Below are positions 1 to 64,000 of a DNA stretch of 64,000 nt, piece by piece. The notes under the pieces are model-generated. The model worked only from the letters and a program-made list of their open reading frames with translations. It did no database searches and was not told where the DNA came from. Location of the stretch: the NCBI GenBank assembly GCA_017631885.1, contig JAGBSH010000028.1:1-64000 (forward strand). Direction: 5' to 3'. The translations under genes and the position numbers were made by a program. The stretch is from Fibrobacteraceae bacterium. Its GTDB lineage: Bacteria > Fibrobacterota > Fibrobacteria > Fibrobacterales > Fibrobacteraceae. Positions within the stretch are counted from its first letter, which is position 1. Each line of letters starts with the position of its first letter.

Positions 1-54
1 CATCCTTTCCAAAGTTTTTTCCACTGTTCTTCTATAGTAATTTGCTAATTTCAT
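1..54 (-). CDS. 5' end of a leftward gene, possibly a DUF4143-type AAA ATPase (partial)
   Basis: An ATG at 54-52 on the minus strand opens a frame without stops to the window edge; only 18 codons are visible. It is preceded by a purine-rich AAGAGG about 6 bases upstream, a fair ribosome binding site. The peptide begins MKLANYYRRT and continues VEKTLERM. This resembles the N-terminus of AAA_14/DUF4143 ATPases, which start with a short basic helix before the Walker A segment. That assignment is a memory-based guess from few residues. The gene is divergent from the pilin fragment that follows. Confidence 0.4.
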   Translation of the reverse strand, partial: MKLANYYRRTVEKTLERM

Positions 55-67
55 TTGTAAACCTCTT

Positions 68-481
68 TTGACTAATTTAATATATAATGTTAAAATAGTC
101 AACATCTTCTTTATAGTTTTTCCTTTTACATCCTACGTAAAACTTCAAGAAGCTTTCTTCTCTGAAAGAAATGCAGCTGGTTCTTGGACTGTAATTGGTT
201 ATAAAGCACCAGGTGATGCAGCTGGAAAAACCACAAACTTCACTTACGTAGGTGCATCAATCTCAGGCGACGAAGGAACTTCAGAAGCAGCAGTGGCGGG
301 TGCATGGACTGCTGCAAACAATGTTAAACTTAACGATTGTGGTGCTGGTGTAAATTGGACGTTAGATGTTTCCCCATCCGTAGCAACGAGTTCCGAAGCA
401 GCCAGTCTTTCATTTTCAGCCACTGTTGCTAATGATGACTGCTTAGCTTTGACTCCTAACTTTGGTCAAATCGGTAAATAA
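68..481 (+). pseudogene. Type IV pilin fragment lacking the prepilin N-terminus (remnant or silent cassette)
   Basis: The frame opens with TTG and its first about 20 residues are hydrophobic but contain no prepilin cleavage site (no GFTLIE-type motif). From about nt 127 the sequence becomes pilin-like: YVKLQEAFFSERNAAGSW is followed by IGYKAPG, a TTNF strand, and a C-terminal pair of cysteines (LNDC and NDDC) before TPNFGQIGK. This is the layout expected of the globular head of a Fibrobacter-type pilin, where the N-terminal helix should precede it. The missing helix suggests a 5' truncation near nt 125 by recombination, or a silent donor cassette. Base composition of the head is clearly richer in G+C than the sulfatase gene downstream. 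A strong terminator follows. A pilT homologue lies at the other window end, so a pilus system is likely in this genome. Confidence 0.65.
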
Positions 482-501
482 TTAAATTCATAATCAATTT
501 T

Positions 502-531
502 AAGTCCTTGGTTTTTCCAAGGACTTTTTTT
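502..531 (+). terminator. Rho-independent terminator after the pilin fragment
   Basis: A perfect 10-bp stem (AAGTCCTTGG / CCAAGGACTT) with a TTTTT loop is followed by a T run. It ends only a few bases before the ATG of the next gene at 535, so that gene needs its own promoter, read-through, or both. Confidence 0.85.
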
Positions 532-534
532 AAA

Positions 535-2013
535 ATGTTTAGTAAGCTATTTCCTTATTTTCTTATTGCTATCATTGCGACATTTTTACCTTATTTAGCA
601 TGTAATTTTCTTAGTATACCATTTTTACATGGATTCTTTTGTGTAGATATTTTCATTTTATTAAGTTTATTAAAATCGCCCAAGAACAAACTTTGTTTTT
701 TTTCATGGTCGATTATTTTATTTTTATTTTCGTTAATTTATGAAAATAATTTAGATCAGATTAAAATATTATTTTTAGATAAAAATTTGCATAATCTTAT
801 CACTTTTTTTTCTTTCTTTTCCATTCTTATTTTTAGCCAATATTTTTCTAGTCGAAAAAAAAACATATTTTTTATTTTTTTTCTAATTGTTGTTATTTGC
901 TCTGATTGGTTAAATGTTTTTTATTTTGGTTATTCCATTTCTTTTAAAGAATTATTTAGTATCGCATTTCACTTTGTTTGGAGTGCCTTCCTACTTATAA
1001 CCATCCCTATTTTACATTTTGGAATAATTTATCACTTTTCAAAGAAAATATTATTTTCAAAAAATCTTAAACTTTATGAAAGTTTTACGCTTTTGGGAAT
1101 TTTTACAACATTGCTAATTATAAACATCGTAATAAATTCACTTCAACAACGAGAAACTATACTAAACACCCCTATAAAAACTTTCATGCAAAAATTTAGA
1201 ACAAACACAACATATACAACAAAAAGCAAGGACATCATTCTCAGCAATGAAATCTTATCAAGATACCAAATTTTCACCCATTCAAATTCATTACAAATAG
1301 ACTCTTCTTACACTTCTGTAGTTATGGTTCTTGTTGAATCTTGGGGAGTGCCAAAAGATATTGATTTGCTAAAAAAATCATTTAGTTTTTTTGATGATAT
1401 TCCTCAAAGTTTTAAAGGTTTGTATTTAAGAAATGTGGCTTACACACAAGGGGCTGAATGGGAAGATTTCAATATGCCGCAAGGAATGGCTAGTGATTTT
1501 ACTTTGCCTAAACTTTATCAAAATGCTCACTATGAAACCTGGTATTTGCATGGCTACGATGGCGATTTTTATGAAAGGAAAACAAACTACCCTGCTTTGG
1601 GGTTTGATTCTCTTTTGTTTAGAACAGAACTTTTTAAAAGAGGTTTAAAATCTTGTAAATATGGTTACCCCGGAATTTGCGATACATCAACAGCGGCGTT
1701 TATTGCTGAAATTCTTTCAGATTCTAGCAAAAAGCATTTCATTTATTGGACAACGCTTGACGCGCACTACCCGTATTCATTATCACCAGAAGAAAAAGAA
1801 TCTGATTTCTGCAAAGATTTTAATTTGAATGAAGCTGAGTGTGCATATTATTCAAGGCAAAGTGTATCTCTAAAAACAATAGCTAGTTTAGCAAAAAAAT
1901 TTCCACGAACAAGGTTTATTGTTCGTGGAGATCATCGACCAATGATGGCAAATACACCAGGTTTTGTTTCAAGTTTTTACCACCGTTGGGTTCCTATGCT
2001 TATTTTAAATTAA
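535..2013 (+). CDS. Membrane-anchored sulfatase-like (alkaline phosphatase superfamily) transferase
   Basis: This 492-residue protein has an N-terminal half of about five hydrophobic segments and a C-terminal catalytic domain of the sulfatase-like/LTA-synthase-like type. Such enzymes move phosphoglycerol or phosphoethanolamine onto envelope glycans, or hydrolyse such groups, on the outer face of the inner membrane. Visible motifs are VLVESWG (first metal-binding strand), YTQGAEWED (the Thr, with Glu four residues later, fits the nucleophile region), HGYDGDFYERK, YPALGFD, TTLDAHYPY, and VRGDHRPMM near the end (metal-binding Asp-His). I chose the ATG at 535; the in-frame TTG at 508 lies inside the terminator hairpin. 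The gene is AT-richer than its neighbours, which hints at transfer, and no clear Shine-Dalgarno is seen. Exact substrate cannot be told. It converges on the CpoB-like gene with a 2-base gap. Confidence 0.75.
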   Translation: MFSKLFPYFLIAIIATFLPYLACNFLSIPFLHGFFCVDIFILLSLLKSPKNKLCFFSWSIILFLFSLIYENNLDQIKILFLDKNLHNLITFFSFFSILIFSQYFSSRKKNIFFIFFLIVVICSDWLNVFYFGYSISFKELFSIAFHFVWSAFLLITIPILHFGIIYHFSKKILFSKNLKLYESFTLLGIFTTLLIINIVINSLQQRETILNTPIKTFMQKFRTNTTYTTKSKDIILSNEILSRYQIFTHSNSLQIDSSYTSVVMVLVESWGVPKDIDLLKKSFSFFDDIPQSFKGLYLRNVAYTQGAEWEDFNMPQGMASDFTLPKLYQNAHYETWYLHGYDGDFYERKTNYPALGFDSLLFRTELFKRGLKSCKYGYPGICDTSTAAFIAEILSDSSKKHFIYWTTLDAHYPYSLSPEEKESDFCKDFNLNEAECAYYSRQSVSLKTIASLAKKFPRTRFIVRGDHRPMMANTPGFVSSFYHRWVPMLILN

Positions 2014-2015
2014 AA

Positions 2016-3038
2016 TTATTTCTTTTCTTCTTTTACTGCTTCTGTATTTACAGGAGTTTCTTTTGCAGGTTCTTCTGTTTTTGTTTCTGCAACAGATTGC
2101 ATTTCAGCAGGTTTTTCTTCGGAAACAGTTGCTGGTGAGGCTGGAGTTGCAGGAACTTCTGGTGTCTGGACTTCGGCTTTTGCAGTAGAATCCTTTGCCA
2201 CTAAAGAATCTACAGGTACTGGTGTTGTTGTTTCTGCATTTAGAATTTCTTCTAACATTTCAGCACCTTGTAAAAATTCATTTGTTTCCATGCATTGTTT
2301 CTTTTCAAGCAAAGTTTGCAGATATTGCTTTTGAGAAGCAATATCATTTTCACTTGCTGCGATTCCTGCTAATTTAAATAGCGTAATACAAGTTTTTGCA
2401 CCATCTGGGAAATCGGTATTCAAACGGTTCAGAATCACTTTTGCTTTATCTATCTGACCAGCTTCTGTTAAGCAAAGAGCCATCCAGTACAAAGATTCTT
2501 CGGCCATTTCACCTGTTTTCATTTGTTCAAAAACTTGTTTAAAGCCATCAAAAGCAATTTTGTATTCGCCTCGTAAAAAGTCTGCTCTTGCTGTATTAAA
2601 CATTGTTTCCATTTCAAGAAGCAAATTGGCTTGTCGTTCAATGCTATCAAGTGAAATCGGGGCTTGCGGCGCACCACTCACCACCACTTTTTTAGCAAGA
2701 ATCTTATCGGATTTTCCAAGGAGTAAATCTAAACGATAAGAAATTTCTTCTTGACGCGTATCATTACGAACCGATTCATCGGCCATACGAGTTGCCAAAA
2801 TGGAAAGGTCTGCTTTCATACGGTTCAACAATTGCTCTTGAGCCGAAAGTTTTTCTTCTAAAAGACTATTAGCCTTTCGCAAAGAATCCAACCGTAAATT
2901 CGTCTGCCGAAGATCTTTTTTCAAATCAGCACGAACGTCATCATTGATTTCTTGAATTTCTTCGGTACGAAGCATTGTGATATGCGAGCAACCTGTTACA
3001 AAAAACAGGAGCAACGGAATCAAAAGCAATCGTTTCAT
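2016..3038 (-). CDS. CpoB/YbgF-like outer-membrane lipoprotein with coiled coil and TPRs
   Basis: The 340-residue product starts with a lipoprotein signal peptide ending in FVTGC, so Cys17 would be lipidated. Residues about 30-115 are heptad-rich and should form a coiled coil. Residues about 150-255 carry TPR-like helices (FNTARADFLRGEYKIAFDGF, then ESLYWMALCLTEAGQIDKAK). The tail from about 265 is a Pro/Glu/Lys/Thr low-complexity stretch. Coiled coil followed by TPR, directly downstream of tolB and pal, is the architecture of CpoB/YbgF, which coordinates the Tol machine with peptidoglycan synthesis at division. The lipid anchor and the acidic tail differ from E. coli CpoB. It lies about 20 bases downstream of pal in the same direction. 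Family is fairly sure; the exact partner is inferred. Confidence 0.7.
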   Translation of the reverse strand: MKRLLLIPLLLFFVTGCSHITMLRTEEIQEINDDVRADLKKDLRQTNLRLDSLRKANSLLEEKLSAQEQLLNRMKADLSILATRMADESVRNDTRQEEISYRLDLLLGKSDKILAKKVVVSGAPQAPISLDSIERQANLLLEMETMFNTARADFLRGEYKIAFDGFKQVFEQMKTGEMAEESLYWMALCLTEAGQIDKAKVILNRLNTDFPDGAKTCITLFKLAGIAASENDIASQKQYLQTLLEKKQCMETNEFLQGAEMLEEILNAETTTPVPVDSLVAKDSTAKAEVQTPEVPATPASPATVSEEKPAEMQSVAETKTEEPAKETPVNTEAVKEEKK

Positions 3039-3058
3039 AGAGAGACCTCAAAAAAGAA

Positions 3059-3640
3059 TTACTTAATTTTTACGCGGAAATTAGCACGGCGGTTTTGAGA
3101 ATAAGCGTCTTCAGAAGCGCCTTCTACTTTTGGTTTTTCTTTTCCATAGCTAACGGTTTCCATTCTGTCAGAAGAAATGCCATAAGCAACGAGGAATTCT
3201 TTAACCTTCATAGCGCGTTTACCGCCAAGAGTCATGTTGTAATCTTCGGTGCCTCTTGCATCAGTATGTCCTTCAACGGTAACAACAAAGCGTTCTTCTG
3301 CCTTAAGCATATCACCGACTTGAGCAAGAAGTTCTTTTGCTTTTTCAGTCAATTCAAAACGATCAAATTCAAAGTAAACATCGTCTGACATAAGGCGGTT
3401 AATCATTTCTTCTAAACGAGCACGGTCAGCTTCGAGTTTTTCAGCAGCAAGACGTTCGGCTTCTAAACGAGCGCGTTCTGCAGCAGCTAAAGAATCTTCT
3501 TTAGACATTCCTTCTTGAACACGGATAGCACTCTTTTTAGCTTTAGGTGCTGGGTCCGTTTCCGGAGGAGGAGGATTTGAACAAGCGGAGAAAATAGCGA
3601 AAGCAAGAGCTCCCGTCAAAAGCCAATTTAAGGTTTTCAT
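3059..3640 (-). CDS. pal: Peptidoglycan-associated lipoprotein Pal
   Basis: The 193-residue protein has a lipoprotein signal (IFSAC, lipid on Cys20), a charged Glu/Ala/Arg-rich helical spacer at about 45-85, and an OmpA-like domain from about 88 to the end. The domain shows YFEFDRFELTEKAK, the peptidoglycan-binding EGHTDARGTEDYN, LGGKRA and the closing NRRANFRV. Pal sits in the outer membrane, binds meso-diaminopimelate in peptidoglycan, and partners with TolB to constrict the envelope during division. Its start overlaps the tolB stop by 4 bases, so the two are likely translationally coupled. Length is close to the family norm, a little longer because of the spacer helix. Confidence 0.95.
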   Translation of the reverse strand: MKTLNWLLTGALAFAIFSACSNPPPPETDPAPKAKKSAIRVQEGMSKEDSLAAAERARLEAERLAAEKLEADRARLEEMINRLMSDDVYFEFDRFELTEKAKELLAQVGDMLKAEERFVVTVEGHTDARGTEDYNMTLGGKRAMKVKEFLVAYGISSDRMETVSYGKEKPKVEGASEDAYSQNRRANFRVKIK

Positions 3641-4935
3641 TTTTTACCTTCCTTTTTAGAAGTGGGTGGCGGAGAATCGTACCAAGACCATGTCGGCGAA
3701 GTATTTTCCCCTTGTTTTGTGATTTGCGTTACATTTGAGCCATCACGGCGCATAATATAAATTTGGTAAGTACCGCTTCTATCGCTAGCAAAAGCTATTA
3801 AGTTACCATCTGGAGACCAGGTTGGGTGTTCGTTATTGCCAGCATTTGAAGTAAGTTGTACAATATCTGAGCCATCGAATGCACAGGTATAAATATTCAT
3901 TTTACCATTGTCCATTGAGGTGTAAACAATTCTGTCTCCTGTCGGCGACCAAGCAGCCTTTTCGTTATAACGGCCCATAAAAGTCACACGGCGAACATCG
4001 CTACCATCACGGCCCATGACATAAATTTGTGGACCACCACCTCTATCACTTGTAAAAAGGATTTCTGTTGCGCGCGGGCTCCAAGCAGGGCTTGTCTGAG
4101 AAGATTTCAAGTAAGAGATTCTACGACTTTTTTTGCCTTCGGCATCGCCTAAATAAAGGTCAGTTTTTCCATCACGAATTACAGAGAAAAGAATTTCACC
4201 ACTAATCGGATTAACAGCAGGGCTGAAAGATTGCTTGTGTTCAGTATAAATTCGACGAACGCGTTTAGTGTCTAAATCTTTTACATGTAGCTGAGGCTTT
4301 TCGTTGCGGAAACTTACAAAAATCAATTTATTGTTCCCTAAAGCCCATACTGGCATCATGCTTAAAGCGGAATCATTTGTGGCTTGTCTACGTCTATAGC
4401 CGTCGTAATCAGCATAAATAACTTGTTTTACGCCATCAATTTTACGCACCCATGCAAGTTTTGTAGAAGCAACTCCACGTTCCCCCCACAACTCAAAAAC
4501 CACTTGATCAAAGAATAAATGCATTGCTTCACGAACATTTTGCACCGCAATTTCGTAATTTTCACCAAAAACGAGTTGCTTGGTTTGAGATGCATAAAGG
4601 TAACATGAAAGTTTCACTTTACCATTTGCTAAAAGTTCTGCAGAACCTGTAACATAAAATTTTGCCCGAGCACGACTAAAAGTTACTAAATCAAATTTTG
4701 GAGAAGAAATCACCTCAAAACGGCCAGAAAGATTAGCATCGCTTTCTAAAATTTGGTGCGGCGGGGCTTCTCCCCATTCAATTTTGCCTGATTTTTCTGC
4801 AAATGGAACAACCCCTAAAGGCATTGTTTTGAAAACAGAAATCCCTACATCGACAGCAATAGTGTCAATCGCCGAAAAAACCGGCGAAAAAAAGAAACAA
4901 AAAGAGAGAAAGAAAAGAAAAACTCTACGCATCAT
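3637..4935 (-). CDS. tolB: Tol-Pal system beta-propeller protein TolB
   Basis: A periplasmic protein of about 432 residues with signal peptide (MRRVFLFFLSFCFFF), an N-terminal alpha/beta domain (about 30-150) and a six-bladed beta-propeller whose blades repeat the SPTGDRIVYTS / SPDGNLIAFASDRSG / QIYIMRRDGS pattern typical of TolB and WD40-like PD40 repeats. TolB links Pal to the inner-membrane TolA protein. The start lies in a run of candidate codons (TTG ATA ATG ATG); the third or fourth codon places MRR at the head of the signal peptide, so 4935 or 4932 is preferred over the TTG at 4941. tolQ, tolR and tolA are not upstream here and must lie elsewhere if present. It is divergent from the symporter gene. 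Confidence 0.92.
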   Translation of the reverse strand: MMRRVFLFFLSFCFFFSPVFSAIDTIAVDVGISVFKTMPLGVVPFAEKSGKIEWGEAPPHQILESDANLSGRFEVISSPKFDLVTFSRARAKFYVTGSAELLANGKVKLSCYLYASQTKQLVFGENYEIAVQNVREAMHLFFDQVVFELWGERGVASTKLAWVRKIDGVKQVIYADYDGYRRRQATNDSALSMMPVWALGNNKLIFVSFRNEKPQLHVKDLDTKRVRRIYTEHKQSFSPAVNPISGEILFSVIRDGKTDLYLGDAEGKKSRRISYLKSSQTSPAWSPRATEILFTSDRGGGPQIYVMGRDGSDVRRVTFMGRYNEKAAWSPTGDRIVYTSMDNGKMNIYTCAFDGSDIVQLTSNAGNNEHPTWSPDGNLIAFASDRSGTYQIYIMRRDGSNVTQITKQGENTSPTWSWYDSPPPTSKKEGKK

Positions 4936-4975
4936 TATCAATATACTAAATTTATGTCAAAATGTTCGTAAGTCA

Positions 4976-5004
4976 TTGAAAATAAACAAGTTACAAGAAT
5001 TTAT
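4976..5004 (+). promoter_or_regulatory. Promoter-like element before the AGCS gene, shared with the FecR operon
   Basis: TTGAAA, 17 bases, then ATTTAT. The 16-mer AAGTTACAAGAATTTA inside it recurs exactly at 15907-15922, where TTGCAA also stands 17 bases before ATTTAA. Over 29 columns, 24 are identical. The 13-mer TTTTGTGATTTTC follows both copies. Promoter function is inferred. Confidence 0.5.
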
Positions 5005-5091
5005 TTTTGTGATTTTCATCATTTTTCCTAGTAATTTTTATAAATTTCCAAGAAATTTATTCTTTTTAAAGTTTCTAACAAAAGGAATTCT

Positions 5092-6495
5092 ATGAGCTTT
5101 GGTTCAATTCTTCAAACTTTTAATGATGTTATTTGGAGTGGTCCACTCATTATCGGTATTCTTTTTGTTGGATTTTTTTTAACATTCCGCCTGAAATTTT
5201 TCCAAATTTTTCAATTAAAAAAAGCTTTTTACTTTCTTTTTCACGATGAAAAAGGAGGGCCTGGAGAAATTTCAAGCTTTGGCGCTCTTTGCACAGCTCT
5301 TTCAGCAACTATTGGAACTGGAAATATTGTAGGCGTTGCAACTGCAATATGTCTTGGTGGCCCAGGTGCGCTTTTTTGGATGGTTTTTGCCGCGTTTCTT
5401 GGAATGGCTACTAAATATGCCGAAGGTCTTCTTGCTGTAAAATACCGAAAAATTCTCCCTAATGGGCGCGTTCTTGGTGGTCCCTTTTATTACATAGAAA
5501 CAGGATTAAAGGAAATTTATAACAAGAATTTTAAATGGTTGGCTTATCTTTTTGCTGTTTTTGGCGTTTGCGCCGGTTTGTTTGGTATAGGCACTTTAAC
5601 GCAAGTTAATAGTATTTCAACGGCAATGAATGTTCTTATTCCAAGTGATACATTTTTTTCTATAGAAAATCATAACTTTACCTACACTACCGTTATATCT
5701 GGAGCAATCATAACAATTCTTGTGGCTTTAGTTTTAATTGGCGGACTTCGTCGAATTGCTAAAGTAGCAACGATTATTGTGCCTTTTATGGTTATAAGTT
5801 ATGTTGGAATTTGCCTTTTTATGCTTATTTATAATGCAGAAAAAATTTTCCCAGCTTGCCAATTAATTTTAGAAAGTGCCTTTAGTGGCGGCGCTTTACA
5901 AGGAGGAGCCATTGGCACTCTTATGATTGCTATGCAAAAAGGTATTGCCAGAGGTATTTTTTCAAATGAAGCCGGCCTTGGTTCTGCCCCAATTGCTGCG
6001 GCTGCTGCGAAAACAAACAACCCGGCACGTCAAGGGCTTGTTTGCATGACCGGAACATTTATCGATACAATCATTGTTTGTTCTATGACCGGACTTGCTG
6101 TAATAACGACAGGAGCTTGGCTTGAACCTGGGTTAGAAGGAGCCGCCGTTACATTATTTGCATTCAATAAAGGCCTACCTTTTGCTAGCATCATATCAGA
6201 AACTCTGCTTTCATTTAGCCTTGCTATTTTTGCATTTACAACAATTCTTGGTTGGAACTATTATTCAGAAAAATGCCTTGAATACATTTTAGGAGCCAAA
6301 AAACCTAAAGCTCAAATCATTTTCCGGTGTTTTTATATTCTCGCTGTATTTTTTGGACCATATTTAACGGTTCAAGCGGTTTGGACCATTGCTGATATTT
6401 TCAATGGTTTGATGGCATTCCCGAACTTAATAGCAATTCTACTTTTAAATGGAGTTATCCTGAAAGAGTCTCAAAAGTTAAAAAAAGGGAATTAA
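5092..6495 (+). CDS. Sodium (or proton):alanine/glycine symporter, AGCS family
   Basis: The 467-residue integral membrane protein has about ten hydrophobic segments. Family marks include SALSATIGTGNIVGVATA near residue 80, GGPGALFWMVFAAFLGMATK, and the long conserved FSNEAGLGSAPIAAAAA stretch around 300. AGCS carriers such as AlsT/DagA import alanine or glycine with Na+ or H+. Length is typical (450-500). The start ATG is preceded by AAAAGGAATTCT, a good ribosome binding site. The gene is monocistronic in appearance and carries an upstream promoter-like element also found before the FecR operon. Its stop codon overlaps the stop of the convergent PtsN-like gene in a TTAA palindrome. The choice among alanine, glycine and glutamine cannot be made from sequence alone. 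Confidence 0.92.
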   Translation: MSFGSILQTFNDVIWSGPLIIGILFVGFFLTFRLKFFQIFQLKKAFYFLFHDEKGGPGEISSFGALCTALSATIGTGNIVGVATAICLGGPGALFWMVFAAFLGMATKYAEGLLAVKYRKILPNGRVLGGPFYYIETGLKEIYNKNFKWLAYLFAVFGVCAGLFGIGTLTQVNSISTAMNVLIPSDTFFSIENHNFTYTTVISGAIITILVALVLIGGLRRIAKVATIIVPFMVISYVGICLFMLIYNAEKIFPACQLILESAFSGGALQGGAIGTLMIAMQKGIARGIFSNEAGLGSAPIAAAAAKTNNPARQGLVCMTGTFIDTIIVCSMTGLAVITTGAWLEPGLEGAAVTLFAFNKGLPFASIISETLLSFSLAIFAFTTILGWNYYSEKCLEYILGAKKPKAQIIFRCFYILAVFFGPYLTVQAVWTIADIFNGLMAFPNLIAILLLNGVILKESQKLKKGN

Positions 6496-6938
6496 ATTAG
6501 TTCTGCGTATAAACGTTCTGCATTTTCACAAGCTAATACTTTTGAAACCCAATGAGGGTCAAGTACTTTTGAAGCCATTTTGGCGATAACTTTTGTATGT
6601 GCAAGCGGTGATGTTACAGGCGAAAGCACCATACAAATCATTGTAGCTTTTTCTGAACTAGACAATGTTTCTGGCAAAAAACCATTCGCTGAAATTCCAA
6701 AAGCAAGAAGTGGATTTGAAATGTTTTCAACTCTTGCATGAGGCAAAAGTAAACCATTTCCCATGTAAATCCCTTGTTTTGTTCTTGTTTGCATTTCATT
6801 CCAAGCAGCTAATGGTTCAAAAGGTATTTTCCCATTAACCAAAGAATCAAATAAAAGACCTATAGCCATATCAAAATGCACTTGTTCTTTAAAAACAAGG
6901 ACATTTTCTTTGCAAAAATCTGGGCAAAGTTCAAGCAT
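6492..6938 (-). CDS. PtsN-like EIIA (PTS fructose/mannitol-type IIA) domain protein
   Basis: A 148-residue single-domain PTS EIIA type 2 protein. The phosphorylatable histidine is His67 in NGLLLPHAR. The conserved following strand (NPLLAFGIS), the central MICMVLSP strand and the C-terminal helices fit the fold. Stand-alone proteins of this kind usually act as nitrogen-PTS regulators (PtsN) rather than sugar transporters; no EIIB or EIIC is present. It is the last gene of the long leftward run that starts at the gamma-carbonic anhydrase, 3 bases after the AmgK-like kinase. The position suggests phosphorylation-dependent control of cell-wall sugar or envelope metabolism, which is an inference. 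Confidence 0.8.
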   Translation of the reverse strand: MLELCPDFCKENVLVFKEQVHFDMAIGLLFDSLVNGKIPFEPLAAWNEMQTRTKQGIYMGNGLLLPHARVENISNPLLAFGISANGFLPETLSSSEKATMICMVLSPVTSPLAHTKVIAKMASKVLDPHWVSKVLACENAERLYAELI

Positions 6939-6941
6939 ACA

Positions 6942-8000
6942 TCAAGTTTCTAAGAAAGAACACAAATACTTGTTTGCTTCTGCACTAGAAGAAGGTGAAT
7001 ATTCTCTATAAAGATTCAAAACTTGCAAAAGCTGTTTTTTACCTGGTTCTATGTAATTTTTAAAAGATTCTATCCCTTTAGTTTTTGAAAGGAAACAATA
7101 GGCCCCTAAAGCTTGCATTAAGCGTTGTAAAGAAGCCGCTAAAAACGCAATCCAGGTTTCTTCGTCGGAATACCCTGCATTGCCAGGGAAATCGCGCAAC
7201 CATTTTTTGAAGAAACTTTCTACCATTTCTTTAGGCATTTGCACATAAGGATCCCAGAGCAAAGAGGCTAAATCGTAATATTGCGACCCACGACGCATGC
7301 CCTGAAAATCAATAAAACCAACCATTTCATTTTCTAAAAGCAAAATATTTTGCGATTGGAAATCTCTATGCATTAAAACTTTAGGCTGTAAGTCAACATT
7401 ACAGGCCAGCGTAGCAAATGCTTCGGAAACTTTTGCCGGAAGTTCTTTTACTCCACAATGCTTTTTAAGGAAATTTTCAGTAAAATAATCTGATTCCCAT
7501 TTAAGGGCTTCATAATCAAATTTACGAGCCGCTAAATTAGGGTATGAACTAAAAATAGATGCAGATTCTACTTGCATACTAATTAAAGATTGCACTACCA
7601 AATCATAAAGAATAGAAGCACTCGCCCGCTTGCTATCTTGCATCGGAAAAACTTCATCAAAAAGAGAGCGCTTGCCAAAATCTTCTATAACAAGTTGAGC
7701 AGAAGCATCATCTCTAAAAAATACCGCAGGTACAGGAACTTTAGCATCTTTTAAAATTCGACTTAAATCGGCATAATTACGAAAATCTTCATTTGCTGAA
7801 GGATTTACTTGAACTATTAAAGATTTTTCTTTTGAAATAACGCGATAATATTTACGCCCAGAGCCAGCAGACCCCGCATCTTCAACAGAGGAATCGGAGG
7901 TAAAACCACGTTCTAACAAATATTTTTTGACTTTTTCAGAGATATTTTGATTTTCTTGCAACATACCCACAATATACACTCTGTTTTCTTTAGAAAACAT
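6942..8000 (-). CDS. AmgK-like sugar kinase (aminoglycoside phosphotransferase fold)
   Basis: The 352-residue protein has the APH fold: a glycine-rich SAGSGRKYYR loop at 44-53, the catalytic HRDFQSQNILL at 211-221, and the metal-binding IDFQGMRRG with Asp231, then YYDLASLLWDPY. The IDFQ...YDLASLLWDPY wording is that of AmgK, the anomeric kinase for N-acetylmuramic acid/N-acetylglucosamine in peptidoglycan recycling. A MurU-like nucleotidyltransferase, the usual partner, is two genes upstream, which supports the call. The first ATG has no good Shine-Dalgarno; Met13 (7964) follows GTGGGT and is an alternative start. Substrate is inferred from motif and context, not proven. Confidence 0.7.
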   Translation of the reverse strand: MFSKENRVYIVGMLQENQNISEKVKKYLLERGFTSDSSVEDAGSAGSGRKYYRVISKEKSLIVQVNPSANEDFRNYADLSRILKDAKVPVPAVFFRDDASAQLVIEDFGKRSLFDEVFPMQDSKRASASILYDLVVQSLISMQVESASIFSSYPNLAARKFDYEALKWESDYFTENFLKKHCGVKELPAKVSEAFATLACNVDLQPKVLMHRDFQSQNILLLENEMVGFIDFQGMRRGSQYYDLASLLWDPYVQMPKEMVESFFKKWLRDFPGNAGYSDEETWIAFLAASLQRLMQALGAYCFLSKTKGIESFKNYIEPGKKQLLQVLNLYREYSPSSSAEANKYLCSFLET

Positions 8001-8014
8001 AGGTTGTTTTTTTT

Positions 8015-8761
8015 TTACTTTTCTTTTTTTAATTTTTTCTCTTTTCTGGCATAAAGTCCAGAAAGATCTCGAGCCACACCGAATAAAGCGCCTATTTCAT
8101 TTCGTGTGGGCTGAACCCTTTGTAAAAATTGATGGACAAAAGATTCCATCCAGACCTGGTCTCGGTAACGCCCACTTAAATGTTCTAATAAAAATGCTTT
8201 GAATTTATCAATTTGTTCTACATCGGCTAATTGATCGCCTGCTGTAGGTAATGGTCTGTGAGCTCTCCCTTCTCCAGATAAAAGACTTGAACGACAAAGT
8301 TCATAAAGGACAACAGAAACTGCTTGGGCTAAATTCAAACTCATTAACCCAGGAACAGGTATTTCACAAACCACACCACACATATTGACTTCTTCTAAAA
8401 GCAATCCTTTTGATTCGCGACCAAAAATCAATGCTGTTTTAAAATCTTGCCTGAATGAAGGCAATGTCTTGGGGAGTTCTGGAAGCATTACATGAGGTAA
8501 AACGCTATTAAAAACACGACGACTGAAAGCAACTGAAAATTGACAATCAGAAATAGCCTCTGGTAAAGAATTGAAAACTCTTGCCGAATCTAAAACTTCT
8601 CCTGAATTATGCGCGGTATGGTATGAATCTGGATTAACATTTTTTCGACGAGAAGTAACGATTCGAAGAGTTTCTACTCCATTACTCCGCATGGCTCTTG
8701 CCACAAAGCCCACATTATGCGGGTGCTCTGGCTCTACAAGAACGACTACAAAGGAGCTCAT
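8015..8761 (-). CDS. TrmJ-like SPOUT RNA 2'-O-methyltransferase
   Basis: This 248-residue protein of the SpoU/TrmH family shows the TrmJ pattern. Residues 10-24 read EPEHPHNVGFVARAM (the N-terminal RNA and SAM region), FGRESKGLLLEE spans 113-124, and IPVPGLMSLNLAQAVSVVLYE at about 134-154 forms the SAM-binding trefoil knot. The C-terminal helical extension fits TrmJ, which methylates position 32 of certain tRNAs with S-adenosylmethionine. Length matches the family (about 240-260). Its start overlaps the stop of the MurU-like gene by 4 bases. The target nucleotide is inferred from family membership only. Confidence 0.8.
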   Translation of the reverse strand: MSSFVVVLVEPEHPHNVGFVARAMRSNGVETLRIVTSRRKNVNPDSYHTAHNSGEVLDSARVFNSLPEAISDCQFSVAFSRRVFNSVLPHVMLPELPKTLPSFRQDFKTALIFGRESKGLLLEEVNMCGVVCEIPVPGLMSLNLAQAVSVVLYELCRSSLLSGEGRAHRPLPTAGDQLADVEQIDKFKAFLLEHLSGRYRDQVWMESFVHQFLQRVQPTRNEIGALFGVARDLSGLYARKEKKLKKEK

Positions 8762-9648
8762 TCAAGACCCCATGTAAAATTTTCACCCACAATTTGATTT
8801 TTATAAACTTGTTTGGGCTCAAGTTTTGCTCCAGGTAAAATCACTGCATTTTCTAAATGCGCTGAATCACCTACAAATGTATCTTGGTGAATAACTACAT
8901 TATCACCGACAAGAACATTGTTTCCTAAAGATGCTTTAGAGTCAATCCAGTTCGTTTTATTTAATTGAGAAAGCCTTGCTTTTACCGCATTAAACAAACC
9001 TATTGGCGTTCCCATATCAATCCAAAGGGAATTTTCTTTTGCTAAAAATGCCGCTGGAGAATCCCCATTTTCTATTAAACGTTTCCAAAAGTCGCGGACA
9101 TCTCGTTCTGATTCACGAATGTTTTGTAAAGCCTTTTTGCTATACCATGAAATGCCAGAAAATGTAGCACGACTAGTAGGATTTCCAAAAAGAAACTTGT
9201 TAGCTATGCCTTGTAATTTAGAGTTTTCTATCAGTAATGTGTTTACTTTTGAAAAATCTCTGCATAACAAAGCTACTGAAGATTGAGATGCTCTTGCTGC
9301 ATTTAAAAAAGCTTTTAAATCTAAAGAACAAAAACAATCTCCGTTTAAAATAAGCAATTCATCGATATCCATTTCTTTTGCCATACGATGAATTGGCCCG
9401 CCAGTTCCAAGAAGTTCTTGTTCTTGCCAAACTTTAAAGAATCCAAGTTGTTTTGCTTCTTTTTCTAATTTCTCTGCTAGATGGTGGGCATTAACATGCA
9501 AAGTAACATCACCAAGCGTTTTAACAAAACGAACCTGGTGTTCAAGAATTGAAGCATCAACCACAGGAACTAAAGGTTTAGGACAAGAATCTGTTAATGG
9601 TTTAAGCCTTGTTCCTAAGCCAGCAGCAAGAATGAGAACATGTAACAT
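8758..9648 (-). CDS. MurU-like sugar-1-phosphate nucleotidyltransferase with beta-helix tail
   Basis: The N-terminal domain has the nucleotidyltransferase signature LAAGLGTRLKPLTD at 7-20, the KPLVPV lysine at 24-29, GTGGPI near 81-86, the metal-binding NGD at 102-104, and WIDMGTP near 209-215. These fit MurU/ManC/GlmU-type enzymes that make UDP- or GDP-sugars. Residues about 234-275 (SLGNNVLVGDNVVI, then HLENAVILPGAKL) look like a short left-handed beta-helix, which Pseudomonas MurU lacks, so the 296-residue length exceeds typical MurU. The nearby AmgK-like kinase favours a role converting MurNAc-1-phosphate to UDP-MurNAc. A mannose- or glucose-1-phosphate uridylyl/guanylyltransferase remains possible. 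It starts 7 bases after fabZ. Confidence 0.7.
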   Translation of the reverse strand: MLHVLILAAGLGTRLKPLTDSCPKPLVPVVDASILEHQVRFVKTLGDVTLHVNAHHLAEKLEKEAKQLGFFKVWQEQELLGTGGPIHRMAKEMDIDELLILNGDCFCSLDLKAFLNAARASQSSVALLCRDFSKVNTLLIENSKLQGIANKFLFGNPTSRATFSGISWYSKKALQNIRESERDVRDFWKRLIENGDSPAAFLAKENSLWIDMGTPIGLFNAVKARLSQLNKTNWIDSKASLGNNVLVGDNVVIHQDTFVGDSAHLENAVILPGAKLEPKQVYKNQIVGENFTWGLE

Positions 9649-9655
9649 AAAACGA

Positions 9656-10138
9656 CTAAACCATTGCAGCCGTTAATGTTGCATTACAGACAGCTTCTTC
9701 GCCACAATAAATTTCACCAGAGAAAACCATAATTCCACGACGAAATTTTTCAAGAACTACTTTTAACGTTAAAACATCACCTGGTTTTACCGGACGACGA
9801 AAACGGCAAGCATCAACCCCCATAAAAGCAGGACGTTTGCCTTCTATTTCTTTTTCGTATTTTAATGCAGCAAGCAAACAACCCGCTTGAGCCATAGCTT
9901 CAACTTGTAAAACGCCTGGCATAATCGGTTCTGTTGGGAAATGTCCCTTAAAATAACCTTCAGTTCCTAAAATATACTTGGTTGCTGTCAACGCATCTTT
10001 ACCATCTACTTCATAAAGACAATTCACTTCATCTACAAAAGCAAACGGATCTTTTTGAGGCAAAAGAGCATGAACAACTTCACTATCAAGCAAGACGCCT
10101 GGTTTTTCTGACTTAGGCAGGGTATCGAGAATGGACAT
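9656..10138 (-). CDS. fabZ: 3-hydroxyacyl-[acyl-carrier-protein] dehydratase FabZ
   Basis: A 160-residue hot-dog fold dehydratase. The catalytic His66 is in GHFPTEPIMPGVLQVEAMAQ and the catalytic Glu80 is in the same stretch. The FVDEV segment before it and FRRPVKPGDVLTL after it complete the family pattern. FabZ removes water from 3-hydroxyacyl-ACP in fatty acid elongation and competes with lipid A synthesis for 3-hydroxyacyl-ACP. Its ATG lies inside lpxC, with a 26-base overlap in another frame. In Bacteroidetes and Chlorobi these two genes are often fused into one bifunctional protein; here they are separate. The start gives an N-terminal extension of about 10-15 residues compared with E. 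coli FabZ. Confidence 0.93.
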   Translation of the reverse strand: MSILDTLPKSEKPGVLLDSEVVHALLPQKDPFAFVDEVNCLYEVDGKDALTATKYILGTEGYFKGHFPTEPIMPGVLQVEAMAQAGCLLAALKYEKEIEGKRPAFMGVDACRFRRPVKPGDVLTLKVVLEKFRRGIMVFSGEIYCGEEAVCNATLTAAMV

Positions 10139-10961
10139 ATTTAACCAACCTTTTAAATATTTGATGATGCACTATATGACCTCCATTGTGAATCCGAATT
10201 TTTGCCATAGGCAATTCTTGTACAAACAACGAAAGGTCACCAACCAAATCTAACACTTTATGATAAAGAATTTCTTGTTCAAATCGTAATTTTTTATTTC
10301 TGAGAACTTCAACTTCAGATTTTTTTACCGGACGTAATAAAAGGCCTGAATTTTCACTTACTCCAGCAAGTAAACCTTGTGCTAAAGCCTTATTGAATTG
10401 ATTTTCAAATATAAATGTCCTAGCATTCAATACAGAAATCAAATCTTCCGGAGCATAAATAGAAAGAAATGCACTATCTGAAAAACCTTCTTGTTCTAAA
10501 GAGTATTCTACTTCAAATGTATCTGATGGTTCAACAATACAAAAACCATTTGAAAAATCAATCCGAAATAATTCTTCTATTTCATAAAAAAGTAATTCTT
10601 TTGAAAAAGGATTTCTTGGCCGCAAATGTTCTAACCAATCTCTTGCGCTCCCATCAAGTAAAGGCAATTCTCTTGTTTTTTCTGAAACGTGAATATCTAT
10701 ACATAAATGATGCCACAATAACAAAGCAGCACTCAGATGTTCTGGAGAAGAAATAAAAGTATTTCCATTTCCTATAATAGTTGTTCTTTGAACATTCCAT
10801 ACAAGAGAAAGATTATTTTGTAAATCCCAACTTTTAAATAAAAGAGAATCCCCTATAAACCAAGAAACACAAGGTTTTTCATTATGCAATGGCTTACGCA
10901 AGGTAACTTGCGCAAAAGACAACGGAAAAGAAAGGGAACATGATTCAAAATTAGGCATCAA
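10113..10961 (-). CDS. lpxC: UDP-3-O-acyl-N-acetylglucosamine deacetylase LpxC
   Basis: The protein is divergent but complete at 282 residues. The zinc and catalytic residues can be placed: Glu74-His75 in SSPEHLSAAL, His234 and Asp238 in LYHKVLDLVGDL, and His262 in NGGH. LPLLDGSA at 99-106 and NARTFIFE at 179-186 are also family marks. LpxC performs the committed, zinc-dependent deacetylation of lipid A synthesis in the cytoplasm. The gene overlaps the end of lpxD by 11 bases (8 if Met2 is the start) and the start of fabZ by 26. It is slightly shorter than E. coli LpxC (305). Sequence outside the motifs is poorly conserved, but the complete ligand set supports an active enzyme. Confidence 0.88.
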   Translation of the reverse strand: MMPNFESCSLSFPLSFAQVTLRKPLHNEKPCVSWFIGDSLLFKSWDLQNNLSLVWNVQRTTIIGNGNTFISSPEHLSAALLLWHHLCIDIHVSEKTRELPLLDGSARDWLEHLRPRNPFSKELLFYEIEELFRIDFSNGFCIVEPSDTFEVEYSLEQEGFSDSAFLSIYAPEDLISVLNARTFIFENQFNKALAQGLLAGVSENSGLLLRPVKKSEVEVLRNKKLRFEQEILYHKVLDLVGDLSLFVQELPMAKIRIHNGGHIVHHQIFKRLVKYVHSRYPA

Positions 10962-11913
10962 GATTCCTCTTTTTCACAAGACTACGGAGTAACGCAATTC
11001 CCCGGCGCCAAGAGTGAATTTCTTCTGCAGGAAACCCACCTACCATAATCCCTCTTGGAACATTTTTAGTCACTCCTGCTTTAGCAGCAATTTTTGCTCC
11101 TTTTCCAATCGTTAAATGCCCAGAAGCTTTAGCAGCACCACCAAAATCAACATTATCTTCTACAATTGTTGAACCAGCTAACGCACATTGTGATGCCATA
11201 TAAATGTTATTACCAAGCGTGCAATTATGCCCAATTTGTACAAAAGAATCCAAATGCGTGTTGTTACCTATTGTTGTCGGAGAAAGAAACCCTGCAGCAA
11301 CTACAGAATTAGCTCCAATAGAAGAGTTATCACCTATAAAAACGCCTGCAACATGAGGCACTGGAAAACGTTTCCCATCTTTTTCAAAAAAACCAAACCC
11401 TCGAGAACCTATTACAACACCGGCTTGTAAAGTACAATTTTTTCCGATAGAAACATTTTCATACAAGGTAACCCGAGATTCTAAAACAGAATTTTCACCA
11501 ACAACAGCTCCTTTCATAATAACAGAAAATGGGCCAACAAAAGCGTTATCTAAAACGCTCCCTTCCACTATAGCCGTCGGGTGAATTTTAGCCGATGGTG
11601 AAACATAAGACTGTTCATTTTTTTTCGTCGGCAAATAAAATTCTTCTAAAAAAGAAACCATCATGGCGTATGGATTTTCAACAGGCAGCAAATATTTCAC
11701 TTTGGGAAAATCCCCCAAAAAATCTTTCCTGACAAAAAGTACGCCTGCTGAAGACTCTACTGAATTTCCAAAATTTTCTTTTTTATCCCAAAAGGAAATT
11801 TCTGAACATTTTGCTAAATGAATTGCATTTACGCCAGTAATTAAAAAATCTTCCTGAATGTTATTGGAAATTTTTAAATGCGAAAGAATTGTTGATAATT
11901 TAACGGGAGTCAA
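10951..11913 (-). CDS. lpxD: UDP-3-O-(3-hydroxyacyl)glucosamine N-acyltransferase LpxD
   Basis: The 320-residue protein has an N-terminal uridine-binding domain (to about 100), a left-handed parallel beta-helix of hexapeptide repeats (about 105-290), and a C-terminal helix. The catalytic His229 is in FVQIGHNCTLG, and GSRGFGF at 169-175 is the family hallmark. LpxD adds the second 3-hydroxyacyl chain in lipid A synthesis. The start is TTG: AGGAGG stands 4 bases upstream and no ATG lies nearby, so this Shine-Dalgarno decides the start. The TTG directly abuts the TAA of the lipid kinase gene, which implies coupled translation. Confidence 0.93.
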   Translation of the reverse strand: MTPVKLSTILSHLKISNNIQEDFLITGVNAIHLAKCSEISFWDKKENFGNSVESSAGVLFVRKDFLGDFPKVKYLLPVENPYAMMVSFLEEFYLPTKKNEQSYVSPSAKIHPTAIVEGSVLDNAFVGPFSVIMKGAVVGENSVLESRVTLYENVSIGKNCTLQAGVVIGSRGFGFFEKDGKRFPVPHVAGVFIGDNSSIGANSVVAAGFLSPTTIGNNTHLDSFVQIGHNCTLGNNIYMASQCALAGSTIVEDNVDFGGAAKASGHLTIGKGAKIAAKAGVTKNVPRGIMVGGFPAEEIHSWRRGIALLRSLVKKRNLDA

Positions 11914-12876
11914 TTAGCCTCCTAACGCAAGCATCTGCACTTGATAACCATAACGAATAGAAACTTTTTCAACACCTTGCCCCGTTAAATCTTCGCCATC
12001 TAATTGCAAATATTCACTAGAAAGAACTTCTAATTCTAAAGAAGTCGCTTTATAAGAATGCAGAAAATACTTTTTGTATAAATGGCCTAAGAAAGGGATA
12101 TTACCTATTGCGATAGCTCCTAAAAATGCCAAAAGATTGGGGGCACAAACTATTTCAAGAATTTTATCGGACATATCTGAGCAATAAAATGGATTGGTGC
12201 CAGAAGCAAAACTCGGGATATTCCCAACAATAACTGTTCGAAAACCTGAAACATCTAGAGTTTTTGTTTTTCCATCTACTTCTGTATAACTTAATTTTCC
12301 ATTTTGCAGAAAATAATTTCTATCAGCAAAAAATCTTTTGACATAGTGCATTTTATTAGCAATAACAGAATTAGAAGAAATTTTACCTTCTTTTCTATCT
12401 TGATTAAAATCGTGAGCTATCCTTGCATCAATTCCTGCTGAAAAATAATTGGCAAAAGCAAGATTTCCATTAACTTCCCATATATCAAAAGTTCTTGAAG
12501 ACGCTAACAATAAACGACGTAAAAGGTAAAGCAAGCCTTTTTCTACAAAGGGTTTATAAAGACCTAAAACACGGGCTAAATCGTTTCCTGTCCCTAAAGG
12601 AACAAGCCCTATTTTTACACGCTGTTTATCTGGGTGATGCATCATATTAGAAAATACCGCAGAAACCGTTCCATCGCCACCCACAGCAATTAGTGTTTCA
12701 GTCGTAGAAATTGCTTTAGAAATTTGAGTTTCAAAATTTTCTTTTTCTGTAAATTCAGCTTGCCATTCTGTTGAATTAAACCCCATTGATTGCATTATTT
12801 CAGGGAGAAATTCATAGATAGTTTTCCCTTGTCCACCGCCACTTACTGGATTGATTAAAAAAAAGAATCTAAACAT
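11914..12876 (-). CDS. Diacylglycerol kinase-like lipid kinase (DAGK catalytic domain)
   Basis: A 320-residue member of the DagK/YegS/BmrU family. Visible motifs are NPVSGGGQGK near the N-terminus (nucleotide binding), AVGGDGTVSAVFSN (the GGDGT signature), and GLVPLGTGNDLARVLG. The C-terminal half forms the beta-sandwich of the family, with LDGEDL near the end. These enzymes phosphorylate diacylglycerol or related lipids at the inner membrane surface. The gene overlaps the gamma-carbonic anhydrase gene by 8 bases and abuts lpxD, so a role in recycling lipid products of envelope synthesis is plausible but inferred. The lipid substrate is unknown. Confidence 0.85.
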   Translation of the reverse strand: MFRFFFLINPVSGGGQGKTIYEFLPEIMQSMGFNSTEWQAEFTEKENFETQISKAISTTETLIAVGGDGTVSAVFSNMMHHPDKQRVKIGLVPLGTGNDLARVLGLYKPFVEKGLLYLLRRLLLASSRTFDIWEVNGNLAFANYFSAGIDARIAHDFNQDRKEGKISSNSVIANKMHYVKRFFADRNYFLQNGKLSYTEVDGKTKTLDVSGFRTVIVGNIPSFASGTNPFYCSDMSDKILEIVCAPNLLAFLGAIAIGNIPFLGHLYKKYFLHSYKATSLELEVLSSEYLQLDGEDLTGQGVEKVSIRYGYQVQMLALGG

Positions 12877-13387
12877 TTTCGACCTGATTTTTTATCAATT
12901 CAACGTAACTCGCTGCGTTTTTTTGACTGGCTTGTATTTCTTCTGAGGTCAATTCTCGAATAAACCGTGCTGGTGTTCCTAAAATCAAAGAATTTTCTGG
13001 AAAATCTTTGTCTGCCGTAACAACACTCCCAGCACCAACTATAGAATTTTTTCGGATACAAGCACCATCCATAATAATTGCACCCATGCCAATAGTAGAA
13101 CCACTTTCAATAGTACACGCATGAACAACTGCATTATGCCCAATAGTAACATCATCTCCTATAACAACCCCTCTGTCAGAAGATAAATGAACCGTTGCAT
13201 TATCTTGAATATTTGTTCTTTTCCCAATTTTAATAGAAGCTATATCACCTCGCAGAACGGCGTTATAAAAAACAGAAGAATATTCGCCTATTTCTACACG
13301 ACCAATAATGCGTGCTCCTTTTGCTACAAACACGTGACTAGATAAAGTCGGAAATTGATCATTCCATGGGATAAGATTTTCTTTCAT
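12869..13387 (-). CDS. Gamma-carbonic anhydrase-like hexapeptide-repeat protein
   Basis: The 172-residue protein is built of hexapeptide repeats forming a left-handed beta-helix, with a C-terminal helix. Three histidines sit at metal-ligand positions: His67 in TVHLSSDRG, and His84 and His89 in IGHNAVVHACTI. The motif RGDIASIKIGKRTNIQDN precedes them. These are the features of the YrdA/CaiE/PaaY gamma-carbonic anhydrase family, many members of which have weak or untested activity. It is the first gene of the nine-gene leftward run that includes lpxD, lpxC and fabZ. A conventional start with the phrase MKENLIPW is used. Confidence 0.85.
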   Translation of the reverse strand: MKENLIPWNDQFPTLSSHVFVAKGARIIGRVEIGEYSSVFYNAVLRGDIASIKIGKRTNIQDNATVHLSSDRGVVIGDDVTIGHNAVVHACTIESGSTIGMGAIIMDGACIRKNSIVGAGSVVTADKDFPENSLILGTPARFIRELTSEEIQASQKNAASYVELIKNQVENV

Positions 13388-13510
13388 ATTTTGATATTAT
13401 ACATAAATATTCTTTCATTTAAAATAATATTTAAGAAAAATTTCCTTTTATTTAATGATTTTTTGTTTGTTTTTCAAAAATTGAAACTAGCTAAGCTAAA
13501 AAATAATTAC

Positions 13511-13541
13511 AATGGCGCATGCCCACAGGGCATGCGCCATT
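13511..13541. repeat. GC-rich perfect palindrome, possible terminator
   Basis: Arms of 14 bases (AATGGCGCATGCCC and GGGCATGCGCCATT) flank an ACA loop. The element is strikingly GC-rich in an AT-rich gap, 24 bases downstream of the minus-strand gene that ends at 13566. On the minus strand it is followed by GTAATTATTTTTTA, a broken T-run, so it may terminate that gene. No second copy was noticed in the window. Confidence 0.5.
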
Positions 13542-13565
13542 TCTTGCAAAATCAAATGTAAAGCC

Positions 13566-14057
13566 TTAATCTTTACATTTCAAAATAGCTTCATGAATGT
13601 TTTTCTTGAAGATATGTTCAGATTCCATATTTTCTTGCAAATAACGATTTACATCGTATTCAGAAACCAACCATTCATAAGCACACTTACAAGTAGATTT
13701 TTTTATGTCATCACTACATTCACGAACAAAAACTTTTTCCATTTCTGGAGTAAATGTTTTTGGAAGACAATTTTTCAACAATGGGAAACCCCAATTATCG
13801 AAATCATCAACTTCACCATCTCTTTCAAGCCCTTTGTGAATCAAAGGCAAGAAAGAAGTGTCTTTTTGAAGTTCATCATAAGCACAAGAACAAATTTGTT
13901 TTGCACTTTTCTTTTCAAAAAAATCGTCTACATCATCAATACATTCTGACTGAAAACTTTTTTGAAATTTTTTAGTTTGAATTAAAGCTTTTTCTTCAGC
14001 AGAAAAAGAAAGAGTAAATACTCCTAAAAGAAAAACAACGGCAAAGATCTGTTTCAT
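13566..14057 (-). CDS. Secreted protein with a duplicated cysteine-patterned module, unknown function
   Basis: I do not recognise a family. The 163-residue product begins with a clear signal peptide (MKQIFAVVFLLGVFTLSFSA). The mature part holds two similar units. The first has SECIDDVDDFF, then CSCAYDELQKD and a later KNC. The second has RECSDDIKKS, then CKCAYEWLVSE and a final KCKD. Each unit is acidic, about 60 residues long, with a C...CxCAYxxL...C pattern, which suggests two disulfide-linked helical repeats in the periplasm or outside the cell. The gene stands alone between a divergent membrane protein gene and the GC-rich palindrome, which may terminate it. Metal binding is possible but unsupported beyond the cysteines. 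Confidence 0.7.
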   Translation of the reverse strand: MKQIFAVVFLLGVFTLSFSAEEKALIQTKKFQKSFQSECIDDVDDFFEKKSAKQICSCAYDELQKDTSFLPLIHKGLERDGEVDDFDNWGFPLLKNCLPKTFTPEMEKVFVRECSDDIKKSTCKCAYEWLVSEYDVNRYLQENMESEHIFKKNIHEAILKCKD

Positions 14058-14177
14058 ATATACCTCTTTTTTTGTTTAACATAATAAAATCTATTTTTTA
14101 AAAACAAGTTTTTCTATACAAAAAAATGATTTTTCTTAATTTGTTTGGAGTTTTCTTTTTAAATTAAATAAAAATTT

Positions 14178-14792
14178 ATGCAATCTCTTTTTTTACAGAT
14201 TAAAAATCTAACTGAACTTGGTAATAGTTACGCTGATTTAGCTCTATTAAGCGTAATTTTAACTTGTTTTTCTTTATTTTTTGTCATTTTTGTCGGTTTG
14301 ATTCTGACTTTTTTTGAAAAAATAGAACTTGGTTTCCTAAAAAAAATATTCGGTTTAAAAGTCACTTTATTTTTTCATAATTATTTTACCTTTGTAGGAA
14401 CAATTATTCATGAACTATCACATGCCACTTTATGTATCTTAACTGGCGCTAAACTCAAAGAAATCTGTATTTTTGAAGAAAATCCTGAACGTCTAGGCCA
14501 TATTAGTTATTGCAATCGAGGCCCGTTTTTTATCCGAGCTTTTCAAGATGCTTTAATCGCTTCAGCACCTACTTTTGTCGGAATTTTCCTTTTTTATTTT
14601 GGGGCTCATAAATTATTTTCTGAAAATTTTCCCTTTTGCCAAAAAGTTATAATCATTTACTTTTTAATTTCGCTTTTAAATCATAGCAGTATGAGTTTAG
14701 TGGATACAAAAGCCTACATTAAAAGTTGCTGGATTCTGATTTTCCCCGTTTTCATAACCTTTTTTATAACTTCAATTCAAATTCTGACATGA
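14178..14792 (+). CDS. Integral membrane protein with HExxH motif, M50-like putative metalloprotease
   Basis: This 204-residue protein has about five or six hydrophobic segments. A hydrophobic segment near residue 75 ends in IIHELSHATLC, a zinc-type HExxH motif at the membrane face. Downstream are LGHISY, the Ala-Pro turn ASAPTFVGIF and NHSSMSLVDTKAYIK, an Asp-containing element in the place where M50 (site-2 protease-like) families put their third ligand. These features suggest a small intramembrane metalloprotease-like protein; activity is inferred. There is no clear Shine-Dalgarno before the ATG. It is followed 31 bases later by an acyltransferase gene in the same direction. Confidence 0.6.
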   Translation: MQSLFLQIKNLTELGNSYADLALLSVILTCFSLFFVIFVGLILTFFEKIELGFLKKIFGLKVTLFFHNYFTFVGTIIHELSHATLCILTGAKLKEICIFEENPERLGHISYCNRGPFFIRAFQDALIASAPTFVGIFLFYFGAHKLFSENFPFCQKVIIIYFLISLLNHSSMSLVDTKAYIKSCWILIFPVFITFFITSIQILT

Positions 14793-14823
14793 TTCTTTTT
14801 TTTCTTTCTACTTTTTAAAGAAT

Positions 14824-15876
14824 ATGATCGAACAAAAAACAATGCCTACAAGAGAAATTTATGGTGATATTTTAAGAATTATCGCCGCTTTTTCTGTCGT
14901 ATTCCAACACACGGCATCTTCTGCCTGGTATACTTTAAATCCAGCTCAAAATTCTTGGCTTGTTTTAAATTTTTTCAATAGTTCTGCAAGATTTGGTGTT
15001 GGTATATTCGTTATGCTTAGCGGTGCATTTTTACTTTCTCCAAAAAAGGATTATTCTCCCAAACAAATTTTAAAAACTAAAGTCCCTTATTTATTAAAAC
15101 TTATTGCTTTCTGGGTGATTTTCTATGGAATATTTCAAGTTTTTATCCAAGGCTTTAGTTGGAAAGAATTTTTAAGCGTTCCCCTTTTAGCTTTTACAAA
15201 ACCGCAAACGCACCTATGGTTTCTTTATATGTTAGCAGGACTCTACCTTTTTACACCTGCTTTACGCATTTTCACCACACATGCTAGTGAAAAAATGCTT
15301 CGTTTGACTTTAATTATGCTTGTTATTTTTGGAATGTGCGTGCCAACAATTTCACACTTAATCAAACGCTTTGCCGACATACAAGTTTATAGCCTTTTAA
15401 CTATACAAGGAACGACTTCTTATTTAGCTTATTACCTTGCCGGGCTTTATTTTTCACATTTTTCTATTTCAAATCGTTCAAAAAAATGGATTTATGCTTT
15501 AGCAATATTTTCTTTTATTGTTTCTTTTATAGGGTCTACTTATCTTTCTCTTGTAAGAAATTCACCCGATGAATTCTTTTTAGGCAATATGCGACCAACC
15601 AATTTTATAATGGTTATTGCTATTTTCATCTTTTTTAAGGATTTTTCAAACGAATTAAATGTTTCTTCAAAATTTATAAATCTTTGTTCTAGAACTACTC
15701 TTGGAATATACCTAATTCACCCCGTTTTTCTAAAAATATTTTATGGACTTAAACTACAATTAATTACGCCTACTCCTTGGCTAAACGTTCCTTTAACAGC
15801 CTTTTCTATTTTTCTTTTATCCTTTATGCTTGTTTTTATATTTAAAAAAGTTCCTTTTCTACAAAAATTCTTATAG
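14824..15876 (+). CDS. Acyltransferase family 3 membrane protein (OafA/WecH-like)
   Basis: A 350-residue polytopic membrane protein with about ten hydrophobic segments. The N-terminus carries the family pattern: EIYGDILRIIAAFSVVFQHT (the Asp-xxx-Arg and following His mark the acyltransferase-3 domain), and further on HLWFLYMLAGLYLFTPALR and LGIYLIHPVFL. Members O-acetylate cell-surface glycans such as lipopolysaccharide O-antigen or enterobacterial common antigen. Start at 14824 or at Met7 (14842). The acceptor here is unknown. It is likely cotranscribed with the upstream M50-like gene. Confidence 0.85.
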   Translation: MIEQKTMPTREIYGDILRIIAAFSVVFQHTASSAWYTLNPAQNSWLVLNFFNSSARFGVGIFVMLSGAFLLSPKKDYSPKQILKTKVPYLLKLIAFWVIFYGIFQVFIQGFSWKEFLSVPLLAFTKPQTHLWFLYMLAGLYLFTPALRIFTTHASEKMLRLTLIMLVIFGMCVPTISHLIKRFADIQVYSLLTIQGTTSYLAYYLAGLYFSHFSISNRSKKWIYALAIFSFIVSFIGSTYLSLVRNSPDEFFLGNMRPTNFIMVIAIFIFFKDFSNELNVSSKFINLCSRTTLGIYLIHPVFLKIFYGLKLQLITPTPWLNVPLTAFSIFLLSFMLVFIFKKVPFLQKFL

Positions 15877-15894
15877 CAAAAACTTTTTAACTCT

Positions 15895-15923
15895 TTGCAA
15901 TTCAATAAGTTACAAGAATTTAA
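15895..15923 (+). promoter_or_regulatory. Promoter-like element of the FecR surface-protein operon
   Basis: TTGCAA, 17 bases, then ATTTAA. It matches the element before the AGCS gene at 24 of 29 positions, including the exact 16-mer AAGTTACAAGAATTTA. The shared 13-mer TTTTGTGATTTTC follows at 15967-15979. The implied leader before the FecR gene is about 150 bases, rich in A and T. Function as a promoter is inferred. Confidence 0.5.
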
Positions 15924-16080
15924 AATGTTTTTACTAGCAAATTCTATTTAAAAAACTGTTTCAAAATTTTGTGATTTTCCTTATATATAGAGTTCTCTTT
16001 TTCAATCTATTTATAAAAAGTTTTTTGAAAGTAAAATAAAAGTTATTAGATTTTTTACACATCCTTTTTTGGAGTTTGCT

Positions 16081-17925
16081 ATGCGTTTTCAAAAAACCGT
16101 TTTTTTAATGGCTTTAATGCTTTTGCTTTCATCTTTTTCCTATGCAGCTCCTGTTGCAGGAAAAGTGCGTTCTGCATTAGGTGATGTTTCTAGACAAAAG
16201 AAGAATCAATCTACTTGGTCTACTTTACGCGTTGGAGCTAAAGTTTTTCAGACTGATAAAGTAAAAACAGGCCAAGAATCCGAACTCGTTCTTGGTTTAC
16301 CTGATGGAAGTATTATTACCATTGAAGAACATTCAGAAGTAGAACTTTCTGAATTATTTGAAGAAAACGGTGCTTACAAAACAAGTATTGATATTCAATC
16401 AGGGCGTTTAAGTTTTGCCGCTCAAAAACAAGAAAAGAAAACAGCATCATTTTCATTTAAAACAGGAACTGCTGTAGCAGCTATTCGCGGAACAGAAGGT
16501 GTGATTAGTTCTAAACCATTCTTTGCTGGTTTAAGAAATGGTAAACTAGAAGTGCAAGACAATAAATCTAAAAAGAGTATCTCTATTGGGGCTGGTCAAA
16601 CAACAATTGCTGGTGATTCTTTAATTGTTCTTGAACTCGCTTCTTCTGGTGACAAAGACTTTGCAAAACGCCTTGCCGCTATATTGAATGACACAACCCA
16701 AGCAGTAAATCAACTTATTGAAAATTTAAAATCTGAAGACCAAAAATTCCAGAAAGAATTAAAAGACGCAAAAGCAAAAATCAATTGTAATTTAGAAGCG
16801 CTCCCTGATACCATTCATGACGAATCTGTTACCGCAAAAGGAAAGTGTTCTGCCGGTATAAGCGCGACCCTTCATGGTGAAGCAATTTCATTTAAAGCTG
16901 ATGGTTCTTTTGAAATGGTAATTCCTTTAGATTCTGCTGGAAGTGGTTTGAAAAAGTTCCAAATGAGATGTAAATCTGATGCGTTAGAAGTAGCTTGCGG
17001 GACTTTTGAAACTTACTACCTTCCAAAAAACGAAATTCCAAAAGCTGAATTCAGAGTAAATACTCCAACAGCATTAAAAGTTTGTAATAACGGTATTCAG
17101 ATTCAAGGTCATTATAGGACTTCTGATTCTTCAGCGACATTATTTGTTAAAGCCGGAAATTACAAATCTGGAAACTTGATGATTCTTGCTGATGACAAAA
17201 ATCATTCTTTTACAGAAAAAATTATTCCAACTGATAAAAATGGTCTTTGGAATATTTCTGAAGTTTCTGTTGAATTCAATTCTCGCGATTTATCCGAAAA
17301 GAAAACGATTGCCGTTCAAATTGATAAAACTTGTAAGGAAGTAAACACCGTTGTTCCGACAATTCAATTTGACTCTTACGATTCTTTACGTTGTTCAGCT
17401 TCTTTACAAGTTAAAAATGTTCAAGGCGATATTGCTATTCTGACAGAAAGTAAAGATGGTGTGGCATATGCTGAAAATGCTTTAACAAAAGACAAACAAG
17501 TCAAAATTAAATTAGCTCCTAGTTCTCATGATTACGAATTTGTTGTTCAAGACCAAGCATCAAACAAGGCTTCTGTGAAAAAGACTCTTGGGTGCTACCC
17601 TTCTAAAAGATTCACTATAAAAGTTGATGGTAATGAAAAAGAATCGCTTCGCATTCCACCTCCACCAAAAGGAATTGCAGACCAAATCCAAAAAACACTT
17701 CATTTCAAAATCCAATTGCAAGATAATAACCCAACTGATTTGTATAAAGTTGTTGTAAAGAAAAATGGAAAAATCATTTTACAAGAAACTTTAGATCAAA
17801 TTCAATCTCTAGATTATATGATTCCTGTTGAAATCAAACGCAATGCTTTAAATCAATTTGATATTGAAGTTTTGCATAAAAGTGGTGTTACGGCTAAAGC
17901 CCATAAAATTTATGAGGTTCGTTAA
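16081..17925 (+). CDS. FecR-domain periplasmic/surface protein, first gene of a surface operon
   Basis: The ATG at 16081 is preceded by GGAG with good spacing; an upstream in-frame TTG at 16069 is not needed. The 614-residue product has a signal peptide (cut near SYAAP, residue 23) and a FecR domain at about 45-165, containing VFQTDKVKTGQESELVLGL, IEEHSEVEL and TAVAAIRGTEGV. A helical, charged segment follows at about 195-240, then about four Ig-like modules of roughly 90 residues with paired cysteines. No transmembrane anchor or sigma-regulator domain precedes the FecR domain, so it is not a classical anti-sigma factor. Its stop shares the A of the next gene's ATG (TAATG), which implies coupling and a joint function with the barrel protein. 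Confidence 0.8.
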   Translation: MRFQKTVFLMALMLLLSSFSYAAPVAGKVRSALGDVSRQKKNQSTWSTLRVGAKVFQTDKVKTGQESELVLGLPDGSIITIEEHSEVELSELFEENGAYKTSIDIQSGRLSFAAQKQEKKTASFSFKTGTAVAAIRGTEGVISSKPFFAGLRNGKLEVQDNKSKKSISIGAGQTTIAGDSLIVLELASSGDKDFAKRLAAILNDTTQAVNQLIENLKSEDQKFQKELKDAKAKINCNLEALPDTIHDESVTAKGKCSAGISATLHGEAISFKADGSFEMVIPLDSAGSGLKKFQMRCKSDALEVACGTFETYYLPKNEIPKAEFRVNTPTALKVCNNGIQIQGHYRTSDSSATLFVKAGNYKSGNLMILADDKNHSFTEKIIPTDKNGLWNISEVSVEFNSRDLSEKKTIAVQIDKTCKEVNTVVPTIQFDSYDSLRCSASLQVKNVQGDIAILTESKDGVAYAENALTKDKQVKIKLAPSSHDYEFVVQDQASNKASVKKTLGCYPSKRFTIKVDGNEKESLRIPPPPKGIADQIQKTLHFKIQLQDNNPTDLYKVVVKKNGKIILQETLDQIQSLDYMIPVEIKRNALNQFDIEVLHKSGVTAKAHKIYEVR

Positions 17926-20900
17926 TGCGTAAAAATTTACTTTTCCTTTTTGTACTTGTATGTGGTGTTTGTTACTCGTTTGCAAAAGAAGACGTTACCA
18001 AACCTCAGACTCCAATTCAAGGAGAAATATCTGGTTTCTTAACAGCTGATAAATCACCTTACCTTGTTGAAGCCACTTTGACAATTCCTCAAGGGAAAGC
18101 TTTAATTCTCGATGCTGGCGTTACTCTTTTATTTACTCCTGGTTCTGGAATTGATGTGGCTGGTGGTTCATTTGCAATCGCTGGACAAGAAGGAAACCCA
18201 GTCATTTTAAAATCAGCTACGGACGCGCGTTGGAATGGTATTTCAATTACAGGAGAAATGAGCGCTGATTTACAAGATTTTCAAATAGAAAATGCTGAAA
18301 TTGGACTTGCTATTGAAAATGGTGCCGCAGATATTAGAAATGTTTCTATTGATAATTCTTTAGAAAATGCCATCTTTACAAAAAATGCTGCCATTTCTAT
18401 TGAAAACGCTCGCCTAACAAATAGCAAAGGTGTTGGCCTTAGAATTTCATCAGGAACTGACATTGATGTTTTACAGGCCTCTTTTGAAAAAAATAGAATT
18501 GGCGTTGTCGCTGAAGGAAATGCTGATATCGCTTTACGCGAGACTTCTTTAAAAGACAACGAAATTGGCGTTTTGGATCTTGGCGCAAAATTGAATATGG
18601 TAAAGAGCGATATCCAAAAAAATAAAATTGGTTTTGTTTCTGAAAACATCCCTACCGATGATATAAAAAACTCTGTTACACAAAACCAAGAAAACTTTTC
18701 TTCTAATGCAGAAAACTTAAAGAATACTTTAGCTAATGCTCCTGAAAATCCAAATGCAAAGCAATTCAGTTATTCAATCTACTCAGGATTCGACAACACA
18801 AAAAAAGAAAAATGGAACCTTTCTGGTAATGTAGCCCTTCAAGTGGGCTATCATTTAGTTCGTACAAGAAAAAACCATACTGGCGATATTTGGGTTTCTG
18901 GCAAGGATTCTGTTTTACAAAATGAACGTTATGAAAATTATTTCCAGATTCCAGGACTTTTTGGAAATTTAGGAGCCTATTTAAAAATGGAAAGTTTTGA
19001 TGGGAAAACTATTGAATTTACTGCTGATTTAGAAAGTAATTCTTGGAATCGTTTTACCGCACATACTGTCAGAACTACTTATACTGATAAATACCAACAA
19101 TTAACGCTTGGTGATACCTATGCAAGTGCTGGAGACATTTATCTTGCAGGCATTAATATGCTTGGCGCTTCGTATTCTTTAAATATTTTACAAAATAAAA
19201 ACCATGACCCACTCTTTACCGTTTCTGCTTTTGCAGGCGAATTACAGGCCCCTAGACATCCTGGTGATAAAAATCCTGATGTTTATAAAGATTGGATTGA
19301 AGCTAACGAAGCAGAAGCTCAAGAAATGGTTGTCGGATCATCTTTACGTTGGAAACCATTACGCCGTTTCGATGCCACAATCGGTTATATTGGCAGAAAA
19401 GATTATTTAGAAGACCCTTTTTTGCGCGATGGCATTTCAGAAAAAACAAATACCATAGACCCTTTAATTACAGCTCAGACTTTCTATGCTGATGGAAACT
19501 GGCTATTCTACCCTGGCGATATCGAATTAAACGGACAAATTGCTTTTGGTGCTGCTGATACTTCTGATGTATTTGCTCAACGCGCCATCCAACAAGTTTT
19601 TTCAGAGGCAGGGCTTTCTGTTTCTGACTTTAAATTTCTCAGAAGCTTAATGCGAAATCCAACTCTTATTTCTTCTCTTGACCGCGAAAAATTACTCGAA
19701 ATATTTGGTGAAAATACTTTAATGGCTCCTTCTGAAATGCGAGAAAAATTACGCCTTTTGATTCAAGAAGCTAAAAAAGTTTTAGTTAAAACCGAAAACA
19801 CAGAAGATTCGCCTTCTGATATTTCTGATTGGGATGGGCAAAATTTAGCATTAGCTGCGTCACTTCGTTGGGATTTAGGTAAAACATTGATTGAAGGAAA
19901 ATTCAGTTATGTTGGTGAAAATTTTTATAGTGCTGGTTCTCCTGACCAACTTGGAAACACAAGAGCTTTCTCTGCTAGACTTGAACAAGAAATTTCTTCT
20001 TTCTATGACTTTGCCTTAAATTACGATTTGCAAATAGAAAATGCATCTAATGGCAATAAATACAACATTTTCGGCTTTGGAGAAGGAACTCGTTGGGGAT
20101 TATTCCCTGATAAAAATGCGACTTGGTTTGACGAACATGAACTTGATGAAAACCGTACTTATTATAAACACAATGCAGGCATTGACAACAATTTCAACAT
20201 AGGAAAAATAGCTGAACTTTCTCTTGGTTATTCTGTTGATTACAGAACTCGCAATAAACCATTAAGACTTTATGCAAACTATTCCACAGAATCTGGTGTT
20301 TATGATGACCCTTGGTTTAAACCACAAAAAAATAAACCAACGCTTTCTTTAACGACAGAAAATGATACTTTAGAAATTGATTCGGCTAGATTTGCAGAAT
20401 ATTATGCGATGGCAGATTCCCCTTATTTAGCATCTCGCTTTGAAGAACGCCTTTTAAAACACTCTATTGCTGCAGAAATTGCATTCTTATTCCCTGCTAA
20501 CATTTTAAAAATCGGTGGCGTTTGGAATATTTATCAAGATATTTCTCACTTTGAAAAAGATTCTTTATTAGATAATCTCGACCTTAAAAATTCAACATTC
20601 TCTTCACTTGGATATTATTTCCATGGAGCAGATTACTTTGAACAACGTTACCCTGTTTCTCTCCATACCGCGTTCAAATATTTCAGAAATACATTGAGCG
20701 TAACACCTCGCTATAAAATGTATAATTTCGCCTCAATGCGTGAACTTGAATGGACGATCTCTGAAAGATTTGAAATCCCTATGTTTGATAATTTCATGGA
20801 ACTTTTTGTTGATGCAAATTATCGACTTGAATACTACAAGAGAGATTTTGATGGGGAACGTTTACGCGAAGTTGAAGCCGATATTGATGGAGCGATGACT

Positions 20901-21032
20901 TTAAGAGTTCACCACAATCAAGCTCTTTATTCTGATTGGATGCTTGGTGCCACTTATAATTACAGACCTGATAACCGTGCAGACGAATACCGAGATTTTG
21001 TTTTAGCGGCTTCTATCAATTACGCATTTTAA
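17925..21032 (+). CDS. Outer-membrane protein: N-terminal beta-helix, C-terminal beta-barrel
   Basis: The 1035-residue protein has a signal peptide (MRKNLLFLFVLVCGVCYSFA) and then a right-handed beta-helix of about 230 residues. That part has short repeating strands rich in Asn, Asp and Ile (DLQDFQIENAEIGLAIENG, then SIENARLTNSKGVGLRIS). From about residue 280 on, alternating hydrophobic strands with aromatic girdles and turn-rich loops suggest a large barrel. The last residues, FVLAASINYAF, end in Phe as outer-membrane proteins do. I know no named family with this combination. It may display or export the giant protein encoded next, or anchor it; both are inferences. The start is coupled to the FecR gene through TAATG. 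Confidence 0.7.
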   Translation: MRKNLLFLFVLVCGVCYSFAKEDVTKPQTPIQGEISGFLTADKSPYLVEATLTIPQGKALILDAGVTLLFTPGSGIDVAGGSFAIAGQEGNPVILKSATDARWNGISITGEMSADLQDFQIENAEIGLAIENGAADIRNVSIDNSLENAIFTKNAAISIENARLTNSKGVGLRISSGTDIDVLQASFEKNRIGVVAEGNADIALRETSLKDNEIGVLDLGAKLNMVKSDIQKNKIGFVSENIPTDDIKNSVTQNQENFSSNAENLKNTLANAPENPNAKQFSYSIYSGFDNTKKEKWNLSGNVALQVGYHLVRTRKNHTGDIWVSGKDSVLQNERYENYFQIPGLFGNLGAYLKMESFDGKTIEFTADLESNSWNRFTAHTVRTTYTDKYQQLTLGDTYASAGDIYLAGINMLGASYSLNILQNKNHDPLFTVSAFAGELQAPRHPGDKNPDVYKDWIEANEAEAQEMVVGSSLRWKPLRRFDATIGYIGRKDYLEDPFLRDGISEKTNTIDPLITAQTFYADGNWLFYPGDIELNGQIAFGAADTSDVFAQRAIQQVFSEAGLSVSDFKFLRSLMRNPTLISSLDREKLLEIFGENTLMAPSEMREKLRLLIQEAKKVLVKTENTEDSPSDISDWDGQNLALAASLRWDLGKTLIEGKFSYVGENFYSAGSPDQLGNTRAFSARLEQEISSFYDFALNYDLQIENASNGNKYNIFGFGEGTRWGLFPDKNATWFDEHELDENRTYYKHNAGIDNNFNIGKIAELSLGYSVDYRTRNKPLRLYANYSTESGVYDDPWFKPQKNKPTLSLTTENDTLEIDSARFAEYYAMADSPYLASRFEERLLKHSIAAEIAFLFPANILKIGGVWNIYQDISHFEKDSLLDNLDLKNSTFSSLGYYFHGADYFEQRYPVSLHTAFKYFRNTLSVTPRYKMYNFASMRELEWTISERFEIPMFDNFMELFVDANYRLEYYKRDFDGERLREVEADIDGAMTLRVHHNQALYSDWMLGATYNYRPDNRADEYRDFVLAASINYAF

Positions 21033-21044
21033 AAGGGAGAAATT

Positions 21045-24000
21045 ATGATAAAAAAACTTTCGCTCTTTTCTTTTGTATTCCTTGTTTCAATTTCTTTTGT
21101 TCAAGGGCAAGACTTAACACCTTTAACTTGTTCTGTAAACCGAGATTTAGAACGTTGTGAAATAAGCATCAGTTCTCCACAAGAATTCCAGAGTCTTTCT
21201 GAATTAGATGCGTTTTGCGCTGAAACTTGTGAAGGCTTGCCTTATCATGTAACACTGACTCAAAATATTTTATTCAGCGACACTATCCCTGATTCTAATT
21301 GTGTCGCTAATTTTAGCCCCATTATGAATTTCTCAGGAACTCTTGATGGTAATGGGTTTTATATTGCAGGACTTTGCTTAAAAGACTCCGAGCAATTAGA
21401 AATGCTTTTGTCACCAGCTATTTTTTACCATACTGAAAAAGCAATATTTAAAAACTTAACTCTGAAAAACATTTTTGTTTCTTCTGAAAGTTCTGAAAGA
21501 ACTGCAGTTCTTGTCAACAACGCTTCTGTTTCTTTGGAAATGGACAACATTGAACTTTATAACATTACTGTTGTAGCCAAAGGTTATGCTTCTTCTGGTA
21601 TTCTTGTTTCTGAATTAAATAACGATACTGCCAATGTCGCAAAATTCAATCGCATTAAAGGTAGTGATTTGAATTTATTGATTTATGGCGATGGTTCTGT
21701 TGGTGGCTTAATTGGCTATTCTTCAGGAAATAAACCTACAGAAATAACTAATTCTTCTATTCAATTAAATGTAACACATTTAAATACAACCGAAGAAAAA
21801 CCGGTTTCACTCAATTTTGGTGGATTAATCGGGGAAACTTATGGTGCAAAATTTAAAAATGACTCTCTTGTCCTTAATGTTTCTTTGAAAAACTCTAATT
21901 TTCCACAAGAAACTTTTAAATTCGGTGGATTTGTTGGAAACGCTTTTGGAAAAATTTTTGTTGATGATGTTACTATAAGCGGAAACATTGAAAGTTTAGA
22001 AGAAATTTCTCAAGAAGAAATGCCTTATACACCTATTTATCTTGGTGGTATTTTAGGTAGTGCTGATGGAGATACAATCATTATCAACAACGCTAAAATT
22101 TCCTCTAATTTCAAATTTTCATACATAAATCCTGCTGAACTTTTTGTTGGTTCTGCTATTGGTTACGTTTATGCAACAACCCTAAATATGCAAAACGTTA
22201 CTTATGATGGTGAAATCTCTTTTGAAAATTCTAGTAGCGATAACATTTCTCTTGGTGGTTTTGTGGGCATATATTCAACCCCTGAATACAATTATAATTC
22301 TTCGTCATCCACAGCCACTCAAGAAAACTTAGAAATGAAAGGAAAAATCAAATTTTCACTTCTTCAGGATTCTTATCGCACACCTATAAATTTCCAAATG
22401 GGTGGGGTTTTTGGTGCATATCAAGGCTACGATGAAAACCCATACCAATTAATGTTTAATGACATTAAAGTCTCTGGCGACATTACTTTAGATGCTACAG
22501 GAAGTGCTCCATACATTGGCGGAATTGTTGGTAATTTACAAGCTGGAATAAGTGAAGTCAATATTCAAAATTCAAATATTAGCGCTTCTATTTCTGCTAA
22601 AGCTATTTATTCTCAAATCGGCGGTCTTTTTGGTGCTGTAACTACTAATTCCATTTCTCTAACAAACAACAAAGTATCTTCTTCTATTGATGTTCTTTCA
22701 AAAACTCAACCTGGCAGTGCTCTAGAAATAGCTTCTCCAGAATTGACTATTGGCGGTCTTATTGGCCATAATAATTCTTGGAACACCATTACAACTAAAA
22801 ACAAAGTGTCTTCAAACATAGTTGTAGATTATGATAAAGATTTCTTTGAAAATCCTAATATGTATGTTCACTTTGAAAACTCGGCTTTAGGTGGTTTAAT
22901 CGGAAAAATCAATTCTTATCGAGAAGGCGCCATTACATCAACTATTGATTCATCTTCTTTTGAAGGTAGCATCAAAGTTTCTAATGCTATACCTCTTTCT
23001 TATATCGGAGGCTTTATTGGATTTATTTCTAATTGCCACACAACAATTTCTAATTCTTTTGCAAAAAATGCAGACACTTTACTTGCAGCCAACACTGCTA
23101 CCGAAACTCAAGAAATGACTCCGCTTTATATGGGTGGGTTGATTGGTGGCGTTTTAGGTGATTGGGATTTAGAATTCTACACGCAAATTGAACAAACTTT
23201 TGTTGACGGGCTTTTAGAACTCAATGCTAAAGTTCTTGAAGATGGACAGAGTCTTCTTGCTGGTTTTATCGGTACAAATGATAAATACATTGAAGCAAGC
23301 AATGCTTATTTTGTGGGTAACCTTTCTACAGAAACTCCTGACGCTGTTGGAGTTTATGGCCTTCACTATACGACTTTGAATAGTTCTGATGCATTGCGCT
23401 CCGTTTATGTTGTTGATTTTACAAAGAATGCTCAACAATTAACGAATACCGATCCTTGGGTTAATTATGAAACTGCTCTAGCAAATTCTACTGATTCACT
23501 TGTAAAAATCACATCTTTCATAAACTCAAATATCATTTATGACAGTCTTTCTCTTGCAACTCCTACATACGCAGCTGCTCTTAATAACACTCGCCCTGTA
23601 TGGTATCAAAATCAAGAAACAAACAATGGCTTACCTCAATTAACCATTTTCAAGCAAGGCCAGAAGCCAACCCTTGGTGTTTATTTCTATGACCGAATTC
23701 CAAATGAAGATCCATCCATTACATCGTCTTCATACGTTATTTCAACCTATTTCACAGATAATTCTGGAAAATTAGCATTCCAAAAAGATGGCTCTGCTAT
23801 TAAATTCAATCTTTTACCTCCAGCAATTTACTTTGCTCCAGAAGATTCAACCTTAGTCACCTTCTATAAAAATAGCGCAGAAGTCAGACCAAATCATTCC
23901 GAAAGTTTATTACCTCCATCTCTTTGGAATAGTGATTCTAATCATGTTTATACTGAAAACACATTCTTCCATAAGATGTCTGCAAGAGTTGTGTTCCCTC

Positions 24001-26561
24001 CTCTTGACTCCATTGAAGGAGCGATTGTACAAGGTTATTCTTCTCAATTCTTATTAGAAGATTCTTTGCCTAAAATGTTATTACACAACCCTGAAGAAAA
24101 CAATTATTACCTTTATTCCTCTTGGGAAATTCCAGATACAAAAACCATTTGCGAAAACACTTCTTGCTTGTGGGATGCTATTTCTCAAATTGCTACAGAA
24201 AGAGATACGATAGCCATAGACATTTTCCCTGCTAGCAATTATGAAACCTTCCAACACTTTGTTCAATTTGAACTTATGGAAGGAATGGACTTTAAAGCAA
24301 GTATTTGGGATACAGCTATTGATACAACTCTCTCAATCTTATCAACTGCAGAGAACTTCATTGTCCCTCGCGTTTCACAAATGGTCATTTCAAAACTGCA
24401 TGGAATCCCAGAAGACGCATTAAAAGATTCATTACTTGTTATCATTAATGATTTTGAACAATATGAAATTGCTTTAGGAGATACTATTTCTTTACCTAGC
24501 GATTACAATGCAAACATTACTATTGTCCCTAAAATTTATTACTACTTAAAAATACAAACTCCTAATTCTACACAACCAATTTTCCAAACAGCGGAAATAC
24601 CTAAAAAATATTTCTATCGCCAAAAAGAAGTTCTCTTGCCAAACCTTTCTACAGTAACTCGTTGTCTTTCAAATTACAGACACGGCCAAGAACACTTCTA
24701 TTATGACGAAGAACAAAACTTATTTGTTTGGAACCCTAATCAATATGGTAACGCTCTTATCTACGCCGAATTTAATTCTTGCGTTCCAGAAACTGACCGA
24801 ATCTACATTGAAGCTGATTCTGGAGTAACAACCGTTATTTCTCATTACGGACAAGAATTAAATATCCCTGGACAAACAGGCTTTAAAATCCCATTGATTG
24901 GCAACCTTCGCTTTGATGTAAAAACAACGCCTATTGCCGATGAATTCCGCATAGATTCTTTAGCATTCAACGATATGCGTTTAGAAGGCGATAGCGTATT
25001 CTACACCAATCAAGGTGGAACTCTCAAAGTATTTATGCAAGAAATAAAAGATATTTTCAAAATTCAAAAGGCTATTCTTGCGCAATCGGGCACAGCTATG
25101 CGCTATTCCATTACGCCAGAAGAAATTGAAATTTATCACCCGATGCATTTAAATGTTCAAATTTTCTCTGAAGATTCAGTTCTCCTCATAGACACAGTCT
25201 TAACAAGAAACGCAGAATCTGGAAAAGAATACACCTTTGAACACTACCCTCTTGCTCCGGGCAATTATTTTGCTAAAGCCAATCTTTTCACCACAAACAA
25301 TGCAGAAACAGAATCTTATCCTCTTGAAGTTTCCGCTTTATTCAATGAAGAATCAATTACACCTCAATCTTGGTCAATGATTTCACTTGCCAACCTTGAC
25401 ACTTCTAAATGGAAACCAGAAAATAATGACAATGCCACATTATACTGGTGGAACGAAAAAATGCCTGTTGGTGAATATTGGCAATACCAACGCCTAGAAA
25501 CAGCCAAAGACATTTCTCCAATGAATGGTTATTGGTTCTTTGCCGAAGATTCTCTAACTTTACCATTACTCTCTCAACCAGTAAAAGCCAAAAGCGACAC
25601 TCTTTCTTTTGAACTTGAAAATAATTACAGTGGCTGGAATTTGCTTTCAAACCCATATTCTTGGGACATTGCTATCAATCAAGCAGAAGCATTTATGGAT
25701 GCAGAAAATGCAGAAGAACCTGCTTGGGTATGGAACGCCAAAGCGAATAGCTATGAACCGATAACAACACTCAAAGCCAACACAGCATTCTTTATGCACA
25801 CAGAAGAAACAAGAACGCTTTCTATTTCTTCAAAACCTGTATACCAAGAACAAGACTCCACCAAGATTTTAGAAAAAGCTCAAAAAACATTCTCTAAAGA
25901 TTCTTGGAGTTTACGCTTGAAACTCATGGATTCAGATGAAAAATCCGGCGACACTTGGAATGTGATTGGTGTTGGCTCTCGTTCGCTTGCCATAGAAAAA
26001 CCACCTGTTGGCATGAACCAAAAACTCACACTTGCCACCCAAGGCAACCACAGACTTCTAGCCAAATCAATTAAACAAATTGGCGAATCGCTTGTTTGGA
26101 ATTTAAAATTGCAAGCAAACGTTTCTCAAACGGCAAAGTTCAAAATCGAAGGATTAAACAAGCTTTTGGAACAAGGTTACATAGCACAACTTCTCATAGA
26201 TGGAAAAACTATTACCATTGATAGTGAAGACGCAATTGCACTCAATTTAACTGCCTCTTCCAAAAATGCTATTCTAAAAATTGAACCAAAAGCAACGCTT
26301 GTTTCTCCAGGGAAAATTCAGAACTTACGCTTTGCAAAAAATGGCCAACAATTACAAGTTTCATTCACCAGAAACAATTCCGATGGTGCACTTGCAACCG
26401 TTCGTTTAATGGATTCTCAAGGGAAAACGCTCACCTTCACCCATAAACGCTCCACATCCGGAGAAAATTCTTTCGCCTTAGACGTTCCACAAGCAAGCGG
26501 TTCTTTCTTCTTGAATCTCCTTGTCGGAACCGAATCGAAAACAATCCCATTAAACTTCTAA
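21045..26561 (+). CDS. Giant GLUG-repeat surface protein with a putative T9SS-type C-terminal domain
   Basis: The 1838-residue product has a signal peptide (MIKKLSLFSFVFLVSISF). Residues about 215-700 hold about a dozen GLUG-type motifs (GGLIGYSSG, GGLIGETYG, GGFVGNAFG, GGILGSADG, GGLFGAVT, GGLIGHNN, GGFIGFIS, GGLIGGVLG and others), separated by 30-50 residue beta strands; this region should be a long beta-solenoid typical of adhesins. A middle region follows with Ig-like and Trp-rich modules. The final about 80 residues (VRLMDSQGKTLTF, ALDVPQASGSFFLNLLVG, KTIPLNF) look like a type IX secretion C-terminal sorting domain. A ribosome binding site AAAAGGGAG lies before the ATG, 12 bases after the barrel gene. 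A role in adhesion or substrate binding is likely; the ligand is unknown. Confidence 0.75.
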   Translation: MIKKLSLFSFVFLVSISFVQGQDLTPLTCSVNRDLERCEISISSPQEFQSLSELDAFCAETCEGLPYHVTLTQNILFSDTIPDSNCVANFSPIMNFSGTLDGNGFYIAGLCLKDSEQLEMLLSPAIFYHTEKAIFKNLTLKNIFVSSESSERTAVLVNNASVSLEMDNIELYNITVVAKGYASSGILVSELNNDTANVAKFNRIKGSDLNLLIYGDGSVGGLIGYSSGNKPTEITNSSIQLNVTHLNTTEEKPVSLNFGGLIGETYGAKFKNDSLVLNVSLKNSNFPQETFKFGGFVGNAFGKIFVDDVTISGNIESLEEISQEEMPYTPIYLGGILGSADGDTIIINNAKISSNFKFSYINPAELFVGSAIGYVYATTLNMQNVTYDGEISFENSSSDNISLGGFVGIYSTPEYNYNSSSSTATQENLEMKGKIKFSLLQDSYRTPINFQMGGVFGAYQGYDENPYQLMFNDIKVSGDITLDATGSAPYIGGIVGNLQAGISEVNIQNSNISASISAKAIYSQIGGLFGAVTTNSISLTNNKVSSSIDVLSKTQPGSALEIASPELTIGGLIGHNNSWNTITTKNKVSSNIVVDYDKDFFENPNMYVHFENSALGGLIGKINSYREGAITSTIDSSSFEGSIKVSNAIPLSYIGGFIGFISNCHTTISNSFAKNADTLLAANTATETQEMTPLYMGGLIGGVLGDWDLEFYTQIEQTFVDGLLELNAKVLEDGQSLLAGFIGTNDKYIEASNAYFVGNLSTETPDAVGVYGLHYTTLNSSDALRSVYVVDFTKNAQQLTNTDPWVNYETALANSTDSLVKITSFINSNIIYDSLSLATPTYAAALNNTRPVWYQNQETNNGLPQLTIFKQGQKPTLGVYFYDRIPNEDPSITSSSYVISTYFTDNSGKLAFQKDGSAIKFNLLPPAIYFAPEDSTLVTFYKNSAEVRPNHSESLLPPSLWNSDSNHVYTENTFFHKMSARVVFPPLDSIEGAIVQGYSSQFLLEDSLPKMLLHNPEENNYYLYSSWEIPDTKTICENTSCLWDAISQIATERDTIAIDIFPASNYETFQHFVQFELMEGMDFKASIWDTAIDTTLSILSTAENFIVPRVSQMVISKLHGIPEDALKDSLLVIINDFEQYEIALGDTISLPSDYNANITIVPKIYYYLKIQTPNSTQPIFQTAEIPKKYFYRQKEVLLPNLSTVTRCLSNYRHGQEHFYYDEEQNLFVWNPNQYGNALIYAEFNSCVPETDRIYIEADSGVTTVISHYGQELNIPGQTGFKIPLIGNLRFDVKTTPIADEFRIDSLAFNDMRLEGDSVFYTNQGGTLKVFMQEIKDIFKIQKAILAQSGTAMRYSITPEEIEIYHPMHLNVQIFSEDSVLLIDTVLTRNAESGKEYTFEHYPLAPGNYFAKANLFTTNNAETESYPLEVSALFNEESITPQSWSMISLANLDTSKWKPENNDNATLYWWNEKMPVGEYWQYQRLETAKDISPMNGYWFFAEDSLTLPLLSQPVKAKSDTLSFELENNYSGWNLLSNPYSWDIAINQAEAFMDAENAEEPAWVWNAKANSYEPITTLKANTAFFMHTEETRTLSISSKPVYQEQDSTKILEKAQKTFSKDSWSLRLKLMDSDEKSGDTWNVIGVGSRSLAIEKPPVGMNQKLTLATQGNHRLLAKSIKQIGESLVWNLKLQANVSQTAKFKIEGLNKLLEQGYIAQLLIDGKTITIDSEDAIALNLTASSKNAILKIEPKATLVSPGKIQNLRFAKNGQQLQVSFTRNNSDGALATVRLMDSQGKTLTFTHKRSTSGENSFALDVPQASGSFFLNLLVGTESKTIPLNF

Positions 26562-26574
26562 AAATTATAACCAC

Positions 26575-26608
26575 AAACGGTAGATTTATTCTACCGTTTT
26601 TCTTTTTT
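26575..26608 (+). terminator. Terminator of the FecR/barrel/GLUG operon
   Basis: A 10-bp stem AAACGGTAGA / TCTACCGTTT with loop TTTAT is followed by TTCTTTTTT. It stands 13 bases after the giant gene's stop. Confidence 0.85.
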
Positions 26609-26952
26609 AAGGAAAGGTGATTTTTGCTTTGCAAAAATCGTCGACAAACCTAAACTTGTCATTGCAAGACGTGCTGAATGCACGCGACTTGCCGCCTGTC
26701 TCTTGTCCACGGTTCTTGTCATTGCGAACTCTGCAAGGGTAAAGCAATCCCTTTGCTAACAGATCGCCGCACTGCGTTCGCGATGACAAGTTACTAGTAG
26801 ATGGCTACGAGGCACAAGGCACTCACCATGACAACCTAGAACTTGCCACGCGGGTCTTGTCACGAGTTTCTTATCACTCGCGAACTACTTTTGTTATGGC
26901 AAAACGTGCAAAATGCACGGCGTGGCAATCCCATCGTTTCACAAACTCCCAC
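26609..26952. repeat. Intergenic cluster of degenerate palindromic repeats
   Basis: No gene is seen in this stretch. It holds several related pieces. CTTGTCATTGC occurs at 26655-26665 and 26715-26725, and its inverted form CGATGACAAG at 26781-26790. CGTGC-GCACG hairpins lie at 26670-26684 and 26905-26919, in the contexts GCAAGACGTGCTGAATGCACG and GGCAAAACGTGCAAAATGCACG. GCAATCCC occurs near 26744 and 26926. The CTTGTCATTGCGA ... GCAATCC ... CGCGATGACAAG wording recalls the mobile intergenic palindromic repeats found in many bacterial genomes. The local base composition is higher in G+C than the flanks. Copies look eroded. No transposase or attachment site is visible. Confidence 0.6.
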
Positions 26953-26988
26953 AAAAAAAAGAGCAAATACTTACGCATTTACTCTTTT
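26953..26988 (-). terminator. Terminator of the dapA / Cys-rich operon
   Basis: On the minus strand AAAGAGTAAATGC pairs with GTATTTGCTCTTT (13 pairs, two of them G-U) around a GTAA loop and is followed by a run of T. It lies 22 bases beyond the stop of the Cys/Asp-rich gene. Confidence 0.85.
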
Positions 26989-27010
26989 AAAAACAAAGTT
27001 CTTTAAAAAA

Positions 27011-27670
27011 TTATTCTTTGCAATTTTTTTCAATAACTTCAAGAACCTTAGCAGGATCTTCTTCAATTTCTGCAGAAGCTTCATCTACCAATGTGGCAAA
27101 TTCATCAAACCATTCTGCAAAAATTTCAACTTCTAAATGATCTGGCCCAGGAACTACAAGACGAGCCCCACAGCATTCACCAATATATTGTTCATACTTA
27201 GCGATTTCTGGACGCAAAAGACTCAAATCTAAACCATCCAAATCTTCTGGCCAAAGTTCGTCTTCACAACAGCAATCACATTCTTCATCAGAATCTTTAC
27301 AACAACAAGATTCTTCTTCGTCAGAACAATCGCATTTTTCGTCTTTGCAACCACATTTGCAATCATCTTCACAATCACAATCGCAGTCGCAATCACAGTC
27401 ACAACAACAATCACAGCAGCAATCGCAATCATCATCTTCTACACCGCTATTATAGTAGAATTCATCTTCTTCTAAATACAATGCTTCAACAAAAATACCT
27501 TTTGCTCCAAGGATTTTAGCAGCATCAACGAATTCTTCGAAGGTACCGGCAAAATAACGGCTAGCTTCAGCTTCTTCATTCAAAGTCTGGACAGGAATAG
27601 CTGTAAGACCATGTAGTTTTAAATTTTCAGAAATTTCTTCTGCAATAGATTTTTTCAAATTTTCAGACAT
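27011..27670 (-). CDS. Protein with a 24-cysteine Cys/Asp-rich tract, metallothionein-like insertion
   Basis: A 219-residue acidic, apparently cytoplasmic protein of unknown family (no signal peptide). Residues 1-78 and 137-219 look like two halves of an ordinary alpha/beta domain. Between them, residues 82-135 carry 24 cysteines interleaved with Asp, Glu and Lys: CCC triplets, then (Asp-Cys)5, CKCGC, CDC, and two more CCC triplets. The coding DNA mixes TGC and TGT and mixes GAT and GAC, so the pattern is not a recent uniform microsatellite. Such density of Cys and Asp suggests binding of thiophilic or divalent metals. Further cysteines (ECCGA, NCKE) follow in the C-terminal half. The gene starts 16 bases after dapA and ends at a good terminator. 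Metal binding is an inference; a role linked to DapA is unproven. Confidence 0.75.
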   Translation of the reverse strand: MSENLKKSIAEEISENLKLHGLTAIPVQTLNEEAEASRYFAGTFEEFVDAAKILGAKGIFVEALYLEEDEFYYNSGVEDDDCDCCCDCCCDCDCDCDCDCEDDCKCGCKDEKCDCSDEEESCCCKDSDEECDCCCEDELWPEDLDGLDLSLLRPEIAKYEQYIGECCGARLVVPGPDHLEVEIFAEWFDEFATLVDEASAEIEEDPAKVLEVIEKNCKE

Positions 27671-27686
27671 AATAAAATCCTTTAAT

Positions 27687-28643
27687 TTATTGGTGATACT
27701 TAAGCAAAGATTGAGCCTTTTCCTGAATAAGTTTCATAATACGAGCTTCTGCTTCATCGCCACGAGCTGTATCACGAACACTCACCAATGGTTGGAAAAG
27801 CGGGCTATTAAACAAAGTACCAAGAGGAATGGGGTTTTTACGGCAGAATGTTGCTTCTACATAATCGCGAGCCGCATCTTGCAAATCATCGCACTTTGTA
27901 AATTCACCTTTTAAGAAACTCTTGTGAAGTTCCACAAAAATTTTTGCTGCTTCAGGAATGTTTGCAGAAGCACTGATAAGGCCTTTACCACCCATTTCTA
28001 ACATATCAATGAAAAAGCCATCTTCACCGCTAAGAACAGCAAAATCATTATTAGCCGTTTCTTTAATCACACGAAGTGTATCTTCGTGAAACTTTTCTCC
28101 TATTCGGAAATCAACAGCTTGCTTTAAACCAATAATATTTTTGTCTTCAGAAAGGCGAATCAGAGTATCAGGATGAATATAACTTGCCGTACGGCCTGGG
28201 ACGTTATAAACGATAATCTTTGCACCTGTTTCTGAGCTCAAAGTCCGGAAATGTTTTTCAATACCTTCTTGAGATGGATTGTTGTAATACCCAGTAACGC
28301 AAAGTACAGGTACTTCAGCTATTTTCAAGACCTCTTCAATCATTTCTACAGATTCACGAGTACAATTAGAGCCAGCACCAGCAATAACTGGAACTCGACC
28401 ATCAACATAGTCAAGTGTAAATTTAATGATATCAAGGTGTTGCTTGTGAGTAACCGTAGCACTCTGCCCTGTTGTTCCAACAGGCAAAATACCAGTCACG
28501 CCAGAAGCGATTAAATCATCTATCATTTGTCCCATTTTCTTAAAATCTATCGAATTACGAAGATTTTTAGGGTCATCGGAACAAAGAGGAGTAAATATTG
28601 CCGGAAATACACCGGTTAATTGAGAAGCTTGTGTTATTTGCAT
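27687..28643 (-). CDS. dapA: 4-hydroxy-tetrahydrodipicolinate synthase DapA (or related aldolase)
   Basis: The protein is a TIM-barrel of the DHDPS/NAL family, 318 residues from the ATG at 28643. An upstream in-frame ATG at 28682 would add 13 residues; the shorter start aligns better with family N-termini (GVFPAIFTPL soon after the start). Signature elements are GTTGQSATV (substrate loop), YNVPGRT (the catalytic Tyr) and IIGLKQAVD (the Schiff-base Lys). DapA condenses pyruvate with aspartate semialdehyde for lysine and diaminopimelate, which peptidoglycan and Pal binding require. The protein is slightly longer than E. coli DapA (292). It is followed 16 bases later by the Cys/Asp-rich gene. 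An N-acetylneuraminate lyase-like activity cannot be fully excluded. Confidence 0.87.
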   Translation of the reverse strand: MQITQASQLTGVFPAIFTPLCSDDPKNLRNSIDFKKMGQMIDDLIASGVTGILPVGTTGQSATVTHKQHLDIIKFTLDYVDGRVPVIAGAGSNCTRESVEMIEEVLKIAEVPVLCVTGYYNNPSQEGIEKHFRTLSSETGAKIIVYNVPGRTASYIHPDTLIRLSEDKNIIGLKQAVDFRIGEKFHEDTLRVIKETANNDFAVLSGEDGFFIDMLEMGGKGLISASANIPEAAKIFVELHKSFLKGEFTKCDDLQDAARDYVEATFCRKNPIPLGTLFNSPLFQPLVSVRDTARGDEAEARIMKLIQEKAQSLLKYHQ

Positions 28644-28790
28644 AGTCCACAAAATATAAGATTTTTCAAAAGCAGAAATCATTTTTTCAAAAAAAACTGT
28701 AAAATTTAATGAAGAATGATTTCTAATTCGTTTTTTGAGCCAAAAGATTTTTAAATTGCTAGCAAACCTTTAATCAACAGGACCCTTTTT

Positions 28791-30404
28791 ATGGATTCTA
28801 TTACTCAAATCTGGAAAAAAATTCAATCCCCTGATACAGACCCATCTGCACTTAAGGCTTTGGTCGAAGAAGTCAAACAAGCAGCTATGGTTTCTGAAAG
28901 CCCAGCCAAGGTTAATTTTGGAACATCTGGCTGGCGTGGTGAAATCGGTTCAGAATTTACACTCAGGAACTTACAAGTTGTTGCTGCTGCTATTCTTAAA
29001 ATGTATCGCGAAGCCACTCCAGAACTTTGGGAATCTTTAGGTATTAAAGACTTTACTGAATTACAATCTCGCGGGCTTGTAATTGGTCATGATAACCGTT
29101 TACTTGGTCATGAATTCTGCCAAATTGTTGCTGCTTTATTTGAAAAAGCAGGCGTAAAAATCTATTATGGTGGCGAAATGGCTACCCCAGAATTTTCTGC
29201 CGCTGTAGAAATGTTAAATGCCGCTTGCTCCATCAATATGACTCCAAGTCATAACCCTAGTCATTACAATGGTATTAAATTCAATCCAGCTGATGGCGGA
29301 CCTGCAGGCCCAGAAATAACAAACATCATTACTAAAAATGCTAATGAAATGATGGAATCCCACGTATTTGAACCTCTCTCTGAAGTCAACTGGGAAATCA
29401 TTGATCCTGTAAAAATCTATGCTGAATTTTTACACCGTCAAGGCACAATTAATTTTGCAGAAATCCAAAAGCTTATTGCTAGCGGTAAATTAACTCTTGT
29501 TTGCGACCATGTTCATGGTTCTACCCGCGGCCGTCCGGCAGCATTGCTTGGTAATCCAGAATGCTTAGTCAGCTTAAGAACTGAAGACGACGCCTTATTT
29601 GGTGGTGTTGCACCAGAGCCATCTTCTAAAAACTTAGAAGGTGTTCGTAATGTTTTAGACAATAGCCAATCTGCTTTCCGTGTTGGCTGTATCTTTGACC
29701 CAGATGGTGACCGTGTTCGTTTCTACGATGGTTCTCGTGAAATTGATATGAATAGTTTCGGAGCCATTGCTTTCCATTATATGGTGGCTTATCGTAAAGA
29801 AGTTGGTGTAGTTGCAAAATCTGTTGCTACTTCAAACTTTGTAAATATCATTGCTGAAAAAATGGGTTGTTCTATTAAAGAAACATCTGTTGGCTTTAAA
29901 AACTTCCGCCCTTATTTAGCTCGTGATGCAAAAGAAAGAGCTTTAATTGCTTTTGAAGAATCCGATGGTATTTCTGGGTTAAATAATACTCTTGAAAAAG
30001 ATGCTCAGTTCGGTCTTCTTCTTGCATTAGAAATTGTTGCTGTAACTGGTAAAAACCTTGGCGAATACTTAGATGCTCTCTATGCCGAATTTGGTCGCCT
30101 CTACCCTACCCGTTCTGGTTTTGAAGTTGACAAATCTCTTGTTGGCGCTCCTCTTGTTGCAAAAGTAAATGCTATTGCAAAACTTGGTGAACCAGGTATG
30201 AAAATCATGGTTGGTGATAAAGAAAAAGAAGTTAAAGATCTTTTGACTTTAGATGGTGTTAAAATCATTTTCACAGATGATTCTTGGATGCTTATCCGTC
30301 CATCTGGAACAGAACCAAAAGTCCGCATTTATACAGAATGTCGTGCTCCAGAAGAAAAAGATGCTATGTTTGAATCAGCAAAAGCTCTTTTCTTCAAAGA
30401 ATAA
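28791..30404 (+). CDS. Phosphohexomutase (phosphoglucomutase/phosphomannomutase family)
   Basis: The 537-residue protein has the four domains of alpha-D-phosphohexomutases. The phosphoserine loop is TPSHNPSHYNGIK with Ser153. The metal-binding loop is DPDGDRVRF at 303-311. EESDGISG near 404 is the sugar-specificity loop and RPSGTEPKVRIY near 503 binds the phosphate. GTSGWRG at 44-50 is the N-terminal mark. The enzyme interconverts hexose 1- and 6-phosphates for glycogen, glycolysis and nucleotide-sugar supply. The GEGTS/GxExS form of loop 3 usually distinguishes activities; here EESDG resembles phosphoglucomutases. It is followed 9 bases later by the charge-block protein gene, probably in one transcript. 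Confidence 0.9.
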   Translation: MDSITQIWKKIQSPDTDPSALKALVEEVKQAAMVSESPAKVNFGTSGWRGEIGSEFTLRNLQVVAAAILKMYREATPELWESLGIKDFTELQSRGLVIGHDNRLLGHEFCQIVAALFEKAGVKIYYGGEMATPEFSAAVEMLNAACSINMTPSHNPSHYNGIKFNPADGGPAGPEITNIITKNANEMMESHVFEPLSEVNWEIIDPVKIYAEFLHRQGTINFAEIQKLIASGKLTLVCDHVHGSTRGRPAALLGNPECLVSLRTEDDALFGGVAPEPSSKNLEGVRNVLDNSQSAFRVGCIFDPDGDRVRFYDGSREIDMNSFGAIAFHYMVAYRKEVGVVAKSVATSNFVNIIAEKMGCSIKETSVGFKNFRPYLARDAKERALIAFEESDGISGLNNTLEKDAQFGLLLALEIVAVTGKNLGEYLDALYAEFGRLYPTRSGFEVDKSLVGAPLVAKVNAIAKLGEPGMKIMVGDKEKEVKDLLTLDGVKIIFTDDSWMLIRPSGTEPKVRIYTECRAPEEKDAMFESAKALFFKE

Positions 30405-30413
30405 AGAGGAAAT

Positions 30414-31304
30414 ATGAAAAAAATAATTGCTCTCTTATGTGCTTGTGCTCTTTCGAGTTTTGCACAAAAAAATACAGAATTCCAAGCTTTTGCGGGTGAA
30501 TTCCTTAAAATTGGCGATATGAAAGGTGGCTACCATTCTTTCTCTATGCCAGTTAAAGGCGAAGGTTGGGCTTTCCAAGCAGAAGGTCAGGTACAAGCTC
30601 CTGCAGGTGACCCGTATGTTTTGCTTGACGGTGTTATCGATGGACTAGTTTATGCTGTTATTGCTTATGTTCCTGCAGTTGCTGCTGGAACTGACGCTAA
30701 AGATTATCAGGTCGGTATGTTCGATATGATGATTTATTTAGAAGATGAAGCTGTAAAAGTCCGCGATGTAAAGTTCAAACTTTTACCTCCTGCAAATGAC
30801 GAATGGGCTCTTGATATGGCTCGTGACGCTGCTGAAATTGGGAATGCCTCAAAAGCAACTCTTTGGAATGGTTCTCACGATGTTGAAATCACACGCACCG
30901 CTGCAGTTCCTTTAACCAAAAAGGATTTACAACCTGCAAAACCAAAGCCAGCTGCTCGGAAACTTCCTCCTCCACCAGCACAAGAAGTAGAAGAAGCTGC
31001 AGAAGAACCAGTCGTTAAAAAACGTGTTGTTAAACGTAAAGCAGTTGCTGAAGAAGAAGAAACTCCAGCTCCTGTCAAGAAAAAACGTGTTGTTAAACGC
31101 AAAAAGGTTGTAGAACCTGAAGAAGATTATGAAGAAGAAACTCCTAAAAAGAAAAAAGTGGTAAAAAAACGTATCGTTAAAAAGAAACGTGTTATCGTTG
31201 AAGAAGAACCTGAAGAAGAAGAAGGTTTGACTATTCGCGAAAAACGTCGCCGTGCAGCCGCTAAACGCCAAAAAGCAGCGGAAGCTAGCGATTACGAAGA
31301 CTAA
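30414..31304 (+). CDS. Secreted protein with C-terminal Lys/Arg-Glu charge-block tail, unknown function
   Basis: No family is recognised. The 296-residue product has a signal peptide (MKKIIALLCACALSSFA) and a folded N-terminal domain of about 145 residues (GYHSFSMPVKGEGWAFQAEG, WALDMARDAAEIG). A Pro-rich linker follows at about 170-185 (KLPPPPAQ). The last 105 residues form alternating blocks: KKRVVKRK twice, KKKKVVKKRIVKKKRV, then EEEPEEEEG and a final KRRRAAAKRQKAAE. This is a polyampholyte tail, reminiscent of nucleic-acid- or polyanion-binding tails but on an exported protein. Good context: AGAGGAAAT before the ATG and a strong terminator after the gene. Cotranscription with the phosphohexomutase is likely by spacing. 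Confidence 0.7.
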   Translation: MKKIIALLCACALSSFAQKNTEFQAFAGEFLKIGDMKGGYHSFSMPVKGEGWAFQAEGQVQAPAGDPYVLLDGVIDGLVYAVIAYVPAVAAGTDAKDYQVGMFDMMIYLEDEAVKVRDVKFKLLPPANDEWALDMARDAAEIGNASKATLWNGSHDVEITRTAAVPLTKKDLQPAKPKPAARKLPPPPAQEVEEAAEEPVVKKRVVKRKAVAEEEETPAPVKKKRVVKRKKVVEPEEDYEEETPKKKKVVKKRIVKKKRVIVEEEPEEEEGLTIREKRRRAAAKRQKAAEASDYED

Positions 31305-31325
31305 TTTTTCTTGAAAAAAGTTTTT

Positions 31326-31354
31326 AAAGCGGAATTTTGAATTCCGCTTTTTTT
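31326..31354 (+). terminator. Terminator after the charge-block protein gene
   Basis: Stem AAAGCGGAATT / AATTCCGCTTT, loop TTG, then a run of T. It separates this gene from the aldolase, which must have its own promoter in the 160 bases that follow. Confidence 0.9.
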
Positions 31355-31515
31355 ATTCTTTTCCTACTATATCTAACATTAAAGAAAATCAATAATAAAA
31401 AGATTTATTTAATGCTTATTTTGCTTAAATAAAAGAAGATTTCTATGCACAAGCAAGATAAAATTTTATAACTTTTACTCGTGTTAACTTTAACCGCCAA
31501 ACAGAGGTAAAAAAA

Positions 31516-32517
31516 ATGGCTGTTTCTTATAAAGATCTCGGTCTTGTAAATACCAAAGAAATGTTTGCTAAAGCCATCAAGGGTGGCTATGCAATCCCTG
31601 CTTTCAACTTCAACAACATGGAACAGATGCAGGCTATCATTAAAGCCGCTGTCGAAACAAAGTCTCCTGTTATTCTTCAGGTTTCTAAAGGTGCTCGTCA
31701 GTATGCAAACGCAACTCTTCTTCGCTACATGGCACAAGGTGCTGTAGAATACGCTAAGGAACTCGGTTGCGAAAAGCCAGAAATCGTTCTTCACTTGGAC
31801 CACGGTGATACTTTTGAAACTTGCAAAAGCTGCATTGATTCCGGTTTCTCTTCTGTAATGATTGATGGTTCCCACCTTCCTTACGAAGAAAACGTTGCTC
31901 TTACAAAGAAAGTTGTTGAATACGCTCACCAATTTGACGTAACTGTTGAAGGTGAACTTGGCGTTCTCGCTGGCGTAGAAGACGAAGTTTCTTCTGACCA
32001 CCACACCTACACTAACCCAGAAGAAGTAATTGATTTCGCTACACGTACTGGTTGCGATTCTCTTGCTATTTCTATCGGTACTTCTCATGGTGCTTACAAG
32101 TTCACTCCAGAACAATGCACTAAAGACGAAAACGGCAACTTGGTTCCTCCTCCACTCGCTTTCGATGTTTTGAAAGCTGTTGAAGAAAAGCTTCCTGGTT
32201 TCCCAATTGTTCTTCATGGTTCTTCTTCTGTTCCTCAAGAAGAAGTGGCTACTATCAACAAGTTTGGTGGCGCACTTAAGGCTGCTATCGGTATTCCTGA
32301 AGAATGGCTCCGCGAATCTGCAAAGTCTGCTGTTTGCAAAATCAACATCGACTCCGATTCTCGCTTGGCTATGACAGCTGCTATTCGCCAGACTTTCGCT
32401 GAAAAGCCTGCTGAATTTGACCCACGTAAATACTTGGGCCCAGCACGTGACAATATGGAAAAGCTTTACAAACACAAGATCATTAACGTTCTTGGTTCCG
32501 ACAATAAGCTTGCCTAA
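31516..32517 (+). CDS. fba: Class II fructose-bisphosphate aldolase
   Basis: The 333-residue zinc aldolase shows HLDHGDTFETC with Asp95 and His96, EGELG with Glu145, IGTSHG with His191, and VLHGSSSVP with His234. These are the catalytic Asp and the metal ligands of the FbaA family. It cleaves fructose 1,6-bisphosphate into dihydroxyacetone phosphate and glyceraldehyde 3-phosphate in glycolysis and the reverse in gluconeogenesis. The AGAGGTAAAAAAA stretch before the ATG is a strong ribosome binding site. Codon choice is distinctly more biased than in neighbours (frequent AAG, GGT and CGC), as expected of a highly expressed gene. It is flanked by terminators on both sides, so it is a single-gene unit. 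Confidence 0.96.
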   Translation: MAVSYKDLGLVNTKEMFAKAIKGGYAIPAFNFNNMEQMQAIIKAAVETKSPVILQVSKGARQYANATLLRYMAQGAVEYAKELGCEKPEIVLHLDHGDTFETCKSCIDSGFSSVMIDGSHLPYEENVALTKKVVEYAHQFDVTVEGELGVLAGVEDEVSSDHHTYTNPEEVIDFATRTGCDSLAISIGTSHGAYKFTPEQCTKDENGNLVPPPLAFDVLKAVEEKLPGFPIVLHGSSSVPQEEVATINKFGGALKAAIGIPEEWLRESAKSAVCKINIDSDSRLAMTAAIRQTFAEKPAEFDPRKYLGPARDNMEKLYKHKIINVLGSDNKLA

Positions 32518-32530
32518 TTGTTTTGAAATA

Positions 32531-32567
32531 AAAAGTCTCCGATTCTTCGAATCGGAGACTTTTTTTA
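32531..32567 (+). terminator. Terminator of the aldolase gene
   Basis: A 15-bp stem AAAAGTCTCCGATTC / GAATCGGAGACTTTT, loop TTC, then T-run. The near-symmetric A and T runs would let it also act on the convergent small HTH-like gene that ends at 32583. Confidence 0.92.
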
Positions 32568-32582
32568 TGCTTAAGAAAAATA

Positions 32583-32804
32583 TTAAAGTTCTTTTGGGAA
32601 AACATCTTGCTTAGAATAAGGTACATCTGGTAAAAGAACTTTATTCAAAGCATCAACAATTTTCTGTTCCGCTTTTTTAGAAATAGGTCTAGTACCTAAA
32701 CGAGCTTTTTGAACTGTTTTATGCGAAAGTGTTCCTGGGAACACTTCCACTAAAGCATGATTTTTTAAACCAGCCTGTTCTAAAATATCATTTAGAATTG
32801 TCAT
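32583..32804 (-). CDS. Small HTH-like protein overlapping the phosphate transporter gene
   Basis: A 73-residue protein whose central part (VEVFPGTLSHKTVQKARLG, then RPISKKAEQKIVDALNKVL) resembles the helix-turn-helix of small Cro/C1-type DNA-binding proteins: TLSHKTVQKARLG would be the turn and recognition helix, and ISKKAEQKIVDALN the following helices. The ATG lies inside the last codons of the phosphate transporter gene (17-base overlap, different frame), so translation is probably coupled. A regulator of phosphate uptake is a natural idea but only an inference. The downstream bidirectional terminator closes the unit. Confidence 0.6.
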   Translation of the reverse strand: MTILNDILEQAGLKNHALVEVFPGTLSHKTVQKARLGTRPISKKAEQKIVDALNKVLLPDVPYSKQDVFPKEL

Positions 32805-35046
32805 TAGCTAAAAACTTCTTACAAACTTTTGTTAAATACATTGATTTATCAATCAAACTCTTTGTTTCATAAAGAATAGTTAAGTACAAAATAGTAGCTC
32901 CAGAAGCAATTTCTTTTTCTTGGATAGAAGACATTTCTTTTTTACGTCTAGCCACTACATCAGCACCGATTTCTAATGCACGAGTTTTCAATTCATCGTA
33001 TTTTTCAAAATTACCATCAAAAACGGTTCTTGCACAATCTTCAATGAAATCTGTTATCTGAGACCAGAATGCATCTAAATCCTTTTGGCGACGTTTAGAA
33101 AGCGGCGTAAAATGATTATCAATATGTTGCAAACAAGGGTCACAAATTCTATCCAAATTGAAAACAATATCACTTACACAATCATTACCTTGGTATAAGT
33201 AGAAACTCTTCGTTAAGTATATTGATGATTCCATTTTTTGAGAACAAGTCGCTCCTTGGTGTTTTAATTGACGAACAGAAATTTTTTCTTCATCAATCAA
33301 ACGATTGGTTTTTCTAAGTAAATTAAGGTCTCCATTTAAGAACCCATTTATAATATCTCTATACCTATCTTCTGCATGAACAAGCAACCACCCCCACGCT
33401 TCTTTAAAATGACTATTAACTAATGTAGCCGCTTTTTCAGGAGAGTTAGTAGAAAGAATATTCAAATAACGTTCTTCTGCTGGATTTACACCCTTATTTT
33501 TCTTTTTTTCATGGAATGTAGAACGTAAAAGCCAGAAAACAACCAAACCAAACAAAAGGAACGAAACAACAAATCCACCTTTATAAACGAGAAGACAAAT
33601 GAAAAAGCTACTCGTAAACGCAGCAAAAGCCGTGAAAAACCACCCACCAATAACTGAAAGTACACCTGAAATACGATAAACAGCTGTATCGCGCCCCCAA
33701 GCTTTATCTGCTAAAGATGTTCCCATTGCAACCATGAATGTAACATACGTTGTAGAAAGAGGAAGTTTAAATGCAGTTCCAGCAGCAATCAAGAGACTAG
33801 CAAGCATTAAATTTACAGAAGCTCGCACTAAGTCAAAAGCGGCTTTATCATCTTCGAGAGTGAGTTTAGAATCATCACGACGAAGTTCCATCCAAATGCG
33901 CCATTTTCTAGGCAAATATTTTGCAAAGAATTCACCCGTTGAATGGCTCCAACGAACAAGAGCTCTTGCCACTGGGTTTGTTCCAAAAGCTTGGTCTGCA
34001 GCCCCTTGTGCAGAAAGAGATACAGATGTTTGTATCACATTATGAGCTTTCTTTGACGTTACAAGAGCAAACATCATTACAACGCCCGCTAAAGAAAGGA
34101 TCCACCACTGTCCAGCCGCTGATTCACACAATGATTTCATTAAAAACGCATCTGGAGCCCCACCGCCATTTAAAGAAAAATCTTGATAAGAAGAAAGTGC
34201 TGCTAGAGGAACACCAATAAAGTTTACTAGGTCGTTACCAGCAAAAGCAAGTGCCAAAGAGAATGTACCAATTGCAACAATTGCCTTAAAAACATTCAAT
34301 TTCAAGAAATAACAAAGTTGCGAAAGTAAAGTAAAGGCAATAAATAAAATTACCAAAACCTCTGTTGAATGATTAAGCAAATATTTAAACCAATCTGCTT
34401 GTGCAAATACAGAACCTTTCAAACCTTTAAACAAGATAAAATAAATAATGGAACTAAATGAGAGACCTCCAAAAAGTCCTATAAAATATTTCATTTTCTT
34501 TTTAAAATCAAATGTAAATAGTAAACGCACCAAAAATTGAACTATAGTTCCAAATGAAAAGGCTATCGCTACAGAAAGGAATATGGCAAATATTACCGAT
34601 ATAGCTTTTTCTGTGTTGATTAATTCCCCAAATGATGGCGTATTTGGAATCATATATATTTTATAAAGTGCTAATGCAAAAGCTCCTCCTAACAATTCAA
34701 AGACTCTTGAAATTGTAGTTGATGTAGGCAATCCAAATGAATTAAAAACATCTAGCAATATGACATCAACAATCATGACACCAATAAAAATGGCCATAAT
34801 TTCTGAGAAATAAAAATGTTGAGGTTGAAAGATACCATGCCTTGCAATATCCATCATACCACTAGAAAAAGAGGCCCCGACAAAAATGCCAAGGGCTGCT
34901 ATAAATAAGATTTTTTTGAAAGAAAAAGCTTTAGCACCAACTGCAGAACTTAAAAAGTTCACTGCATCATTACTAACCCCTACAATCAAATCAAAAATTG
35001 CCAATGTGAAGATGAGTATTAACGCTATTAAATAAAGGGTTTCCAT
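32788..35046 (-). CDS. PiT-family inorganic phosphate transporter with PhoU-like C-terminus
   Basis: The ATG at 35046 (METLYLIAL) is chosen over an upstream frame start that adds 19 hydrophilic residues. The 752-residue protein carries the duplicated PiT signature: GVSNDAVNFLSSAVGAKA near residue 20 and FAGNDLVNFIGVPLAAL further on, with about ten to twelve membrane segments. The C-terminal about 230 residues are soluble and helical (SSIYLTKSFYLYQGNDCVSD, IDNHFTPLSKRRQKDLDAF), similar to PhoU-type domains. Long PiT proteins with such a tail are common in Bacteroidetes-like lineages. The protein imports phosphate (or metal phosphate) with H+ or Na+. The overlapping small HTH-like gene follows. 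Confidence 0.88.
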   Translation of the reverse strand: METLYLIALILIFTLAIFDLIVGVSNDAVNFLSSAVGAKAFSFKKILFIAALGIFVGASFSSGMMDIARHGIFQPQHFYFSEIMAIFIGVMIVDVILLDVFNSFGLPTSTTISRVFELLGGAFALALYKIYMIPNTPSFGELINTEKAISVIFAIFLSVAIAFSFGTIVQFLVRLLFTFDFKKKMKYFIGLFGGLSFSSIIYFILFKGLKGSVFAQADWFKYLLNHSTEVLVILFIAFTLLSQLCYFLKLNVFKAIVAIGTFSLALAFAGNDLVNFIGVPLAALSSYQDFSLNGGGAPDAFLMKSLCESAAGQWWILSLAGVVMMFALVTSKKAHNVIQTSVSLSAQGAADQAFGTNPVARALVRWSHSTGEFFAKYLPRKWRIWMELRRDDSKLTLEDDKAAFDLVRASVNLMLASLLIAAGTAFKLPLSTTYVTFMVAMGTSLADKAWGRDTAVYRISGVLSVIGGWFFTAFAAFTSSFFICLLVYKGGFVVSFLLFGLVVFWLLRSTFHEKKKNKGVNPAEERYLNILSTNSPEKAATLVNSHFKEAWGWLLVHAEDRYRDIINGFLNGDLNLLRKTNRLIDEEKISVRQLKHQGATCSQKMESSIYLTKSFYLYQGNDCVSDIVFNLDRICDPCLQHIDNHFTPLSKRRQKDLDAFWSQITDFIEDCARTVFDGNFEKYDELKTRALEIGADVVARRKKEMSSIQEKEIASGATILYLTILYETKSLIDKSMYLTKVCKKFLANDNSK

Positions 35047-35311
35047 ATTTTCCCATTTTTGTTTTTTTTGTTTATCGTTGAAAAAAATGTAGCTAAATAT
35101 CAAGGTCTTTCAAAGGATTTTTAACCCCTTTTTTGCTTTTATTTTTATGCATTTATTTAGAAAATAATTTAAATGAAAAATAATTCAATAAGAAAAAAGT
35201 ATTTCTTTTTTTTGACTTACAGAACCATCTATTTTTCATTTTTTACAAGTCTTTTTTGTATGCTTTTTCAAAAATTTTAGCGCAATTTGCCAAAAATAGT
35301 TACGTTGCCCC

Positions 35312-35349
35312 AAAAAAAATTCTCCGCGAGGAACTCGCGGAGAATTTTT
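35312..35349 (-). terminator. Terminator of the sdhCAB operon
   Basis: Arms AATTCTCCGCGAG and CTCGCGGAGAATT surround a GAA loop; on the minus strand the stem is followed by a run of T. It lies 26 bases beyond the iron-sulfur subunit stop codon. The A-rich other side might act on the opposite strand too. Confidence 0.9.
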
Positions 35350-35375
35350 GATTTCTTTTTTAAAGAATGCTGGTA

Positions 35376-36158
35376 TTACATTTTTTCGCCATATACTTTT
35401 TCAGCATATGTTGCTGTAGCACCAAGGTATTCGCGATTCATCTTAGCAATGAATTCAACAGTAATACCCTTAGGGCAAGCTGCCTGGCATTCGTAAAGGT
35501 TCGTACAGTTACCGAAACCTTCCTTATCCATTTGTTCTACCATAGCCAACACGCGTTTCTTAGCTTCTACTTTACCTTGTGGCAAGTAACTCAAGTGACT
35601 TACTTTAGCAGCCACAAAGAGCATTGCAGAAGCGTTCTTACATGCAGCAACGCAAGCACCACAACCAACACAAGCCGCCGCATCAAATGCGCGGTCTGAA
35701 TCAGCTTTAGGCACAGGAATAGTAGCAGCATCTGGAGCAGCGCCTGTATTTACACTTACAAAGCCACCAGCCATGATGATACGATCAAATGCAGAACGAT
35801 CAACAGCACAGTCACGAATAACCGGGAATGCTGCTGCACGCCATGGTTCAATAACGATTGTATCGCCATCTTTGAATTTACGCATATGAAGCTGGCAAGT
35901 AGTAATTGCTGAATCTGGGCCATGAGGCATACCATTAATTACTAAAGAACACATGCCGCAAATACCTTCACGACAATCGTGGTCAAAAGCAAAACCTTCT
36001 TTACCTTGCTTCATTTGTTCTTCATTCACGATATCCAACATTTCCAAAAAGGACATGTCCGGAGAAATATCGTTGATTTTTACTGTTTCAAATTGTCCCT
36101 TGGATTTAGAATCCTTCTGACGCCAAATTTTCAAGGTCAAATTCATGTTGCCGCTCAT
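35376..36158 (-). CDS. sdhB: Succinate dehydrogenase/fumarate reductase iron-sulfur subunit
   Basis: The 260-residue subunit has all three cluster motifs. The [2Fe-2S] ligands are Cys62, Cys67, Cys70 (CREGICGMC) and Cys88. The [4Fe-4S] motif is [11 protein letters not shown] at 163-173. Cys218, Cys224 and Cys228 in [15 protein letters not shown] serve the third cluster. It passes electrons between the flavin subunit and the membrane cytochrome. The ATG overlaps the stop of the flavoprotein gene by one base (TAATG). In an anaerobe of this kind the complex most likely works as a fumarate reductase in succinate fermentation; direction cannot be read from sequence. Confidence 0.95.
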
Positions 36159-38071
36159 TATTTGTAGCTCCTTGTAACAAGGTGAACGTTATCAAATGTC
36201 AAAGGTTCTTTGGAAAGTTCTGGTTTTACACCATCACCCTTATATTCCCAAGCACCAACATAGCAGAAGTTTTCGTCGTCGCGTTTTGCTTCGCCTTCTT
36301 CTGTTTGACTTTCTTCACGGAAGTGACCACCACAAGATTCTTCACGATGGAGAGCATCTGTAGCAAGCAATTCAGCAAATTCAAGGAAGTCAGCTACGCG
36401 ACCTGCATGTTCCAAGTTCTGGTTAAAGGTACCTTCAGAACCAAGAACGTTGACATTCTGCCAGAATTCTTCACGAAGTGCTGGAATTTTTTCAAGAGCC
36501 GTTTCAAGACCAGCCTTGTTTCTGCCCATACCAACATATTCCCACATAATGTGGCCAAGTTCACGATGGATATCAGAAACAGTGCGTTTACCCTTAACAG
36601 AAAGCAGTTTATGAATGCGTTCAGCAGATTGAGCTTTAGCGTCTTCAAATTCAGGAGCAGAAGCTGAAAGCTTGTCTAACTTTGTACCTGCAAAATAACC
36701 ACCAATAGTATAAGGGAGAACAAAGTAACCATCAGCCAAACCCTGCATCAATGCAGAAGCTCCAAGACGGTTAGCACCATGGTCAGAGAAGTTTGCTTCA
36801 CCAAGAACAAAGCAACCAGGAATTGTACTCATCAAGTTGTAATCAACCCAAAGACCACCCATTGTATAGTGGATAGCTGGGAAAATACGCATTGGAACCT
36901 TATATGGGTTTTCGTCTGTAATCTTTTCATACATCTGGAAAAGGTTACCATACTTAGCACTAACGCTTGAAACACCAAGACGTTTGATAGCATCAGCAAA
37001 ATCAAGGTAAACAGCAAGTTTAGTTGTTCCTACACCCATACCGGCATCACAAACCATTTTAGCGTTACGGCTAGCAACGTCACGAGGAACAAGGTTACCA
37101 AAACTTGGATACTTTTCTTCTAAGTAATAATAACGTTCAGATTCTGGAATCTGATCTGGAGAACGGGTATCACCTGCTTTGCGAGGAACCCAAACGCGAC
37201 CATCGTTACGTAAAGATTCACTCATCAACGTGAGTTTAGATTGATGATCGCCTGTTACAGGGATACAAGTTGGGTGAATCTGAGTGTAACAAGGGTTTGC
37301 AAAAAGAGCACCCTTCTTATAAGCACGGAATGCTGCAGTTACGTTAGAACCTTTAGCATTTGTAGAGAGGTAATAAACGTTACCATAACCACCAGTACAA
37401 AGACAAACTGCATCTGCTTCATGGCTTTCAAGTTCGCCAGTAACCAAGTTACGAACAATAATACCACGAGCTTTACCATCTACAACAACCAAGTCAAGCA
37501 TTTCACGGCGTGGGAAAAGTTTTACAGTTCCCTTAGCAACTTGACGCATCATCGCTTGGTAAGCGCCAATCAAAAGCTGTTGCCCTGTCTGGCCACGAGC
37601 ATAGAATGTACGAGAAACCTGAGCACCACCGAAAGAACGGTTGTCCAAAAGTCCACCGTAATCACGACCAAATGGAACACCTTGAGCTACGCATTGGTCA
37701 ATGATGTTATTTGAAACTTCTGCAAGACGATGAACGTTTGCTTCACGAGCACGGAAGTCACCACCCTTAACAGTATCATAGAACAAACGATAAACGGAGT
37801 CGCCATCATTTGTATAGTTTTTAGCAGCGTTAATACCACCTTGTGCTGCAATAGAGTGAGCACGACGTGGACTATCTTGAATGCAGAAAGACTTTACGTT
37901 ATAGCCTAATTCACCAAGAGAAGCGGCTGCTGAAGCACCAGCAAGGCCTGTTCCCACAACGATAACTGTGAACTTACGCTTGTTTGCTGGGTTTACAAGT
38001 TTTAATTCAAATTTATGACGAGTCCACTTTTCAGAAATCGGACCGCCTGGAATTTTAGAATCAAGAATCAT
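36158..38071 (-). CDS. sdhA: Succinate dehydrogenase/fumarate reductase flavoprotein subunit
   Basis: The 637-residue flavoprotein has the FAD dinucleotide fold [20 protein letters not shown] at about 38-57, the FAD-attachment region [16 protein letters not shown] with His72, and the substrate-site HTMGG-type segment ([13 protein letters not shown]). [17 protein letters not shown] and the C-terminal RRDDENF-like region ([17 protein letters not shown]) are also visible. This is the long form found in Bacteroidetes, epsilon-proteobacteria and Fibrobacter-like three-gene operons. It reduces fumarate or oxidises succinate on the cytoplasmic side. It starts 2 bases after the cytochrome subunit gene. 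Confidence 0.96.
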
Positions 38072-38073
38072 GA

Positions 38074-38910
38074 TTAACGGCCTCCATCAAGGATATAGGA
38101 AACTTGAATTTCTTCTGCAGAAGCAGGCATTACAAAAGCAGATGTCTTTGGAGCATTTACTTTCTTTTCAAGTTCAATGCTGTTTTTGCGAGATTGTTCG
38201 CGCAATTCTTTTGTAGCATCCAAGTTACCAAAATAGAAAGCAGCAACAGCTTCAATAGCAAAGCCAAGAGCAACAACTACACTGTAAGCAATTCCAACTT
38301 TTTCAATAATTGGGGTCCACTTCTGGTGAGCAATGCCCATAGTTTGGAATGCCGAAGCAATTGCATGGAACAAATGCATACCGATAACAAACATACTGAT
38401 TAAATAGAAAACAGCCCAACCCAAATTAGAGAACATATCGATTGTGGTAAGCCACATATCGCGGATGATTTCTCCAGCTTCGTTTTGATAGTAATAATGA
38501 GTACCAAACTTGATAGTTACCAAGTGTTGGATAACAAAACCGAGAACAAAAATACCAGACCAAATCATGGTAAATGTTGCAAAAGACTTGCTACCTTTAC
38601 GAGTATTCACTGCGTAACCTACTGGGCCACGAGCCTTTTTGTTTTCAAGTTTCAACTTCACAGCAAGGAACACATGCAACAAGAAAGCAGCACTCATAAC
38701 TGCTTCTACTGCATAAATGAAAGCCTTTTTACCAGTGAGAAGTTGCGTGTAGGCATTATATGAAGCCTGAGCAGCTTTAACATCTGGGTTAAGAAGTTGA
38801 AGGTTACCGACCATGTGCCCTAAAATGAACAAGGCAAGGACGGCGCCAGTGCATCCCATAATCTGCTTTTTCCCGATAGAAGAAGTCAGATACTTGATGA
38901 TCCATTGCAT
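38074..38910 (-). CDS. sdhC: Succinate dehydrogenase/fumarate reductase cytochrome b558-type subunit
   Basis: A 278-residue five-helix membrane subunit of the diheme b558 type. Candidate heme ligands lie in [34 protein letters not shown] and [16 protein letters not shown]. The last about 55 residues after the fifth helix are a hydrophilic extension rich in Lys and Glu. The ATG is preceded by AAGGAG with a 9-base spacer. The three-gene sdhCAB order with a single cytochrome subunit is that of Wolinella, Bacillus and Bacteroidetes complexes, which pass quinol electrons to fumarate. ndk ends 41 bases upstream, so transcription from ndk is possible. Confidence 0.92.
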
Positions 38911-38951
38911 TGAGGTGTCTCCTTATCTAGCTTGGATTTTTAATTAAACAA

Positions 38952-39410
38952 TTACTTTCCCATCACGCAGCAAGCTTTGCGGCCTGGTGCTTCATAGGCA
39001 TAAACATCACTTTCTTTGAACCAGAAAGAAATTTCGCGACTTGCACTTTCTGGGCTATCAGAACTATGTACAACGTTTTCAGTCATAGAAGGTGCAAAAT
39101 CATAACGAAGAGTACCTGGTTCTGCCTTTGCTGGATTGGTTGCACCATTTATAGCACGAACCTTAGCGATTGCATTTTCACCACCAAGAGCGAGCATCAC
39201 AGATGGCCCAGCAGTCATATATTCTTCAAGTTCACCAAAAAAGGGCTTTTCTACGTGTTCTGCGTAAAAGCCCTTAGCATCTTCAGAAGTCATCTGATGC
39301 ATTTTTACAGCACAAACTGCAAGACCAGCATCTTCATAACGTTCAATAATTTTACCAACAAGACCGGATTTTACTCCGTTTGGTTTAATCATAGCAAAAG
39401 TCATTTCCAT
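38952..39410 (-). CDS. ndk: Nucleoside diphosphate kinase
   Basis: The ATG at 39410 follows AAGGTGGT with 7 bases of spacing, so it is preferred over the in-frame GTG at 39422 that lies inside the ribosome binding site. The 152-residue protein has MTFAMIKPNGVKSGLVGKI at its N-terminus and the active-site His115 in ENVVHSSDSPESASREI. It transfers the gamma phosphate between nucleoside triphosphates and diphosphates. The C-terminus (EAPGRKACCVMGK) extends beyond the usual end and contains two adjacent cysteines. It stands upstream of sdhC with no terminator in between. Confidence 0.95.
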   Translation of the reverse strand: MEMTFAMIKPNGVKSGLVGKIIERYEDAGLAVCAVKMHQMTSEDAKGFYAEHVEKPFFGELEEYMTAGPSVMLALGGENAIAKVRAINGATNPAKAEPGTLRYDFAPSMTENVVHSSDSPESASREISFWFKESDVYAYEAPGRKACCVMGK

Positions 39411-39497
39411 ATTATTTACCACCTTATAATGATGAGGCTAATATAACATTTTTCTTGATATTCATTTCTTATTTTTTCACTTTCTTAGCATATTTTT

Positions 39498-39524
39498 GAA
39501 AAACCGGGGAAAATCCCCGGTTTT
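39498..39524 (-). terminator. Terminator after the SurA/PpiC-like lipoprotein gene
   Basis: Arms AAAACCGGGGA and TCCCCGGTTTT around an AAA loop; on the minus strand TTTTT follows. It separates the lipoprotein gene from ndk. Confidence 0.88.
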
Positions 39525-39536
39525 ATGTAAAAATCT

Positions 39537-41885
39537 CTATTCATTCCCTATTTTTTCAAGTAATTCAGAGGCCAATTTTCCATTATTTTTAATATTTTGG
39601 ACCAACCAATTAACCGACTCTTTCAATTCTGAATTGGGATACTTTTTCAAGAATAATTCAAAAATTTCTAAAGCTTTTTCTGGTTGTTTTAAATTTTCAT
39701 CGTAAATAAAACCTTTTGCAAACAAAGCTTTTTCTGCTAATGGGTGTTCTGGGAACATTTGGACAAAAGCCGTATATTCTCTTAAAGATTCATCATATTC
39801 TTCTCTGTCTGAATGGAGTTGGCCCAAACGAAATGTTGCCACTGCATAAAGAGAATCATTAGTTGGTTCAAGAGTTCTGAGTAAACTAAAATCCCAAAGG
39901 ACTTTATCTAATTCATTTATCGCATAAATCGAGTCTGCAAATGCTAATAACTGTTTACCATTCATTCCCCAATGCTTTTCTGGCATAAATGCAGAATCCT
40001 TAACCACCAAAGGATTTTCAAGTTCTGCCTGATGCGAAAAACGTAAAACTAGACGTTCTGGCAAAAGTTTGGTGATTTTAGGGTAAATTAAAGAAAATGC
40101 TTGTTCATAACTCAATGAATCAACAAAAGAACTTCTCCAATATTCATATTTTAGGTCATTATCTGCGTTTTTGGCAAGTGTCGATAATTCACTTAAAAGA
40201 CTTTCTAATGAACGTTCTGGGAAAAATTTCCCATACTTTTCATAATATGCTTTGGCATCACTTTCGGAAAGTAATGGAATTGCCTTTACTGAATCTATAA
40301 TGTATTTACGAGCAAAATAGGTTTCTTGCTGACGAAGCATTGCTTTATATATAGCTGTTGTATCTAGGTGCAATGCTTTTGCTTCACTTGCAAAAGCAAA
40401 CCATTCCATTAAATAAGATGCTAAATGATTACGCGTTAATTTGCTCTGTTCTTCTACAGAAAGAGATGCAAACAAAGCCATTAAATCTTTTTCATACAAC
40501 ACCGTTTTTCCGGCAGAATCAATCAATGGTGCAGAAGAATCTGCAGCTAAAATATCATTGGTTATTGTGGCACGCACTGCTTGTTGCACGCGCTCAAATG
40601 GCTTTTGTTCGGCTTTAATTTTCTTTGTTACAAAAAACGCATGAAATGTTCCATTCTTAGAGAAAATAGGCGAAATTCCAACAGAATCTTTTGAGAACGC
40701 ATTAAAAAGTTCTGGAAAAAGCCCAATGCCATAAGGAAGAGAATGTTCTTCTAAAACAACGCCTATTTCTCCTGATTTTTCTTTCACTTGGGTGTTTTCA
40801 TTTTTACTTGATGCGGCTACAAGTCTAAATTCTTCAAGGGATTTTACATTTGATAAAGCTTTTGCTAATAAAAGAGAATCTTTGTTCTGAATGTAATATG
40901 CAAAAAGACCTGGTTTGGTCAGCCATTTTTCTTTGTTTTTTTCATAAAAAACCTTTTCATCTACAGGTTTGGGAGGCACTACAGATAACTTGTATTTTTC
41001 TACCAATTTAGGGCCCGTTGTTTCAACTATTTCTTTTTTTATTTTTTCTAAAAAACTCTTTTGGGCTTTTGCTTCAAATTCACTTGGAATAGGCTTAACA
41101 CCTGTTCTTACCGATTTTACATGCAAAGCGATGTAATTCTTTTTTCCTGCAAAATCAATTGCTAAAAAGGCGTTTCTATTCCCTAAAGAATCTTTAAAAA
41201 TTTCTGCTAAAGCAGGCTTTTGGGTAAGAATTGTTTCTGCTTCTCTATTCTTTACCGTTTCTAAAGTAATACCTTCTATTTTTTCAATATTTTCTGTTGT
41301 TTCCAAGGTTTTATAAAAAGCATTTGCTAAAAGAGAATCTGTAAAAATTTTATAGAAAACTTTTGCATCTGAAGGAATTTCTGCTTTTGCTAAAATTTCT
41401 TCAAAATGTTCTTGATAGGCTTTTTTATTTCTTTCTAAATACAATTCTTCGGCTATTCTAGGGCGAATTTCAGAGAAAGGATATTGCTTACCTTTTATAG
41501 CAAAACGAGCTGTATCTTTTTGGTAAAATTCTAACAATTCTTTATCAGAAAAGAAAAGATTTTCAAACGCATAAACTCGCTGGTATACCGACGTTAAAAG
41601 CCTGTTTTTCATAAGTTCCATATCTTGTTGAACTAATGGAGAAATACCAGGATAAAGCTTAAGACCTGTTAAAACTTGAGCTATACTTTTGTAATAATTG
41701 TTTATATGACGACTAACCTTTGGGTCGTCAGAAAAAATCCTATAACTTTTAAGTAAAAGGTCTACATCGGATCTAAAGATTTTTTCTGTTCCAACTTGAG
41801 CAACAATATCTTCTTTTTTTGCATTACAGCCTAACACAAAACAAGCTACTAACGCAAAAGATACAATGTTCAAGAACAATCGCAT
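39537..41885 (-). CDS. SurA/PpiC-like lipoprotein with C-terminal TPRs
   Basis: The ATG at 41885 (MRLFLNIVSF) gives a lipoprotein signal ending in FVLGC with Cys20; an upstream start would add ten residues. The 782-residue product has a SurA N-like helical region (IVAQVGTEKIFRSDVDLLLK). It then has at least one PPIC-type rotamase-like domain, with SLEEFRLVAASSKN, KSGEIGVVLEEHSLPYGIG and GISPIFSKNGTFHAFFVTKK. A second helical region follows, and TPR-like repeats (YAVATFRLGQLHSDREEYDE, FAKGFIYDENLKQPEKALEI) fill the last 120 residues. Likely role: periplasmic chaperone for outer-membrane proteins, anchored by lipid. It is divergent from tamB-tamA, which fits outer-membrane biogenesis. The fusion of rotamase and TPR parts is unusual. 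Confidence 0.7.
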   Translation of the reverse strand: MRLFLNIVSFALVACFVLGCNAKKEDIVAQVGTEKIFRSDVDLLLKSYRIFSDDPKVSRHINNYYKSIAQVLTGLKLYPGISPLVQQDMELMKNRLLTSVYQRVYAFENLFFSDKELLEFYQKDTARFAIKGKQYPFSEIRPRIAEELYLERNKKAYQEHFEEILAKAEIPSDAKVFYKIFTDSLLANAFYKTLETTENIEKIEGITLETVKNREAETILTQKPALAEIFKDSLGNRNAFLAIDFAGKKNYIALHVKSVRTGVKPIPSEFEAKAQKSFLEKIKKEIVETTGPKLVEKYKLSVVPPKPVDEKVFYEKNKEKWLTKPGLFAYYIQNKDSLLLAKALSNVKSLEEFRLVAASSKNENTQVKEKSGEIGVVLEEHSLPYGIGLFPELFNAFSKDSVGISPIFSKNGTFHAFFVTKKIKAEQKPFERVQQAVRATITNDILAADSSAPLIDSAGKTVLYEKDLMALFASLSVEEQSKLTRNHLASYLMEWFAFASEAKALHLDTTAIYKAMLRQQETYFARKYIIDSVKAIPLLSESDAKAYYEKYGKFFPERSLESLLSELSTLAKNADNDLKYEYWRSSFVDSLSYEQAFSLIYPKITKLLPERLVLRFSHQAELENPLVVKDSAFMPEKHWGMNGKQLLAFADSIYAINELDKVLWDFSLLRTLEPTNDSLYAVATFRLGQLHSDREEYDESLREYTAFVQMFPEHPLAEKALFAKGFIYDENLKQPEKALEIFELFLKKYPNSELKESVNWLVQNIKNNGKLASELLEKIGNE

Positions 41886-42020
41886 AAAGCCTCCAAAAGA
41901 AATAATAAAAATCATTTTTTATTTCAAATCAACGATTAAATTTCCAAAACCAAAAGACCTGTTTTAAAAATGAATTTTTCTTTCCCGAAATATACAAATC
42001 AATACCCACTTTAAAGCCAC

Positions 42021-42049
42021 TTGCTTTGAAAAATTGTTCTTTCTATATA
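42021..42049 (+). promoter_or_regulatory. Possible promoter of tamB-tamA
   Basis: TTGCTT, exactly 17 bases, then TATATA, about 25 bases before the TTG start of tamB. Each hexamer matches the consensus only partly, and the region is AT-rich, so chance matches are likely. Confidence 0.3.
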
Positions 42050-42074
42050 CTTATAATTTCTTATATTACAGCCA

Positions 42075-45000
42075 TTGGATAAAGACGAAATAAAAAATTC
42101 ACCGCCAGCAGAAAAAAGATCTCGCTTATCGCAGACTAAATGGGCTGGCTCGGCTTTATTTGCCATTGTTGTCGTGGGCTGTTTCTGCTTTGCAGCCTGG
42201 TTGTTTTTTGTACTCCAAAATCATATTTTAGGCGAAGAAAATACATTTGGGAACGTGACTATTTCTCCTTATGGCTACAAAAGACATTCTTTAGTCAATC
42301 AATCTTGGGATTCTATTGCTATTTCTGGAGAAAATTTTAAAATCTTTTTGAAGAATCCTCGTTTTCAATTTTCTAGAAAAGATTCCATTTTTTTGAAGGT
42401 AGAAGCAAATACTGTTAATGTTCATATCAAGCCATCAAAAGAAGAAAAAAACATTGTTCAAGACTCTAGTTTTAAAATCCCAGAAATTCCAAAATTTTCA
42501 CTTCCCTTTAAAACAAAAATTTCTGTAGAGAATGCGGTTATTGCTGTTGATACTTCTCTGCAATATTCTCTAAAAAGAGTTTCTTTAGAAAATGAAAATA
42601 AAAAATCGCTTTTACTTAAAGGTGATTCTATACAAGGCTCATTTATAGAGTCTCCGATAAATGCAAGAATTAACGCTTTATGGCAAGATGAAAATATCAA
42701 TTTAAAAGCACAAATCTTTTCTAAAAATGATTCCATTGAAACTTCTTTAGCTTCTCCTAGAAAAAATTTGCTTGCAGGAAAAGTCACTACTTCTTTACAT
42801 ATAAAAGAACCTTTAGAATATTTTAAAAAATACCCAGAAGAAGCTCCTGTTTTTAGAAACCTAGAATTACAAGTCGAAGCGACCATTGATTCAAGCAATA
42901 AAAATTTGAATTACAAAACCAAAATAAAAACCCAAATGGATGAATTTTTCCCATTACCCACACTACAAATGTCCATTGAAGCAAGCGGAGATACTAGCAA
43001 AACTGATGTATGGATAAAAGCCTCTGCGCCTAATGGTGGGAAAATTGATTTACAAGGTCGAGTGAATAAAGAACTTGATGCAGAAGTCAAAGGTTTTGTT
43101 ACAAACATTAAAGGACTTTTTGGACCTGAATGGATGCCTCTTGATGCGACAATCCATTCTGCACAAAAACGCGGTAATATGCTTTACGCTAAAGCATCCA
43201 CGCCTGTCGGTTCAAATGTAGATGCCACAATACGGCTTTACCCAAACTTTCATATTGATTATACTGGCGATATTGCTCCAAACGAACCATGGGCCGTTCA
43301 ATGGAGTAAAGGGCGTTTACATTTCAAGGACAGGCCACAAGTTAAAGGTGAATTTTCTTATGAAAAGGCAGAAATGAAAGCCGATGTGAAAATAGGCTAT
43401 ATTCCCGAAGCTTATTTTATGACTGCTGATTCTTTAGAAACTACTCTGATTTTACGTCGAAATGGAATTCGTTTTCCTTATGGGAAAATTTTCTCCAAAT
43501 GGGAATCTTTTGATTTTACTGGTGAAGTTATGTGGAAAGATGAAAAGCCTCATACTTCATGGGAAGTTATTGCTTCAGACAAAGGTGTTGCAACGGCTTA
43601 TATTGATACAAGAACTCCATCTATAAAAGCTACTGCTGACAACGTTTTACTTTCAACTATTCCTTTTGCAAAACGTTTTGTGCCTGGTTGGGCTGACGGA
43701 CGAGTAACTGGGACATACGAGCACAACTTTGATATTGATACCGCTTTTGCAATATTTGATTTAGATGCTCAACTTCAAAAATTCAAAACAAAGGGAAATT
43801 TTCATATTACCAAAAAACAAGATACGGTTGCTTTAGCTAAAGCAGAATTGTTCCATGAACAAAATAAAATAGACTTGCAAGCGACGATTGTTCTACCAAA
43901 TGAAGAAACTCCTAAAAGAATGTTGCCAGTTGAAATTTTAAATGCTTGGGTTTCAACAAGAGCTTTTAGTATACCTTTGAGTTTACTGCCTTTAAATGAT
44001 TCTACTTTAAGCGATGGAAATTTTAGTGGCGATTTGACCTATACTGATTCTCATGGCTTTAGAGGTAACATTGAATTCCAAAATATTGCTTTCAGAAACA
44101 TCCCTAAAGAATCTTTTGCTATTAAAGAAATGCACTTGTTTGCAGAACGAGCAAAAGCTGAATTAGATGCCTACCTTGAAATTGGAGAAGGTACTTGGAG
44201 CGGTCGAGCACAAGTGACTTTTGATCAGATTCTTGCAGCAAAAAAACATTTCAGTATTGCTTTTATTACCAATAATGGTGGAAACATCTGGGGTGATGGT
44301 TTTCTTGATTCAACCCTTACAGCCTCTATTAAGACCGATGGTTATTGGTTGTTGCCAAATGGTGTCGGAGAACTCCAATCTACAGATTTAAGACTAGAAC
44401 TTTTCTGGCAATTTAACCGAGGATTAAATGGAATTTCAGGAACATTCTATACAGATTCTACCGTTTATTCACCGCTGAAATTTAACTATGCATTCCCAGT
44501 ACAATTAGAAGGTAAAATTTTCAACCGAAATATTGTCGTTGAAAAAGCCAGCACTTCTAATGCTAAAGGTGAAAATATTGAAGCTTCTTTAACGTATGCT
44601 TTAGATTTAATGCGACTACAGGAATTGCGTTTCTGGACTACAGAATATTCTTTAAACCACAAAGAACATGAATTACTTATTCGTAATCTTGATGGCAAAC
44701 TAACCGAATCCAACAATTCTATAAATATTACTGCAGATATTCCTGAAATCAATTATTCCTTCTTATCTGAAACCTATGGAAATGCTAAAGCAAAAGCAAA
44801 AGGCAATCTAAATTACCGCATTCCAAAAAATCAAGAAAAGAACGAAAGAACTGTTAACCAACTTGATGGTAATATACTCATTGATAAATTGACATACCAA
44901 AAAGATATTGATATAGAAATCACACCTAAAACGGTTATGCAATTATTGACTTCTTTCCAAAATACTCTGAAAAATCTAAACCGGAAAAGTGAAACACAAG

Positions 45001-45998
45001 CCAAGTCCAACATCAATAAAAGTAACCCTATCAATCTGGATGTAAAAATTTCAGATTCACAAAGTGATTCTATTGCTATCGTTTCTTCTTTTGCCATATT
45101 CCCTTTTACTATTGATTTAAACGTTAAAGGAACAACAAATCGCCCAACATTAGAAGGCGAAATTGTAAATGCTGGAGAAGGCTTTATCGGGTTTAAAGAT
45201 CTATACGAATTTGATATACAAACTTTCTTAGTTTCCTGGCAGAATGTTCCATGGCAACAAGGCCAACTTGAAATAACAACATCACAAGAACTTCCTTATT
45301 GCGTAGAAAGCGATGAAATAAAAGACGAAACATGTCCTGTTCATATTGACATTCAAGGAACTATCACGAACCCGCAACCGAACCCTTATTCTTATTGCGG
45401 TGGAGATGCTTCAACAGCAACGACTTATTACAATATTTTGCTCGGTTGTATTTCAGAGAACCCTTCTGAAGAAGCTGTTGACTGGAATAGACTTGCTGGT
45501 TCTGCTATCGGCAAAATACTTTCTACAACTGCAAATAAAACTCTCGGAGGAAATTACATTGGAAATATTGACATGAAAATGCGAATTTTCTCAAATACAG
45601 AAACTTTAGAAGAAGATTCTAGTTATGTAAAAATTCCAATTTCTTTAGATCGTTGGGTTAAAAATTTAAGTGTTATTCTTGGTTACACACAAGATAAAAG
45701 TGAAAACCCAACTTACGAACAAGCCTTTGAATTTGGCATTAATTATAAGTTACCATTTTTCAAAGAAAAAGAATATTCACACCCAGACCACCTTAACCCG
45801 GAATTATCTCTTGGTGCTATGCTTGTTTCTAAACAATATCAGGTTCAAACAGGCTCACAAGAAAATGAAAACTACTTAGAAAAGAACATTGGTTTTTTAT
45901 ATTCATACCGTTTTTGGTCCCCATGTATTTTAGGTTTAGGCTCTTGTGAAGATTTTAAAGAAGAAAATAAAACCAAAGGAGAAACCCATGATAAATAA
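42075..45998 (+). CDS. tamB: TamB-like inner-membrane-anchored envelope protein (DUF490)
   Basis: The protein is 1307 residues. One N-terminal membrane helix (about 24-47) is followed by a very long region of repeated short beta strands, as in AsmA/TamB proteins, which form lipid-conducting grooves across the periplasm. The C-terminal 300 residues contain the TamB domain: RPTLEGEIVNAGEGFIGFKD, then DIQGTITNPQPNPYSY. The only start between the preceding in-frame stop at 42054 and the first membrane helix is a TTG; no good Shine-Dalgarno is seen, so the start is tentative. The gene overlaps the Omp85 gene by 11 bases; TamB with an Omp85 partner is the usual pair, although tamA more often comes first. 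Confidence 0.82.
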   Translation: MDKDEIKNSPPAEKRSRLSQTKWAGSALFAIVVVGCFCFAAWLFFVLQNHILGEENTFGNVTISPYGYKRHSLVNQSWDSIAISGENFKIFLKNPRFQFSRKDSIFLKVEANTVNVHIKPSKEEKNIVQDSSFKIPEIPKFSLPFKTKISVENAVIAVDTSLQYSLKRVSLENENKKSLLLKGDSIQGSFIESPINARINALWQDENINLKAQIFSKNDSIETSLASPRKNLLAGKVTTSLHIKEPLEYFKKYPEEAPVFRNLELQVEATIDSSNKNLNYKTKIKTQMDEFFPLPTLQMSIEASGDTSKTDVWIKASAPNGGKIDLQGRVNKELDAEVKGFVTNIKGLFGPEWMPLDATIHSAQKRGNMLYAKASTPVGSNVDATIRLYPNFHIDYTGDIAPNEPWAVQWSKGRLHFKDRPQVKGEFSYEKAEMKADVKIGYIPEAYFMTADSLETTLILRRNGIRFPYGKIFSKWESFDFTGEVMWKDEKPHTSWEVIASDKGVATAYIDTRTPSIKATADNVLLSTIPFAKRFVPGWADGRVTGTYEHNFDIDTAFAIFDLDAQLQKFKTKGNFHITKKQDTVALAKAELFHEQNKIDLQATIVLPNEETPKRMLPVEILNAWVSTRAFSIPLSLLPLNDSTLSDGNFSGDLTYTDSHGFRGNIEFQNIAFRNIPKESFAIKEMHLFAERAKAELDAYLEIGEGTWSGRAQVTFDQILAAKKHFSIAFITNNGGNIWGDGFLDSTLTASIKTDGYWLLPNGVGELQSTDLRLELFWQFNRGLNGISGTFYTDSTVYSPLKFNYAFPVQLEGKIFNRNIVVEKASTSNAKGENIEASLTYALDLMRLQELRFWTTEYSLNHKEHELLIRNLDGKLTESNNSINITADIPEINYSFLSETYGNAKAKAKGNLNYRIPKNQEKNERTVNQLDGNILIDKLTYQKDIDIEITPKTVMQLLTSFQNTLKNLNRKSETQAKSNINKSNPINLDVKISDSQSDSIAIVSSFAIFPFTIDLNVKGTTNRPTLEGEIVNAGEGFIGFKDLYEFDIQTFLVSWQNVPWQQGQLEITTSQELPYCVESDEIKDETCPVHIDIQGTITNPQPNPYSYCGGDASTATTYYNILLGCISENPSEEAVDWNRLAGSAIGKILSTTANKTLGGNYIGNIDMKMRIFSNTETLEEDSSYVKIPISLDRWVKNLSVILGYTQDKSENPTYEQAFEFGINYKLPFFKEKEYSHPDHLNPELSLGAMLVSKQYQVQTGSQENENYLEKNIGFLYSYRFWSPCILGLGSCEDFKEENKTKGETHDK

Positions 45999-47868
45999 TT
46001 TATGGAAATTTTTAGGGATTCTCTGTTTACTTTTTTCTTCAATCGTTATGGCTGAAGGCGAAAAAAATCCTTGGGCTATCAAATTTGAAGGCAATTCTTT
46101 TTTCCCAACTTATCAATTGGAAGAAGAATTAGATATGCCTGTTGAATTCGGGAACATGGATACAACAAAGCAAAATTTTTTGATGCGGCTTGCGGTTGAA
46201 GAGTTAGTGGAAATTTATTATTCCTATGGATTTTTTAGTGCTAAAGCCAAATTAGACATTTCAAAAGCATTTATAACTGATACGACAACACAACGCGTAT
46301 TTACGTTTTCTGTAACAGAAGGAGAACGCTATCGTTTCCAGAGTATCCAATTGATTGTAGATGATTCAACAAAAGGTATTCCTATTTCTGTTGACGATTT
46401 AAAATTTAAAGAAGGAAGTATTTACACTCATAATCAAATTGCAGATAATTTACAGCAAATCAGCAATATTTACCGTGAACACGGCTATTTACACACGAAC
46501 TTGAATTACATGGAAAAAATTGATACAGTCAAACAAGTGGTTCACGTTGATATTTTCATTTTTCCAGGGACACAAGTCCGTATGGGAAAATTCAAAAGCC
46601 TTGCAAGGCGCTCTGGCATTCAATACGAAGAAGAAGGCTTGTCTGATACGGCTTGGTTAAACGGCCTTTGGAACATTCCACAAGGTGAAATTTTAAATGG
46701 CAAACAATCTTCCACTTTTAAAAGCAAATTATTTTCCACTCAATTATTCACCCAAGTTAAACTAGATGATTCTCTTCGGCAAGATGGCTTTTCTGATTTA
46801 CATTTAACACTCCAAGAACGAGTGCCAGGAGAAACTAAGTATGGTGTTTTCTATGAACAAATTTATGGCTTTGGTGCTAGTTTTTTAACACGTCATAAAA
46901 ACTTTTTCGGGCGATTCCACGAATTTGGTTTGAATACTTTAATTGCTCAACACAAACAAGAAATTGCTTTGATTTATGCAAACCCACTTTTTTTAGGAAC
47001 AAGTATTGATTTTATTCCAACAGCAATACGATTCGAAAATACACTTTCTTTTAATCATGAAAAAATAACGCCTCCTGCTTATCCTGATAGTTTAGAAGAA
47101 CGCTATGAAATTATCAACCGCGCTAATTTGACTTTTGGTTTTTCTCCAAACATTCGCTTCCGAGGAACATTAGATACACGCTATGTACAAAAAAATGAAG
47201 AAAAACTCTACAAGCTAAAAGTTGAATCCGCACTCAGTTTTGATTTTACAGATGACCTTTTTAACCCCACAAAAGGCATTCGTATAACACCTACTTTAGG
47301 AGCAGGTCTAAACTTAAGAAATATTTTTAACGATTCAAGAATGATTGGCAACCCTTATTCTTATGGTGATATTACTACAAGCCTTTACTTCCCTATTTTC
47401 CGCCCGCTTTTTGGTGCTATTAGTGGTAGCTATGGACAATTTTTCAACCAAACTATTGAAGATGATGCAAGACTTTTTTACCAAGGTGGCTCTCGTACAG
47501 TACGTGGTTATCGTTTCCGGAGTATTTATGCAAGCTACCCTTCTATTGACGAAATGGGCGATACCATTACGAACACCGGTTTAACTCCAAGATATTTCCG
47601 TTTCAACCAAGAATTGCGCTTTTCTTTACCTTTCCGTAACTGGCGTAATTGGCAATTAGTTCAATTCTTTGATTGGGCTTATATTACCGATAAAGAAAGC
47701 GACCTTTATGCCGAAAATAAAAAAGCAAGTTTAGGTCTTGGGATTCGTTATCGTTGGCAATTCTTGACATTCCGTTTAGATTATGCTTTCAAGAAAAATT
47801 TCTCAGATTGGAGTATGGAAAGTTTCTCTTTTGGACGTATTGCGTTTGACTTATCGCAAGCGTTTTAA
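45988..47868 (+). CDS. tamA: TamA-like outer-membrane protein of the Omp85 family
   Basis: The ATG at 45988 has AAAGGAG upstream and gives a signal peptide (MINNLWKFLGILCLLFSSIVMA). The 626-residue product carries about three POTRA domains (to about 270; for example AIKFEGNSFFPTYQLEEEL, then YREHGYLHTNLNYMEKIDT). A 16-strand barrel follows with family motifs: FNPTKGIRITPTLGAG, QGGSRTVRGYRF near the fifth-to-sixth strand and the closing SFGRIAFDLSQAF, which ends in Phe. The VRGYRF motif marks the lid loop. It inserts or assembles outer-membrane proteins or moves lipids with TamB, whose gene overlaps it. A BamA identity is less likely because of the three rather than five POTRA units and the tamB partner. 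Confidence 0.85.
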   Translation: MINNLWKFLGILCLLFSSIVMAEGEKNPWAIKFEGNSFFPTYQLEEELDMPVEFGNMDTTKQNFLMRLAVEELVEIYYSYGFFSAKAKLDISKAFITDTTTQRVFTFSVTEGERYRFQSIQLIVDDSTKGIPISVDDLKFKEGSIYTHNQIADNLQQISNIYREHGYLHTNLNYMEKIDTVKQVVHVDIFIFPGTQVRMGKFKSLARRSGIQYEEEGLSDTAWLNGLWNIPQGEILNGKQSSTFKSKLFSTQLFTQVKLDDSLRQDGFSDLHLTLQERVPGETKYGVFYEQIYGFGASFLTRHKNFFGRFHEFGLNTLIAQHKQEIALIYANPLFLGTSIDFIPTAIRFENTLSFNHEKITPPAYPDSLEERYEIINRANLTFGFSPNIRFRGTLDTRYVQKNEEKLYKLKVESALSFDFTDDLFNPTKGIRITPTLGAGLNLRNIFNDSRMIGNPYSYGDITTSLYFPIFRPLFGAISGSYGQFFNQTIEDDARLFYQGGSRTVRGYRFRSIYASYPSIDEMGDTITNTGLTPRYFRFNQELRFSLPFRNWRNWQLVQFFDWAYITDKESDLYAENKKASLGLGIRYRWQFLTFRLDYAFKKNFSDWSMESFSFGRIAFDLSQAF

Positions 47869-47874
47869 AAACAA

Positions 47875-48696
47875 TTATCTTTCTTTTGCATAAACATTAC
47901 GATAAGCATTTTCTAGAGTATTTTGTTTAAATGGTTGTTCTTTAAATTCAACACCTGCAGATAACAATAAATTTTCTACCTCTTTTTTTTCAGAGACAGA
48001 AATTTCAAATAGAACTTTTTTAGAATCTTCTTTTAATTTTAAGTTGCCTAATTTTTCTAAAATACCATTTTTTAATATGGCATAATCTGTTGCGTATTTT
48101 TCTAATTCTGGTAAAATATGCGAACAAACTATTAAAGTTCCATTATTTTCTTTTTGCCATTTAGCAAGCATTTCCCAAAGGATTTCTCTTGAAACCGGGT
48201 CTAAATTCGCCGCCGGTTCATCAAGCAACAAACACCTAGGCGAGTGTTGCATAGCACGTGCTATCTGTAATTTTTGTTTATTACCTAAAGAAAGTTTTCC
48301 TAATCGCGAGTCTTTTTTTTCTGAAAACCCTAATTGTTCCAATAAAGCAAGCCCATTTTTATAATCATTTTCATTTCCATAAAGACTTGCAAATAATTTC
48401 AAATATTCTTCTGCTGATAATTGCAAATAGCTACCAGGATTTTCTAAAAGTATGCCTAAACTCGCGAGATTGAGTTTTTTGTTCTTTAATAGCGATTCTG
48501 AATAAAGAATTTTTCCATTTTCTAATGGTAAACGTTTGGATAATAAACGTAATAGCGTTGTTTTTCCTGCCCCATTTGCACCAAGCAAAGCAAAAAAAGA
48601 GCCTTCTTTAACTTCAAAGGAAACATTTTCTAATGCAAATGTTTTCTTTTTCGGGTAAGCAAATGAAACATTTTCAAATCGAATCGCAAATGACAT
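47875..48696 (-). CDS. ABC transporter ATP-binding protein, no permease nearby
   Basis: A 273-residue ATPase with Walker A GANGAGKTT, ABC signature LSLGNKQKLQIARAM, Walker B CLLLDEPAANLDP and the switch His in SHILPEL. It resembles ATPases that pair with ABC-2-type permeases (for drug, lipid or polysaccharide export). The last 60 residues extend beyond the core. No permease gene is adjacent: the next genes are rpsT and tamA. The partner must be encoded elsewhere or the protein acts without one. It lies 6 bases from the convergent tamA stop. Confidence 0.85.
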   Translation of the reverse strand: MSFAIRFENVSFAYPKKKTFALENVSFEVKEGSFFALLGANGAGKTTLLRLLSKRLPLENGKILYSESLLKNKKLNLASLGILLENPGSYLQLSAEEYLKLFASLYGNENDYKNGLALLEQLGFSEKKDSRLGKLSLGNKQKLQIARAMQHSPRCLLLDEPAANLDPVSREILWEMLAKWQKENNGTLIVCSHILPELEKYATDYAILKNGILEKLGNLKLKEDSKKVLFEISVSEKKEVENLLLSAGVEFKEQPFKQNTLENAYRNVYAKER

Positions 48697-48720
48697 AATG
48701 AGAATATAGAAAGAAACGAA

Positions 48721-48751
48721 AACAACTCTCTCGCAATGCGAGAGAGTTGTT
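48721..48751 (-). terminator. Terminator of rpsT
   Basis: A 14-bp stem AACAACTCTCTCGC / GCGAGAGAGTTGTT with an AAT loop; on the minus strand it is followed by TTTCGTTTCTTTC. It lies 26 bases beyond the rpsT stop. Confidence 0.85.
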
Positions 48752-48777
48752 AAACTTTTTAATTGTCAGGCTAAAAA

Positions 48778-49038
48778 CTAACCCATTGCGTTGATGACTT
48801 TTGCCACCTTTGCTTTGTAGTTAGAAGCACGATTAGCATTGAAACCTGCGCGACCCTTAGCAGCTGCCTTATCGAGCATGCTGAAGAGATTTGGCATTTC
48901 CTTCAAAGCAACTTCTTTTGAAGATGCGGTACGGATAACCTTTAAGCTCGTGCGAATAGCTGAACGCACAGAACGATTCACTGCATTGGCCTTTTCGGCC
49001 TGACGTAAACGCTTTTTACAAGATTGATGATGAGGCAC
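48778..49038 (-). CDS. rpsT: 30S ribosomal protein S20
   Basis: The 86-residue basic protein has the S20 pattern: MPHHQSCKKRLRQ at the N-terminus, NRSVRSAIRTSLKVIR in the middle and KGRAGFNANRASNYKAKVAK at the C-terminus. S20 binds 16S rRNA early in 30S assembly. The start codon is GTG, with GGAG 8 bases upstream; GTG or TTG starts are common for this gene. A near-consensus promoter stands 46 bases upstream. Confidence 0.95.
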   Translation of the reverse strand: MPHHQSCKKRLRQAEKANAVNRSVRSAIRTSLKVIRTASSKEVALKEMPNLFSMLDKAAAKGRAGFNANRASNYKAKVAKVINAMG

Positions 49039-49083
49039 CTTATTTTCTCCGGGTGAAAACCTACTTTTATTTTTGTTGGTGAA

Positions 49084-49112
49084 ATTTTAGTTTTTTTTAT
49101 TGATTTAGTCAA
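49084..49112 (-). promoter_or_regulatory. Sigma-70-type promoter of rpsT
   Basis: On the minus strand: TTGACT, 17 bases, TAAAAT. This is the clearest conventional promoter in the window and sits as expected for a ribosomal protein gene. Confidence 0.7.
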
Positions 49113-49152
49113 GGTCTACTTTTCGAAAAGATGGAATTCTATATTTAAAAGT

Positions 49153-50238
49153 ATGATTCCTTTCGTTAATTTAACTGCTCAAAGAAATTTTTTACGCAAA
49201 GAACTAGAAGAAGCCGAAGCCAGGGTTCTCAATTCTGGGAATTATATCGGCGGTTCTGAAGTGCAAAATTTCGAAAAAGAACTATCTCTTTACACCGGAA
49301 TGGCTAATTCCATTACATGCGCTAGCGGTACAGATGCTATTGAACTTGCCTTAAATGCGCTCGGACTTCGACCAGGAGACGAGGTCATTATTCCTGACTT
49401 TTCCTTTATTTCTCCTGCTGAATGTGTTTACCGATTAGGGGCTATTCCTCGTTTTGCAGATATTTTACCCGATACTTTCTTACTAGACCCTGCCGATTTA
49501 ATGCCTTTGATTACCCCAAAAACAAAAGGTATTATTGCCGTCCATCTGTTTGGGCAGACAGCAGCTATGGAAATTTTACATTCTATTGCTAAATCGCATG
49601 ATCTTTGGCTTTTAGGCGATGCAGCTCAATCTTTTGGAGCTAAACGCAATAACAAACATTGTGAATCTCTTGCTGACATAACTATAACCAGTTTTTACCC
49701 AACCAAACCCCTTGGTGCTTACGGAGATGGCGGCGCTCTTTTTACAAATGACGACTTTCTCGCCGAAAAGATTAGAAAATTGGCTAATCATGGTTCCAAG
49801 AGTCGTTATTTCCATGAACTTAATGGGAAAAATAGCCGACTAGATGCTTTGCAAGCAGCCGTTTTAAGAGTAAAGTTAGAACAGTTTGATGAAGAACTAA
49901 AAAAACGCCAAAAAAATGCTGAAATATACAACCAGTTCTTTTCTCAGTTCCCTGATCTCACCATTCCATACATTGATCCTGAAAACACTTCTACTTATGC
50001 ACAATATACCTTGCGCGCCAAAGACCGAAACAAATGGTTATCTATTTGCGATAGCGCTGAAATTCCAACAGGCATTTATTACCCTCGCCCACTCAGCAAA
50101 CAACCCTGCTTTATGAATATTGAACGCCAAATGAAAAACTCTGGCGCTTCTAGAGCTTGCCATGAAGTTTTTAGTTTGCCAGTTTGTGCTTACACCAATG
50201 TAGAAGAAATTATTCAAAAAATCAAATCCGTTTTGTAA
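49153..50238 (+). CDS. DegT/DnrJ/EryC1/StrS-family sugar aminotransferase (WbpE-like)
   Basis: The 361-residue PLP enzyme has the family residues: SGTDAIELALNALGLRPGDE, the LGDAAQSFGA segment that binds PLP, the Schiff-base Lys in SFYPTKPLGAYGDGGA, and NSRLDALQAAVL near the middle. The full-length pattern is close to WbpE/WlbC, which aminate a UDP-3-keto-N-acetylglucosaminuronic acid in O-antigen synthesis. MIPFVNLTAQ fits the N-terminus of that group. No other enzyme of that pathway lies beside it, so the substrate is uncertain. It stands between rpsT and a MATE transporter. Confidence 0.85.
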   Translation: MIPFVNLTAQRNFLRKELEEAEARVLNSGNYIGGSEVQNFEKELSLYTGMANSITCASGTDAIELALNALGLRPGDEVIIPDFSFISPAECVYRLGAIPRFADILPDTFLLDPADLMPLITPKTKGIIAVHLFGQTAAMEILHSIAKSHDLWLLGDAAQSFGAKRNNKHCESLADITITSFYPTKPLGAYGDGGALFTNDDFLAEKIRKLANHGSKSRYFHELNGKNSRLDALQAAVLRVKLEQFDEELKKRQKNAEIYNQFFSQFPDLTIPYIDPENTSTYAQYTLRAKDRNKWLSICDSAEIPTGIYYPRPLSKQPCFMNIERQMKNSGASRACHEVFSLPVCAYTNVEEIIQKIKSVL

Positions 50239-50259
50239 GTGAAATTTTAGACTTAATAT

Positions 50260-50275
50260 GTTTACAAATGTAAAC
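50260..50275. promoter_or_regulatory. Palindromic operator-like site before the MATE gene
   Basis: GTTTACAAATGTAAAC: two perfect 7-bp arms around AA, containing the core TACAAATGTA. CopY/BlaI/MecI-family repressors bind TACAnnTGTA-type sites. It lies 55 bases before the start of the transporter gene. No such repressor gene is present in the window. Confidence 0.4.
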
Positions 50276-50330
50276 CCGATAAATAAAATACCCCTAGTCA
50301 TAAAGAAAAGCTTTTTCTAGCATTGCTCCC

Positions 50331-51656
50331 ATGCAAGTTAGAGATCGTTCTCTTTTAAGCCTTTCTTGGCCACTTATCCTTACTTTCGGCGTTGGCACGT
50401 TACAGCCGATGATGGATAGTTGGTTTCTTTCTAGAACTTCTGAAACTGCCGCTGCTGGTGTTGGCGCTCTTATGCCTGTGCTTGGCGCTTTATTTATGGC
50501 AATTCAAGCATTTTCTCAAGCTGGCGCAAGTATCGCTTCTCAGTTTTTAGGTGCCGAAAGAAAAAGACAAGCTGGCGTTACTCAATCGATGGTTCTTGCG
50601 GGCAGTTTACTTTTAGGCATAGCCATAACATTAATCGTTATTCCTTTAGCCAGTCAAATCATTTCATGGATGGGACTTACTGGAGAAGCGGCTAAACATG
50701 CTAAAGATTTTTTGCATATTGTTTCTTTTGGCTTTGCATTTCGCTCTTTACAAACTACACTTACGGCTCTTATCGCTACGCATGGCTTAACTATTTGGAA
50801 CTTGTTTGGAAACATTCTCACTATTTTAAGCAACTTTGTTTTAAATATTGTTTTTTTGAACGGGCTCTTCGGGTTGCCTAAAATGGGGGTCGAAGGAGTT
50901 GCTCTTGCCACAATGCTTTCTTGGCTTATTTCTTCTTTCATTCTTTTTTTAGTTCTTCATTTTAAAATACAACACCGCTTTAAACGTTCTGATTGGGTAA
51001 GATTCCGCATTATTCTCCCCGATTGGATTCGCATTGGACTCCCAGCAGCAGCTGAACCCGTCAGTTTTCAGTTATTCCAAGTTTTTTTGACAGCAATGGT
51101 TGTTCATTTTGGAACTTTAGCCATAACAGCTCGTGTATTTAGTGCAAACTTCGCTATGTTCGCTGTTATTTTAAGCGTTGGCCTAGGGAGCGGAAACCAA
51201 ATTCTTGTAGCGCACCTTGTCGGAGCACAAGATTTTAAAAAAGCCAATAGACGAGTGCACCAAAGTCTTTTAGGTAGTTGCCTAGGTGCCATGTTCATTT
51301 CTATTATTGTTGCCATTTGTGGAACTCATTTACTTTCTCTATATACAAACAATCCCGATATTTTAAAACTCGGTTATATATGTCTTTGGTGTGATGCTTT
51401 AGTCCAACCCTTCAAAGCAGCTAACATTGTTTTAACAAATTCATTAAGAGCCGCCGGTGATTCAAAATTTCCAGCTATAATTGGGAGTGCTATGATGTGG
51501 ACTTTAGGAGTAGGCAGCGCACTATTCTTAGCATTTGGTCTTAATCTTGGATTACCTGGTCTTTGGCTTGGAATGGCTGCAGACGAATTTTATCGTTCTA
51601 TTGTCAATTACATGCGTTGGCGTAGTGGAAAATGGAAACGACACGGCGTTATATAG
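50331..51656 (+). CDS. MATE-family multidrug/toxin efflux transporter
   Basis: A 441-residue membrane protein with 12 expected helices and the internal duplication of MATE proteins. N-terminal marks are LSWPLILTFGVGTLQPMMDS and GALMPVLGALFMAIQAFSQA; the second half repeats the pattern (FSANFAMFAVILSVGLGSGN, then AHLVGAQ). MATE carriers expel cationic drugs or metabolites in exchange for Na+ or H+. Substrate is not readable from sequence. A palindromic operator-like site upstream suggests controlled expression. No Shine-Dalgarno is seen directly before the ATG. Confidence 0.88.
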   Translation: MQVRDRSLLSLSWPLILTFGVGTLQPMMDSWFLSRTSETAAAGVGALMPVLGALFMAIQAFSQAGASIASQFLGAERKRQAGVTQSMVLAGSLLLGIAITLIVIPLASQIISWMGLTGEAAKHAKDFLHIVSFGFAFRSLQTTLTALIATHGLTIWNLFGNILTILSNFVLNIVFLNGLFGLPKMGVEGVALATMLSWLISSFILFLVLHFKIQHRFKRSDWVRFRIILPDWIRIGLPAAAEPVSFQLFQVFLTAMVVHFGTLAITARVFSANFAMFAVILSVGLGSGNQILVAHLVGAQDFKKANRRVHQSLLGSCLGAMFISIIVAICGTHLLSLYTNNPDILKLGYICLWCDALVQPFKAANIVLTNSLRAAGDSKFPAIIGSAMMWTLGVGSALFLAFGLNLGLPGLWLGMAADEFYRSIVNYMRWRSGKWKRHGVI

Positions 51657-51711
51657 TTTTTCATAAAAAACATATAATACTTTACAAAAGCATTTTTTAT
51701 CTTTGTGCGGT

Positions 51712-53577
51712 ATGGCTTTTTATTCTAATGACATTATCGCAAAGCTCAAAGATTATACTGACATTGCCGATGTCATTCAGCAATTTGTCCCTTTAAAACC
51801 AGCCGGCACCAATCGCTATACAGGTCGTTGCCCTTTTCATGATGACCGATCTCCTTCTATGAGTGTAAACTCCACTTTAGGCATTTATAAATGTTTTGCT
51901 TGTAATGCCGGTGGAGATGTTTTCAAGTTCATTATGGAACATGAAAAAATTGATTTCCGTTCTGCTATTGAATGGGTCGCGCATGCAACAGGTTTTGCTT
52001 TACCCAAACTTTCAAATTCTGCTGAAAAAAATGAAACCCTAGAAGAAAGAGAACTTGTCAAACAATTAAATGTTTTAGCTACAGAATGGTTTGAACAAAA
52101 TCTCACTGAAGCTCCAGAAATAAAAGCTTACTTAGATAAACGAGGTATTTCAGAAGAAACTCAAAAAATATTCCACTTTGGTTTTGCGCCCAACAAACGA
52201 GAAGGACTTTTAGCCCATGCCATACGCAAAGGTTTTTCTCCAAGACAATTAGTACAAGCAGGGCTTGCAGTTGAAAAAGAACATGGAGGCATTGCCGATA
52301 AATTCCGCGACCGGCTGATGATTCCTATACAAAACATTTCAGGAACAGTAATTGCCTTTGGCGGTCGTGTTTTACAAGATCAAGCAAAAACCGCCAAATA
52401 CATGAATAGCCCCAAAACAATACTTTACGAAAAAGGTGAAGTTCTCTTTGGATTACACCAATGCCGCCAAGGAATTGCTAAAGCAGGAAAAGTTATAATC
52501 GTTGAAGGTTATTTTGATGTGATAAGCCTTTACCAGGCAGGCATACAAAATGTTGTTGCGGCTTCAGGGACTGCTCTTACTGAAGCCCACGCTTCTTTAC
52601 TTTCTCGATATGCCAAAACGGCTTATCTTGTTTTTGATGGAGATAGTGCCGGAAAAGAAGCGACTAAACGTAGTTTAGAAAAAGTTCTTTCTAAATCTAT
52701 GTCTCCTAAAATTTATTCGCTTTCAAGGCCTAACGGCGAAAAAATAGACCCTGACAATTTTATCAGAGAACAAGGACCAGAAGCATTTCTTAAAGAGTTA
52801 GAATCAGCTGAAGATTGGCTCACTTACTTGATAAAAGAAACACCTCATTCTAACCCAGAAGATAAGGCAAAATTAATCCACCACACCAAAAGTCTTATTT
52901 CAACAATCCCTGATGTAGAACTCCAAAGACAATATCTCAATATTTTAGCAGAACGTTTAGGAACTGAAGCTTCTTTTCGCGGTTTAAAAAATTCATTAAA
53001 AAATTCTCGTCCTAAAATCAAATCTGAAGAGGCAAACTTTGAAACAGAAACGCCTAAAATTCCATGGCATACCATTTCCCAAACTGAAATTAGATACTTG
53101 AACTTGATTTTACAAAACCCAGCCGTACTGAAAGCCGCTTCTCTATTTTACGATTTTGCTTTTGTTTCTTCAGGAATTTCTCTTTTAGAATCCCCTTTAA
53201 TTTGTGATATTTTAGGAATGGCTCTTTTACAAGTCCAAGAAACTGGCAGTTTCAATTTAAAGCTTTTGAGTAACAGCCTTTCTGAAGAAGGTAAAGAAAT
53301 TCTCTTTGCTTTACCTGAAGAAAACTGGAATGAAAACGCCGCCATTAAAGAATTTCTTGAAATGACTTTAGACTTTGAAAAGCGTTTTATAGAACGGCTT
53401 CGTTTAAAAAGTGAAGATATTGATTTAAAATTAGAACTCACTAATTTTGCCTCAAAACTAAAACGCCTTCTTGTTGAAAGTAAAAAAACAAGAACTTCTC
53501 CTAATAACCTTTTGCAACAAATTCTAGATTATAGAAACGATATTTTACTTTTCAACCAGACTTTACAAGGAAATTAA
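51712..53577 (+). CDS. dnaG: DNA primase DnaG
   Basis: The ATG at 51712 is chosen over an upstream in-frame TTG at 51703. The 621-residue protein has the zinc-binding domain with Cys40, His43, Cys61 and Cys64 (RCPFHDDRSPS ... YKCFACNAGGD). A catalytic core follows with RDRLMIPIQNISGTVIAFGGR and the TOPRIM segment (VEGYFDVISLYQAG, then VFDGDSAGKEAT). A helical C-terminal helicase-binding domain fills the last about 150 residues. It lays RNA primers at the replication fork. sufC starts 1 base after its stop, an unusual pairing that suggests shared transcription. Confidence 0.95.
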   Translation: MAFYSNDIIAKLKDYTDIADVIQQFVPLKPAGTNRYTGRCPFHDDRSPSMSVNSTLGIYKCFACNAGGDVFKFIMEHEKIDFRSAIEWVAHATGFALPKLSNSAEKNETLEERELVKQLNVLATEWFEQNLTEAPEIKAYLDKRGISEETQKIFHFGFAPNKREGLLAHAIRKGFSPRQLVQAGLAVEKEHGGIADKFRDRLMIPIQNISGTVIAFGGRVLQDQAKTAKYMNSPKTILYEKGEVLFGLHQCRQGIAKAGKVIIVEGYFDVISLYQAGIQNVVAASGTALTEAHASLLSRYAKTAYLVFDGDSAGKEATKRSLEKVLSKSMSPKIYSLSRPNGEKIDPDNFIREQGPEAFLKELESAEDWLTYLIKETPHSNPEDKAKLIHHTKSLISTIPDVELQRQYLNILAERLGTEASFRGLKNSLKNSRPKIKSEEANFETETPKIPWHTISQTEIRYLNLILQNPAVLKAASLFYDFAFVSSGISLLESPLICDILGMALLQVQETGSFNLKLLSNSLSEEGKEILFALPEENWNENAAIKEFLEMTLDFEKRFIERLRLKSEDIDLKLELTNFASKLKRLLVESKKTRTSPNNLLQQILDYRNDILLFNQTLQGN

Positions 53578-53578
53578 A

Positions 53579-54331
53579 ATGCTTTCCATTAAAAATTTAC
53601 ATGCAGCACTTGAAGACAATACTCCTATTTTACGTGGCGTTAACTTAGAAGTAAAACCAGGAGAAGTCCATGCCATTATGGGCCCTAACGGAGCTGGAAA
53701 AAGTACTTTATCAAAAGTTATTAGCGGACACCCTGCTTACCATGTGACAAGTGGCGAAGTCCTTTTACAAAACAAAAATATTTTAGACTTAGATATTGCC
53801 GAAAGAGCCAATGCAGGCATTTTTATCAGCATGCAATACCCTATAGAAATTCCAGGCGTAAACAATATTGAATTTTTACGAATGGCTTTAGATTCAAAAA
53901 GAGCGTTTCAAGGGCTTGAAAAAATTTCTGATTCTGAATTTCAAAAAATTCTATCGCAAGCTCGAGATTTACTTGAAATGGATAATCGCTATTTAGAACG
54001 TGGCGTAAACGAAGGTTTTTCTGGTGGAGAAAAAAAACGTAATGAAATTTTGCAAATGGCTATATTGCAACCTAAAATTGCCTTTCTTGATGAAACTGAT
54101 TCTGGATTAGATATTGATGCTTTGCGCATTGTTTCTAAAGGTATAAATGCATTACGCAACGCAGAACGCGGTATTATTCTTGTCACTCACTATAAACGCC
54201 TTTTAGATTACGTAAAACCCGATTACATACATGTTTTGCGCAAAGGTAAAATCGTTCTTTCTGGCAATAGTGAACTCGCTGAAGAACTTGAAGCGAAAGG
54301 TTATGACTGGATTCCTGGAGATGAAGCATGA
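53579..54331 (+). CDS. sufC: Fe-S cluster assembly ATPase SufC
   Basis: A 250-residue ABC-type ATPase with Walker A GPNGAGKST, FISMQYPIEIPGVNN (the SufC-specific Q-loop region), signature FSGGEKKRNEILQ and Walker B AFLDETDSGLD. The sequence order matches SufC from its start to its end. SufC powers the SufBCD scaffold that builds iron-sulfur clusters, which the reductase and other enzymes of this genome need. It overlaps sufD by 4 bases. No sufB lies in the window; it must be elsewhere if the scaffold is complete. Confidence 0.95.
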   Translation: MLSIKNLHAALEDNTPILRGVNLEVKPGEVHAIMGPNGAGKSTLSKVISGHPAYHVTSGEVLLQNKNILDLDIAERANAGIFISMQYPIEIPGVNNIEFLRMALDSKRAFQGLEKISDSEFQKILSQARDLLEMDNRYLERGVNEGFSGGEKKRNEILQMAILQPKIAFLDETDSGLDIDALRIVSKGINALRNAERGIILVTHYKRLLDYVKPDYIHVLRKGKIVLSGNSELAEELEAKGYDWIPGDEA

Positions 54332-55326
54332 AAAATCTCGCTAGAAGCCGTCTTGCAAACATAGGCTTACCTTCGCCCAAAAACGAAGAATGGAGTTACT
54401 TTCCTGTTTCAAAACTCAGGTCTATTGATATTCCAGAACCAATTGAATCTTCTGCCAGTGATATTTTAGGCATAAAAAATGAAACAAATGCCGCAGCACT
54501 TTTTCCAATTGCTTTTGCTGCTTATCCTTATAATGTGACAATTAATCAAAAAGAAACTGAAAATGGCATTTTAAAAACTCGTGATGAATTTTCTCATTCT
54601 CACTTTTGTGTTTTAGAAAATGCAAAATTAAATCTTGAAATTACTGGAAACAAAACAGAAAGAAATTTTATTTCTGAACGTATTGACATTGAATTAAAAG
54701 AAAATGCTGAAGCTTTTTTATTTTTCAAAGAACAAGGAACAAATGATTCTACCCATTTAACTCACTTTCGTATATCAGTTTCTGAAAATGCAAAAGTTTA
54801 TTGCAATATGCTTTTATTAGGCAAAGGCATTTCTAGAACGAGTGTTGAAATTTTTTTGAACGGCAAAAACGCTTGTGCTGATTATCGTAGCTTAGCTCTT
54901 TTAAAAGAACAAGCCGAAGCACATACACACATAAAAATTCATCACAATGCACAAGAAACAAATAGTTCGCAATTTGCTAGACATTTTTTAACAGAAAATT
55001 CTTATGCTTCTTATGACGGCGGTGTTTTTGCCATGGAAGATTGTTCTAAAATTTCTTCTTCGCAATTAGTCAATACTATTTTACAAGACGACGCCAAAAT
55101 TTCTGTGAAACCAAATCTTAAAATTTATCACGACGATGTCGAATGTTCTCACGGAAATACTTGTGGCTCTTTTGATGCAGAGGAATTATTTTATTTAGAA
55201 TCCCGAGGCATTGAAGAAACTCAGGCAAAAAGAATTTTAACCCGTTCTTTTGCCCGAGAAATTTTCCAGAACGACACTCCTCATGCCAATAGAATTTTCG
55301 AAGAATTATCGCTTTTGGGTTTTTAA
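54328..55326 (+). CDS. sufD: Fe-S cluster assembly protein SufD
   Basis: The 332-residue protein begins with the SufD-type RLANIGLPSPKNEEWSYF and ends with the SufB/SufD core: a beta-helix region and the closing DDVECSHGNTCGSFDAEELF, YLESRGIEETQAKRIL. SufD is structural in the SufBCD complex. Compared with E. coli SufD (423 residues) it is short, mostly in the N-terminal part. It overlaps sufC by 4 bases and its stop overlaps the convergent transglutaminase gene's stop in a TTAA. SufD rather than SufB is favoured because of the N-terminal pattern. Confidence 0.88.
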   Translation: MKNLARSRLANIGLPSPKNEEWSYFPVSKLRSIDIPEPIESSASDILGIKNETNAAALFPIAFAAYPYNVTINQKETENGILKTRDEFSHSHFCVLENAKLNLEITGNKTERNFISERIDIELKENAEAFLFFKEQGTNDSTHLTHFRISVSENAKVYCNMLLLGKGISRTSVEIFLNGKNACADYRSLALLKEQAEAHTHIKIHHNAQETNSSQFARHFLTENSYASYDGGVFAMEDCSKISSSQLVNTILQDDAKISVKPNLKIYHDDVECSHGNTCGSFDAEELFYLESRGIEETQAKRILTRSFAREIFQNDTPHANRIFEELSLLGF

Positions 55327-57179
55327 TCCTTTCGCCAGCGTTCTTTTTCGTATTCTTGTAAATTTGCTTTTGCCACGTTATAACGTGGCAAAAGTTTTTC
55401 TTTTGGCGTCAAAGAATCCAAACGTTTCAAAAATTGAGAAACCGTTTCTCCTGGTTTTCTAGAAAAACCTATACGCAAAAGTTGGCGTTCTGTTTTGATT
55501 AACATTTTTTGCAACTTTAAAATACGGGCACTTTGAATTTTTGATTTTACTTTTTTCCTTTTAGAATAACGATATGCCAAATAAAACACAACGCTTATAG
55601 CAAGAACAAGCCACAAATAAACATTTCTTAAAACATTTTCTATAACAACTGTCCAGGAATCCAATGAACGACGCCACTCGCCATTTTTCAGAAAATGCAT
55701 AAAGCGCAACATTTTCACTTTCATTGTTTCTTGCCAATATGAAAGTTCCATATTCTCTAATAAAATGCCTTCTCCTCCTGGAGTTGGGTCAAAAGTAACC
55801 CACTGAGAGCCATTAAAATACTCTACCCATGCATGAGAATTTCGGCGAAGGAATAAATAATAATCTTTTGACGGAGCTTGTATTGGAGCAGAAAAGCCAA
55901 CAACATAACGAGCGGGAATTCCATTATACCTAAAAACTAATGTTGCAAGTGTGGCAAAATATTCGCAATACCCTTTTTTATTTTTCCAAAAAACTTCTAA
56001 TGGTTCTTTGTTCTGTATAAGAGGAACTGTTAAAGTATATTCAAATTTTTCAAAGAAAAACTTCTTTAATTTATTCGAAAATTCAACTATTGGTAAAGTA
56101 TCTGCAAGGCCTATATCCAATGTAATTTCTTTAAGCAATGAATCCAAACGTGGCGAAAATTGTAAAAAATTCTCTGTTAATGTATCACCTAAAATTTCTT
56201 TTTCATTTTCTATATAATACCAATCTTTATGGAAAAGTTCTTCATTGTAAAAAGTGCCACCTGCATATTTTTCAATAGAATCTGCTGCTTGTACTGCAAC
56301 TCCTGCGCCTAATGGCGCAAAGAAATAACCATGAGAATTTATGGCCGACTGAACCCATGCTACATCTGTTAAAGAGTCCCCACTACCAAAAACCGCATAA
56401 TCGCCAATATAGCGCTCTGGAAGAACCCATTCTTTTGAGTCTGCTTTTTTCCACAGGCCTCTAAAATAGTTCCCGTAAACAATTCCTCTTAAATATTCTG
56501 GTTTCTTACTTGTAAAAATTCTAAACACAATTTCTGAATTTCTTTCTCCAACATAATTGGATTCAAAGGAACCTAAACGGGCTACAGGCGAAAACCCCAT
56601 TAAATTTCTTTTTGCAAATGATTCATGATACCCAGAAGAAAGTCTTGCTTTTTGCCGCCAATCATAAATTTGCTTTGTCCCAAAAAATAAACCAATTCCA
56701 AGAACACTTGAAAGAATAACAGAAAGAACAAAACTAAAATATCGCCTTGGTGTTTTTACCATCAAAAACAAAAAGAGGCTAGCTATAATCATTAAAACAA
56801 ATTGAATTTTATCAAATGTTCGTAAAGAAAACAATAAAACAAAAAGGCCATTCCAATAAACAAAAACAGGAAAACCACCTCGATGTAATCCACGCCATTG
56901 CCAAAGTGCAAGAAACATAAAATACCAAGACGGAATTATCACAAGCCAAGGCGAAAATCCATGCTCCACTGAAGGAGATAAGACCCACCAAAAAGCAAAA
57001 GGAACTATTGCAGAATAAGCAATTGATTTAAGATAAACAGGAACTTTCTTTTTATAATGATTGTGAGAATATTTCAATAAAGCAAAAAGACCTACAACTC
57101 CTAAAAACCATATTCCAGAAGAATAAGTTAATGTTGCCAATACAAACAAAAGAAACAGAAATTCAAATAAACGCTTCAT
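55323..57179 (-). CDS. Membrane protein with transglutaminase-like domain (TgpA-like)
   Basis: The 618-residue protein has about six membrane segments up to about residue 190, an extracytoplasmic region with a transglutaminase-like core, one more membrane helix near 520-545 and a cytoplasmic tail. The catalytic triad is visible: Cys in KKGYCEYFATLATLVFRYNG, His in RNSHAWVEYFNG and Asp in VTFDPTPGG. This is the TgpA type that accompanies DUF58 and MoxR genes. Function is not well known for the family; peptide or envelope cross-linking is proposed. It overlaps the DUF58 gene by 4 bases. Confidence 0.85.
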   Translation of the reverse strand: MKRLFEFLFLLFVLATLTYSSGIWFLGVVGLFALLKYSHNHYKKKVPVYLKSIAYSAIVPFAFWWVLSPSVEHGFSPWLVIIPSWYFMFLALWQWRGLHRGGFPVFVYWNGLFVLLFSLRTFDKIQFVLMIIASLFLFLMVKTPRRYFSFVLSVILSSVLGIGLFFGTKQIYDWRQKARLSSGYHESFAKRNLMGFSPVARLGSFESNYVGERNSEIVFRIFTSKKPEYLRGIVYGNYFRGLWKKADSKEWVLPERYIGDYAVFGSGDSLTDVAWVQSAINSHGYFFAPLGAGVAVQAADSIEKYAGGTFYNEELFHKDWYYIENEKEILGDTLTENFLQFSPRLDSLLKEITLDIGLADTLPIVEFSNKLKKFFFEKFEYTLTVPLIQNKEPLEVFWKNKKGYCEYFATLATLVFRYNGIPARYVVGFSAPIQAPSKDYYLFLRRNSHAWVEYFNGSQWVTFDPTPGGEGILLENMELSYWQETMKVKMLRFMHFLKNGEWRRSLDSWTVVIENVLRNVYLWLVLAISVVFYLAYRYSKRKKVKSKIQSARILKLQKMLIKTERQLLRIGFSRKPGETVSQFLKRLDSLTPKEKLLPRYNVAKANLQEYEKERWRKD

Positions 57180-58315
57180 AATGAAACCTCTGTTTCTTTA
57201 TCTAACACCACACTAAGTAAAGCATCTTCTCTGTAATTTTTTTCAGAAACAACTATTTGCTTTGTAATCAAAGGCGACTCTAAAGGTAACACCGAAACGG
57301 AAAGTACAGGAGTCATTGGCCTTGCTGCCGGAGACCAAAGACTTGGTTTAGGAAAAGGCTTTGCTACTTCTGGATAAGGAGCTCTTGCTAAAGCATCTAA
57401 AAGTGTAGGCAAAACTTTGGTTCGTTCTAAAGAGATTTCTTGATTCCCGACAAAAAAACGACCTAATAAATTCCGTTCTACAAGATACTCAGCAATACCA
57501 GCGCATAACCTTACTGCATGTTCAATTCGGCATTTATCAATTAATTTCACACAGGATACATCTAAAAGCAATACAATACCTTCACCACGTTCTGCGGCAA
57601 ATTCTTTTGTAAATGGCTTACCATACCTAGCAAAAGCACCATGATGTAAATCGCGTAAAGAATCTCCTTCTCTATATTCACGTACGCCTATAAAATCTAA
57701 CCCTCTTTGAAACGATGGCGAAAGATAAGGAGCAAAAGAAAGACCACTTTTTCCTGAACCTAAAAAATGGAACTCCCTTAATTTTATTGCTTTTGGTAAA
57801 ACAAGTAATTCATAATCACCAGAAGCTTTTTTTGAAATAGAAGATACTCCAAGTGTATTTCCAAAAGAAGCGGCAATATAGGGCAAAGGGAATGCCCCTC
57901 GACGAAATGTTTTTAATGTTGCTTTTAATTCCAAAGAATCTTTTGCAGACAAACTATGCCAATTTTCTTCGGGGCAAAGTTTTAATGAAGGGTGCATTCT
58001 AAAACAAGATAATTTTACAGCAGAACAAGATTTTTCTGAATAAAGAATAGCTGTTATTTCAGCATCTTCCCCTTCTCTTACTTTTGGGACCCGCACACAA
58101 GAAAGGGTGCTTCCTTTTGGTGGCATTAAAGTAAAAAGAGAAAAAATTAAAAATGCACTACAAAGCAATAAAAAAATTTTTACCGTATAAAAACCAGGCG
58201 CCCAAATAACAAAAAGTGAAAAAAACAAAAATACTGAAAGGCAATGGCCTATAGGTGTTAAACGTTCATTCCAAAAAAAGAAAAAGTACATCAACACACT
58301 AGGTCGCCGATGCAT
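57176..58315 (-). CDS. DUF58-domain (VWA-like) membrane protein
   Basis: A 379-residue protein with two close membrane helices at about 20-65, then the DUF58 core. The hallmark GVREYREGDSLRDLHHGAFARYGKPF precedes a VWA-like part with LLLDVSC. Such proteins work with MoxR ATPases, possibly in chaperone-like assembly of envelope proteins. The first ATG is at 58315; the frame is open further upstream to just after moxR without another standard start except a CTG, so the true N-terminus is uncertain. It is followed by the transglutaminase gene with a 4-base overlap. Confidence 0.85.
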   Translation of the reverse strand: MHRRPSVLMYFFFFWNERLTPIGHCLSVFLFFSLFVIWAPGFYTVKIFLLLCSAFLIFSLFTLMPPKGSTLSCVRVPKVREGEDAEITAILYSEKSCSAVKLSCFRMHPSLKLCPEENWHSLSAKDSLELKATLKTFRRGAFPLPYIAASFGNTLGVSSISKKASGDYELLVLPKAIKLREFHFLGSGKSGLSFAPYLSPSFQRGLDFIGVREYREGDSLRDLHHGAFARYGKPFTKEFAAERGEGIVLLLDVSCVKLIDKCRIEHAVRLCAGIAEYLVERNLLGRFFVGNQEISLERTKVLPTLLDALARAPYPEVAKPFPKPSLWSPAARPMTPVLSVSVLPLESPLITKQIVVSEKNYREDALLSVVLDKETEVSL

Positions 58316-58366
58316 CCAAGGCCATTCTCTCCAAATAAATTTTAATTGCTTAAGCAGAAAGCCCCC

Positions 58367-59275
58367 TTAAATTGGTACTTTCGTTTTTTGTAAAATGTCA
58401 TGCAATAACGCTTCTACACGGCCCTCGCCAGCATCTGCAGCAAAAACCCTATGCGACATAACAGGCATAAAAGATTTTTGAATATCATCTGGTTTTACAA
58501 AATCTCTATCATCCATTTTAGCAAAAGCCTGAGAAAGGCGTAACAAAGAAAGCCCGGCTCTTGGACTTGCAGGCAAACGGAAACCTTGATGATTTCTTGT
58601 AGCTTGAACTAATTCTATAACATAACGTTCTAAAGATTCTTCTACAAAAACCTTACGAACCATTTTACGCCATTCAAGAATTTCTTCTGCTGTAGTGACT
58701 TGTAAAACAGAATCTAAAGGCAATGATTCTCTATGCGCTCTTAAAATTCCAAGTTCTGTTTCTGTCGTTGGATAACCTAAAGAAAGCCTGATTAAAAAGC
58801 GATCCATCTGCGCTTCTGGAAGTGGAAAAACCCCATGAAATTCAATCGGATTTTCAGTTGCCAAAACCATAAATAAATCAGGTAAACGCAATGATTCTCC
58901 CTCAAGAGAAACCTGACGTTCTTCCATAGCTTCAAGTAAAGCACTTTGCGTTCTTGGCGAAGCACGGTTAATTTCATCTGCTAACAACACTTGAGTAAAA
59001 ACAGGGCCTTTACGTATTTCAAATGTCCCAGAGTTTGGCCTAAATACGGCACCACCAGTAACATCTGCAGGCAAAAGGTCCGGTGTAAACTGTATTCTTG
59101 AAAAATCAGCACCTATTACCTTTGCTAAAGCCTTAGCTAAAGTCGTTTTTCCTGTTCCAGGGACGTCTTCTATCAAAACATGACCATCAGCTAATAAAGC
59201 AGCCAAGAGTAATTCTACAGAAGATTCCTTGCCTAAAATAACCTGATTAAGAGCAGTCTTTAATTTTTGAATCAT
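58367..59275 (-). CDS. MoxR-family AAA+ ATPase
   Basis: The 302-residue ATPase from Met at 59275 (MIQKLKTALNQ) has Walker A EDVPGTGKTTLAKAL, Walker B VLLADEINRASPRTQ, sensor I ATENPIEFHGVFPLPEAQMD and the sensor-II ASPRAGLSLLR. An upstream in-frame ATG adds 12 hydrophobic residues and is less likely. MoxR proteins act as chaperone-like ATPases with DUF58 partners; both a DUF58 gene and a transglutaminase gene follow. The trio is a widespread cluster of incompletely known role. Its divergent neighbour is the M20 peptidase. Confidence 0.9.
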   Translation of the reverse strand: MIQKLKTALNQVILGKESSVELLLAALLADGHVLIEDVPGTGKTTLAKALAKVIGADFSRIQFTPDLLPADVTGGAVFRPNSGTFEIRKGPVFTQVLLADEINRASPRTQSALLEAMEERQVSLEGESLRLPDLFMVLATENPIEFHGVFPLPEAQMDRFLIRLSLGYPTTETELGILRAHRESLPLDSVLQVTTAEEILEWRKMVRKVFVEESLERYVIELVQATRNHQGFRLPASPRAGLSLLRLSQAFAKMDDRDFVKPDDIQKSFMPVMSHRVFAADAGEGRVEALLHDILQKTKVPI

Positions 59276-59416
59276 TACTTGAAAATAAATTATTCTAAAT
59301 AAAAATTGCACGTAAAAAAGAAAAATCTATTTCTTCTCTATCTTTTCAAACTTTTTCCATATAAAAATCAAGAAAAAATATAAGTTTTGGAAGAACATTA
59401 CTTTTTGGAGAATATC

Positions 59417-60787
59417 GTGATTAAACAAAAACTTCAAGAATCTTTTAATCGTTATCTAGAAGAACTTAAAGAACTTATCCGCATACCTTCTATCAGTTTT
59501 CCAGGGTTTGATAAAGCTGAAGTTTCTCGCTCTGCTCATGCAGTAGAAAATCTTTTAAAAAAAATTGGTGCGACTAACTTGCAACATTTAATTCCTCCTA
59601 GTTCTTACCCTTGCGTTTATGGTGAAATTATTTCCGATAAAACAAAACCAACTATTTTACTTTATGCCCATCACGATGTCCAACCTCAAATGAGAGAAGC
59701 TTTATGGCATTCTCCTCCTTTTGAACCTGAAATCCGCGGAGAACGACTTTATGGCCGCGGAAGTGCTGATGACAAAGCCGGGATTCTGATTCATGTTGCA
59801 GCCGTAGAATTGATTCTTTCTACTATGGGAAAAGAATCTCCTAATTTCAAATTTTTAATTGAAGGCGAAGAAGAATCAGGGAGCGCTGGTTTTGGCTATT
59901 TACTTGAAAAACACAAAGATTTACTTTCTTGCGATGCAGTCATTGTAGCTGACCTCGGTAATTTTTCTAAAGGTGAACCTTCTCTTACTACTTCTTTACG
60001 CGGCATGAGCGCAATAGAAATAGAAATCTTTTCCACAAAAGCCCCTTTACATTCTGGTTCTTGGTCTGGCCCACTTCCTGACCCAGCACAAGAACTTTGT
60101 CGTTTAATAGCATCGCTAAGTGATAATAACGGAAATATTCTTGTTCCACATTTTTATGATGATATTATCGCCCCCACACCAGAAGAACTAGACTCTTATC
60201 AAAAATTAGGAATGACAGAACAAAAATTCCGTGAAGAAGCAGGTGTTTTAGAAAGCACAAAATTATTAGTCCCTGAATCAAAAATTTGCGAAACACTTTG
60301 GCGTAAACCTTCTCTTGTTGTAACTGCTATGGAAGCAGGTAACAGAAAACAAGCCGGCAATGTTTTACAAGAAAGTGCTTATGCAAGATTAGGTATTAGA
60401 CTTGCTCCTGGCATGAACGCTAAAAAAGCCACCGAACAAATAATCGCCTTTTTACAAGCAAATATCAGACATGGACTGACTTTAAAAATCAGAACAGAAG
60501 ATGGTGCTGAACCATTTACAACAGATACATCACACCCCTATTTCCAATATATGGCAAAATCTATGGAAATAGCATTTAATCAAAAAGCCTCTTTTGTGGG
60601 CTGTGGTGCATCCATTCCTGGGGCAGAATATTTCCGCAAGACTTTTGGCAACATTCCTATTTTACTCATGGGTGTTGAAGACCCAGAAAGTAATGCGCAT
60701 GGTGAAAATGAAAGTTTATATTTACCCGATTTTGAAAAAACAATTCTCGCTGAGACTCTTTTCTTTAAGGAATTAGCCAATGTCTAA
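59417..60787 (+). CDS. M20-family metallopeptidase (dipeptidase-like)
   Basis: The GTG at 59417 is preceded by TTGGAGAATATC, a good Shine-Dalgarno, so I prefer it to the TTG at 59387. The 456-residue enzyme has the M20 dizinc motifs: LLYAHHDVQPQ, YGRGSADDKAG and EGEEESGS, and the C-terminal SIPGAEYFRK and EDPESNAHGENESLY. It likely hydrolyses dipeptides (PepV/carnosinase-like) in the cytoplasm. It overlaps the sirtuin gene by 8 bases, which suggests an operon of two. Substrate is not defined by sequence. Confidence 0.88.
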   Translation: MIKQKLQESFNRYLEELKELIRIPSISFPGFDKAEVSRSAHAVENLLKKIGATNLQHLIPPSSYPCVYGEIISDKTKPTILLYAHHDVQPQMREALWHSPPFEPEIRGERLYGRGSADDKAGILIHVAAVELILSTMGKESPNFKFLIEGEEESGSAGFGYLLEKHKDLLSCDAVIVADLGNFSKGEPSLTTSLRGMSAIEIEIFSTKAPLHSGSWSGPLPDPAQELCRLIASLSDNNGNILVPHFYDDIIAPTPEELDSYQKLGMTEQKFREEAGVLESTKLLVPESKICETLWRKPSLVVTAMEAGNRKQAGNVLQESAYARLGIRLAPGMNAKKATEQIIAFLQANIRHGLTLKIRTEDGAEPFTTDTSHPYFQYMAKSMEIAFNQKASFVGCGASIPGAEYFRKTFGNIPILLMGVEDPESNAHGENESLYLPDFEKTILAETLFFKELANV

Positions 60788-61472
60788 AAAAATTGTTGTG
60801 CTGACAGGTGCAGGAATCAGTGCCGAATCGGGTTTAAAAACCTTTCGTGGTAACAATGGACTTTGGGAAAACGAGCCAATTGATATTGTCGCCACTCCAG
60901 AAGGTTATGCCAAAGAACGAATCCGAGTTAAAAATTTTTACAACAAATTGCGGACTACTTTAAAAAACTTTCAACCAAACAACGCTCATTTTGCTTTAGC
61001 TCGTTTAGAAGAATCTCTTCTCGAGAATTTTCTTTTGATTACGCAAAATGTAGATGATCTTCATGAACGTGCAGGTTCTAAAAGATTACTCCACATGCAT
61101 GGAGAATTACTCAAATTACGTTGTGAAAATAACCCAGAGCACATTTTCGATTTTAATGGAAACGAAACAGAATCAACACATTGCCCGATTTGTTCAGCTA
61201 GCACTCGCCCACATATTGTGTGGTTTGGTGAAATGCCCCTTTATATGCAAGAGATCGAACTAGCTTTAAAAGAATGCGAAATTTTTGCTTATATCGGCAC
61301 ATCAAGTGTTGTCTACCCTGCAGCTGGTTTCAAAAGCATAGCACATTCCCACAGAGCTCATGTCACTTGCCTAAACTTAGAAATTCCTAATTTTGACCCA
61401 CATACAGACACTTTTATACAAGGCAATGCTTCTGAAATTGTTCCTAAATGGGTTGATTCTTTATTAGGCTGA
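60780..61472 (+). CDS. cobB: NAD-dependent protein deacylase (SIR2/CobB family)
   Basis: The 230-residue sirtuin shows GAGISAESGLKTFRG, TQNVDDLHERAG and the catalytic His in HMHGELLKLRC, plus one CPICS-type zinc half. The expected CxxC before it is changed: RCENNPEH gives only one cysteine where two are usual, so the zinc site may be incomplete or the fold uses none, as in the CobB/SIRT5-like class III. NFYNKLR resembles the Tyr-xx-Arg pair that recognises succinyl-lysine. It thus may remove acyl groups, including succinyl, from lysines. It overlaps the M20 peptidase gene, and its end overlaps the convergent exchanger. Confidence 0.9.
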   Translation: MSKKIVVLTGAGISAESGLKTFRGNNGLWENEPIDIVATPEGYAKERIRVKNFYNKLRTTLKNFQPNNAHFALARLEESLLENFLLITQNVDDLHERAGSKRLLHMHGELLKLRCENNPEHIFDFNGNETESTHCPICSASTRPHIVWFGEMPLYMQEIELALKECEIFAYIGTSSVVYPAAGFKSIAHSHRAHVTCLNLEIPNFDPHTDTFIQGNASEIVPKWVDSLLG

Positions 61473-62411
61473 ACAAAATAAAAATGCTGTATAAACTATA
61501 TAAGATAGAAGTAAAAAACTACCTTTAACTCTTCCTATTTTAGGTTCTTTTTTCAAATGTAGACCAAAAAGAAATAAGAGTAATGTAAGGAATCCCGTTA
61601 CAGGTAAATCTCTTTGTAAAATCAAAGAATCTACATTCATGGGGCAAATAATTGCAGAAATTCCTACCACTATTAACGAGTTAAAAATATTAGACCCAAC
61701 AATATTACCTAACGCTAGAGCCGTGTCTCCTTTTTTGGCTGCAATTACAGAAGAAGCAAGTTCTGGTAAAGAAGTTCCAATTGCCACAACAGTTAAACCA
61801 ATTAATAAATCACTAACGCCTAAAGCTTTTGCTATTTCTGTTGCTCCAAAAACAAGTAATTTCGAACTCCCTACAAGAAGCCCTAAACCAAAAACAAGCC
61901 AAAACAAAGAAGATAAAAGATTTTTTGAACCTGTTTCATTATCCGAATTTTCTGCTTTATTTGAAATACCTCGCCAAATTTGCAAAGTAATAATTACAGC
62001 AAACAATAAAACCAATAAAATGCCATCTAATCGCGACACATCTTTATTAAAGAACAACAAAACAAAAGAAATGGCTGTTGCTAGTAACAATAATGGAATA
62101 TCCAGCCGAATAGCAGATTTAGGAATTACTATTGGGAAAATTATCGCCGTAAGCCCCAATATTAAAGCAATATTTCCAATATTAGAACCATAAGCATTTC
62201 CAAGAGCAAGTTCAGGAGAGCCGCCTAAAGCCGCAAACAAAGACACCGCTAATTCGGGAGCCGATGTTCCAAACCCCACAACAATCATCCCTATTAAAAA
62301 AGAAGACAAGCCACAATATTTTGCCAGTGCAGAAGCTCCAACTACAAAACGGCCTGCACTCCAAATAAGAAGCACAAGCCCAAGGATAAAAGAAAAAATA
62401 GGTAAGAACAT
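61464..62411 (-). CDS. Na+/Ca2+ exchanger family membrane protein (YrbG-like)
   Basis: A 315-residue protein with ten hydrophobic segments and the duplicated alpha repeats of the CaCA family: VVGFGTSAPELAVSLFAALGGSPELALGNA then GSNIGN in the first half, and VVAIGTSLPELASSVIAAKKGDTALALGNIVGSNIFN in the second. Both repeats hold the conserved Glu in a GTSxPE motif. It exchanges Ca2+ for Na+ or K+ across the inner membrane; the exact ion pair is not known. It is followed 4 bases before the outer-membrane protein gene in the leftward direction, and its 3' end overlaps the sirtuin by 9. Confidence 0.9.
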   Translation of the reverse strand: MFLPIFSFILGLVLLIWSAGRFVVGASALAKYCGLSSFLIGMIVVGFGTSAPELAVSLFAALGGSPELALGNAYGSNIGNIALILGLTAIIFPIVIPKSAIRLDIPLLLLATAISFVLLFFNKDVSRLDGILLVLLFAVIITLQIWRGISNKAENSDNETGSKNLLSSLFWLVFGLGLLVGSSKLLVFGATEIAKALGVSDLLIGLTVVAIGTSLPELASSVIAAKKGDTALALGNIVGSNIFNSLIVVGISAIICPMNVDSLILQRDLPVTGFLTLLLFLFGLHLKKEPKIGRVKGSFLLLSYIVYTAFLFCSA

Positions 62412-62415
62412 TTAA

Positions 62416-63345
62416 TTAAAGTATGTTAAAAGTAATGCCTAAAGAAAACATTGATTCAGCAAATTCTGTTGGGATACCATAAACCTTTGAAGTATTAAAC
62501 ATATCTCCAAAAGCAAAATCACTACCCAAATTAAATGAAATGTATTCATTCAAATCAATGTTAAAGCCTAAAGACAAAGCAAAATTTAAAAGATTTCGCT
62601 CTTCATCTAAATCATAAATGTGTTTACCAGAGTCATCTTTTATTTCTAAGCGTTCTCGAACATTGAATTGTAACTTTCCGCCAAAATCAAAAGAAAGTCT
62701 AGAACCTAAAGCCCTAAATCTCAAATAAATTGGTACATCTATATTTTTATGGTAAAATGTATAACGAGCAGATTCACCAGTAGGTTTATTATCTTCATAA
62801 TAATCAAACGTGTTATCTGCTTTGCGATAAGTTAACAAGGCGCCTGTAACAAAAGCCATTGTATATTCATTAATTGGTAATTGAAGCATAACACCGCCAC
62901 CACCAAAATAGCCACTAAAATCATAGCCCCAAGAACTGGAAGTCATTGCATAAGGTCCAAAAAGACCTTGTACTCCAACACGTAATTTTACAGGGAATTT
63001 ATTTAGCAAACGAATAGTATCAGGCACAGTCGCTACATAAACTTCTTGAGTTTCATTAGGTTGTTCATAAACGATAACCGTTGTATGACCAGGATAATAA
63101 TCGTAGGGGTGATGGTGATAGAATCTTGGAGGAGGTGGTGAATGTGGTGGAGGTAAATGATGCGGGCTAGAAGGGCGCACTTCTTTTACTTCTTGAGCAG
63201 AAGAACTATTTGAAGAAACTTCTGTTTTTTCTGTTGCTTTTGGGGCAAAAATTTGTGGCCGAACATCGCGTTGTTCAGAATCACTGGCAAAAACAGATGT
63301 GGCGCAAAAAATAAAACCAGAAATAAATCCAAGCCATTTACGCAT
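62416..63345 (-). CDS. Outer-membrane beta-barrel protein with a His/Pro-rich linker
   Basis: The 309-residue product has a signal peptide (MRKWLGFISGFIFCATSVFA) and a Ser/Glu-rich stretch. A His/Pro/Tyr-rich linker follows at about 60-90 (HHLPPPHSPPPP, then FYHHHPYDYYPGHTT), then about eight beta strands ending in FSLGITFNIL. The barrel recalls small OmpA/OmpW-like porins (FPVKLRVGVQGLFGPYAM, YISFNLGSDFAFGDMF). It might bind metal through the His-rich linker, an inference. No family is recognised with certainty. It lies upstream of the exchanger gene and downstream of pilT in the leftward direction. Confidence 0.7.
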   Translation of the reverse strand: MRKWLGFISGFIFCATSVFASDSEQRDVRPQIFAPKATEKTEVSSNSSSAQEVKEVRPSSPHHLPPPHSPPPPRFYHHHPYDYYPGHTTVIVYEQPNETQEVYVATVPDTIRLLNKFPVKLRVGVQGLFGPYAMTSSSWGYDFSGYFGGGGVMLQLPINEYTMAFVTGALLTYRKADNTFDYYEDNKPTGESARYTFYHKNIDVPIYLRFRALGSRLSFDFGGKLQFNVRERLEIKDDSGKHIYDLDEERNLLNFALSLGFNIDLNEYISFNLGSDFAFGDMFNTSKVYGIPTEFAESMFSLGITFNIL

Positions 63346-63360
63346 TTTTCACTCCTACAA

Positions 63361-64000
63361 CTACATCCAACCTCTTTCAGAAGTTCCAGAAATACCACGA
63401 ACTTTCAAGTCAAAGTCATCTGGGTTCGTTGCAGCATTAATAGCTGTTTCGTATGAAATCTGTTCTGTCTGATAAAGATGCAAAAGTGCCTGGTCAAATG
63501 TTTGAGTCTGATACTGCATGTGACCATCAGCAATAGCTTGTTCAATCATTTCAATTTTATCTTTATCCGCAATGTATTCCTTGACTGCCCCAGTATTGAT
63601 AAGAATTTCTGCTGCAGGAACTCGACCTTTTCCATCTTTTGTAGGGAGAAGGCGCAAAGAAATAACGCCAGCAAGACATTCGGCGAGCAACAAACGAATT
63701 TCTTCGTGCTGGTGAGGCGGGTACATTGACAAAACACGGTGAATGGTTTCCGTTGCATTCGTAGTATGGATTGTCGCAAAAACCATATGCCCTGTATCTG
63801 CTGCAGTAAGAGCAATCTGCATGGTTTCTAAATCACGGATTTCACCTACAAGCAAAACATCTGGGTCTTGGCGGAGTGCTGCTTTCAAAGCATTTGCATA
63901 AGACAAAGTATCCACACCAATTTCACGTTGCGAAACAATTGACTTTTTATCGCTATGCAGATATTCGATAGGGTCTTCAACCGTAATTACGTTAACTTGT
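63361..64000 (-). CDS. pilT: Twitching-motility ATPase PilT, C-terminal part (runs off the window)
   Basis: The frame is open to the right window edge, so only the C-terminal about 213 residues are seen. Motifs: VITVEDPIEYLHSDKKSIVSQREIGVDT (Asp box region), ALRQDPDVLLVGEIRD (Walker B), and GHMVFATIHTTNATETIHR (His box). The AIRNLIRE motif of PilT is replaced by AVKEYIADKDK, a change seen in divergent PilT/PilU-type proteins. PilT hydrolyses ATP to retract type IV pili. The pilin fragment at the left window end belongs to the same kind of system. Gene symbol is given for the family; PilU cannot be excluded. Confidence 0.88.
   Translation of the reverse strand, partial: QVNVITVEDPIEYLHSDKKSIVSQREIGVDTLSYANALKAALRQDPDVLLVGEIRDLETMQIALTAADTGHMVFATIHTTNATETIHRVLSMYPPHQHEEIRLLLAECLAGVISLRLLPTKDGKGRVPAAEILINTGAVKEYIADKDKIEMIEQAIADGHMQYQTQTFDQALLHLYQTEQISYETAINAATNPDDFDLKVRGISGTSERGWM

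Follow-up and report, generated by a model that had tools for sequence, protein, structure and literature searches.

A cysteine-rich internal linker in a dapA-linked protein family of Fibrobacteraceae: a candidate metal-binding loop

An open reading frame (ORF) in the window (the whole 64,000-nucleotide stretch of Fibrobacteraceae DNA analysed here) encodes a small, acidic and probably cytoplasmic protein that carries, between the two halves of a conserved core, an acidic linker with 24 cysteines. Our best reading of the data is that this loop is real, selected and lineage-amplified, and that it is kin to known disordered metal-binding extensions on folded proteins. We postulate that it probably functions, in the manner of a SlyD tail, as a thiolate-based buffer or store for Zn, Cu(I) or Cd. 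As judged from sequence comparison, the family to which the protein belongs is restricted to Fibrobacteraceae, has no name, and is linked to dapA across seven genera.

The cysteine tract and its host protein

The tract was located exactly where the original prediction had placed it, with every checked detail right, and it lies as proposed inside a larger protein of 219 residues that adjoins dapA (Table 1). Its 54 residues comprise 24 Cys, 15 Asp, 7 Glu, 4 Lys, 3 Ser and 1 Gly, and include four CCC triplets, ten DC pairs and nine CD pairs. Among the other long ORFs of the window Cys makes up 0.9% of residues and reaches at most 4 in any 54-residue stretch, giving a binomial probability of ~5e-35 for 24 Cys among 54 residues. 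Codon usage within the tract is mixed (15 TGT and 9 TGC; 11 GAT and 4 GAC), and the Cys codons over the long ORFs of the window number 94 TGT and 67 TGC. Tandem Repeats Finder detected a weak, degenerate 6-base periodicity in the tract (69% matches, score 54). An exact DNA pattern search of the genome for a further CDCDC tract returned four overlapping matches, all belonging to this same tract, and the gene itself is present once, with no further copy in the genome.

Surrounding the tract is a conserved core of ~150 residues. All 33 invariant columns of a 35-member alignment fall outside the Cys tract, and Cys167 (numbered as in the window protein) is invariant in 35 of the 35 aligned homologues. 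AlphaFold2, run with the family alignment, predicts a confident alpha/beta core built from the two halves, with residues 84–135 at pLDDT <50, and a short-linker homologue is predicted with the same structural elements. In these models the Cys tract is an unstructured loop joining two confidently predicted core halves.

The host had been described in the original prediction as an otherwise ordinary acidic domain, a description that did not survive: the family has no known relative by sequence or by fold. Sequence searches of Pfam, NCBIfam and PDB gave no credible relative, whether the query was the whole protein, the tract or a family alignment; the whole protein had only a sub-threshold chance match in Pfam. 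Weak matches to RapA and Sdr were set aside, as they look like products of acidic bias. Foldseek searches, at E up to 0.001, returned nothing for two AlphaFold2 models against PDB, nor for one against viral models.

Table 1. Features of the locus, in window coordinates
Feature	Position	Strand	Remarks
Whole ORF	27011..27670	(-)	219 aa; predicted pI 4.05; 27 Cys in total; ATG start
Cys/Asp tract, residues 82-135	27266..27427	(-)	24 Cys; proposed metal-thiolate loop
N-terminal core half, residues 1-72, up to the variable linker	27455..27670	(-)	Alignment A1; AlphaFold2 mostly confident at residues 9-78
C-terminal core half, residues 143-219	27014..27244	(-)	Alignment; pLDDT about 88-97 by blocks
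dapA (4-hydroxy-tetrahydrodipicolinate synthase)	27687..28682	(-)	Pfam/NCBIfam; sole copy in the genome; conserved neighbour
Terminator-like hairpin and T run	26957..26988	(-)	22 bases past the ORF stop; consensus match only

Linkage to dapA and range of the family

The gene lies 16 bases downstream of the end of dapA, on the same strand, and dapA is assigned by a score that exceeds the curated TIGR00674 cut-off. A ribosome-binding-like AAAGGA stands at a suitable distance before the ORF start codon. The short gap, this site and the terminator-like hairpin past the stop make it likely that the two genes are cotranscribed as a predicted two-gene unit. Upstream of dapA, a phosphoglucomutase/phosphomannomutase gene is transcribed divergently. 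An Rfam scan of the window found no element, and thus no lysine riboswitch of known kind, while a scan for sigma-70 promoters gave matches at chance level only. Beside the gene we identified no metal repressor or transporter; metal-related genes are not linked to it, the conserved neighbour being dapA.

A predicted exported protein of 1838 residues with short repeated motifs (21045-26561) is convergent to the dapA unit. In the intergenic region downstream of the unit (26640-26930), words resembling CTTGTCATTGC and CGCGATGACAAG recur, apparently as a repeat of the dispersed intergenic type. At 30414-31304, a predicted exported protein of 296 residues ends in a long repetitive Lys/Arg/Glu-rich tail and has no Pfam match above the curated cut-off.

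We define the family by its conserved core, its variable acidic linker and its position after dapA, all of which the ORF displays. Of the 111 Fibrobacteraceae genomes, 90 contain a homologue, and searching the other Fibrobacterota genomes (168 in all) yielded none; the named records belong to Fibrobacter and other Fibrobacteraceae/Fibrobacteria, many of them from rumen and gut samples. Directly upstream and on the same strand, dapA was present in 76 of 76 checkable loci, a count that includes some genomes fetched twice, and 5 further loci end too early to judge. Seven genomes that lack the gene retain dapA, which therefore does not need it, and no common neighbour was seen beside dapA in those seven that could be a substitute; in one more genome without the gene (G046) the contig stops inside dapA. 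Most Fibrobacter (g6) members, for example L009 and L010, bear a Lys/Ala-rich C-terminal extension with the motif KKIAxHPPKK, which is absent from the window's lineage. A literature search found no paper on the protein, in line with the earlier suggestion that it is undescribed.

Variation and selection in the linker

All members possess a variable acidic linker of 37–77 residues, in which the number of Cys ranges from 0 to 24 (median 5) and correlates with linker length (r 0.81). The window protein has 24, its sister species 20, members of genus g5 have 19, 16 and 9, and several lineages 10–14; most Fibrobacter have ~5, G109, a genome from the same genus as the window, has 2, and genus g7 has 0–7, with 0–1 at four of its loci. 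High counts (12–24) occur on several distinct branches. In a phylogeny inferred from the flanks only, G109 is the sister of the pair formed by the window and its sister species (97/93 support), which means that the large tract either appeared once these lineages had parted or disappeared from G109. Because the linkers of G109 and g7 are poor in Cys, the Cys are dispensable for the family core, and on this comparison of sequences the tract elaborates a variable acidic linker and is not what defines the family functionally. The expectation that close relatives would share the Cys enrichment accordingly stands in part, as the sister species keeps 20 Cys but G109 and genus g7 have few.

Two compositional properties recur across the linkers. 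First, a CxC preceded by an acidic or amide residue is present in 57 of 62 distinct tracts. Second, the 3379 residues of these 62 tracts contain no His at all, for which the chance probability is ~2e-15 (calculated on 1989 less redundant residues and assuming independence, which related sequences violate).

Where the tract is rich in Cys, the Cys content is conserved although the Cys positions are not. The window and its sister species have 24 and 20 Cys at a flank dS of ~1.13, against a mean of 3.7 and a maximum of 12 Cys left over 5000 runs of a selection-free simulation, a neutral-decay model that ignores insertions and duplications. A second pair agrees, with 19 and 16 Cys where 4.7 are expected without selection. 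The agreement is weaker in a third pair, with 13 Cys each where 4.0 are expected and the simulation reaches a maximum of 13. Compared with the flanks, the tract has roughly three to five times as much replacement change and yet the number of Cys is kept, implying constraint on content but not on order. The original proposal of selection on the amino acids, as opposed to fresh slippage, is borne out by the two pairs whose Cys numbers lie far above the neutral simulation.

Proposed metal-binding role and comparison with known systems

In the mechanism we postulate, the ORF follows dapA as the second gene of what is probably a single transcription unit, and the two halves of its product form one alpha/beta core, with the disordered acidic linker exposed between them. 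The linker has a CxC-type motif and ~5 Cys in most lineages, and 12–24 Cys in the expanded form seen in the window's lineage and a few others. Its clustered thiolates would chelate metal ions of soft or borderline character (Zn(II), Cu(I), Cd(II)), and the linker would buffer or store metal while attached to the core, as disordered SlyD tails do. Thiolate metal binding is considered the most likely role because of this analogy with SlyD. The absence of His together with the density of Cys favours Zn, Cu(I) or Cd and disfavours Ni, since zero His fits a site built wholly of thiolates and carboxylates and sets the tracts apart from a Ni-type His tail.

Alternatively, the linker could be a thiol redox buffer or an oxygen/disulfide sensor, in which the Cys pool is oxidised and reduced with no physiological metal. 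Many of the Cys are adjacent (CCC) and could form disulfides, a thiol pool would equally allow content to be kept but not position, and Fibrobacter is an obligate anaerobe, which also counts in favour. We nevertheless regard this role as unlikely, because the CxC spacing with acidic neighbours is the usual metal-chelating pattern, one that recurs in SlyD tails from the same genomes, and because no thiol-redox partner was seen among the neighbours, of which dapA is the conserved one. Metal and redox roles are not mutually exclusive.

The hypervariable length of the linker (37–77 residues), its correlation with Cys count, the degenerate 6-base periodicity and the low Cys of g7 and G109 are all compatible with a functionless, neutral expansion of low-complexity sequence by growth of GAY-TGY hexamers. 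Synonymous divergence is, however, near saturation while Cys counts remain far above the simulation in two pairs and equal to its maximum in the third; the codons of the tract are mixed; and His is excluded though its codons are one base from those of Asp, which together leave neutral expansion improbable. Least convincing is a scaffold for an Fe-S cluster or other cofactor held by CxC/CCC and delivered to an enzyme, possibly of the diaminopimelate pathway: although the ligands are Cys only and the linkage to dapA is fixed, we find it very improbable given that the family has no fixed Cys constellation, that Pfam gave no credible Fe-S match (one member having a sub-threshold Radical_SAM match) and that DapA is not known to need a metal.

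If metal-thiolate binding by the linker is correct, bacterial metallothionein-like capacity can take the form of an expandable internal loop of a conserved protein, and searches for small metallothioneins would miss such loops. The analysis also points to a protein family, so far unstudied, from bacteria that are major cellulose degraders in the rumen and gut. Its linkage to dapA persists across seven genera, which makes a link to diaminopimelate synthesis testable, and the natural series of 0, 2, 5, 13, 20 and 24 Cys could serve directly as a dose series for metal binding. A more speculative extension, to which we give little credence, is that the loop would form a novel type of metal reservoir, lineage-specific and of metallothionein grade, and that its metal load might alter how the core acts on DapA or on a lysine/diaminopimelate step, so that the supply of cell-wall precursor would respond to Zn/Cu status.

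Like dapA-linked lysine/diaminopimelate genes, the family occupies the second position after dapA, at all 76 checkable loci; sequence searches found no resemblance of the protein to known lysine-pathway enzymes. With bacterial metallothioneins of the SmtA/PflQ2MT type, the tract shares a very high Cys density (24 of 54 residues), CxC motifs and presumed thiolate metal clusters. SmtA, which binds four Zn, and PflQ2MT, which binds about three, are both small stand-alone proteins (PMC10612145, PMC7387436), whereas the element here lies within a 219-residue protein, lacks His and matches no metallothionein profile: searched alone, the tract hit no Pfam family, Metallothio_Pro included, at E up to 10 under filters that are harsh on biased sequence, and it matched no solved structure in PDB. 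Helicobacter pylori HspA, as cited in PMC10653786, is a GroES with a metal-binding C-terminal extension, and on that account it shares the arrangement in which a protein of housekeeping type carries an extension that is lineage-specific and sequesters metal; it differs in that its core is known and its extension C-terminal and nickel-directed, the element here being an internal loop on a core without known relative.

The closest parallel is with SlyD, whose disordered tails are known in other organisms to bind Ni, Zn and Co; those of E. coli and H. pylori bind several Ni/Zn ions, with as many as seven Ni on the E. coli tail (PMC7055735, PMC10653786). The window's genome encodes SlyD in a separate gene (G000:C4:134451-135068; L083, L124), and the end of the SlyD protein is a tandem GHECCGGKNHGE-type repeat that contains 11 Cys and 12 His. 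Across Fibrobacteraceae the Cys-rich SlyD tails are variable and differ in wording, with 8–13 Cys in most sampled genomes and the upper value reached in L078 and L139, and they are often rich in His, of which the linkers of the same genomes have none. We considered and rejected a tie between low linker Cys and loss of the SlyD metal tail, as the SlyD tails of g7 stay rich in Cys and His. The ORF has no match to the FKBP prolyl-isomerase domain, and by its sequence the protein belongs neither to SlyD nor to any metallothionein family. SlyD differs in having its tail at the C-terminus of an FKBP core, whereas the linker is internal, free of His, carried by an unrelated core and linked to dapA. 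In both, a hypervariable, Cys/Asp/Glu/Gly-rich element, disordered in SlyD and predicted to be so in the linker, sits on a conserved folded core; in composition and predicted disorder the tract is analogous to a SlyD tail. The resemblance extends to CxCG wording, SlyD tails reading for example CGDDCDCGDDCKCG (L078), GECKCG and HECCGG, and linkers GEDCKCG. This parallel with SlyD tails from the same genomes strengthens the case that the linker may bind metal.
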